A stretch of 39,274 bases of DNA. It comes from Candidatus Abawacabacteria bacterium RBG_16_42_10 (GTDB lineage: Bacteria > Patescibacteriota > Gracilibacteria > RBG-16-42-10). The stretch spans positions 1,548 to 40,821 of the forward strand of contig MEWR01000014.1 of the NCBI GenBank assembly GCA_001773455.1, given 5' to 3'. The notes below the pieces were generated by a model. It saw only the letters and a program-made list of their open reading frames with translations, ran no database searches and was not told where the DNA came from. The position numbers were made by a program, and so were the translations under genes. This document shows positions 1 through 39,274 of the stretch, piece after piece; position 1 is the first letter of the stretch, and the number at the start of each line of letters is the position of its first letter.

Positions 1-479
1 AGTCTCCAACTGTCCCGACATTCACCATTCCTGCCGGTTTTCGTTTTCCCGAGAATGCCAACCTCACCGAAAGAACATCATTAGAGATCGTTTTGCCAAG
101 TTTAATATCCAACCAACAGACGGGGCGGATGGACGAACTCGAAAAAGATCTTTTGCTCTCTCGACTTGGTCGGAACTATTATTATGATCCCGTCAGTCAA
201 AACATTGTCGCTGATAGTAGCTATCAGGCACATGCATCGATCATTGATTTCGGTATCTTCGACCCGGCTACACTTGAAATCAAAAAGGATGAAAATATGC
301 TATGGTTCAATCAAAATACGTCATCCTGCCAGCTCCGCACCGATCCCAAATCTCCTGAACGCATCAATCAAACGATCACCTCTCAAAAATCCATCATGAT
401 ACAACTTACCACTCCGGGAATTTACTTTTTTTACTGCCAGGACAAACCTGAAAACACCCAAACCATCGTCGTGATCTAA
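1..479 (+). CDS. Partial CDS (5' end outside window), cupredoxin-like C-terminal domain
   Basis: Frame 3 is open from the window start (..SPTVPTFTIPAGFRFPENANLTERTSLEIVLPSLISNQQ..), so the M at 93 is only an internal TTG. C-terminal pattern FGIFDPATLEIKKDENMLWFNQ...TTPGIYFFYCQDKPENTQTIVVI resembles a cupredoxin fold. Confidence 0.6.
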   Translation, partial: SPTVPTFTIPAGFRFPENANLTERTSLEIVLPSLISNQQTGRMDELEKDLLLSRLGRNYYYDPVSQNIVADSSYQAHASIIDFGIFDPATLEIKKDENMLWFNQNTSSCQLRTDPKSPERINQTITSQKSIMIQLTTPGIYFFYCQDKPENTQTIVVI

Positions 480-484
480 CATTC

Positions 485-1687
485 ATGCTTTCTCGCAACA
501 AAGTCATCATCGCACTCGTACCATTTTTTGCCACCACATTTGGCGTCATCATTTTCTTACTGTTTTTCAATTACGGAGATATTACCTTCCATGGAGAGGC
601 TCCATTCCAGGTTATGTATAATAATCAAACAATTGATGCAGTCAGTGGAGAAATTCATTTTCGAACCCAAGCAAATAGTGAACAGAGTTTTCTGGTAAAA
701 AAAACGGGCTATGATGATCAAACCATATCTAAAACCCTTTCGGTATGGGGAAATGAACAAGTACCATTAACTTTTGTCTATACACCAACTATCGAATCTA
801 CCACATACGCCAAACCGATTACGTATCCCTCACGTTCAGATATCGCTGACAATCAAGCGACTGACCTGATAACAAGCACGATTGTGCCTGCCAAAGTCGA
901 TATTCCCGTCAACTTCACCCGAGTCGTGTGGGCCAAAGATGGAACACGTGCCTGCCTTTTTAATTCAAAAGATACAGAAGTACTTCCCAGAATGTGGGAG
1001 ATGAATGATGGAAAAGTCACTTTGTCAAAATTACCAGACAAAACATTTGAATGCTTTAGTACTGACGAAGGGCTTATCAGTGTTCAAATGCAAGATGGGA
1101 CTTTGTTTGTCGATGGCAAGGTCAGCCCTATACAGCTTCCTGAAAATTTCTTCGTCACCGCAAGTCCAAGCAGCACATATATTCTCATGAGCACATTTCA
1201 ATCAGGAACGGGCAGCGGAACGTCGCTGATCACACTTATGGATCGAGAGAAAAAGACATCGACAGAATTGATCATCAAAAACTTGAAGGAATTCCCACGC
1301 TTTGTAGGTAGCAACACTTTTGCAATCCATACAGACGGAAAAGTCACCGTTTATCCTCCTGATACAGAGGCATTTGATATCAACAAAAATATTGATATAC
1401 GAACCCTCGTATACAGTGAAGAAACAAACACTGTATATTATCCCGACAGTATTGTTATGCCCGAAGAACCAAAGCTCGAGAACATTTTTGCAGTCTTTCA
1501 ACCACCCAAAAAGGCGCAAGGAATCATTGCATACAATGTTGCTACCAAAACCGAAAAACTTATTTATAGTTTTCCGGACATAGAGCAGACGGTCTTTTGG
1601 GGGAAAATATATCGTAGTCAAAAGCAACTCGTATTTTTGACGGGCGAGCAAGGTAGTACCAAGCTTCAAATTATTACAGCCCCATGA
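485..1687 (+). CDS. PEGA-domain-like membrane-anchored protein with predicted beta-rich C-terminus
   Basis: N-terminal TM helix followed by GDITFHGEAPFQVMYNNQTIDAVSGEIHFRTQANSEQSFLVKKTGYDDQTISKTL (PEGA-like). Confidence 0.55.
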   Translation: MLSRNKVIIALVPFFATTFGVIIFLLFFNYGDITFHGEAPFQVMYNNQTIDAVSGEIHFRTQANSEQSFLVKKTGYDDQTISKTLSVWGNEQVPLTFVYTPTIESTTYAKPITYPSRSDIADNQATDLITSTIVPAKVDIPVNFTRVVWAKDGTRACLFNSKDTEVLPRMWEMNDGKVTLSKLPDKTFECFSTDEGLISVQMQDGTLFVDGKVSPIQLPENFFVTASPSSTYILMSTFQSGTGSGTSLITLMDREKKTSTELIIKNLKEFPRFVGSNTFAIHTDGKVTVYPPDTEAFDINKNIDIRTLVYSEETNTVYYPDSIVMPEEPKLENIFAVFQPPKKAQGIIAYNVATKTEKLIYSFPDIEQTVFWGKIYRSQKQLVFLTGEQGSTKLQIITAP

Positions 1688-1804
1688 ACCACTCCCCTTC
1701 GATCCCTCAGGGTCGGGTTCACGGCATAGCCATAAGAAGCACCAACATGTGATGACTCAAGAATACAGCTATGCTATGATTTTCTCAGTTTTAACTTTAC
1801 CCAT

Positions 1805-2314
1805 ATTTCTAAGAAAGTTCGTATCAATGGTGCCATTACGTTTCCGGAAGTTCGCCTCATCAATCACGATGACAGCCAGCTTGGTGTTGTAGCTATAGCA
1901 GAAGCACTGCGAATGGCACAGAATGAAGGCCTTGATCTCGTAGAAATCGCACCAAAAGCGGTTCCTCCTGTTTGTAAAATCATGGATTTTGGCAAATACA
2001 TCTATCGTCAGCAAAAACTCGAGCAAAAACAAAAGAATAAAAATCCCAAGAACGAGATCAAAGGTTTACGTTTGGGAGTGGCAACATCTCCGCATGATTT
2101 GGAAATCAAGGCAAATCAAGCGAAAAAGTTTTTTGCCAAGGGTGCCAAGGTGAAAATAACTCTTGTACTCCACGGTCGAGAAGTAAGTAGAAAAGAACTT
2201 GCCAAAGCCAAGATCGCTGAATTTCTAAAATATCTTGAAGGTCTCTACGAAGTGGAACAACACATTGTTCATCAGGGAAGATTTCTCAATATGATGATTA
2301 AGCCAATAAAATAG
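1805..2314 (+). CDS. infC: Translation initiation factor IF-3 (probable ATT start at 1805)
   Basis: In-frame extension upstream of the called ORF (1913) reads SKKVRINGAITFPEVRLINHDDSQLGVVAIAEALRMAQNEGLDLVEIAPKAVPPVCKIMDFGKY, the IF-3 N-terminus. Followed by rpmI and rplT. Confidence 0.93.
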   Translation: MSKKVRINGAITFPEVRLINHDDSQLGVVAIAEALRMAQNEGLDLVEIAPKAVPPVCKIMDFGKYIYRQQKLEQKQKNKNPKNEIKGLRLGVATSPHDLEIKANQAKKFFAKGAKVKITLVLHGREVSRKELAKAKIAEFLKYLEGLYEVEQHIVHQGRFLNMMIKPIK

Positions 2315-2391
2315 TTCAGAGTGCAGAGCGCTGAGTGATGAGTTGCAACTCAGAACTCTGCACTCACCACTCAGAACTCACTTGTTGACAT
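2314..2391. repeat. Heptad-periodic intergenic repeat, GAGT/ACTC type
   Basis: GTTCAGA GTGCAGA GCGCTGA GTGATGA GTTGCAA CTCAGAA CTCTGCA CTCACCA CTCAGAA CTCACTT: 7-bp periodicity with dyad character. Confidence 0.75.
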
Positions 2392-2432
2392 ACAAAAGTT
2401 CGACCAGTAGTATACGTCCGCTTATTTTCATT

Positions 2433-2636
2433 ATGAAGTTAAAAACCTCTTCTACAGCCAAGAAGCGCTTTAAGCGTACAGGAAGCAAAAAGAAGCTAAA
2501 GTATATGCGTGAGAAGGCTGCCAAAAATCATTTGCTCATGAACAAAAACAAGCGCCAGAAGAACTTGGACAATGGTGGTGCTGTTGTGAGCCATCCCGAT
2601 ATTCATGCCGTCCGCCTCCTCCTCCCTTACTCTTAA
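2433..2636 (+). CDS. rpmI: 50S ribosomal protein L35
   Basis: MKLKTSSTAKKRFKRTGSKKKLKYMREKAAKNHLLMNKNKRQKNLDNGGAVV; ATG at 2433 inside the called ORF 2343..2636; infC-rpmI-rplT synteny. Confidence 0.92.
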   Translation: MKLKTSSTAKKRFKRTGSKKKLKYMREKAAKNHLLMNKNKRQKNLDNGGAVVSHPDIHAVRLLLPYS

Positions 2637-2640
2637 TCCT

Positions 2641-2677
2641 CAATTGTTAATTTTAAATTGTTAATTGTTAATTGACT
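2641..2677. repeat. AT-rich heptad repeat
   Basis: AATTGTT AATTTTA AATTGTT AATTGTT AATTGAC. Confidence 0.7.
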
Positions 2678-2680
2678 TCT

Positions 2681-3022
2681 ATGCGTGTAAAACGTGGCGT
2701 CACAGCTCGCAAAAGACATAAGAGATTACTCAAAACCACCAAAGGCTATCGTGGCCTCAGTGGTAAGACTTGGAAGATGGCTCGTCAGGCTTTTTTCAAA
2801 GCTGGCCAACATTCATTCATCGATCGCCGCAAAAAACGTCGAGTTTTTCGCAGTCTCTGGATTCAAAGAATCAATGCCGCTTGTCGCCAACAAGGCATGA
2901 GCTATTCAGTATTCATGTCAAAATTACGAGAAAAAAACATTACTCTCAATCGAAAAATGCTTTCTGAAATGGCATTCTCCGACATTGCCAATTTCGAAAA
3001 ATTACTGAAGTCAGTAGCATAG
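2681..3022 (+). CDS. rplT: 50S ribosomal protein L20
   Basis: MRVKRGVTARKRHKRLLKTTKGYRGLSGKTWKMARQAFFKAGQHSFIDRRKKRRVFRSLWIQRINAACRQQGMSYS; ATG at 2681. Confidence 0.95.
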   Translation: MRVKRGVTARKRHKRLLKTTKGYRGLSGKTWKMARQAFFKAGQHSFIDRRKKRRVFRSLWIQRINAACRQQGMSYSVFMSKLREKNITLNRKMLSEMAFSDIANFEKLLKSVA

Positions 3023-3027
3023 CAGGT

Positions 3028-3197
3028 TGTCATCCCGAAGCGAAGCGAAGCGGAGTTCGAGGGATCTCTTTGTGATGTAGCCTAAGTAGAATTTAAAACT
3101 ACCAAAAACAAAAATATTCTTCTTTGACTACCGAACAGGCTTACCACGAGATGCCTCGAACCCAGCCCTGATTACAGAGCTGGGCTTCGGCATGACA
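3028..3197. repeat. MITE-like intergenic element with terminal inverted repeats
   Basis: TGTCATCCCGAAG (3028-3040) and CTTCGGCATGACA (3185-3197) form a near-perfect terminal inverted repeat; no ORF between. Confidence 0.6.
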
Positions 3198-3230
3198 GAA
3201 ATAAAAATTCATTCTTGATTCCTCCCTGCT

Positions 3231-3770
3231 TTAGATCTTATACACATAAATCGGCCCATAATTCTTCTTCGGTTCTGACTGTATTATTTTCTCTGGTTTC
3301 CAACCTTCGATTTGAAAAGCATAAGAAATGATCTTGGCGCCTTTCTTGAGGCCCTTTTTGAATTTTGCTGCATTACGCGCTAAGGGTTTTGGCAGCATAT
3401 AACAAAATACACGATCTATGCCGCGAAGATCAGCATAGTCGCTATTACGAAACAGGAGCTGAATATTTTTCTTGTACTTTCTTGTACGAAACCAGCCCAA
3501 GATATATGCCACAAAAAATAATTCATAGCCAACTCCCTTTATAGTGGGAAATTTCCTCACTGCACTAATAAGCATGCGTCCATCGCCACAACCAGGATCG
3601 AGAATTTTCATTCCAGGCCTTAGATCAGCAGCAGCAATCATTTTATCCACGACACGTTGAGGTGTGGGAACAAATGGAGCACCAATGAAGAATACATAGC
3701 ATGTCACGATCAATAAAATCGCAGCGATGATATACAGAATGACCCAGAAAATAAGGAGAGGAAGAGGCAT
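3231..3770 (-). CDS. Membrane-anchored class I SAM-dependent methyltransferase
   Basis: N-terminal TM helix (LLIFWVILYIIAAILLIVTCYVFFIG), then MKILDPGCGDGRMLISAV (SAM motif I). Confidence 0.75.
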   Translation of the reverse strand: MPLPLLIFWVILYIIAAILLIVTCYVFFIGAPFVPTPQRVVDKMIAAADLRPGMKILDPGCGDGRMLISAVRKFPTIKGVGYELFFVAYILGWFRTRKYKKNIQLLFRNSDYADLRGIDRVFCYMLPKPLARNAAKFKKGLKKGAKIISYAFQIEGWKPEKIIQSEPKKNYGPIYVYKI

Positions 3771-3773
3771 AAA

Positions 3774-3846
3774 AGTTCTAAGTTCTAAATTCTAAGTTGA
3801 AAATTGAGACTAAAATTGTTAATTGGTAATTGTTAATTTTAAATTA
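3774..3846. repeat. AT-rich heptad repeat
   Basis: AGTTCTA AATTCTA AGTTGAA AATTGAG ... AATTGTT AATTGGT AATTGTT AATTTTA AATTATT. Confidence 0.7.
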
Positions 3847-6800
3847 TTTTTTCATCGAAGGCTTTGGCGAATACTTGGATATTATCACAAAGTGTCGAGA
3901 ACCAATTATCACCCAGTTCTTCCTTTTTAATCTTGAGTGTTTGTCCGGAAATAAACCATTTTGGATTGCTCGCCAGAAGTCTCATTATCTCCCGAGGTGT
4001 CACTTTGCTGCCAATCATGAACTCAATACGTTTCTGTCGCTCGATAAATGTTTCTTTGATTGCCAAGATATTGGCCTTCGTAGCATGGATTTTCAATTCA
4101 AGCACCTTAAGGAGATTCTTTGTTTCATGAGGCATGGGGCCATATTTTTCACTCAATTCTTTTGATAATTCTTCTAAAGTCACAAGATTGTCACAGCTTG
4201 CCAATTGTTGGTAGTACTTAATTTTATCGATTTGATCTTCAATATATGTATCAGGAATAAATGCAGTGATGGGTAATTCAATGAGGGTCTCTTCTTTGGG
4301 TTTATTGATGAAATCAATGTGGTTTTTACCGGATTTAATATTTTCAATGGCTTGTTTGAGCATCCTGGTAAAATGCGTCACACCGATAGCATTGATACTT
4401 CCATGTTGTTTTGCACCCAAAATATCTCCAGCACCACGGATTTCGAGATCGCGCATGGCAATTTGAAAACCGCTACCGAGTTCGGATGCTTCAACAATGG
4501 CACGAAGACGTTTTTTGGCAGTATCATCAAGTTTCTGACTATGATAGAGAAAATATGCATAAGCTTGAGTCTTACTGCGACCCACTCGCCCACGCAATTG
4601 ATAGGCTTGAGCAAGCCCCAGACGCTCTGCATTGTCGACAATCAGCGTATTGGCATTTGGCAAGTCAATTCCATTTTCGATAATAGTAGAGCTGATCAGC
4701 ACATCATATTTGTGGTCCTTGAATTGTAATATTCGATTTTCCAAATCATCATTCATCAATTGTCCATGAGCTACGACAAATCGTGCCTCGGGAACCAATG
4801 CCTGTAACTTTTCTTTCATACTATCGATGGTCTGTACGCGATTGTGGAGAAAGTATACTTGGCCCTTCCTTTGCAATTCCCTGAGTATTGCCTCTCTGAT
4901 AAAAGACATACTAAAGCGTCGTACCTCGGTAATGACTGGCAAACGTCCCGGTGGAGGTGTTGTGATTGTAGAAATATCACGAAGTCCAGACAAACTCATA
5001 TTGAGTGTCCTTGGAATAGGCGTTGCTGTAAGTGTCAGAATATCGACACTATGACGAAGTGACTTTAATCTTTCTTTTTGTTTCACTCCAAATCGCTGCT
5101 CCTCGTCGATGATGACCAACCCCAAATCCTTAAACGTCACATCAGCCTGTAATAATCGATGTGTGCCAATAATAATATCTACCTGACCTTTTTCTAATTT
5201 TTCCAGAGTTATTTTTTGCTCAGCCGGAGAGTTAAAGCGAGAAATGAGTCCGATTTTGACACCAAAAGCATTCATTCTTTTTTCAAATGATCGAAAATGT
5301 TGATCCGCAAGAATAGTGATCGGCGCAAGCACCGCTATTTGTTTTCCATTGATATATGCTTTAAACGCCGCACGCATCGCTACTTCGGTTTTTCCAAACC
5401 CCACATCGCCACAAAGCAAACGATCCATGGGTTTTTCTCTCTCCATATCACGTTTGATTTCTTCAACAGCTTTGAGTTGCCCAGGAGTCTCTACATATCC
5501 AAATGCTTTATCAAATTCCTTCATGCGCTCATCTTCCACATGATAGGCAAAACCTTTTGCTGTTTCACGTAGTGCATACAGCTCCAAAAGTTCCTTGGCA
5601 ATTTGCAAGCTTTCTTTCCTCGCTTCGGAGGTAACACGAGTCCAGTCTCCCGAACCCAGACGCGTAAGGGGTGGAGCATATTCCCCTGTGGCGCCGATAT
5701 ATTTGTTGACTTTATCGGCCTGTTCAACCGGAACAAAGAGCTTATCGCCCTTGGCATAATCCAAGTGTAAATATTCTCGCGTCACGGAATCAACAGTTTT
5801 CTTCTCTACACCCTGGAAAAGGGCCAAACCATGATCAATATGTACAACCAGATCTCCAGGATTGAGGCTAGCCAAAAAGGCAGCATCTACCTGCGACTGA
5901 TAAAACTTCTTAGGTTTTTGAAATTGACCGAATATTTCTTGATCCGTAATGACAAGTACCCTGAGTCCTACATTTTGAAATGCCTCAGGGAATTGGAGAG
6001 ACTGCGAGCTGAAAGTGTCTCCGGTTATATTCTTTACTTTTGTTTCTATAAGATGCACATGTTTCAGATCTTGATCGGAAAAACCCTGATCGATGAAAAG
6101 CTGCCAAATTCTTTCGGAATCATGGGTAAATATGATAACCTGCCAATTCTCATGAACTTTTTCTTTGAGATTGTCAGTAAACTCCAGAGGATTATGAAAA
6201 CGTAAAACCGAAGTAAAATGAAGATCAAGGATATCTCCATTACTTATATCTTCTGCAAAAGGTACAAAATTCATGATCCGAACTTTTTCAGGTAATTTTT
6301 CGGGAGAGACTGATAATTCATCAAAAATTACAAGACTTTCTCCAAAACAATCAAGCAAAGTTGCGTTGTATCCTCTGGTTTCTACGGGAAATATCGTCAC
6401 ATCATCGTACTCTAAACCCTTCTCTTGGGTTGCAATATGAAAGTCAGTGATACTTTCGATATGATCACCGAAAAGCTCAATGCGGACGGGCTGGCTACGA
6501 TTAACCGGGAAAATATCAATGATTCCTCCGCGCTTGAGGTAAAAGCCGGGATCGATAATCAACCCACTGGCAACTTGATAGCCACTGTCTATTAGTTGAT
6601 TGAAAAATTGTACAAAATTAATTTTATTTCCTTTTTTCAAGAGAAGTCGAGCTTGTTCGATATCATAGCTTGTGGGTACTTGGAGTTCCTTTAAGACTTT
6701 TGGAGTGGTCACCAATACAGGTTGTCTTTTTTCATTTAACAGCGCAATTAATTTCATGACAGACAAGTGATCACTGCCTGTCAGAGTGTCTTCACTTAAT

Positions 6801-7036
6801 ACAAAAAAATCAGGTACTTGCCACAAAGCACCATCGGATTTCAAACGATCCAGCATATCTGTATCATCTACAATCCACAGCACCGGTTTTTTCATTATTT
6901 TTTGAATTTGAAAAACAGTGAGCAGCTTACTGGCCGAACTAGCGGCACCAGTAACATGAAGGATTTCACCCTGACTGAGCTTGTCCGTGTATTCTAAAGA
7001 CGGCAAAGCCACGAGTTCACAAACGAGCGATGACAT
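3839..7036 (-). CDS. mfd: Transcription-repair coupling factor Mfd
   Basis: RID/CarD-like [47 protein letters not shown], helicase motifs [57 protein letters not shown], and the C-terminal TRCF domain. Confidence 0.96.
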
Positions 7037-7141
7037 GAAATACTAAAATTCGTGCGCCCCAATCGAGCAACACAAATCAAGTATAAAGAGAAACAGTATT
7101 TACCGCAAGGAGAAAATGCCATATCCTATGAACACTTAAAT

Positions 7142-7185
7142 GTAAGGACTGGTTTTAAACCAGTCCTTACGAAACCAGTCCTTAC
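7142..7185. repeat. Palindrome plus partial direct repeat
   Basis: GTAAGGACTGGTTTTAAACCAGTCCTTAC inverted repeat followed by GAAACCAGTCCTTAC. Confidence 0.85.
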
Positions 7186-7202
7186 AATCACCCTATAATC
7201 AT

Positions 7203-8213
7203 ATGTTGTTTAGTAAAAAAATCGCTATTGATCTCGGTACGACGAATACCCGCGTCCATTTACAAGGAAGAGGCATCATAGCCCAAGAGCCATCCATCCT
7301 TGTCATCTCTGATCAAAAAAACATTCTCGCCATCGGCGAAGAAGCCAAAGTCATGCTTGGAAAAACTCCTGAGATGATCAGCGCTCATCAGCCATTACAA
7401 GACGGAGCCATTGCTGATTACCGTGTCACTGAGGGTTTGCTCAGACATTTCATCAACAAGGCGGTGGGACGATTTCGTTTGATCAACCCCGAGGTGATGA
7501 TTTCCGTGTCCGCAGGTATTACCAGTACTGAAAGACGTGCTGTGATCGACGCAGCAATCTCTGCTGGTGCACGTGAAGCCTACTTAATAAAACATCCACT
7601 TGCTGCCGCTATCGGAGCAAATATTCCCCTTTCTGAACCGCTCGGTAATTTCATCGTAGATATTGGTGGTGGAACAACAGAAGTGGCGGTGCTTTCTTTG
7701 GGAGGAATTGTAGTCTCTGAATCTGTACGTGTCGGTGGTAATAAATTTGATGAAAGCATCATTGAATATATGCGTAAGCAATATGGTCTATCTGTTGGAC
7801 CAAGAACTGCTGAAGAAATTAAAATCAATGTAGGCAGCGCCATCCCCATGAAAGAACCTCTCAAGATGAATATTCGCGGTCGCGATCTTGTCAGTGGGTT
7901 GCCGAAAGTGATCGAAGTAAATACAAATGATGTCGTCAAAGCAATCACTGATGAATTGGAAAAGATTATTCTTGCAATCAAAAAAGTATTGGAGCAAACC
8001 CCTCCAGAACTGAGTGCGGACATTATTGATCATGGCATAGTTCTCTCGGGCGGCGGCGCACAAATGCGAAGTCTCGCTGATCTTATCAGCCATCACACCG
8101 GAGTGCCCACCATTGTTGTTGAAGAGCCAATGTTGTGTGTGGTACGAGGCGTAGCTGTTGCTCTAGAAAATCTTGAATCGTACAAGAGGAGTTTAATTGG
8201 TAGTAAACACTAA
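7203..8213 (+). CDS. mreB: Rod shape-determining protein MreB
   Basis: KIAIDLGTTNTRVHLQGRGIIAQEPSI, PEVMISVSAGITSTERRAVIDAAISAGAREAYLIKHPLAAAIGANIPL, VDIGGGTTEVAVLSLGG, GIVLSGGGAQMRSL. Confidence 0.95.
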   Translation: MLFSKKIAIDLGTTNTRVHLQGRGIIAQEPSILVISDQKNILAIGEEAKVMLGKTPEMISAHQPLQDGAIADYRVTEGLLRHFINKAVGRFRLINPEVMISVSAGITSTERRAVIDAAISAGAREAYLIKHPLAAAIGANIPLSEPLGNFIVDIGGGTTEVAVLSLGGIVVSESVRVGGNKFDESIIEYMRKQYGLSVGPRTAEEIKINVGSAIPMKEPLKMNIRGRDLVSGLPKVIEVNTNDVVKAITDELEKIILAIKKVLEQTPPELSADIIDHGIVLSGGGAQMRSLADLISHHTGVPTIVVEEPMLCVVRGVAVALENLESYKRSLIGSKH

Positions 8214-8243
8214 CAAGTTCTAAATTCTAAGTTCAAAATTAAA
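8214..8243. repeat. Heptad repeat between mreB and O-antigen ligase-like gene
   Basis: AGTTCTA AATTCTA AGTTCAA AATTAAA ATG. Confidence 0.6.
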
Positions 8244-9515
8244 ATGAAAAAATCCTTTGGATTCTTTTTGCTCCTTGTATTGCTGACGTTGCTTCCGTGG
8301 CATGCATTTTTGAAAACGTGGCTTTCATCTCTTTTTCTCGGTAGCAATGCTGACTTCCTCCCAACAATCAGCAATGTACTGAGCCTATGGAAAGAGATTC
8401 TTTTAGCAGTTTTGATAATTGTATTTCTCGTCTTCAACAAGACAAAAGGCTTTTGGCAACAATTTACCCGAGGGCACTGGGTATGGCTCGGAGCATATGT
8501 GATAACACTGCTTCTCTTTGCCGGCATACAAGCTCCCAATGCCATCGCTCTCATTTTGGGAATTCGTACAGATTTACTGTTCGTTCCAGTGTTATTTCTG
8601 GGAATACTTGTTGCAAACAGGATCGATAAAAAACAATTCACCAACATTCTTTGGGTCAGTATTATTTCTTTAAGTATTGCCGTCGGTATTGGTATCTTGG
8701 CTTGGTTCGTCTCTCCTGATATCGGCGTTAACTTTGGTTACAGTCCTTATCAAAGTTCGTTTGTCGAGAACAAACCACTTCCCGTGTATCATTGTTTATT
8801 TATTGATGAACAATGCATTCCCCGTTTACAAGCAACATTTTCCGGACCGAATCAGGCAGGTAGTCTGATGATTCTCCTTTTGGGTTTACTCGCCACGGTA
8901 ATTTCGAATTCACAATTTTACATTTTACATTTTACATTTTTAATTCCGCTCATTGGACTTGCACTAACCTTCTCCCGTTCAGCAATCATTGGCGCTATTG
9001 TAAGCAGCTTCATGCTCGTCCCGAGAAAGATATTCCTTATTGCTCTTAGTGGGATTGTGATACTTACAACAGGAATATTTGTCCTCAAATCTGACCTGAT
9101 CACTCACGGACTTTCGTCATCAGAGCATTGGGAAAAAACAATTGCTGGCATTACGCGCGTCATAGAAAAACCTTTGGGGACAGGATTTGGTACTGCAGGT
9201 CCCGTATCACGACGTTTATTTGGCCCTGAAAAAGCCCTGATCAGTGAAAATTGGTATCTCCAAATAGCAGAGGAAGGAGGCATTGTTCCCTCTCTCGTAT
9301 TTATTGCCTGGCTGGGTATGCTTATTTATCGCCTTTTCAAGAAAACAGAACGTTTTGCGAGAACCATGGCTTTCGTCCTCTTGGCTACATCACTCCAAGC
9401 ATTCTTCCTTCATCTCTGGGAAGATAGTGTCGTTACAATGTTGATATGGTTTTTCGTTGGCTTGGCACTTAGTCGTCAAAAATACCTACCCAATCATCAG
9501 GATCATCAATTGTAG
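8244..9515 (+). CDS. O-antigen ligase/polymerase-like (Wzy_C-type) polytopic membrane protein
   Basis: Many TM segments; LQATFSGPNQAGSLMILLLGLLA, LTFSRSAIIGAI, GTGFGTAGP..ISENWYLQIAEEGGIVPSLVFI are typical. Confidence 0.8.
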   Translation: MKKSFGFFLLLVLLTLLPWHAFLKTWLSSLFLGSNADFLPTISNVLSLWKEILLAVLIIVFLVFNKTKGFWQQFTRGHWVWLGAYVITLLLFAGIQAPNAIALILGIRTDLLFVPVLFLGILVANRIDKKQFTNILWVSIISLSIAVGIGILAWFVSPDIGVNFGYSPYQSSFVENKPLPVYHCLFIDEQCIPRLQATFSGPNQAGSLMILLLGLLATVISNSQFYILHFTFLIPLIGLALTFSRSAIIGAIVSSFMLVPRKIFLIALSGIVILTTGIFVLKSDLITHGLSSSEHWEKTIAGITRVIEKPLGTGFGTAGPVSRRLFGPEKALISENWYLQIAEEGGIVPSLVFIAWLGMLIYRLFKKTERFARTMAFVLLATSLQAFFLHLWEDSVVTMLIWFFVGLALSRQKYLPNHQDHQL

Positions 9516-9753
9516 ATCTTTGCCCTCTATTTCCTTTCACCGAATATTCTCTCTCAGGAAGCTGCCGGACTGACGGTGGAATAACATCTTCCAAACTTTC
9601 AGCCTCATCACGTTCACCTAATTCTTCTATTTCATTTGGTGTCTCACGTAAAATCTTTGCGATTTTTTTACGCTTTTGATTTGGAAGAGTAGGAACAGGA
9701 GCGGGCAAGGGAAATGTCGGATTCCTGAGAAACTCGTGTAGCTTTTTGGTCAT
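9469..9753 (-). CDS. Hypothetical protein
   Basis: Open 94-aa ORF; overlaps the 3' end of the convergent ligase gene by 47 bp; directly downstream of another small minus-strand ORF. Confidence 0.45.
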   Translation of the reverse strand: MTKKLHEFLRNPTFPLPAPVPTLPNQKRKKIAKILRETPNEIEELGERDEAESLEDVIPPSVRQLPEREYSVKGNRGQRSTIDDPDDWVGIFDD

Positions 9754-9766
9754 GAGATAAAAAAAG

Positions 9767-10036
9767 TTAAGAAATTATTTCCTGGAGGAATTGTCGATGT
9801 TTTCGAATGGTATCAATAAATGTAAAAAGTCTTTCATCATCGACTCGCAATCGATCATCTTCATGAAAGCAAAACTTCTTCAAAGAAGAGAAATCATCAC
9901 TCTCACCTTCCTCTATCTGGATAAGTTGCCGAAACAAATCTCGAACAACCTGAGATCTTTCCCGTTCTGGAATGTTCAATTCCAAAAATCTTCTGATAAA
10001 TTCTGCATTAAATCGGAACTGTTCGGGGATATACAT
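9767..10036 (-). CDS. Hypothetical protein
   Basis: 89-aa ORF with soluble, charged helical composition; in tandem with the 94-aa ORF. Confidence 0.45.
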   Translation of the reverse strand: MYIPEQFRFNAEFIRRFLELNIPERERSQVVRDLFRQLIQIEEGESDDFSSLKKFCFHEDDRLRVDDERLFTFIDTIRKHRQFLQEIIS

Positions 10037-10161
10037 AGAAAGTGTGACCAGATGCTAAGTTACCACATTATCGACTATAGTCAACAAGAGCCTCTCATTT
10101 TCCACTACTCGCGAAAGCAATTTTTTATGCTACAATAGTTCTGATATTTCTTCTCGATTCT

Positions 10162-10890
10162 ATGGCAGATAATGATTTTTACATTGGGCCCCGAAAATAT
10201 GAAGGCGTGATCGTTTTCTATCGTATGTTGGCCGGTATTGTCGGTGGTTTAGCTGGCGGACTTATCATTCTCATCGGGCTTATTCTTGCAGGTTCTCTTC
10301 TCAATGCACTCGCTGATCCCACCGCATTTGTTTCACCATTCGCCATCTTCATGGCTGTGAGTGTGCTCTTTATGGCAGGTCTTGTCGGCAATGGCCTCAG
10401 TGTTTTCCTTATGAGTTTAAGCGATCAGGACAAATACCAAAATCCTTATCGTGGTCTTCTTCAGGTGGCGGTCATCAATATTGTCATCTTTTTAATCAGC
10501 ATTGGTGCTTATTTTATTGCTCGATCGATCGATATCAGCTTCATGATCACCGTGGCATTGGTACAATTTGTTTCTTCAGCACTTGCTTCTACTTTTGTTT
10601 TTAGCGCCGTCACTGTACGTCCCAGTGAATTCGTCATCGAAATTTATGGTGGCTTTATCAGTATGCTACTAGGTCTTGGTATAGCTACACTGGTCTACTT
10701 CGTCGGCAATGAGTTAGCTCTTTTCTTTGGCCTGCCTATCATCATGTGGTTCAGCATCGGTTTCTTCGGTGGTCTCACAGAATTCTTCTATTATCAACTC
10801 TATCGTCACACTGGTGTCGATGTCTTAGAAACCGGCGACGCAGACTATCAAGACGAAGGTTTTGATGAACCTGCTGAAAGGAAGAAATAG
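10162..10890 (+). CDS. Polytopic membrane protein of unknown function
   Basis: 242 aa, about 6 hydrophobic segments, Gly-rich TMs. Confidence 0.7.
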   Translation: MADNDFYIGPRKYEGVIVFYRMLAGIVGGLAGGLIILIGLILAGSLLNALADPTAFVSPFAIFMAVSVLFMAGLVGNGLSVFLMSLSDQDKYQNPYRGLLQVAVINIVIFLISIGAYFIARSIDISFMITVALVQFVSSALASTFVFSAVTVRPSEFVIEIYGGFISMLLGLGIATLVYFVGNELALFFGLPIIMWFSIGFFGGLTEFFYYQLYRHTGVDVLETGDADYQDEGFDEPAERKK

Positions 10891-10957
10891 TTCAAGTTCT
10901 AAATTCCAAGCCTGCCCCGAGTGTATCGAAGGGTTCAGAGTTCTAAGTGGCATAAAA
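10891..10957. repeat. Intergenic repeat (CCTGCCCCGAG..ATCGAAGGG type) embedded in heptads
   Basis: TTCAAGTTCTAAATTCCAAGCCTGCCCCGAGTGTATCGAAGGGTTCAGAGTTCTAAG; related copies near 18300-18337 and 20687-20752. Confidence 0.65.
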
Positions 10958-11253
10958 CTCAAGTTTCTTTCTTATTCTTATATCGATCCTTCGAGCATAG
11001 GGTGCTTTTTAATAGAAATAAGCACTTTAAGAATTAAGATAAACATTAGACACTTTCATAGCACGCCACGAACCCGACCGGAGTGAGTGGTTTGAGTCTA
11101 ATGGCTGCGCCAAAATACCCGACCGGAGTGAGTGGAAAATTTGCAATGAACTACTCCTGTGTCGAGTTCATTGCATGAACCACTATTTATTTTTTATAGC
11201 CAAGAAGCGATTCTCTGGCAGCAGCCATGAATCCGAGCGCAGCGAGTGGTTCA

Positions 11254-11328
11254 TGGTGACCCCAAGAGGAATTGAACCTCTATCTAAACCTTCGGAGGGC
11301 TTCGTTCTATCCGTTAAACTATGGGGTC
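11254..11328 (-). tRNA. tRNA-Arg (anticodon CCG)
   Basis: Reverse complement GACCCCATAGTTTAACGGATAGAACGAAGCCCTCCGAAGGTTTAGATAGAGGTTCAATTCCTCTTGGGGTCACCA: acceptor GACCCCA/TGGGGTC, anticodon loop CTCCGAA, T arm AGAGG-TTCAATT-CCTCT, encoded CCA. Confidence 0.93.
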
Positions 11329-11332
11329 GGAT

Positions 11333-11366
11333 TAATTTAAAATTAACAATTGAAAATTGAAAATTA
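11333..11366. repeat. AT-rich heptad repeat
   Basis: AATTTAA AATTAAC AATTGAA AATTGAA AATTAAA. Confidence 0.65.
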
Positions 11367-11741
11367 AATTACCTTAACAAAAATAGCACAAACACCGTAG
11401 AGCTTTTCTTCCTCTGGAGAATAATATTTATGCATATTATCTAGTTTTTCTTGTAATCTTGCGTCTTGATTATATCCTACTGCTATTCCATCTATAGTAT
11501 TAAACATCTCTTCGAGACTTGGAAATACCAAAAGATCAATAATCAAAGTGTCAATTTTTTCGTTTTTATCTGTTCTATTGCTAAAGGTAATTTTATCGCC
11601 TGTTTTTAATTTGCGTCTTTTTTCATCATACAATCTTAATTCTATAGTCTTCGATCCACTTTTAACCATGGAAAAAGCATTGGCATTAAGCCACATTTCA
11701 TGTTCGGCCGGTACTAAATTTTCAAGTGATGATTTCTCCAT
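11364..11741 (-). CDS. ASCH-domain protein (PUA-like RNA-binding fold)
   Basis: MWLNANAFSMVKSGSKTIELRLYDEKRRKLKTGDKITFSN is ASCH-like. Likely start MEKSSLENL at 11741; the longer ORF start (11792) lies in the tRNA-flanking hairpin. Confidence 0.75.
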   Translation of the reverse strand: MEKSSLENLVPAEHEMWLNANAFSMVKSGSKTIELRLYDEKRRKLKTGDKITFSNRTDKNEKIDTLIIDLLVFPSLEEMFNTIDGIAVGYNQDARLQEKLDNMHKYYSPEEEKLYGVCAIFVKVI

Positions 11742-11791
11742 AAAGTAAAGGATATGGCGGAGCCATGAACCCGAACAAAGTGAGTGGTTCA

Positions 11792-11866
11792 TGGTGACCC
11801 TGAGAGGAATTGAACCTCTATTTAGGCCTTAGGAGTGCCTCGTTCTATCCGTTGAACTACAGGATC
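11792..11866 (-). tRNA. tRNA-Arg (anticodon CCU)
   Basis: Reverse complement GATCCTGTAGTTCAACGGATAGAACGAGGCACTCCTAAGGCCTAAATAGAGGTTCAATTCCTCTCAGGGTCACCA; acceptor GATCCTG/CAGGGTC, loop CTCCTAA, T arm AGAGG-TTCAATT-CCTCT, encoded CCA. Confidence 0.9.
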
Positions 11867-12042
11867 ATACGTGCGACCACTGTAGCAAATTTTTAAAAAC
11901 AAATCTCATATTGACACCACCCTCCCACACCCGAAGGGTCCCCTTTGGGGCCTGGGGTCGCCTCAGGCGACCACCCTCATGCGAAAGCATAAATTTGTCG
12001 CACATTAACATATCAAAAATGAAAAAAATCTTCTTGACTTTC

Positions 12043-12077
12043 ACTCTTAACTCAGCACTCTGAACTCTGAACTTGAG
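12043..12077. repeat. Heptad repeat, ACTC type
   Basis: CACTCTT AACTCAG CACTCTG AACTCTG AACTTGA. Confidence 0.6.
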
Positions 12078-12081
12078 TTTT

Positions 12082-13359
12082 TTATCTTCTCCACTGCTCA
12101 AACCACAGAAGTGCATTGAAATATTTTTGACTTATCGGAATACCAGTAAGCAATGGATAAAAACAAACGAACCATAAAGCAAAAAGTCCGAGAAGTATTG
12201 GCACAATAATTTTCCCTTGCTTGCTCTTCCATAGTTGCCAGAGAGTCAGACTCAGAAGCAATTGCCAGACAATCGCCACACCCATGAAATAATAAAGAAA
12301 AGAAACGCGACTAATGAAAATCCAAGGTACATACATGAGCACACTGCTAATACTCAGACACCATTGCCAAGCATTCTTGGGCCAAACAAAAAAGACTGTA
12401 TATACAAAAACAACGAGAGCCGACCACCAAGTAAGAGGATTTCCTATCGTGATAATCCCGTAATAATGACCATCCACTAATTGAAAATGATCCCAAATAG
12501 GTCGTACCATAAAAGGCCATGTCCACCATGATGAACCGTAAGGATGAGTCGCTGTTAAGTCACGACTAAAAACATATGCTTGCTTATGCCACGTAACAAA
12601 AGCATTCCAGACACTATCAAAAGGCTCCATGATGTCTCTGGACAATTGCTGCCAATTTCCTCCCTCCCCCAAAAAGGCAAGTATATACGTCGCAGAAGCC
12701 ACCAGAAGAAGTACAAGCAATCCAATGATTGGATAGGGAACAATCAGCTTTTTCCAATGAAACAGTAACCAAACGAAACACAAGATCAGTGCTGCCAGAC
12801 CTAACCATTTAATAGCCACTGCACAGCCGGTGAGAACTGCCGCCAAGAGCAGATACAGAACTTGTTTTTTTACTATCTTTTGTTCAAGTGCGATGACAAA
12901 AAATAAAAATGCAGCAAAAACAAAGAAATACATAATACCATCCATGAGCCCCAAACGACCATACACGAAAAGCATGCCATCAACACCAGCTATCAGGAGA
13001 GCAATAAATGCTGCTTGCCAAGATTTCGTCATTCTCCAAGCCAATTGCCATAGTACCGTCAGTAATCCCATACCAAAGAGGTATGACATAATGCGCCAGC
13101 CAAAGGCATTATTGCCAAACACCCATTCACCCACCGCAATAATCCATTTCCCCAGAGGAGGATGAATATCAAAAAATGCTTCCCCTATGATGTACTTTTG
13201 CGCAAAAACTGGGAAATACACTTCATCAAAAATCACGTCCTGAGGAGATGCTAGATGCCAAGCACGAACAACAGCAAATACTACAAAGAGCCCTAAAGCC
13301 GCAACGTAGTAAGCGTCCCAGGACTTTATGTGTTGCAGCAGTGAAATTTTTTTTGTCAT
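12082..13359 (-). CDS. GT39-family protein O-mannosyltransferase-like membrane protein (PMT)
   Basis: DVIFDEVYFPVFAQKYIIGEAFFDIHPPLGKWIIAVGEWVFG is the PMT DE..HPPLGK signature; polytopic. Start moved to MTKKISLL (13359) because the called ORF start overlaps rnpB. Confidence 0.85.
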   Translation of the reverse strand: MTKKISLLQHIKSWDAYYVAALGLFVVFAVVRAWHLASPQDVIFDEVYFPVFAQKYIIGEAFFDIHPPLGKWIIAVGEWVFGNNAFGWRIMSYLFGMGLLTVLWQLAWRMTKSWQAAFIALLIAGVDGMLFVYGRLGLMDGIMYFFVFAAFLFFVIALEQKIVKKQVLYLLLAAVLTGCAVAIKWLGLAALILCFVWLLFHWKKLIVPYPIIGLLVLLLVASATYILAFLGEGGNWQQLSRDIMEPFDSVWNAFVTWHKQAYVFSRDLTATHPYGSSWWTWPFMVRPIWDHFQLVDGHYYGIITIGNPLTWWSALVVFVYTVFFVWPKNAWQWCLSISSVLMYVPWIFISRVSFLYYFMGVAIVWQLLLSLTLWQLWKSKQGKIIVPILLGLFALWFVCFYPLLTGIPISQKYFNALLWFEQWRR

Positions 13360-13372
13360 ATGAAGAAAAATT

Positions 13373-13772
13373 GCCTCCTTTGGTAAGCCGGATTCTGTAG
13401 CCCTGAATCCAAGCGTTAGCGAGTGGTTCATGGGTGACTATCATCTATCTAGTCCCGCCCTTGCGGGCGGGATCATGCAGTGGGCGAAAAAGGTCTTGTT
13501 GAGCAAAGAATTTCCTTTCTCTCCATCCCACCTTGCAGCTCATAGGGTTTACCGACACTCGTCTATCACTAGACGCATTCCCACGTACGTAGGACTTTTC
13601 ACCTTTGATTTCGCCGAAGCAAAATTCGTATTGTCTCTGTGGCACTATCCCTATCTCGCATTTTGAATATATTGCGGGACGGTTCCCGTTAGGAACTATG
13701 ATGCTCAAGCTGCTGTCCGGACTTTCCTCCCTGTACCAGATGGTACAGGGCGATAATCTGTCCAAAAGAGGC
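13373..13772 (-). ncRNA. rnpB: RNase P RNA (M1 RNA class)
   Basis: Reverse complement has GGGAGGAAAGTCCGGACAGC (CR-I), GCCACAGAGACAATACG, P18-like TCCCGCCC-GCAA-GGGCGGGA, TAGATAGATGAT, ACAGAATCCGGCTTACC (CR-V), and P1 GCCTCTTTTGG paired with CCAAAGGAGGC. Confidence 0.94.
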
Positions 13773-13846
13773 ATAACGATTATAAAAACATGGCTTGCTT
13801 ATGTCTAGTCCTCATTCCCTATTATCATGTATAATAATAATGGCTT

Positions 13847-14857
13847 ATGACACAAATACAAACTTTACTTAACGATCTTTTCTTTTGGTTCAGCAACATT
13901 TGGACTTGGATGATTGAACATCCCGGCCTTTTGATATTTTTGGCAATGGGGGCACTCATTCCTGCCGGTTTCTGGTTATGGTTATATTACCGGCAGGTAT
14001 ACATGGACAAAGAAGATAAAAAGTGGATGATTGTCACGTTTTTTTGCGGAATATTCGCAGTTTTGCCGGTTCTTGGAGTGAATTATTTGCTCAAGACTTT
14101 TGCCAACTTTGAATTGATTAATTTCGTAGAAGATGCGACTCTCGCTCAGCGTATTCCTCTTGTCATACTTGGTTTCATGATCATGGGAGGATTGGAAGAA
14201 TATGCCAAGTTTGTGATTGTTCGCGGAGTAAATGACAAACAGCAAGCTTTCAACCGTGTTGCTGACGGTATCGAATACGCAGTTGCCGGTGCTCTGGGCT
14301 TCGCTTTCATTGAAAATCTTGCCTACTTTGCCGTAGCTGCACAAGAATATTCTGAAGGACCTATAAACTTTGTCGCTCTTATGAGTGATAGTACCTTTAT
14401 TCAAATCGTGATTGCCAGAAACATGGGAACCATGCTCGTACACACATTATTTTCTGGTTTCTTGGGATATTATTATGGAAAGGCAAAAATATTAGGCTTA
14501 CAAGCCGAAATTTCTGAAAAGAAAAAACTACGTAAATATCTGCTTGTCAAAGGCGTCAAAGCTCGTGTCAAACGCTTACGTATGATTTGGGACAATCGGA
14601 AATTTCCTGTCCCACGAGCTATTCATATCAAACAAGATGAGCTTATCGCTGAAGGGCTGATGGTCGCGATCGTTTTACATGCTACTTACAATTCACTATT
14701 ACACCTCGACGTGAGTTATCTTATTGCTCCACTTATAATCGGTGAATTCGCTTTGATAATGCATGAACTCCATCTCGAGAAAAATCTTCTGGTATATGAT
14801 CTCGAGAAAGTCGAACGGACCGAAATCCGAAAAGAACTCGAAAAAAGTGTAGAGTGA
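13847..14857 (+). CDS. PrsW-family intramembrane protease-like protein
   Basis: GGLEEYAKFVIVRG, GFAFIENLAYF, TMLVHTLFSGFLGYYYGKA, VLHATYNSLLH arranged as in PrsW. Confidence 0.8.
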   Translation: MTQIQTLLNDLFFWFSNIWTWMIEHPGLLIFLAMGALIPAGFWLWLYYRQVYMDKEDKKWMIVTFFCGIFAVLPVLGVNYLLKTFANFELINFVEDATLAQRIPLVILGFMIMGGLEEYAKFVIVRGVNDKQQAFNRVADGIEYAVAGALGFAFIENLAYFAVAAQEYSEGPINFVALMSDSTFIQIVIARNMGTMLVHTLFSGFLGYYYGKAKILGLQAEISEKKKLRKYLLVKGVKARVKRLRMIWDNRKFPVPRAIHIKQDELIAEGLMVAIVLHATYNSLLHLDVSYLIAPLIIGEFALIMHELHLEKNLLVYDLEKVERTEIRKELEKSVE

Positions 14858-14915
14858 TGAGTTCTGAGTGCAGAAACTTCAACTCATCATTCAGCGCTCT
14901 GCACTCTGAACTTGT
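14849..14915. repeat. Heptad repeat overlapping the stop of the PrsW-like gene
   Basis: GTAGAGT GATGAGT TCTGAGT GCAGAAA CTTCAAC TCATCAT TCAGCGC TCTGCAC TCTGAAC. Confidence 0.7.
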
Positions 14916-14916
14916 G

Positions 14917-16564
<1,648 letters not shown>

Positions 16565-16567
16565 AGA

Positions 16568-17221
16568 TCAGGTTCCGCGATGCAAAACCAGAGCAACAAT
16601 ATGGTGAAAGCCATGTCGGCGCAAGGCATTGGCGCACTCCGTAAGCGTCGTTCCGGAGGTCACGATATCATCGATCAAAACAATCGTTGTTTTTCTATCA
16701 ATCTGCTGATGAAGAATGTCATTCACGACAAACGCTCCCTTGAGATTCTCTTTTCTTTTTTCTTTGGAAAGCCCCACTTGTGTAATTGTTGCCTTTTTAC
16801 GAAGTAATAATGGCAAAACTGCCACCGACCATACTCGCAATTCTCGCACTAGCACCTCGGCTTGATTGAATCCTCGCGAAGCAAGCTTCTTTGCATGTAG
16901 TGGTATTGGCACACAAACAATATTCTCGGTTGTTTGCAAACCATCAAAAAAAGCGCGAGCCAATATCTTCTGCAATACCTCACCTGCCCCCAGCCAACGA
17001 CGATATTTCCATGCATACAAAAAACGCGCAACGGTGTGACTTGTATCTCTGCAAGCAATCATCACTTGATCCAAACCCTGCACAGAATAATAAGAAATTT
17101 CAAAAGAAATATTTTTCTCAAAACTTTTACTGCACCCACCACAAAGCCAAGAACCAATCTTTTGGCACTGCACACAGCGCGGCGGAAATAGCAGATTGAG
17201 GAAAAATTGAAGCATAGCCAA
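16568..17221 (-). CDS. comF: ComF-family phosphoribosyltransferase-like protein
   Basis: N-terminal Cys cluster CVQCQKIGSWLCGGC, then IPLHAKKLASRGFNQAEVLVREL and VLIDDIVTSGTTLTECANALRRHG (PRPP-binding motif). Confidence 0.9.
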   Translation of the reverse strand: MAMLQFFLNLLFPPRCVQCQKIGSWLCGGCSKSFEKNISFEISYYSVQGLDQVMIACRDTSHTVARFLYAWKYRRWLGAGEVLQKILARAFFDGLQTTENIVCVPIPLHAKKLASRGFNQAEVLVRELRVWSVAVLPLLLRKKATITQVGLSKEKRKENLKGAFVVNDILHQQIDRKTTIVLIDDIVTSGTTLTECANALRRHGFHHIVALVLHRGT

Positions 17222-17438
17222 ATGAAGGATCTCTCATTATATCAGACGAAAAATGAAATTATTCTATCAGAAAATTCTTCGGGCATTCAAACTTCGCATG
17301 GCAAAGAATATTTTACGAACATATTATCCTAAGCGAACTAGCTCTCAATAACATCAGAACTTACATCTGCAATAACCCCAAACATCATCTAGACAAGAAA
17401 GACAGAAAGCATTAGAATACATCTTCAAAATATACTCT

Positions 17439-17744
17439 ATGAAAAAATCATTTATTCTCTCTTCAATCATTGCTATCGCAGCACTCCTACCAACCCCCTC
17501 GGTAGAGGCTGCAACAAACACTACAGGTTGCCGCGCTTATTTCGGCAATCGATGCGTTCAATATTATAACGAGCATTCAGCTAATTATGGCGCATTACCA
17601 AGCAATCGCGATCCAAATTGTCATGCCTATTACGTCAATAAGTGCGTACAATATCGGTCATCAGTGAGCCGTTCTCAGCCAATGACCGTCTGTAAGCAAT
17701 ATTTCCCCTACTATTCAGGTTGTTATCGTATCAGGAAATCCTAA
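17439..17744 (+). CDS. Small secreted Cys/Tyr-repeat protein
   Basis: Signal peptide MKKSFILSSIIAIAALLPTPSVEAA; repeats CRAYFGNRCVQY, CHAYYVNKCVQY, CKQYFPYYSGCYRI. Confidence 0.7.
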   Translation: MKKSFILSSIIAIAALLPTPSVEAATNTTGCRAYFGNRCVQYYNEHSANYGALPSNRDPNCHAYYVNKCVQYRSSVSRSQPMTVCKQYFPYYSGCYRIRKS

Positions 17745-18173
17745 TTATTTAGAGCTTTTCTCTTCCTTCATCGGCATTTCTTCCCTGCAACATCCTCCCA
17801 TCTTGTCTGCAGGCATACAGTTGCCATGTTCATCACAGCACTGACATCCCTCTCCGCAATTCCCACTTGTGCAGCAACCACAGCCCTCCATCATCATTCC
17901 ATGATGTCTCTTTTTAAGCCCCATTAATGCACCAAGCACACCACCAATTGCAGCTCCGCTGATCATTCCCTTCATAGCTAGACTTGTGCTCAGCATATAG
18001 AGATTTTCTATGCCTTGATCCATACCGACATCGGGAGAAAGAGACATAAGCACATAACCGATCAGACTGATAACAACACCCAGAAGCAGACCGACAACTA
18101 TACCAAGCAAACCGGCACAAAATGCCAACAAAGACATTTTCAGAAGTTTATGCGCAGGAGAATGAGAATACAT
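17745..18173 (-). CDS. Small membrane protein with metallothionein-like Cys-rich C-terminus
   Basis: Two hydrophobic segments, then HHGMMMEGCGCCTSGNCGEGCQCCDEHGNCMPADKMGGCC (10 Cys). Confidence 0.7.
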   Translation of the reverse strand: MYSHSPAHKLLKMSLLAFCAGLLGIVVGLLLGVVISLIGYVLMSLSPDVGMDQGIENLYMLSTSLAMKGMISGAAIGGVLGALMGLKKRHHGMMMEGCGCCTSGNCGEGCQCCDEHGNCMPADKMGGCCREEMPMKEEKSSK

Positions 18174-18180
18174 AGAAATG

Positions 18181-18337
18181 TAGAATTTAAAATGTAAAAT
18201 TGACCACGTGAACTATACAGCAATAAATTCTAAGTTCAAAGCATATCCCTATTCCAAAGTGTCACCCTGGGGGCTAGGTTTTAACTTAGAACTTTGAACC
18301 CTTCGATACACTCAGGGCAGGCTTAGAATTTAGAACC
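18181..18337. repeat. Composite heptad/CCCTTCGATACACTCAGGGCAGG repeat region
   Basis: AATTTAA AATGTAA AATTGAC; AATTCTAAGTTCAAAG ... AACTTAG AACTTTG AACCCTTCGATACACTCAGGGCAGGCTTAG AATTTAG AAC. Confidence 0.65.
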
Positions 18338-20017
18338 GAGTTTCTTGGTCATGTATGTTCCTTCAAGCTCATATCCCAATTTTCGGTAATAGCCTCTCAC
18401 ACCGACTCCGCTGATCACAGCAATTTTTTGGATATGTTCTTTTTGGACAATTTCTTCTACTTTTGCCATCATGATTCGCCCCAATCCCAAATGTTGAGAG
18501 GCACCCTTTTTACGCTCCTCAAGGGGAACAGCTTCCCCATACGTATGAACTTCACGAATAATTGCCGCATTTGTTAATTCACGGATAAAATGCCTCTTGC
18601 CTGCAAGTGTATGATAAGGGATACGAAGACGTAGATGTGCATGCAGTATTGAGCGAGACTCATTTTCCATACTGATAAAAAATTCTTTTCCTTGGGATGC
18701 CTCATATTCTTCTACAAGCAGCTGAATATCATTGACATCATGAGGACGATTACGTACTTCTCGACAGCGAATACAACTACATATATAGCCCTTTTGACGC
18801 ATATACGCATGTACCAATTCACGGAAATTTGTATAATGTGTCCCATCAACCACATTTGGTCGCGGAATATCACGACCTAAACGGACGATTCTGACCCAAT
18901 AAGGAATATTCTTTTTCACTTTCGCAAGCATCTCAATTAATTCCTCATCGCTATACGTTTGAAATTTTCCTTGGGTCCACCAATCTTTAAGCTCAGCATC
19001 GATAGTTACTACACATGGATAAATTTTTACTTGATCGGGGCGAAAATCCGGATCATTCCATAAAATGTCATACATTTCTTTGTCACGTTTCAGATCACTG
19101 CCCGGCAAGTTTGGCATAGTATGGTAGTGGACCTTAAACCCGGCTTCTTTCAACAAAAATGTCGCTTCTTTTGCTTCTTTATTTCCATGTCCTCTTTTGG
19201 TCAATTCATTCACATCATCGTAAACACTTTGTACACCGATCTCCACGCGAGTACCTCCAAGCTTTCGCATATGGATGACCTCATTTTCATTGATATAGTC
19301 GGGACGTGTTTCAAAGGTGATACCAACACAGCGAATGGCCGCAGTTTCATTGTGCAACATTTCTCTCTCTAATGTAGTATGTTTTTTAATCGTCGAATCG
19401 AAGCGTTTTACAAATTGCTTGGGATTTTCTTTCATGATCATAAACTCATTCATAGCCTTCAAGGCCTTGCGAACAACACTTGATTGATATGACCTTGGCA
19501 AAAAAGAAAATGTTCCTCCCATCACAATCAAGTCAACTTTGTCGACAGTATGACCACCTGAAGATAGTGCAAAAAGACGCTTTGCTACCTGACGATAACT
19601 GTCGAAGTTCACCGTAATAGCACGCATCACTGCGGGTTCATTGGAATTATAACTCTTGGGAACGCCCTCTTCAGTCGGACAGTAAATACATTTTCCTGGA
19701 CAAGGATAAGGCTTTGTTAAAACCGGGATGGGAGCCACACCTGACAATGTGCGTATAGCGCTTTTTTTGAGAATCTTGGGAATCCAATGTGTCTCAGGTA
19801 GTGTATTGCTTGCTACCGACTCATGGTATACGTGCAAAATAATCGTCTGCGCGGGACAAGGTACTTTAAATTTCCGTGCCGCTTCACGCTTGAGCTTATC
19901 AATCACCATACGATCTTGCGTATTCAACGCAATTATTTTTTGCAAGACATACAAGGCAGCCTTGTAGAGCTCAGGGGTCATTTTCTGATATTCTTTCTGT
20001 GGAACGGTACTACTCAT
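18323..20017 (-). CDS. Elp3-like radical SAM / GNAT acetyltransferase (tRNA uridine-34 carboxymethyl-type)
   Basis: Radical SAM motif PYPCPGKCIYCPTEEGVPKSYNSNEPAVMRA; C-terminal KAT HLGLGRIMMAKVEEIVQKEHIQKIAVISGVGVRGYYRKLGYELEGTYMTKKL; overall Elp3 layout. Confidence 0.93.
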   Translation of the reverse strand: MSSTVPQKEYQKMTPELYKAALYVLQKIIALNTQDRMVIDKLKREAARKFKVPCPAQTIILHVYHESVASNTLPETHWIPKILKKSAIRTLSGVAPIPVLTKPYPCPGKCIYCPTEEGVPKSYNSNEPAVMRAITVNFDSYRQVAKRLFALSSGGHTVDKVDLIVMGGTFSFLPRSYQSSVVRKALKAMNEFMIMKENPKQFVKRFDSTIKKHTTLEREMLHNETAAIRCVGITFETRPDYINENEVIHMRKLGGTRVEIGVQSVYDDVNELTKRGHGNKEAKEATFLLKEAGFKVHYHTMPNLPGSDLKRDKEMYDILWNDPDFRPDQVKIYPCVVTIDAELKDWWTQGKFQTYSDEELIEMLAKVKKNIPYWVRIVRLGRDIPRPNVVDGTHYTNFRELVHAYMRQKGYICSCIRCREVRNRPHDVNDIQLLVEEYEASQGKEFFISMENESRSILHAHLRLRIPYHTLAGKRHFIRELTNAAIIREVHTYGEAVPLEERKKGASQHLGLGRIMMAKVEEIVQKEHIQKIAVISGVGVRGYYRKLGYELEGTYMTKKLGSKF

Positions 20018-20686
20018 ATGAAAAACGACTATTATAAAAGAAATTTACGCAGTGTCTACAATACCATAGCTGATCACTTTTCAAAAACCAGAAGCGATCT
20101 TTGGCCAGAATTGCAAGAGTTTCTTCCTTACATCAGTGATAAAGATCATGTCATAGACATTGGTTGTGGTAATGGTCGCTTACTCAAACTTTTAACAGCC
20201 AAAAGTTGCACATATTTGGGCATAGACCAATCCGAAGAATTACTGAAAGAAGCAACAAGACTTTGGCCTACATATGCTTTTGAACTTGCGGACATGAGCA
20301 TATATCACTATGGACGTGATCGCTTTCACGATGCTTTTTTTATTGCCAGCTTTCATCATCTCGCAAGTCATGATGAACAGTTAAAAGTTCTCAAAAGAAT
20401 CCATGCTGCCTTAAAGTCAGAAGGACATCTCTTTATCACCGTATGGAATCTATGGCAAAGAAAATATCAAAAATATATTCAGAAAAAACCATATCACCAT
20501 AGCTATATTCCATGGCAAAAAGGCGGTGAAATTTATAAACGTTTTTATTATGCATTCCAAAAAAAAGAGCTCGTAGCTCTCTGCAAAGAAGCCGGTTTCA
20601 AAATTTTAGAGTCCTGGTACAGCGATGGAAGCAGTAGAGTCACGGCGAAGACAGGGAGAAATATCTGCTTAATCGCCCAAAAATAG
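20018..20686 (+). CDS. Trm9/ALKBH8-like SAM-dependent methyltransferase
   Basis: VYNTIADHFSKTRSDLWPELQEFL, VIDIGCGNGRLL, SFHHLASHDEQLKVLKRIHAALKSEGHLFITVWNL, YIPWQKGGEIYKRFYYAFQKKELVALCKEAGFKILESWY: same block order as remembered Trm9/ALKBH8 MTase domains. Start corrected from 19823 to ATG at 20018. Confidence 0.78.
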   Translation: MKNDYYKRNLRSVYNTIADHFSKTRSDLWPELQEFLPYISDKDHVIDIGCGNGRLLKLLTAKSCTYLGIDQSEELLKEATRLWPTYAFELADMSIYHYGRDRFHDAFFIASFHHLASHDEQLKVLKRIHAALKSEGHLFITVWNLWQRKYQKYIQKKPYHHSYIPWQKGGEIYKRFYYAFQKKELVALCKEAGFKILESWYSDGSSRVTAKTGRNICLIAQK

Positions 20687-20752
20687 TTCTAAATTCTAGG
20701 CCTGCCCTGAGCGCATCGAAGGGTTCTAAGTTGAGTTAACTTAGAATTTATT
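20687..20752. repeat. Composite heptad/CCTGCCCTGAG repeat
   Basis: TTCTAAATTCTAGGCCTGCCCTGAGCGCATCGAAGGGTTCTAAGTTGAGTTAACTTAGAATTTA. Confidence 0.65.
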
Positions 20753-22931
20753 TCTGCTTCACTTGATACGCCCTTATAACACCCGGCACCATATGTATAC
20801 TATCGAGAAGTGCAGTCATTTGATCAACACTGCTTACCTCTACGAGAAGATCATCTTTTACTTTTCCTTTGCTATCTTTGGGATGCACAGTTACCGACAA
20901 AAGATTGATATTGAATTTTGCTAATTCGATCGTAATATCTCGCAAAAATCCTATACGATCACGGAATTCAACAACAATCTTTACCTGGTATCTTGGCTGC
21001 AGGCTGGGATGCAGCCAGCTGGCGTGCACGAGACGATCTGGCGCTAAATGTTTCAGAGAACGACAGTCTTGTTTATGAATAGTTACACCTCTTCCTCGTG
21101 TGATATATCCGACAACCGGATCGGGCAAAACAGGATTGCAACATTTGGCAAAAATCGCCATAACGTCTTTCTCTCCTTGCACATACATTGTCCTCTTGGC
21201 AGCGGCAAGCGTTGTCTTACCACTAACTATCGGTCCCTGTACTAATTCTGCATCAGAAAATATTTTTTTAAGGACTACACGCTGGGACAAATCTCCTTCT
21301 CCGATTGCCACCATAATGTCATCAAGATTTTTGTATGAAGGATAGACAAGAAGTAATTTCTTCTTTTTTTCTTCAGACAAATCACCCATAGATCCCTTAC
21401 CAAAGAAAGCCAATTCTCTACTCAGCAATTCAATCCCCGAATTCAAATTGGCATCACGATCTTGCCTACGAAACCATGCCTTAATACGATTCTTTGCTCG
21501 GATAGTCACTACCAATCGCAACCAATCACGTTTTGGGCCGATGATTGTCTTGCTTGTGATGATATCCACGACGTCGCCTGTTTTGAGAGGCTGATCCAAG
21601 CGTACAATTTTGCCATTTACCTTTGCACCCTGACATCGATATCCGACACTTGTGTGGACTGCAAAAGCAAAATCAATTGCATTGGCGCCCTCGGGCAAGT
21701 CCTTCACATCACCATCAGGCGTAAAAACAAACATTCTCGTTTCAAACAGATCAACTTTCACTCCCTCCACAAACTCCTTACTATCCTGAATATTTTCTTG
21801 CAAATCTTTTAATCTTTTTAACCAGTTAAGATTTTTGCCACTAACCACTTGGCTTTTACCCTTATCCTTGTAAATCCAATGCGCCGCCACACCATGTTCA
21901 GCCTGTTCATGCATTTCTCGTGTACGAATTTGAAACTCCACCAAAGTCCCTCCAAAACAAAAAACAGTCGTATGTAAACTTCTATAACCATTGGATTTCG
22001 GCGCTGCTATATAATCTTTGAAACGATCTGCTTTTGGCTTCCACAACTCGTGGATAATACCTAAAACCGCGTAACAATCACTCACCTTTTCTACTACCAC
22101 CCGAATGGCAAATAAATCATACACTTCATCGAGCGTTTTATGTTTTCGTTCCATCTTTCGAAAAATGGAATATAAATGTTTAGCCCTTCCGGAAATCTCC
22201 AAATCTTTCAATTTCAACTCCTCCTTGATGCTTTTACTGAGAACCTTTTGTATTTGGAGGATGAGTTTCTCACGTTGTTTCTGACCTAAATACAATTCAT
22301 GCGTTAATTTATCAAACTGTAGAGGGAAAAGGTGTTGAAAACATAAATCTTCAAGTTCCCATTTGAAAGACCATATACCCAGACGATCCGCGAGAGGCGC
22401 ATATATTTCGAGTGTCTCTTTTGCTATACGCACCCTTTTTTCCGGACGAACGGCCATCAAGGTACGCATATTATGAAGACGATCAGCCAATTTTATGAGC
22501 ACCACACGCAAGTCCTGCGAAAGCATCAGAAACATTTTCCTTAAGCAATCGACTTGATACTGCTCCATATCCATTTTGTATTTCACTTTGGAAAGTTTTG
22601 TCACCCCATACACAAGAGAAGCAACATCTTTGCCAAAATTTTCTCTTACATCTTCTAAAGTATATGACGTATCCTCAGGCACATCGTGGAGAAGCGCCGC
22701 CATGACCGTACTCTCATCTACATGTAGCTGTGTGAGAAGCACGGCTACCGCTAAGGGATGTTCAATGTATGCTTCACCGGATTTGCGAAATTGACCCCCA
22801 TGAGCTTTCTTGGAAAAAAGATACGCTTCTTCAATTTTCTTAAGATTTGCTTTAGGATTGTAAATCTCCAATGCTTCAAAGAGAGTTTTAAGCTCATAGA
22901 CGCCGGAAAGAGCATGTGAGATTTTTTTCAT
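20748..22931 (-). CDS. RelA/SpoT-family (p)ppGpp synthetase/hydrolase
   Basis: HD domain HPLAVAVLLTQLHVDESTVMAALLHDVPEDT, synthetase YDLFAIRVVVEKVSDCYAVLGIIHELWKPKADRFKDYIAAPKSNGYRSLHTTV, TGS, and ACT-like C-terminus. Confidence 0.95.
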   Translation of the reverse strand: MKKISHALSGVYELKTLFEALEIYNPKANLKKIEEAYLFSKKAHGGQFRKSGEAYIEHPLAVAVLLTQLHVDESTVMAALLHDVPEDTSYTLEDVRENFGKDVASLVYGVTKLSKVKYKMDMEQYQVDCLRKMFLMLSQDLRVVLIKLADRLHNMRTLMAVRPEKRVRIAKETLEIYAPLADRLGIWSFKWELEDLCFQHLFPLQFDKLTHELYLGQKQREKLILQIQKVLSKSIKEELKLKDLEISGRAKHLYSIFRKMERKHKTLDEVYDLFAIRVVVEKVSDCYAVLGIIHELWKPKADRFKDYIAAPKSNGYRSLHTTVFCFGGTLVEFQIRTREMHEQAEHGVAAHWIYKDKGKSQVVSGKNLNWLKRLKDLQENIQDSKEFVEGVKVDLFETRMFVFTPDGDVKDLPEGANAIDFAFAVHTSVGYRCQGAKVNGKIVRLDQPLKTGDVVDIITSKTIIGPKRDWLRLVVTIRAKNRIKAWFRRQDRDANLNSGIELLSRELAFFGKGSMGDLSEEKKKKLLLVYPSYKNLDDIMVAIGEGDLSQRVVLKKIFSDAELVQGPIVSGKTTLAAAKRTMYVQGEKDVMAIFAKCCNPVLPDPVVGYITRGRGVTIHKQDCRSLKHLAPDRLVHASWLHPSLQPRYQVKIVVEFRDRIGFLRDITIELAKFNINLLSVTVHPKDSKGKVKDDLLVEVSSVDQMTALLDSIHMVPGVIRAYQVKQK

Positions 22932-23019
22932 TTTTTATTCGCTACAATAAATCAGTCTTCTAACTTTGAATCCCTCGCCCGAACTCGGGACAAGCTTAGA
23001 ACTATTCTAAAGGCATAGT

Positions 23020-23661
23020 ATGTCGAAACACAAGCAACAATCATCTGATGATCTTTCCAATTATGATGAAAGAGGTCTCTGGAAAATCATAGTGGGGAAG
23101 GAACTCTCTTCATTTTTGGAGAGCAAACAAACATATCTGCTTCACTCACTTTCGTCGATTTCTCACATTGAGCAGATCACATCTACGGGCCTCCCTACAG
23201 CAAGAAAAATCGCAGCAACATTGGAATTGGGACGAAGAATATTTCGTTATACTCCCGAAAGCCCGACGCTCAACTCCCCTTTCGCGGTTTATCGTTACAC
23301 GCGAGGCATGTTGGAGCAAAAACAAGAAATGATTCGTGCTATCTATCTGAGTAGCAGACTAACAATCGTATGTGATGAAATTATCGCGATTGGCAAGCAA
23401 AACAGCGCTTTTATTGGAATTCGTGAGCTATTCCGTCCGGCTTTCGTCCATAATGCTCATACTTTCATTCTCGTACACAATCATCCCTCAGGTGACCCCA
23501 CGGCAAGCGAAGAAGACATTGCTATGACCAAGTACATTGCAACAATGTCGCATATGCTTTCCTTGTCATTACAGGATCATATCATTGTCGCACAAAATGG
23601 TTTTGTCAGTGTGCGAGAGAAATATCCGGAAATTTTCTCAGTGCAGAATGCAGAGCGCTGA
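23020..23661 (+). CDS. radC: RadC-like JAB/MPN domain protein
   Basis: GIRELFRPAFVHNAHTFILVHNHPSGDPTASEEDIAMTKYIA....LQDHIIVAQNGFVSVRE. Confidence 0.9.
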   Translation: MSKHKQQSSDDLSNYDERGLWKIIVGKELSSFLESKQTYLLHSLSSISHIEQITSTGLPTARKIAATLELGRRIFRYTPESPTLNSPFAVYRYTRGMLEQKQEMIRAIYLSSRLTIVCDEIIAIGKQNSAFIGIRELFRPAFVHNAHTFILVHNHPSGDPTASEEDIAMTKYIATMSHMLSLSLQDHIIVAQNGFVSVREKYPEIFSVQNAER

Positions 23662-23714
23662 GTGCTGAGTTGAAATTTCTGCACTCTGCACTCAGAACTC
23701 TGCACTGTATACTC
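23640..23714. repeat. Heptad repeat overlapping the radC 3' end
   Basis: CAGTGCA GAATGCA GAGCGCT GAGTGCT GAGTTGA AATTTCT GCACTCT GCACTCA GAACTCT GCACTGT ATACTCA. Confidence 0.75.
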
Positions 23715-23760
23715 ACTTGAGTCCAAACATATCATCCCCTATACTTTACCTATAACTCTT

Positions 23761-24681
23761 ATGAAAAAAGATAAATTCAATTTTGCTGTCGGTGGTCAAG
23801 CTTTGATCGAAGGCGTTATGATGCGTTCTCCCCATGCCATCTCCCTTGCATGTCGACGCCCGGATGGATCTGTCGCGACCAAATTGGACCATTATCAAAG
23901 TTGGTCTGAAAAAATAGGCGTTCAGAGAATCCCTATTATTCGAGGCATGGTATCATTTATTGAAATGATGGTGGTAGGCGTCCGTGCTTTAAACTATTCA
24001 GCTGCTATTGCCGCTGAAGAAGAAAATCAAGAAAACACATCAAGTTGGGTTGATTCTTTCACAACTATTGTGAGCATCATCCTCTCACTGGCCTTTCTCA
24101 TCGTGCTTTTCAAATGGCTGCCATTAGAATTAGCATCCCAAGTGTCATCCGTTTCTCCTCAAGTACACGACAATTGGTGGTTATTCAATCTCGTTGATGG
24201 CATTATCAAATTAGGCGTGTTCCTAGGATATTTAATCCTCGTATCACTCTTCCCTCAAATGAAACGCTTATTTGCGTATCACGGCGCGGAACATAAATCA
24301 GTATTTACCTACGAAGACGATGTCAGTTAAACGACAAAAGAAGCCAAATTGCGCAGCCGTTTCCATCCTCGCTGTGGCACGAGCTTTCTCTTTGTTGTCA
24401 TCATCGCAAGTATTCTTTTGTACACCGTCATCCCTCCGGTAGCTTCTTTTGGAGGGAAATTACTCATTAGGATAGCTCTTTTACCGGTTATCGCAGGTCT
24501 TTCTTTTGAAGTACTCAAATTAAGCGGCCGTTTCCAAAGTCACTGGTGGGTACGAGTCCTATCCATGCCAGGCTTACTTCTGCAGAGACTGACCACCAAA
24601 GAACCCGATGAATCGCAACTGGAAATAGCGCTGATAGCCCTCAATAATGCGCTGGCGTACGAAGAAAAACTGAGGAAATAG
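23761..24681 (+). pseudogene. DUF1385-family membrane protein interrupted by an in-frame TAA
   Basis: AVGGQALIEGVMMRSPHAISLACRRPDGS ... AYHGAEHKSVFTYEDDVS*TTKEAKLRSRFHPRCGTSFLFVVII; frame is preserved across the TAA at 24328-24330. Confidence 0.7.
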
Positions 24682-24787
24682 TTCAGAGTGCAGAGCGCTG
24701 AGTTCAGAGTGATGAGTTGAAGTTTCTGCACTCTGCATTCAGCCTGCCCGCCGAAGCTCTTGCGAAGGAGGGAACTCTGCACTCATT
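24681..24787. repeat. Heptad repeat with nested CCTGCCCGCCGAAGCTCTTGCGAAGGAGGG insert
   Basis: GTTCAGAGTGCAGAGCGCTGAGTTCAGAGTGATGAGTTGAAG...GCACTCTGCATTCAGCCTGCCCGCC...GGAGGGAACTCTGCACTCATT. Confidence 0.7.
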
Positions 24788-24788
24788 G

Positions 24789-25364
24789 TTATCTTCCAAA
24801 TCCGAGGAATTGCAGAATAATATACACAAAGCTCCATGCCAGCATCAGAATGGCAAATCCCAGCACCACATTGAAAAGATTTTTCTTAGCTTTTCCTATG
24901 GCATCAGCACGACCTTGTGCCAGTAAAAACTGAATAGCGGAAAAAACAATTGCCACGATAGCAATAATCGCGACAAAATTGAGCACATTATTCACAACAG
25001 TAGTAATCAATGCTTCCACTCCACCGGAACCAGGTAAACCATGAGCAGGTGGGGCTACGATTTGTAGTGGAGAACCGGAAGATCCGGCTCCCCCTGATGT
25101 GGGACTACCCAACTCAGCCGAGCCAGGTGCAGACCCCGCTGTCGGTGCTGGCACTCCTGTTCCAATATCCGCAGATCCGGGTTCCGATCCTGTTGGAGCT
25201 GCCGGCACTCCGGTTCCAATACCCGCAGATCCGGGTTCCGAACCCTCAGGTGGTGGTGGCATGGTCACTTCCGTGCCAGCAAAAACAATTTGCAGTGAAC
25301 ATAACAGGCTTATTGCAATGAGCAAAACACGACCGAATAAAAAATACAGACTTTTAACCACCAT
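24789..25364 (-). CDS. T4SS_pilin-like two-TM protein with S/G/P-rich repeat linker
   Basis: Signal peptide, GSEPGSAGIGTGVPA repeats, C-terminal module FVAIIAIVAIVFSAIQFLLAQGRADAIGKAKKNLFNVVLGFAILMLAWSFVYII. Confidence 0.78.
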   Translation of the reverse strand: MVVKSLYFLFGRVLLIAISLLCSLQIVFAGTEVTMPPPPEGSEPGSAGIGTGVPAAPTGSEPGSADIGTGVPAPTAGSAPGSAELGSPTSGGAGSSGSPLQIVAPPAHGLPGSGGVEALITTVVNNVLNFVAIIAIVAIVFSAIQFLLAQGRADAIGKAKKNLFNVVLGFAILMLAWSFVYIILQFLGFGR

Positions 25365-26463
25365 AGAAAATTCTCGTTACAAAGATAATAATCAAATATG
25401 CAAATGATGCGATCACAAGACCGACCACCGTAAGTGTAATCACCTGCTTCGCCTTGCCGACCTGTGCATCGTCACCACGGGCAGTCATATAGAGTATACC
25501 TCCATACATGATCGACAGCACTGCGATGATTGCGAGAAACCCGGAAATATAATTGATCGCATTATTGATAATCCTATCGATACTGATACGGCCAAATGTA
25601 GAAAAAGGAGTAACATTTACAAAACCCGGCCCGGTATAGATGGTACCAGGTGCGATACCGGAGGTGGGAGCACCACCACCGCTTACATCAGTAGAAAGCG
25701 GTTCAGATCCACTCGTAGCACCAGGAGAAGGAGAGACTACAGCTCCAGGTCTATGCGCTATAGAAGTTGCCATCTCATCTTGGCAAGGATGGCCAGACGA
25801 GGCCCTCACTGCGTCCCTCAACTGCGGACCAGTTGACGAATCAGTAATACCTGATAATTGCCAATTTGCACTTCCGCCAGCACCGTTCTGCATAAGACAA
25901 TCACTGAAAGCATTGAGCTTGGTTCGCGCTGCTTGATCTCTACCACTTGGGCTGCCTTGATTACTATCATAAGGACCAATTGGTGGGCTGTTTCCAGGAA
26001 GACCATTGCGCCAGATAAGTATAATATTTGCTCTATCCCTCACAACAACAGGCGCATATCTGCCATTAGAATCACGATTTCCTGCCTGCTCGGCATTGTA
26101 CACGGCAACATGTTGACTGTGACATGGATGATTTGCGTCTTCATTCATGGCCGCAATAAGTTGTGCAGTTGTTGCAGTCTCCAACGTACCACCAAATTGC
26201 CAGTTCTTACTACCTTCCGGACCTGTGTATAAACATGTCACCACAGCATCCAACGCATTGATAATATTCGTACGATACGTTTGTGTCGGTTGATTAGGTT
26301 GTCCGGCAACAGGATCACGATATGTGGACTCATAAAGTGTGTAGTATTGGTGAATATAATCCTGTACCACTCCAGCAAAAGCCACGGGAATCACTGCAAG
26401 AAATATACTGGCAGTGAAGAGAGAAAGAATAATTTTTTTCCAGTACTTTTGGAATTTCATCAT
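25354..26463 (-). CDS. Large ectodomain plus C-terminal T4SS_pilin-like module, paralog A
   Basis: Signal peptide; NWQ...HPC internal repeats; ISGFLAIIAVLSIMYGGILYMTARGDDAQVGKAKQVITLTVVGLVIASFAYLIIIF. Confidence 0.8.
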   Translation of the reverse strand: MMKFQKYWKKIILSLFTASIFLAVIPVAFAGVVQDYIHQYYTLYESTYRDPVAGQPNQPTQTYRTNIINALDAVVTCLYTGPEGSKNWQFGGTLETATTAQLIAAMNEDANHPCHSQHVAVYNAEQAGNRDSNGRYAPVVVRDRANIILIWRNGLPGNSPPIGPYDSNQGSPSGRDQAARTKLNAFSDCLMQNGAGGSANWQLSGITDSSTGPQLRDAVRASSGHPCQDEMATSIAHRPGAVVSPSPGATSGSEPLSTDVSGGGAPTSGIAPGTIYTGPGFVNVTPFSTFGRISIDRIINNAINYISGFLAIIAVLSIMYGGILYMTARGDDAQVGKAKQVITLTVVGLVIASFAYLIIIFVTRIFYGG

Positions 26464-27623
26464 GGTGTCGTTTCTAGTAAAAGAGTATTGAGGACCGTCA
26501 CAATAGTCAAAGCTGACAATGCCAATATCATGGCGATGATGGAATACAGAATAATATCCCGAGCCTGTTTGACCTTGGCCGGATCTCCGGCGGCCATGAT
26601 GTATTGATACCCACCCCAGACGATAAATATCACCATCACTCCTACGATGAGGGGAAGTATGCGACGAACAAGTAAATCAAAAAGAAAATTCATCAGCCCC
26701 GATATACTCGGTGTACTGCCCGAAGCAAAACCGGGTGTCAGCACATCCTCAGATCTCGGCTCGACAATTCTTTGATAAAGAGGTCGATCATCGATAGTGG
26801 GACTTGCCCCAGCTCCGGTACTCGTGAGAGGAGTACCAGTACCAGCTTCTGTAGCACCCGGGGTGGAGCCCTCCGGAGGCGGAGTGTCACCGGTGGAAGG
26901 AGCAGCTACAGCTTCAGGTCTATGCGCCACAGAAGTTTCCAACTCATCTTGGCAAGGATGGCCTGACGAGTTCCTCACTGCGTCCCTCAACTGTGGACCA
27001 GTGGACGAATCAGTAATACCTGACAATCGCCAATTTGCCTGACCGTTTGTTCCATTCTGCATGAGACAATCATCAAATGCATTAAGTTTTGTACGTGCAG
27101 CTTGATCTCTACCACTTGGGCTGCCTTGATTACTATCATAACGAGCGATTGGTGGGTCGTTTTCAGGAAGACCATTGCGCCAGATAAGTATCATATCTGC
27201 TCTATCCCTCACAACAACAGGAGCATATTTTCCATTGGGATCATTGTTACCTGCCTGTTCTGCGTTATATACAGCTACATGTTCATCGTGACAAGGATGA
27301 CTAGCATCACTGTTCATTGCATTAATAAGTTGCGACGTTGTTGCCGTTTCTTGTGTACCACCAAATTGCCAGTTCTTACTACCTTCCGGACCTGAATATA
27401 AACATGTCACCACAGCATCCAACGCATTGATAATATTCGTACGATACGGTTGTGCCGGTTGATTCGGCTGACCTGCAACAGGGTCACGATACCTTGATTC
27501 AAATGCTCTGTAATACTGATGAATATAATCCTGTACCACTCCGGCAAAGGCGACAGGAATGACTGCGAAAAACATACCGACAACGAACAATGAAAGAACG
27601 AATTTTGTAAATAAATTTTTCAT
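26460..27623 (-). CDS. Large ectodomain plus C-terminal T4SS_pilin-like module, paralog B
   Basis: Ectodomain nearly identical to paralog A; LIVGVMVIFIVWGGYQYIMAAGDPAKVKQARDIILYSIIAMILALSALTIV. Confidence 0.8.
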   Translation of the reverse strand: MKNLFTKFVLSLFVVGMFFAVIPVAFAGVVQDYIHQYYRAFESRYRDPVAGQPNQPAQPYRTNIINALDAVVTCLYSGPEGSKNWQFGGTQETATTSQLINAMNSDASHPCHDEHVAVYNAEQAGNNDPNGKYAPVVVRDRADMILIWRNGLPENDPPIARYDSNQGSPSGRDQAARTKLNAFDDCLMQNGTNGQANWRLSGITDSSTGPQLRDAVRNSSGHPCQDELETSVAHRPEAVAAPSTGDTPPPEGSTPGATEAGTGTPLTSTGAGASPTIDDRPLYQRIVEPRSEDVLTPGFASGSTPSISGLMNFLFDLLVRRILPLIVGVMVIFIVWGGYQYIMAAGDPAKVKQARDIILYSIIAMILALSALTIVTVLNTLLLETTP

Positions 27624-27626
27624 AAC

Positions 27627-28298
27627 CTAAAATGGTACTCGTAAAGTAGTGCCACCGGGACCGGTTTGTAGTGGGCCGACACCAACGCCGGGATTGAGCG
27701 CGGCACCGATATTGAGAAGTGTAGCTACCAAAGCATAAATACCGAAAACAATAATCATACTCATGACAGTTCCCCAAAGTACTTTTTTTGCCTTGTCCAA
27801 TTTGGCTTGATCACCGCTCGCAGTGATGTAGAGGAAACCACCCCAAATGATAAACACTATTGCTACAGCACCAAGGAAGCTCAACATAAAATTACTAAGT
27901 GCAGCAAATCCTTCTCTGGCGGTAGTAATCCGACTAAAAAACTGTCCCTGATACTGGCTACTATATTGTGTAGGACTGAGACCGGCTTGACCACCACTCT
28001 CATCAATAAATCCGCCCGACTCTCCCCCACTAGTCTCAAGTGTATTGTCTCCTGAACCAAAGTCTCTGTCTTCAGTAATCTCATCCTCTGGACTAGTCGG
28101 AGCATCTCCGGGAACACCACCAGGTACACCTCCGGGAATTCCCGATGGTGGAGCTGGGACTGTAGTCCCCGTTTGGGCAAAGACGGGAGAAGGGAAAATT
28201 AAAAATGTAAAATGTAAAATGTAAAATTGAAATGCAAAAATAAAAAGAAAAGAGACGAGTGAAGTTTTGAATTGAGAATTGAGAATTTTGAATTCCAT
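27627..28298 (-). CDS. T4SS_pilin-like protein
   Basis: Signal peptide partly encoded by heptad repeat; FLGAVAIVFIIWGGFLYITASGDQAKLDKAKKVLWGTVMSMIIVFGIYALVATLL. Confidence 0.8.
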   Translation of the reverse strand: MEFKILNSQFKTSLVSFLFIFAFQFYILHFTFLIFPSPVFAQTGTTVPAPPSGIPGGVPGGVPGDAPTSPEDEITEDRDFGSGDNTLETSGGESGGFIDESGGQAGLSPTQYSSQYQGQFFSRITTAREGFAALSNFMLSFLGAVAIVFIIWGGFLYITASGDQAKLDKAKKVLWGTVMSMIIVFGIYALVATLLNIGAALNPGVGVGPLQTGPGGTTLRVPF

Positions 28299-28307
28299 GG
28301 TGGATTT

Positions 28308-28667
28308 TTAAAATGAAACCCCTACACCAATATTGAGTCCGGGGCCGGAAGATTGTGGAGCCACTCCTGTGCCGGGAGTACCGAAGACACTTATGATAGT
28401 GGCTACTACAGCAAAAGAAACGATGACAAGGAGAAATCCGATCACGGCACCTACCAGGATAGTACGTCCGCTTTTAAATTGCTCAGCATTGCCTGCGGCA
28501 GAGAGCATCTTTACTCCACCCCAGATCATCACCACTACTGCTAGAAGCCCCAGGAAACTCAAAATAATATTGATATAAAAAACCGCAATCGCTTCAACTG
28601 TCTGAGATGTGAGTAAGCCCGATCCTTGAGGATAGTCTGGCAATAATGCTGAAATTAAATAAGGCAT
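28308..28667 (-). CDS. Minimal T4SS_pilin-like protein
   Basis: IILSFLGLLAVVVMIWGGVKMLSAAGNAEQFKSGRTILVGAVIGFLLVIVSFAVVATIISVFG. Confidence 0.8.
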   Translation of the reverse strand: MPYLISALLPDYPQGSGLLTSQTVEAIAVFYINIILSFLGLLAVVVMIWGGVKMLSAAGNAEQFKSGRTILVGAVIGFLLVIVSFAVVATIISVFGTPGTGVAPQSSGPGLNIGVGVSF

Positions 28668-28675
28668 ATATATTT

Positions 28676-29323
28676 CTAAAATAAACTACCGACTAAACTG
28701 CCAATTCCCGTTCCAATACCAAAATTTACACCGCCACCGCTGGTTGAGAGACATATGCCCGCCTGTGGAGTGGCGCATTCATTGACCCCACGTCGGGTAG
28801 CAGAAATGATCGTTGAAACGATAGCAAAGGCAATAACAACAACAAAGAAACCAACCAATGCGGATGTTAATACACTTTTAGCTTTTTTGAGTTTCCCGGC
28901 ATCACCAAATGCGGTTGTGTATTGGTACCCTCCATAGATCAGCATGATCAATACAATGAGCCCCAAGAAATCAAGGAAAAAATTAATGAGACTGACGATA
29001 TACGCTTCAATGGTGGGATATGCAGGAATAGTAAAAGCTCCGGGTTGTGCTGGTCTGACATCAAAACCACCGGGTCCCAATTGTGCATAAGGATTTGTCT
29101 CATTGGGATTTCTTCTCGGTGCTATGTCACTACTTTCTGAGCCGGTAGCAGTATCCGTTCCCCCGGTTCCCGTTTCCGTCACCAAAGAGGGAATATCTGA
29201 AGCGACACCGGAAATATCCGGCAACGAAAGTTGTGCATGAACATTTCCGGTAAAACTAAGAAAGCTTAAAAAAACACTTGCTCCCAGTAGTAACCGTACA
29301 AAAATGTTTGTGAAGGATTTCAT
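28676..29323 (-). CDS. T4SS_pilin-like protein
   Basis: Signal peptide; FLDFLGLIVLIMLIYGGYQYTTAFGDAGKLKKAKSVLTSALVGFFVVVIAFAIVSTII. Confidence 0.82.
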   Translation of the reverse strand: MKSFTNIFVRLLLGASVFLSFLSFTGNVHAQLSLPDISGVASDIPSLVTETGTGGTDTATGSESSDIAPRRNPNETNPYAQLGPGGFDVRPAQPGAFTIPAYPTIEAYIVSLINFFLDFLGLIVLIMLIYGGYQYTTAFGDAGKLKKAKSVLTSALVGFFVVVIAFAIVSTIISATRRGVNECATPQAGICLSTSGGGVNFGIGTGIGSLVGSLF

Positions 29324-29338
29324 GGGGATATGTATTCT

Positions 29339-31459
29339 TTATTCGGCAACGATTCTAATAGTCGCTTCATCAACTTGGCCTGCAACATCATTTACTCGAA
29401 GCACAACATTATAAATGCCGGGTTGACTAAATGTATGTTCGACAGTTCTACCGACACCGCTGGTGGTATCATCGAAAGTCCATTGATAATCAGTAATACT
29501 TCCTGTTGAACCCGATGCGTTGAAGAATATCGTCAGTGGCGCTGTACCTCGGGTACGACTCGCTTCTATCTGCGCAATTGGCGCGGGTACTCGAACAGCT
29601 ATTGCCATGGTTTGTTCGGCAGTTTGATTGGCAGTATCACGGACTGTGAGCTCTAGTGTATAAACGCCGGGCGAATTGTACGTATGTGAGACACGAGCAT
29701 TGCCGATAATTTTTGTTGCATCACCAAAATCCCATTCATAAGAAATGATATTTCCATTCGCAGAAAACGAGCCTGAAGCGTCGAAAGAAATCGTGAATGG
29801 CACATTTCCAGAGGGGGTGGCGGGATCAGTAGTGATCTGAATAATCGGTTTTTGGAGAGTTGGCGCTTTCACTTTGACAATCATCGATGTCGGTAAACTG
29901 TTTTGATTCTCATTGTCGGTGACGATGAGACTGACCGTAAATTGGCCGGCGCGTGTAAACGTATGTTCTACTCTTTGTCCTGAAATTTTTTCCGTACCAT
30001 CACCAAAGTCCCAGTCATAAGCAACTATGGTCCCATCAATATCAGTGGAACTTTCACCATTGAATGCTACGGTAAAAGGAAAGTCTCCCTCCAGCGCTCC
30101 TTTTTCCGGTGGAGGAGGATTTGAGCTAATCACCGCTTTCGGTAATTGCCTGGGATTGCCAACTTGTACATAAATATAATCTTCAGAGACATTATCATCA
30201 TTATCCTTCAAACGCACAGTGACTTTGTACGTGCCATTTTCCTTGAAGCTATGATTCACAATTTTTCCCGACTCTGGCTTATCACCATCTCCATAATCCC
30301 AATCATAACTCACGACTTGACCATCATCCGTTGAATCAGCAGCACTAAATCTCACTGCCAAGGGTTTAATACCGGTCACAACTTTTCTGTCTTCTTCCTC
30401 TACGAATGGAGGTGTAGTTGAAAGTTTAATTACTGGAGCATTGAGTGGTGGTAGGACATTGATTGCGACAGCATATACTGTAGTATCAAAATTATTGTCC
30501 GTGAGTGTAAGTGTAGCGGTATACGTACCTTCAGCAGCATACGTATGAGATGTTTTAAGATCTGTCGTATCGGCTCCCGTACCGCTGATCGGATCACCGA
30601 AATTCCACCCCTGACTGATGATCTGACCATTGGGATCGAGCGATTCACTCGCATCAAAATTCACGGCAAGAGGTGCAGGACCCGAAGTAGGATCAACCTC
30701 AACATTGGCGGTAGGACGAGTATTATTGATAACGACCAAAGCCTCTCTCTTATTTTCATTACTCCGAGCATCTGTCATCGTCAGTACAACGGTAAAGCGA
30801 CCCTCTGACTGAAATACATGAGTCAAAGATGGACCGGTTCCTGATTGTCCATCGCCAAAATCCCAAGCAAAAAAGTTACCGGGAGTCTGTACACCCGTCG
30901 CTGTAAATTTGACTTCAAAGGGTGCAGCCCCTGTTAAGTTGGCAGGTTCTGAAGTGATACGAAGACCGGTTTCTACCACGCGTTGTGGTAATTGAACATT
31001 TCCCAAAAGCAAAGTAAAAATAATCCACAAAACTGACACAATGATAAGAGATATCGTTGATCGAAAGAGTAGACGCCGCGCTCTTCTGACTTGATTCGGC
31101 TCGCTTAAAGCGGCCAAATACATAAAGCCACCAATTACCAAAGAAATGATAGAAATAACAAATATGACTCCAAAGACTACATTGACGACCTGCGACAAGA
31201 CAGTTCTTACATCAGCACCCACACCAAATGCGGATAATAAATTACCTCCACCTCCCAAAGCCGCAATAAACAAAGCGGTCAGAAAAATGAAAATAAAAAC
31301 AACACCTACCCAGACCAGAATTCGCCTGGCTCCTTGTTCACCACGAGGACGCATAGATTGCCTTCGGCCTCCTGTGTCTTTTACAGCAAATCGCTCAGTC
31401 ACTCGTTCTTGATTTGTAGGAGCCTTACGCTCAGGCGGAAAATCCGTTTCATTTGCCAT
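29339..31459 (-). CDS. T4SS_pilin-like TM module fused to about six PKD domains
   Basis: VVFGVIFVISIISLVIGGFMYLAALSEPNQVRRARRLLFRSTISLIIVSVLWII followed by WDFGDGQSG, WNFGDPISG, WDYGDGDKP, WDFGDGTEK, WDFGDATKI, WTFDDTTSG. Confidence 0.88.
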   Translation of the reverse strand: MANETDFPPERKAPTNQERVTERFAVKDTGGRRQSMRPRGEQGARRILVWVGVVFIFIFLTALFIAALGGGGNLLSAFGVGADVRTVLSQVVNVVFGVIFVISIISLVIGGFMYLAALSEPNQVRRARRLLFRSTISLIIVSVLWIIFTLLLGNVQLPQRVVETGLRITSEPANLTGAAPFEVKFTATGVQTPGNFFAWDFGDGQSGTGPSLTHVFQSEGRFTVVLTMTDARSNENKREALVVINNTRPTANVEVDPTSGPAPLAVNFDASESLDPNGQIISQGWNFGDPISGTGADTTDLKTSHTYAAEGTYTATLTLTDNNFDTTVYAVAINVLPPLNAPVIKLSTTPPFVEEEDRKVVTGIKPLAVRFSAADSTDDGQVVSYDWDYGDGDKPESGKIVNHSFKENGTYKVTVRLKDNDDNVSEDYIYVQVGNPRQLPKAVISSNPPPPEKGALEGDFPFTVAFNGESSTDIDGTIVAYDWDFGDGTEKISGQRVEHTFTRAGQFTVSLIVTDNENQNSLPTSMIVKVKAPTLQKPIIQITTDPATPSGNVPFTISFDASGSFSANGNIISYEWDFGDATKIIGNARVSHTYNSPGVYTLELTVRDTANQTAEQTMAIAVRVPAPIAQIEASRTRGTAPLTIFFNASGSTGSITDYQWTFDDTTSGVGRTVEHTFSQPGIYNVVLRVNDVAGQVDEATIRIVAE

Positions 31460-31465
31460 AAAAGG

Positions 31466-31544
31466 AAATTAAAAATGTAAAATGTAAAATGTAGAATTGC
31501 ATTCCCTAAATAATTTTAAATTTTTCATTTTAAACTTTAAATTG
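31466..31544. repeat. AT-rich heptad repeats between the two PKD genes
   Basis: AAATGTA AAATGTA AAATGTA GAATTGC ... AATTTTA AATTTTT CATTTTA AACTTTA AATTGCT. Confidence 0.7.
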
Positions 31545-34500
31545 CTAAGGGCTAACCGTTATCGTTTGTGGCTCACTGTCCACTTGCACATCCTGACTAC
31601 CTTTTACTTTCAGTTCTACTTTATATGTTCCAGGTTGTTTGTAAATATGTGCTACTTTGGGCTGTTTACTGACAACAGTTTGATCATCGCCAAAATCAAA
31701 ACGGTACTCGGAGATTTGACCGTCGGGATCATTGGAACTACTGGCATCAAATTGCACTGTTAGTGGAGCTTTTCCGAATGTTGGGCTCATGACAAATCGT
31801 GCAGTGGGAGGAAGATCTTCGACTACTGCCTGTACCTGAACTCTATTCAATTTCGCAGCTCTCGTATCGGTAACCGTGAGAGTAACGGTAAATGTCCCCT
31901 GTCTTTTGTATTGATGAGTGGTTGTTGCACCGGATGCCAGTGGTGATCCATCACCAAAATCCCAAGAAAAATCCAGATCGGTAGTACTACCTTCGGTATT
32001 GATCGACTTGGAACCATCGAAATTAAAGAGTGTTGCAAGTGAACCGGTAAGTGGATAACTCGGAGTAAAAAACACTGAAGCAATAGGTCCACTACCATCA
32101 CCGACATGGATAGGATAGGCAGATATCGCCTCTTCTCCCTCACGATCGGCAACTTTGAGTGTCGCCAAATATCGCCCGGGTTCAGTATAGGTATGAGATT
32201 GCACTTCCACACCTTGGCTGATCGAAGTACTTCGCACAATTTCAGAACCATCACCAAAATCCCATTCAAAAGAGGTAATAGTATTCGTATCAACACGCGT
32301 AGTGAGACTACGGAAACCACCGCCTACCAAGTTCACTTGTAAAGGAGCCACACCAATCGCTTGTGAACCTTCCTGAATCTGCATAGTAGAGACAAGAAGG
32401 GATGTCACCGGTACCATTCGAGATACATCGGATGTCAGTCCTGCAGCATCAGTGACACGCAGTGTAACAAGATTATTTCCGACTTTATCCAATGTTCTTG
32501 TGACCTCAGGATCGCGACTACTTGAGAGATCAAAGATATTGTCCCCATCAAAATCCCAGCTGAATGACAAAACATCATTGGTATCAGGATCAGAAGAAGC
32601 AGTCGCATCAAAAGTTATTTTATTGGGGACATATGGATCATATGAAAAATCAAAAGCGGCCAAAGGCGGACTGGACTCCACAAAGAAGCGATGGCTGACA
32701 CGGCCACTTACCGTACCCAAACTCGTCGTCACCTGAAGAGACACTTCATAGCGACCGGGCTTCGGAAAGCTATAGGTAAATATTTTTTCATTAGACACTT
32801 TTACCACCTCATTTGCAGCAGATGTCACCCGCCAATCATATTTCGACACTGACCCTTGTGGAGACGAGGATGCTGTTGCATCAAACCTTACCTTACTGGC
32901 TGTTGTAAGCATTTCATCCGCCTGGAAATCAAAGTCTGCAGTCGGTGTATTGCTGTCATTCAAAATCATTGTTTTTGTCACTTGTCCAAAGTTTTGTGCC
33001 TCATCGGTAATTCTGAGTGTTACCGTATATGTACCGGGATTTTCATATGTATGAGTGACCTTCTCTTTGGCGCTCAATTGATTCTGATCTTGTATGACCG
33101 ACACCGTTCCGTCACCAAAATCCCATTCTGCTTGTACGAGTTGTGTGCGGGCATTGAAACCGGGCACCAATGCACCCACACTGTCCTCCGCAGTAAAGTC
33201 AAAAGCAGTTGGAGCGAAAATATTTTGCGTAAAGAACGTTTTGTCTGGATTAGACCATGTTGTCTGTGTAGCAGAACGAATTTGCAATTTCACATCCGGC
33301 GGGGCTGATAACACTTTAATTTTTTTCTTGGCTACCCCTGCCAATTGACCATTTTCTGCTCGTAAAACCAGTTCATAATCCCCAGGCACGCCATATGCAT
33401 GGGTCACAACTTCATTGTCCTGCCCGGTATCTTGTTTACCATCACCAAAATCCCATGTAAGTTTTAGTTTCCCTTGTGCTGAAGGATCATATGAAGCAGC
33501 GCCGGAAAGAGTGATAGGTTGATTTGCCGTCAGTAAAATCTCTTCAGGCACAGGTCCCAATACCGAATCTTGATCTGTCACAATGACAGAGACTGGATAT
33601 ACTGGAACAATTTTTACTTCTGCAGTCGCGGCAGAGAATCCCGATGGCCCTTGCACCATGAGTTTTACCAGATAGGTACCGGCTCTCGTATATGTATGCG
33701 AGACAAAAGGACCCACAGCAAACAAACCATCACCAAAATCCCAAAAATAACCGCTGGGATTGGGTATGGTACCAACAGCATCTTGAGATCCGGATGCATC
33801 AAAATTTATCACTTGGAATGTCGAATTGGTAGCTTTGGAAGCTTGATTGCTCCTCAAATTGGCTTTGACCTGTACAGCTCTTTCTCTATTGATGAAAAGT
33901 GACTGCAAAGAAGTATATAGGAAAACAGCAGCCTCCATTTGTTTCTGATATTCAGTGACATCTATATTGCCATTGTTAACTGCAGCCAATCCTCCGATCG
34001 CCATCACATTGTCCCCCACTCTTTGCAAACTCTCACCGATCAGCGACATGCTCGGAAAAAAGTACGGACCGGTTCCCTTCACTTCACTGAGTGCAGTAGA
34101 GGCATACACCATAGATTCAGCCAAAATATGCAACCCAAAACCACTCAATATAATCGCACTCTCAATAGGAATCACCTGTTGTCTTGCATTCATATCATCA
34201 CTGAGCTTTTTGAGAGCCGCCCCATACGTGGCGATCAAACGAGAAACATCAGTTTTTTCAGGCTCAACTTGCAAAATATAATCAGCAACTTGTTGTAAAT
34301 AGTTCGATATATACAAAAACCATTGTGATTGGATATCCATATTGCTCCGCACGTATGTGAGTTGCTGACGGAGAGAGAGATCAGTGTTCGGCACTGCTGT
34401 CGGCTGCACAGTGCCTGTGGGAGAAGGAACTGCAGTTATTTGACCCCCGGGAGTAATAAGAGTCGGTACTTCAACATCTGTAGTTGCGGCCATTACCGAA

Positions 34501-34553
34501 AACGGCATCAACACCAATGTACAAAGCAAGAATGACACAAGTGATTTTCTCAT
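31545..34553 (-). CDS. Secreted multi-PKD-domain protein (about eight PKD-like repeats)
   Basis: Signal peptide; WDFGDGLFAVG, WDFGDGKQDTG, WDFGDGTVSV, degenerate YDWRVTSAANE, SWDFDGDNIFD, WDFGDGSEIV, WDFGDGSPLA, FDFGDDQTVV. Confidence 0.88.
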   Translation of the reverse strand: MRKSLVSFLLCTLVLMPFSVMAATTDVEVPTLITPGGQITAVPSPTGTVQPTAVPNTDLSLRQQLTYVRSNMDIQSQWFLYISNYLQQVADYILQVEPEKTDVSRLIATYGAALKKLSDDMNARQQVIPIESAIILSGFGLHILAESMVYASTALSEVKGTGPYFFPSMSLIGESLQRVGDNVMAIGGLAAVNNGNIDVTEYQKQMEAAVFLYTSLQSLFINRERAVQVKANLRSNQASKATNSTFQVINFDASGSQDAVGTIPNPSGYFWDFGDGLFAVGPFVSHTYTRAGTYLVKLMVQGPSGFSAATAEVKIVPVYPVSVIVTDQDSVLGPVPEEILLTANQPITLSGAASYDPSAQGKLKLTWDFGDGKQDTGQDNEVVTHAYGVPGDYELVLRAENGQLAGVAKKKIKVLSAPPDVKLQIRSATQTTWSNPDKTFFTQNIFAPTAFDFTAEDSVGALVPGFNARTQLVQAEWDFGDGTVSVIQDQNQLSAKEKVTHTYENPGTYTVTLRITDEAQNFGQVTKTMILNDSNTPTADFDFQADEMLTTASKVRFDATASSSPQGSVSKYDWRVTSAANEVVKVSNEKIFTYSFPKPGRYEVSLQVTTSLGTVSGRVSHRFFVESSPPLAAFDFSYDPYVPNKITFDATASSDPDTNDVLSFSWDFDGDNIFDLSSSRDPEVTRTLDKVGNNLVTLRVTDAAGLTSDVSRMVPVTSLLVSTMQIQEGSQAIGVAPLQVNLVGGGFRSLTTRVDTNTITSFEWDFGDGSEIVRSTSISQGVEVQSHTYTEPGRYLATLKVADREGEEAISAYPIHVGDGSGPIASVFFTPSYPLTGSLATLFNFDGSKSINTEGSTTDLDFSWDFGDGSPLASGATTTHQYKRQGTFTVTLTVTDTRAAKLNRVQVQAVVEDLPPTARFVMSPTFGKAPLTVQFDASSSNDPDGQISEYRFDFGDDQTVVSKQPKVAHIYKQPGTYKVELKVKGSQDVQVDSEPQTITVSP

Positions 34554-34571
34554 GTACGTCTAAAATATTTG

Positions 34572-35264
34572 TTAGAAACGAACTCCCACTGAAAAACCCA
34601 AACTCACTCCACCCGTTGTGGAAGGGAAACCCGGGAAACCTCTCTCTATACCGAGCCCACTAAAATTTGTTCCGGTCTGTGGGCCGATACCCGCAATCAA
34701 TGTATTTACTGCTGCATATGATAGAGCAATGATCACCACACCAACCACAGCATATGTGATAGTCTGTTTACCTTTTTTTGCGGCTTCAGGATCACCTGCA
34801 GATGCCAAGTAACGAAAACCTCCGTACACCAACATAAGAAAAGCTAGTATTCCTACAAATCCCAAGAAAAAATTTACTATTTGCACGATCAAAGGTTCGA
34901 GCTGAGGATTGTTCGCTTGCAAGACCGTCCCCTGCGGAACATGAATACCATATGTAAAACCAGGTGTCAGACCCAAACCTGCACCGGGTCGTAAATTTCC
35001 GGTCGCACCGGCAATTCCTCCGGCAATTCCACCGGCGACAGCACCTATTGCTGCACCGATAGCAGACCCCTCTCTACCGCCGATAGCACCACCAATTGCG
35101 CTTCCCAGACCTGCACCGGCACCCGCTCCCACCATAGCCCCACCAATACCACCAACGACACTGTCTACGGCATCAGCACGGACAGTTGTCGCCATAAACG
35201 GCGAGAGCAAGACGCTAACTGAAGTCAACAATGAAAGTAGAGTGAATAGGATCTTTCGCAACAT
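34572..35264 (-). CDS. T4SS_pilin-like protein with glycine-zipper segment
   Basis: Start corrected to MLRKILFTLLS (35264). IGGAMVGAGAGAGLGSAIGGAIGGREGSAIGAAIGAVAGGIAGGIAG, then FLGFVGILAFLMLVYGGFRYLASAGDPEAAKKGKQTITYAVVGVVIIALSYAAVNTLI. Confidence 0.8.
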   Translation of the reverse strand: MLRKILFTLLSLLTSVSVLLSPFMATTVRADAVDSVVGGIGGAMVGAGAGAGLGSAIGGAIGGREGSAIGAAIGAVAGGIAGGIAGATGNLRPGAGLGLTPGFTYGIHVPQGTVLQANNPQLEPLIVQIVNFFLGFVGILAFLMLVYGGFRYLASAGDPEAAKKGKQTITYAVVGVVIIALSYAAVNTLIAGIGPQTGTNFSGLGIERGFPGFPSTTGGVSLGFSVGVRF

Positions 35265-35290
35265 AACGTAAAAATTATTATGTATTAAAA

Positions 35291-35938
35291 TTAAAAACTG
35301 ATACCTAAACCAGCACCAATATTTATTCCTCCACCTGCAGCAGGCGCGGTTGCTGCTGGAGCAGCTCCTCCTGGCGCAGTCGGCGCAGGAGCTGTCCCCT
35401 GACCACCAGTCAATGTAACTGAAACAATCGTATATGCAAAAATAGCTATGAGTATTCCCGTGATCGAACTCCATATTGCTTTTGTAGCCTTACTCACTTG
35501 ACCGGGATCGCCTCTGGCGGTCATATACATGTATCCACCGTATACCAAATAGATCACAGCCACACTGCCAATCAATGCAAGTAAGAAATTGGTAATACTA
35601 ATTATAATCGTATTGGCTCCACCAATATCGATACCGACAGCTGGATCAAAAATTGAACCGATACTCTGAGCGAGTGCGATGATGATGAGTCCAATCACAG
35701 AATACGTCACAGAGTCTTTTGCCTTTTTAATCGCTCCTTCATCACCACGAGCGGTAATATAAAAATATCCCGCGACTACGATATACATAGTAGCCACCGA
35801 GGCAGCAACACCTTGCAGAATTCTGATAATGACGAGGAAAAAATCGCCGGATGTCGTCAATTGCGGCACACCTGAAACATCCGATGGCAGTGGAATAGCG
35901 TGTACATAAGGAATGAAGAATTCAAGTAAAGTTTTCAT
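35291..35938 (-). CDS. Tandem (double) T4SS_pilin-like protein
   Basis: Two modules: YIVVAGYFYITARGDEGAIKKAKDSVTYSVIGLIIIALAQSI and YLVYGGYMYMTARGDPGQVSKATKAIWSSITGILIAIFAYTIV. Confidence 0.85.
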   Translation of the reverse strand: MKTLLEFFIPYVHAIPLPSDVSGVPQLTTSGDFFLVIIRILQGVAASVATMYIVVAGYFYITARGDEGAIKKAKDSVTYSVIGLIIIALAQSIGSIFDPAVGIDIGGANTIIISITNFLLALIGSVAVIYLVYGGYMYMTARGDPGQVSKATKAIWSSITGILIAIFAYTIVSVTLTGGQGTAPAPTAPGGAAPAATAPAAGGGINIGAGLGISF

Positions 35939-35947
35939 GATGAGGAG

Positions 35948-36274
35948 TTAACGAGCCAATCGAGTCAGGTCTGTAGTCAGTACACGAACCACCAGGAAAG
36001 ATAAAGTCACGACGATAATACCAAAAATTGCGCCGATGATCTTGGTTTTACCTTTTTGTTTTGTTTCGACATCCCAACCCCAAATATACTGACTTGCTCC
36101 CCAAAATACAAAGAAAATAGCCACTCCCCCTGAAATCCCAAGCAAGAAATCAATCGCATAATTAATCAAAACAGCGACATCCGACAATTTGGGATCATCG
36201 AGAATATAATCCCCCTGACTCGGGGTAAGCGTCGTAGCTACCGCGTAAATAAAGTTTTGTATCGGTATCAACAT
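35948..36274 (-). CDS. Minimal T4SS_pilin-like protein (first pilin gene of the array)
   Basis: LLGISGGVAIFFVFWGASQYIWGWDVETKQKGKTKIIGAIFGIIVVTLSFLVVRVL. Confidence 0.75.
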   Translation of the reverse strand: MLIPIQNFIYAVATTLTPSQGDYILDDPKLSDVAVLINYAIDFLLGISGGVAIFFVFWGASQYIWGWDVETKQKGKTKIIGAIFGIIVVTLSFLVVRVLTTDLTRLAR

Positions 36275-36290
36275 AATTTTTGCGTTCTAT

Positions 36291-37127
36291 TCATTGTAAC
36301 AAAAATCGCACGATCGTACCATCGTTATCGGTACGTTTGACGGCTCCCCATATTTGCAAATGGCAGATAGTATCATGGTTTGGATGACCGTACTTATTGT
36401 CCCTGCCTACACTAACAAAAGTTTCTTGAGGTTGCACGCTTTGCAAGAAAGGCCATGTGGAACTGGTTTTACTGCCATGATGCCCAGCTTTGAGACAATC
36501 AGCTTCGAGATCTTTTGCATAATATTTTACCAAAAGAGACTCCAGCTCTTTCTCTGCGTCCCCACTCAATAGGCATGTAAAATCGTTCACATGCAGCATA
36601 GCCACCAAAGACGAATTGTTCACATTCTTAAAATTTTTGTCTTCCAGTGAATCAAAAGGAAATAACACATCTACCAAAACATTTTCTGCTAATTCAAAAT
36701 CTTCATCATAACGAGCAATAAACATTGGAATATTCTTTGCCCGCAATTCCTTTTTTAGCAATTGATAATTTGAACTGTCGTACAACACACCGGTAAACAC
36801 GACACCACCCACAGAATAACTTTGTAACAGTGCCAGTAAGCCATCAAGATGATCGGCATGCGGGTGGGTGAGAAAGATCAAATCAATGCGTTTTTGAAAC
36901 ACTGGCAGTTGTTGTGGCAATTCCTTCAAAATATTCCGATCAGGTCCGGCATCGAAGAGAATCGTCCTTCCTTCCTTGGTGATGAGCAAAATCGCATCTC
37001 CTTGGCCCACATCCAGAAAAGCAAGCTTGGCATGTGAGGACCTCAAATCCACAGCAAAACAAAAAGAAACGATACATACATGCAAGAAAACAGCAACAAT
37101 CACTTTCATGGTAAGAAATAACTTCAC
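36291..37127 (-). CDS. Secreted stand-alone ComEC/Rec2-type metallo-beta-lactamase-fold protein
   Basis: Signal peptide; LAFLDVGQGDAILLITKEGRTILFDAGPD, LIFLTHPHADHLDGL, CLLSGDAEKELE, LKAGHHGSKTSS. Confidence 0.9.
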   Translation of the reverse strand: MKLFLTMKVIVAVFLHVCIVSFCFAVDLRSSHAKLAFLDVGQGDAILLITKEGRTILFDAGPDRNILKELPQQLPVFQKRIDLIFLTHPHADHLDGLLALLQSYSVGGVVFTGVLYDSSNYQLLKKELRAKNIPMFIARYDEDFELAENVLVDVLFPFDSLEDKNFKNVNNSSLVAMLHVNDFTCLLSGDAEKELESLLVKYYAKDLEADCLKAGHHGSKTSSTWPFLQSVQPQETFVSVGRDNKYGHPNHDTICHLQIWGAVKRTDNDGTIVRFLLQ

Positions 37128-37225
37128 TCATTCATACCACATCAAAAATGAAATAATTGTTCATCATGATTAATCATGCCCTTCCACGTGTTTTGTGGTA
37201 TTATTAGTAAGAAAACAAATACATT

Positions 37226-38215
37226 ATGGCAACGGTAACAAATGTTCAAGATCAAACATCACAAGGTGTCGTGGACTTTGTGAGCACAATTGTCGCCAAA
37301 GTTCCGGCGTTTATCTTGGCGGTTTTGGTTTTTGGTGCAGCTATTCTTATTGCCAAAATTGTAAAGGCCTGGGCACAAAGGTCAATCCTAAAATCAGGCA
37401 GCAATGAAGGTGCGATGAGCATTGTAGGGAAAACTGCCTATATAGGTACTATTGTCATTGGTTTAACGGTCGCACTCAAAATTCTGGAAATCGACATCAG
37501 CTTTATCGTCGCGGCGATGGGCTTTGGTCTTGGTTTTGCCATGAAAGATATCCTCGAAAATTATTTTTCTGGGGTACTGATTCTCGTACAAAAACCTTTC
37601 ACAGTCGGAGATATTATCAAGGCGGGAGACTATGTCGGCAAGGTTGAAGAAATCGAGGCAAGAGCAACTTTCATTCGTGTTTTCGATGGTCAAAGGGTTA
37701 TTATTCCAAATTCTTCGATGATTTCTGGTCCTGTCATCAATTATTCTGCTTTTCCAGAAAGGCGCGTGAATATTGATTTTAGTGTTTCTTATGATGTCAA
37801 TCTTCAAAAAGTAGCAGAACTTGTCACCAAGTTATTGAAGAGTAATCCCAAAATTATGCAGGAGCCTGCACCATGGGTATCGATCGGTGCATTTGGTGAC
37901 AGCAATGTTGACTTAGTGGCCCACTTTTGGGTAGATCGTAGTCAAGCAAATTGGTTAAAATTAAGCACCGATGTTAAAAGGTTGATAAAAGAGACTTTCG
38001 AAGCTAATAATATAACCTGGTCATATCCGGTAGTAACGCTCAATGTGAATCGTCATGATTCTGAAGATTTGTATACTGTAATGGATAAAACTATTCCAGG
38101 ATCAGACAAACCTCCTCAAGAAATGATAATTCCCACCAATATCGAAACTTCTTCTGAAAGTGGTATGCATGTCGAGCCGGTTGCCGGTAATGATAATATG
38201 TCAGCACAAGGTTAA
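37226..38215 (+). CDS. MscS-family small-conductance mechanosensitive channel
   Basis: FIVAAMGFGLGFAMKDILENYFSGVLILVQKPFTVGDIIKAGDYVGKVEEIEARATFIRVFDGQRVIIPNSSMISGPVINYS. Confidence 0.93.
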   Translation: MATVTNVQDQTSQGVVDFVSTIVAKVPAFILAVLVFGAAILIAKIVKAWAQRSILKSGSNEGAMSIVGKTAYIGTIVIGLTVALKILEIDISFIVAAMGFGLGFAMKDILENYFSGVLILVQKPFTVGDIIKAGDYVGKVEEIEARATFIRVFDGQRVIIPNSSMISGPVINYSAFPERRVNIDFSVSYDVNLQKVAELVTKLLKSNPKIMQEPAPWVSIGAFGDSNVDLVAHFWVDRSQANWLKLSTDVKRLIKETFEANNITWSYPVVTLNVNRHDSEDLYTVMDKTIPGSDKPPQEMIIPTNIETSSESGMHVEPVAGNDNMSAQG

Positions 38216-38236
38216 ACTTTTTTTTACTAATCTCCC

Positions 38237-38494
38237 ATGAGAAATTCCTCCTCTACAAGTAAATACATCATTGAAGTTGATCGTAGCAAATGTATTAGCG
38301 TTGCCAATTGCGTAGCAATTGCCGGTGATGTTTTTGAATTGGATGGTGAACAAATAGCAATCATCAAAGAGCCGGATCCCAAGACCAAAACTTACACAAG
38401 TGATGATGACACTATTATGCTCGCTGCTCGCAGTTGTCCTACACAGGCAATTATTATCAAAGACCGTGAAACCGGTCAGCAATTATTTCCCTAA
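38237..38494 (+). CDS. Single-cluster ferredoxin, three Cys ligands (predicted [3Fe-4S])
   Basis: VDRSKCISVANCVAIAGDVFELDGE...MLAARSCPTQAIIIKDRETGQQ. Confidence 0.85.
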   Translation: MRNSSSTSKYIIEVDRSKCISVANCVAIAGDVFELDGEQIAIIKEPDPKTKTYTSDDDTIMLAARSCPTQAIIIKDRETGQQLFP

Positions 38495-39274
38495 TCCAGA
38501 ATAATTGTTTTTTCCGGACCAATTGGTATTTCTTGATTGGGATCTTCATCATTGAAGGGAATTTCTGCATACACGTTATACGTGATCGTATTGCCTTCTA
38601 TTTGCTCGATATTTCCCACATCACCTGCCAGTAATTTACTTTCGCTCGTCTGTATATTGTGACTGATAATGTCTTGCGGGCTAGCATCATTGCTACCACC
38701 AAAAAGGTAAATCTTGCCTCCATACATCGTGACATATATATAAAAGACCGGACTCGTCCACACATCAGTATTTTCACCACTGACAACATTTCTGTCATAT
38801 ACTTTGACAACATCATACGAATCTTCCAGAGAAGAAGTGACTAAACGAAAGCGATTAGGAATTGAGGTGGGAAAGGCAATTATCAAATCATCATCTTCAA
38901 ACGAAAATTTTTGTGTGTCTCCTCTATAACGATATTGGTATTTCATTGATCCAGGTAAAATCCCAGCTTCCACTACCAATTCAGCTACTTTGGCCACGGG
39001 AGATGCAGGAGGAATGGTTTCTTCGACCGTAATAGTCGGCGGTACAACTACAGGAGCAGGAGCGGCAGTTGGAGAGGGAAAACCAGGTGACGCAGTCGGA
39101 ACAATCAATCCCGGAGGTGAAGCAAAAGGAACGGACGTCGGTGAAATGGTCGGGGACGGGCTGGTAGTCGGCACAATTAATTGTGCCGGGGTAGTAGGCG
39201 CCGCAAGATCTTGCGGCGGTACAGGCGACACAATTGATTGTGTTGGAGTAGGTGTTGAAGTCGGTGTGGTAGGC
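38491..39274 (-). CDS. Partial CDS (5' end outside window): T/P/S-rich linker plus beta-rich C-terminal domain
   Basis: Frame stays open through the window end (PTTPTSTPTPTQSIVSPVPPQD...), so the called start at 39231 is only an internal GTG. Confidence 0.6.
   Translation of the reverse strand, partial: PTTPTSTPTPTQSIVSPVPPQDLAAPTTPAQLIVPTTSPSPTISPTSVPFASPPGLIVPTASPGFPSPTAAPAPVVVPPTITVEETIPPASPVAKVAELVVEAGILPGSMKYQYRYRGDTQKFSFEDDDLIIAFPTSIPNRFRLVTSSLEDSYDVVKVYDRNVVSGENTDVWTSPVFYIYVTMYGGKIYLFGGSNDASPQDIISHNIQTSESKLLAGDVGNIEQIEGNTITYNVYAEIPFNDEDPNQEIPIGPEKTIILD

What the first reader, a model, noticed from the sequence alone, without database searches (positions are those of the whole stretch)
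24789..37127. Multi-paralog pilin-like/PKD operon: candidate undescribed CPR cell-surface apparatus
Twelve consecutive minus-strand genes are packed with gaps of about 3-30 bp (or 4-11 bp overlaps), except ~85 bp between the PKD genes. Ten encode the same two-helix module, roughly hhGGhxYhxAxGDxxxhxKAKxxhhxxhhGhhhh, giving 11 modules in total. It resembles the T4SS_pilin/VirB2-TrbC-like family common in Patescibacteria. The modules occur in several architectures: minimal, double, glycine-zipper, large ectodomain, S/G/P linker, and PKD fusion. No VirB4/VirD4-type ATPase is in the window. Many diversified pilin-like subunits plus adhesin-like PKD proteins suggests a heteropolymeric surface structure for host attachment, DNA uptake or secretion. 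The function is inference.
Basis: partly seen in the sequence, partly recalled or inferred. Interest (0 to 1): 0.87.

Follow-up and report, generated by a model that had tools for sequence, protein, structure and literature searches.

The report
Pilin-like and PKD surface-protein gene cluster
An ultrasmall parasitic-type bacterium carries a 12-gene cluster of pilus-like membrane proteins and stalk-like surface proteins that elaborates a gene set conserved across its class, probably the host-contact end of a secretion or conjugation machine whose motors are encoded elsewhere in the genome.

Summary
Twelve co-directional genes (37127 down to 24789) encode eleven VirB2-type two-helix hairpins in ten proteins. 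All ten match Pfam T4SS_pilin; seven pass the curated cut-off. Two carry PKD arrays and one is a ComEC-type nuclease domain. The order is conserved in the only same-family genome available, a Candidatus Gracilibacteria bacterium, under purifying selection. The operon is a family-level elaboration of a class-wide cluster: two triple-hairpin proteins, a giant PKD protein with one hairpin, and a g06-type hairpin-PKD protein. A g06-type protein is near full length in about 60 of 117 class genomes and was not found in other classes. Sixteen of 20 further g06 loci have hairpin genes within 8 kb on the same strand. Here g02+g03 align to one triple-hairpin protein split by a stop codon. The genome also encodes PrgI, TrsD, VirB4 and VirD4-like genes, on other contigs. 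Most likely this is the surface and membrane part of a dispersed type IV secretion-type machine for host contact. Coupling to VirB4 is unproven: linkage occurs in two families, within chance (P about 0.12). Pilin arrays were already known in Patescibacteria; in the papers searched I found no mention of the PKD-fused, multi-hairpin cluster.

The parts
36291..37127 (-). g01: 278 aa, signal-anchored ComEC-type metallo-beta-lactamase (the nuclease part of a split ComEC)
   Evidence: PF00753 2e-15; TIGR00361 ComEC 4e-32, below cut-off because the channel part is absent; the ComEC channel is a separate 439-aa gene on C19; single copy in 5/5 genomes tested, next to the hairpin operon only in G000 and G001
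35948..36274 (-). g02: 108 aa, one VirB2-type hairpin; matches hairpin 1 of the class triple-hairpin protein
   Evidence: PF18895 30.6 bits
35291..35938 (-). g03: 215 aa, two hairpins; matches hairpins 2-3 of the triple-hairpin protein; C-tail INIGAGLGISF
   Evidence: PF18895 64 bits, TrbC 36.2 bits; NF045849 above cut-off
34572..35264 (-). g04: 230 aa, signal peptide, glycine-zipper region, hairpin, C-tail SLGFSVGVRF
   Evidence: PF18895 46.5 bits; start codon read
31545..34553 (-). g05: 1002 aa, signal peptide and 8 PKD stretches, no hairpin
   Evidence: PKD_4 2.5e-103, 8 stretches; 65% identical in G001
29339..31459 (-). g06: 706 aa, basic N-terminal tail, TM helix, hairpin, 6 PKD domains; the class-conserved marker
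   Evidence: PKD_4 1.6e-96, PF18895 8e-5; class search; topology
28676..29323 (-). g07: 215 aa, signal peptide, linker, hairpin, C-tail FGIGTGIGSLVGSLF
   Evidence: PF18895 27.6 bits
28308..28667 (-). g08: 119 aa, minimal hairpin, C-tail LNIGVGVSF
   Evidence: PF18895 5.5e-5, below cut-off
27627..28298 (-). g09: 223 aa, signal peptide, acidic linker, hairpin
   Evidence: PF18895 1.2e-5, just below cut-off
26460..27623 (-). g10: 387 aa, signal peptide, about 250-aa ectodomain with two Cys-containing repeats (C..NWQ.GG..HPC), hairpin at the C-terminus
   Evidence: PF18895 43.5 bits; alignment
25354..26463 (-). g11: 369 aa, paralog of g10 (63% identical)
   Evidence: PF18895 28.9 bits; AF2 ectodomain all-helical, pLDDT about 80-90; hairpin resembles conjugation pilin 8dfu
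24789..25364 (-). g12: 191 aa, signal peptide, S/G/P repeat linker, hairpin
   Evidence: PF18895 31.3 bits

Best explanation
The operon encodes the membrane and surface part of a domesticated, dispersed type IV secretion-type machine of the class Gracilibacteria, specialised for contact with another cell. SHOWN: VirB2-type hairpins, predicted outside-in-outside with a short basic cytoplasmic loop, are reused as single hairpins, as hairpins with ectodomains, and as PKD fusions; the core gene set is conserved across the class; VirB4, TrsD, PrgI and VirD4-like genes exist in the same genome at other loci. INFERRED: (a) multi-hairpin proteins (g02-g03) and g06 form a membrane platform; (b) small hairpin subunits assemble on it as a short pilus or channel; (c) the PKD proteins g05 and g06, and the g10/g11 ectodomains, are stalks or adhesins that hold or recognise the partner cell; (d) VirB4 and VirD4-like ATPases from other loci power assembly or substrate movement. 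The extra genes g07-g12 would diversify the exposed face.
For: Hairpin family membership. N-out/C-out pattern with a basic loop in all ten proteins. Whole-operon synteny in G001 and purifying selection. Class-wide core cluster: full-length g06 in about 60 of 117 class genomes; 16 of 20 loci with same-strand hairpin genes within 8 kb, typically triple-hairpin A, triple-hairpin B, giant PKD with hairpin, g06. g02+g03 align colinearly to the triple-hairpin model. T4SS core in the same genome. Cluster near VirB4 in G015, near PrgI-TrsD in G018, and a VirD4-like gene about 8 kb away in G020. Model of the g11 hairpin: the only Foldseek hit of note is the Aeropyrum pernix conjugation pilus 8dfu, prob 0.80, TM 0.65 to target, but E 5.2. 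Precedent: giant Ig-like stalks fused to a VirB4/TraG ATPase in episymbiotic nanohaloarchaea (PMC10266531); an essential T4SS pilin array in S. epibionticum (PMC10633639).
Against: VirB4 is not near g06 in any class genome searched (209-270 kb apart where both share a contig). The two linkages that were found would arise by chance with P about 0.12. G016, rated 100% complete, keeps the full cluster but shows no VirB4 even at E<=10. Lineages that read TGA as sense have VirB4 but no full-length g06. Small pilins sit near VirB4 in other class genomes and near a VirD4-like gene in this one, so this cluster may not supply the T4SS pilus. No expression or localisation data exist.
Confidence: 0.48

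Rival explanations
1. An adhesive surface complex independent of any T4SS: VirB2-type hairpins serve only as membrane anchors and oligomerisation modules for PKD stalks and other ectodomains, and no ATPase is involved.
For: VirB4 unlinked to g06 class-wide; core cluster kept in G016 without detectable VirB4; most genes carry an ectodomain or linker; g06 and triple-hairpin proteins are unlikely to be extracted into a pilus.
Against: g03 scores as TrbC/VirB2 and as a conjugal pilin-like protein above curated cut-offs; the T4SS core is scattered in this class, so lack of linkage is weak evidence.
Confidence: 0.3
2. An ordinary VirB2 pilin array of the kind already described in Patescibacteria: tandem pilin paralogs diversified for different hosts, with PKD genes as incidental neighbours.
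For: 441 arrays of 2-11 VirB2-like genes, about 25% identical, in 383 assemblies (PMC12102498); the window modules average 26% identity.
Against: PKD genes are core members across the class, not incidental; hairpins are fused to PKD arrays and concatenated into triple-hairpin proteins.
Confidence: 0.12
3. A DNA-uptake apparatus: the split ComEC nuclease (g01) with hairpin proteins captures host or environmental DNA.
For: ComEC is split in this genome and its nuclease part heads the operon in both genera of the family; archaeal Ced, built from VirB2/VirB6/VirB4-like parts, imports DNA (PMC9905601).
Against: g01 is elsewhere in G016 and G006, and about 8 kb off in G020; ComEC was not essential for epibiotic growth in S. 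epibionticum (as cited in PMC12102498).
Confidence: 0.1

Closest known systems
Patescibacteria T4SS with VirB2-like pilin arrays (PMC12102498; essential array in S. epibionticum, PMC10633639)
   Same: T4SS_pilin hairpins in tandem arrays of diverged paralogs; VirB4, TrsD and PrgI present in the genome
   Different: Array lies far from virB4; includes PKD fusions, ectodomains, a double-hairpin protein and a ComEC nuclease; in distant relatives triple- and quadruple-hairpin proteins. The word PKD does not occur in the 2025 survey's main text
Archaeal Ced/Ted DNA-import systems (CedA1 pilin, CedA VirB6-like pore; PMC9905601, PMC11868833)
   Same: Two-helix VirB2-type subunits together with polytopic proteins that contain a pilin-like region
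   Different: No detectable sequence match of the triple-hairpin proteins to any CedA or VirB6 model; PKD proteins are not described there
Giant Ig-like-VirB4 proteins (SPEARE-type) of nanohaloarchaea (PMC10266531)
   Same: Long Ig-like stalk physically joined to a T4SS component in an ultrasmall episymbiont
   Different: There the partner is the VirB4/TraG ATPase; here it is the VirB2-type hairpin
Mycoplasma ICE pilin-like conjugal transfer protein (NCBIfam NF045849, Mbov_0395 family)
   Same: g03 passes the curated cut-off; all ten triple-hairpin proteins scanned match
   Different: Family model is a single 80-aa hairpin, not double or triple or PKD-fused

Membership tests
Pfam PF18895 T4SS_pilin | Whole-protein score above the gathering cut-off (26.6 bits) | tested here: met
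   Met by g02, g03, g04, g07, g10, g11, g12; g06, g08, g09 just below at E 1e-5 to 8e-5
VirB2/TrbC conjugative pilin | TrbC/VirB2 profile (PF04956) above cut-off | tested here: met
   g03 only within the operon (36.2 vs 27.9); 5 of 10 triple-hairpin homologs match the profile, not all above cut-off
VirB2/TrbC conjugative pilin | Two TM helices, N-out/C-out, short basic cytoplasmic loop | tested here: met
   Hydropathy and charge pattern in all ten proteins; AF2 hairpin in g11
VirB2/TrbC conjugative pilin | Hairpin fold matches a solved conjugation pilin | tested here: inconclusive
   g11 hairpin to 8dfu, prob 0.80, TM 0.65, E 5.2; g03 model of low confidence gave no such hit
VirB2/TrbC conjugative pilin | Polymerises into a pilus | not testable with these tools
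   No structural or imaging data
T4SS of the Patescibacteria/MPF-FATA type | VirB4 encoded in the same genome | tested here: met
   C2: NF045971 357.9 vs cut-off 325
T4SS of the Patescibacteria/MPF-FATA type | Cluster encoded next to virB4 or another T4SS core gene | tested here: not met
   Different contig in G000; near VirB4 or PrgI-TrsD only in G015 and G018
VirB6/CedA pore (for triple-hairpin homologs) | Match to a VirB6/TrbL or CedA profile | tested here: not met
   No such family at E<=1 in NCBIfam, nor among the families shown for Pfam
Pam pilus system (NCBIfam NF058578 PamR) | Score above cut-off 300 bits and shared neighbours | tested here: not met
   73 and 58 bits, from PKD-type stretches; true PamR loci hold no hairpin modules
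ComEC (g01) | Channel and nuclease domains in one protein | tested here: not met
   g01 is the nuclease domain alone; the channel is a separate 439-aa ORF on C19

The most novel reading that the evidence does not exclude
The triple-hairpin proteins, built by concatenating VirB2-type hairpins and represented here by g02+g03, are the missing VirB6/CedA-type membrane pore of the Gracilibacteria T4SS, and giant PKD stalks fused to the same hairpin are its host-binding arms. VirB6 is reported as absent in this class (PMC12102498), and CedA is reported to contain a pilin-like N-terminal region (PMC9905601). That would catch the proposed pilin-pore evolutionary link in a living system.
Probability: 0.2. 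Interest if true: 0.8.

Novelty: new variant of a known kind. Interest (0 to 1): 0.6.

Why it matters
Almost all Patescibacteria are uncultivated and how they grip and feed on hosts is unknown. A class-wide gene set that joins secretion-system pilin hairpins to PKD stalks gives a concrete, syntenic and testable candidate for the contact apparatus. It may also explain why VirB6 looks absent in Gracilibacteria: the pore could be made of concatenated pilin hairpins.

Tried and rejected
1) Pam pilus (NF058578): score far below cut-off; real PamR loci carry no hairpin modules. 2) C-terminal alternating tail (GhGhGhxF) as a general sorting or strand-donor signal: strong in G000 and G001 but not in other families (1 of 87 hairpin proteins vs 3 of 519 others, P 0.46), so only a family-level trait. 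3) Linkage to T4SS core genes as proof of coupling: two of about 17 families, P about 0.12. 4) VirB6 or CedA membership of the triple-hairpin proteins: no profile hit. 5) Solved-structure sequence relatives: none convincing for A3, A4 or A5. 6) g10/g11 ectodomain fold: no PDB match. 7) The g03 AF2 model is of low confidence (pLDDT 57) and its fold search is uninformative. 8) Promoter-like sites equal chance and terminator-like sites are fewer than chance, so co-transcription is not shown by them. 9) genome-contig search with g03 found only the G001 contig as a true ortholog.
Full report
WHAT IS THERE. The window is G000:C14:1548-40821 of a 1.1-Mb, 28-contig genome rated 96% complete. The nearest held relative, G001, is the only same-family genome in the sample. 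It corresponds to Candidatus Gracilibacteria bacterium Go_SlAct_bin_456. Twelve minus-strand genes run from 37127 to 24789 with gaps of 3-26 bp, one gap of 85 bp between the PKD genes, and overlaps of 4 and 11 bp at the end. I name them g01-g12 in transcription order.

MODULE IDENTITY. All ten module proteins match Pfam T4SS_pilin (PF18895). Seven pass the gathering score; g06, g08 and g09 fall just short. g03 also passes the TrbC/VirB2 Pfam cut-off and the NCBIfam cut-off for the Mbov_0395 pilin-like conjugal transfer protein. Hydropathy and charge predict outside-in-outside topology with a short basic cytoplasmic loop in every case, including g06. In g06 a basic N-terminal tail and an extra helix precede the hairpin and the PKD array lies outside. 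An AlphaFold2 model of g11 has a C-terminal hairpin whose only Foldseek match of note is the Aeropyrum pernix conjugation pilus (8dfu; prob 0.80, TM 0.65 to target). The E-value is 5.2, so this is a hint and not a proof. The g03 model is too weak to use.

FAMILY-LEVEL CONSERVATION. In G001 the same genes follow in the same order after the same divergent MscS gene, with g10 and g11 swapped. The contig ends before any g12. Amino-acid identities are roughly 40-70%. dN is 0.25-0.63 while dS is at or near saturation, so the genes are maintained by purifying selection.

CLASS-LEVEL CORE. I used an alignment of six g06-like proteins to search 117 genomes of the class. 107 match at E<=1e-25, and about 60 match over nearly the full length (TM region plus six PKD domains; my count from the table). 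In a phylum sample of 191 genomes, genomes outside the class gave one PKD-only match, so g06 appears class-restricted. Twenty further g06 loci from some 16 families were read. Sixteen have hairpin-module genes on the same strand within 8 kb. The canonical arrangement, as in L082-L086 and L090, is triple-hairpin A, triple-hairpin B, giant PKD protein (about 1500-1700 aa there) with one hairpin, and g06. Triple-hairpin proteins match PF18895 three times each. In families f7 and f10 the multi-hairpin pair lies elsewhere in the genome and the PKD part keeps its own hairpin gene. A model of triple-hairpin B aligns in G000 across g02 and g03, reading through the stop codon between them. g02 occupies hairpin 1 and g03 hairpins 2-3, in order. 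The focal operon is therefore this core in altered form plus family-specific additions (g01, g07-g12). That g04+g05 stand for the giant PKD protein is my inference from domain order.

LINK TO A TYPE IV SECRETION SYSTEM. The genome has a T4SS core on contig C2: PrgI-like, TrsD, VirB4 (above the NF045971 cut-off) and an M23 peptidase protein. It has VirD4-like ATPases on C23, near two small pilins, and on C20. VirB4 is present in 112 of 117 class genomes, but on a different contig from g06 in nearly all. The distance is about 209 kb in the single-contig genomes G181 and G239 and about 270 kb in G026. The cluster lies close to VirB4 in G015 and to PrgI-TrsD in G018, and a VirD4-like gene is about 8 kb away in G020. 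A simulation puts two such coincidences at P about 0.12, so this is suggestive only. G016, rated 100% complete, retains the full cluster without detectable VirB4. Because VirB4 is often solitary in this class, absence of linkage is weak evidence either way.

THE ComEC-LIKE GENE. g01 is the metallo-beta-lactamase domain of ComEC. The channel domain is a separate 439-aa gene on C19. A stand-alone copy exists once in each of five genomes tested, next to the hairpin operon only in the focal family. In family f8 it lies within about 9 kb of the hairpin cluster. It may reflect a functional tie to DNA handling, but this is not established.

MECHANISM. I commit to a membrane platform of VirB2-type hairpins with PKD stalks that contacts another cell and probably works with the dispersed T4SS ATPases (48%). 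The main rival is an ATPase-independent adhesive complex that uses the hairpin only as an anchor (30%). Two facts argue against a simple pilus of twelve interchangeable subunits: g06 has a cytoplasmic tail and an extra helix, and the homologs of g02-g03 are single polytopic proteins of about six helices. Archaeal Ced/Ted systems offer a parallel, because the VirB6-like pore CedA contains a region homologous to its pilin CedA1 (PMC9905601). VirB6 is reported absent in Gracilibacteria (PMC12102498). Triple-hairpin proteins as that pore is the most novel reading not excluded, although no VirB6 or CedA profile matches them.

COMPARISON AND NOVELTY. Arrays of 2-11 VirB2-like genes in Patescibacteria are published (PMC12102498) and one is essential in S. 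epibionticum (PMC10633639). Giant Ig-like proteins fused to VirB4-type ATPases are known in nanohaloarchaeal episymbionts (PMC10266531). PKD domains among giant surface proteins are noted in Vampirococcus (PMC8080830). In the papers searched I found no description of a class-wide cluster that fuses VirB2-type hairpins to PKD arrays and concatenates them; subscription papers and preprints were not held. I rate it a new variant of a known kind.

Noticed in passing
L095:6332-7651 (G000:C19) and window 36291-37127: ComEC is split into a channel-only gene and a stand-alone metallo-beta-lactamase nuclease gene; the stand-alone nuclease occurs once in each of five class genomes tested.
   Followed up: partly
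L043 (G000:C10:22000-38304) and L012:13035-14693: At least seven tandem paralogs of about 515-590 aa with zinc-ribbon-like starts (CRxCQxxF / CxxTGxxF) plus one elsewhere; an unexplained expanded family.
   Followed up: no
L037, L074-L077, L092: Giant PKD proteins or a neighbouring PKD protein end in a conserved C-terminal motif P(V/I/M)PDWLK(N/G) or similar; looks like a sorting or docking signal.
   Followed up: no
window 35291-35938, 34572-35264, 28308-28667; L011:9348-10082; L022; L023: Hairpin proteins of this family end in an alternating glycine/hydrophobic tail with a terminal Phe (GhGhGhxF); shared by two genera, not by other families.
   Followed up: partly
L012:8894-11356 (G000:C1) and L013:1-1353 (G000:C14, just upstream of the window): T4SS_pilin hairpins fused to other domains: an 821-aa protein with a phosphodiester glycosidase (NAGPA) match, and a 450-aa protein with a weak CHAP match.
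   Followed up: no
G000:C28:18066-22775: A 2173-aa open frame with PKD-type matches, probably another giant surface protein.
   Followed up: no
window 11254-11328 and 11792-11866: Two tRNA-Arg genes (anticodons ccg and cct) flank a 142-aa ORF.
   Followed up: no
L078:5602-8127: Downstream of g06 in this genome, a VWA-like protein with S-layer homology domains; possible surface anchoring partner in family f7.
   Followed up: no
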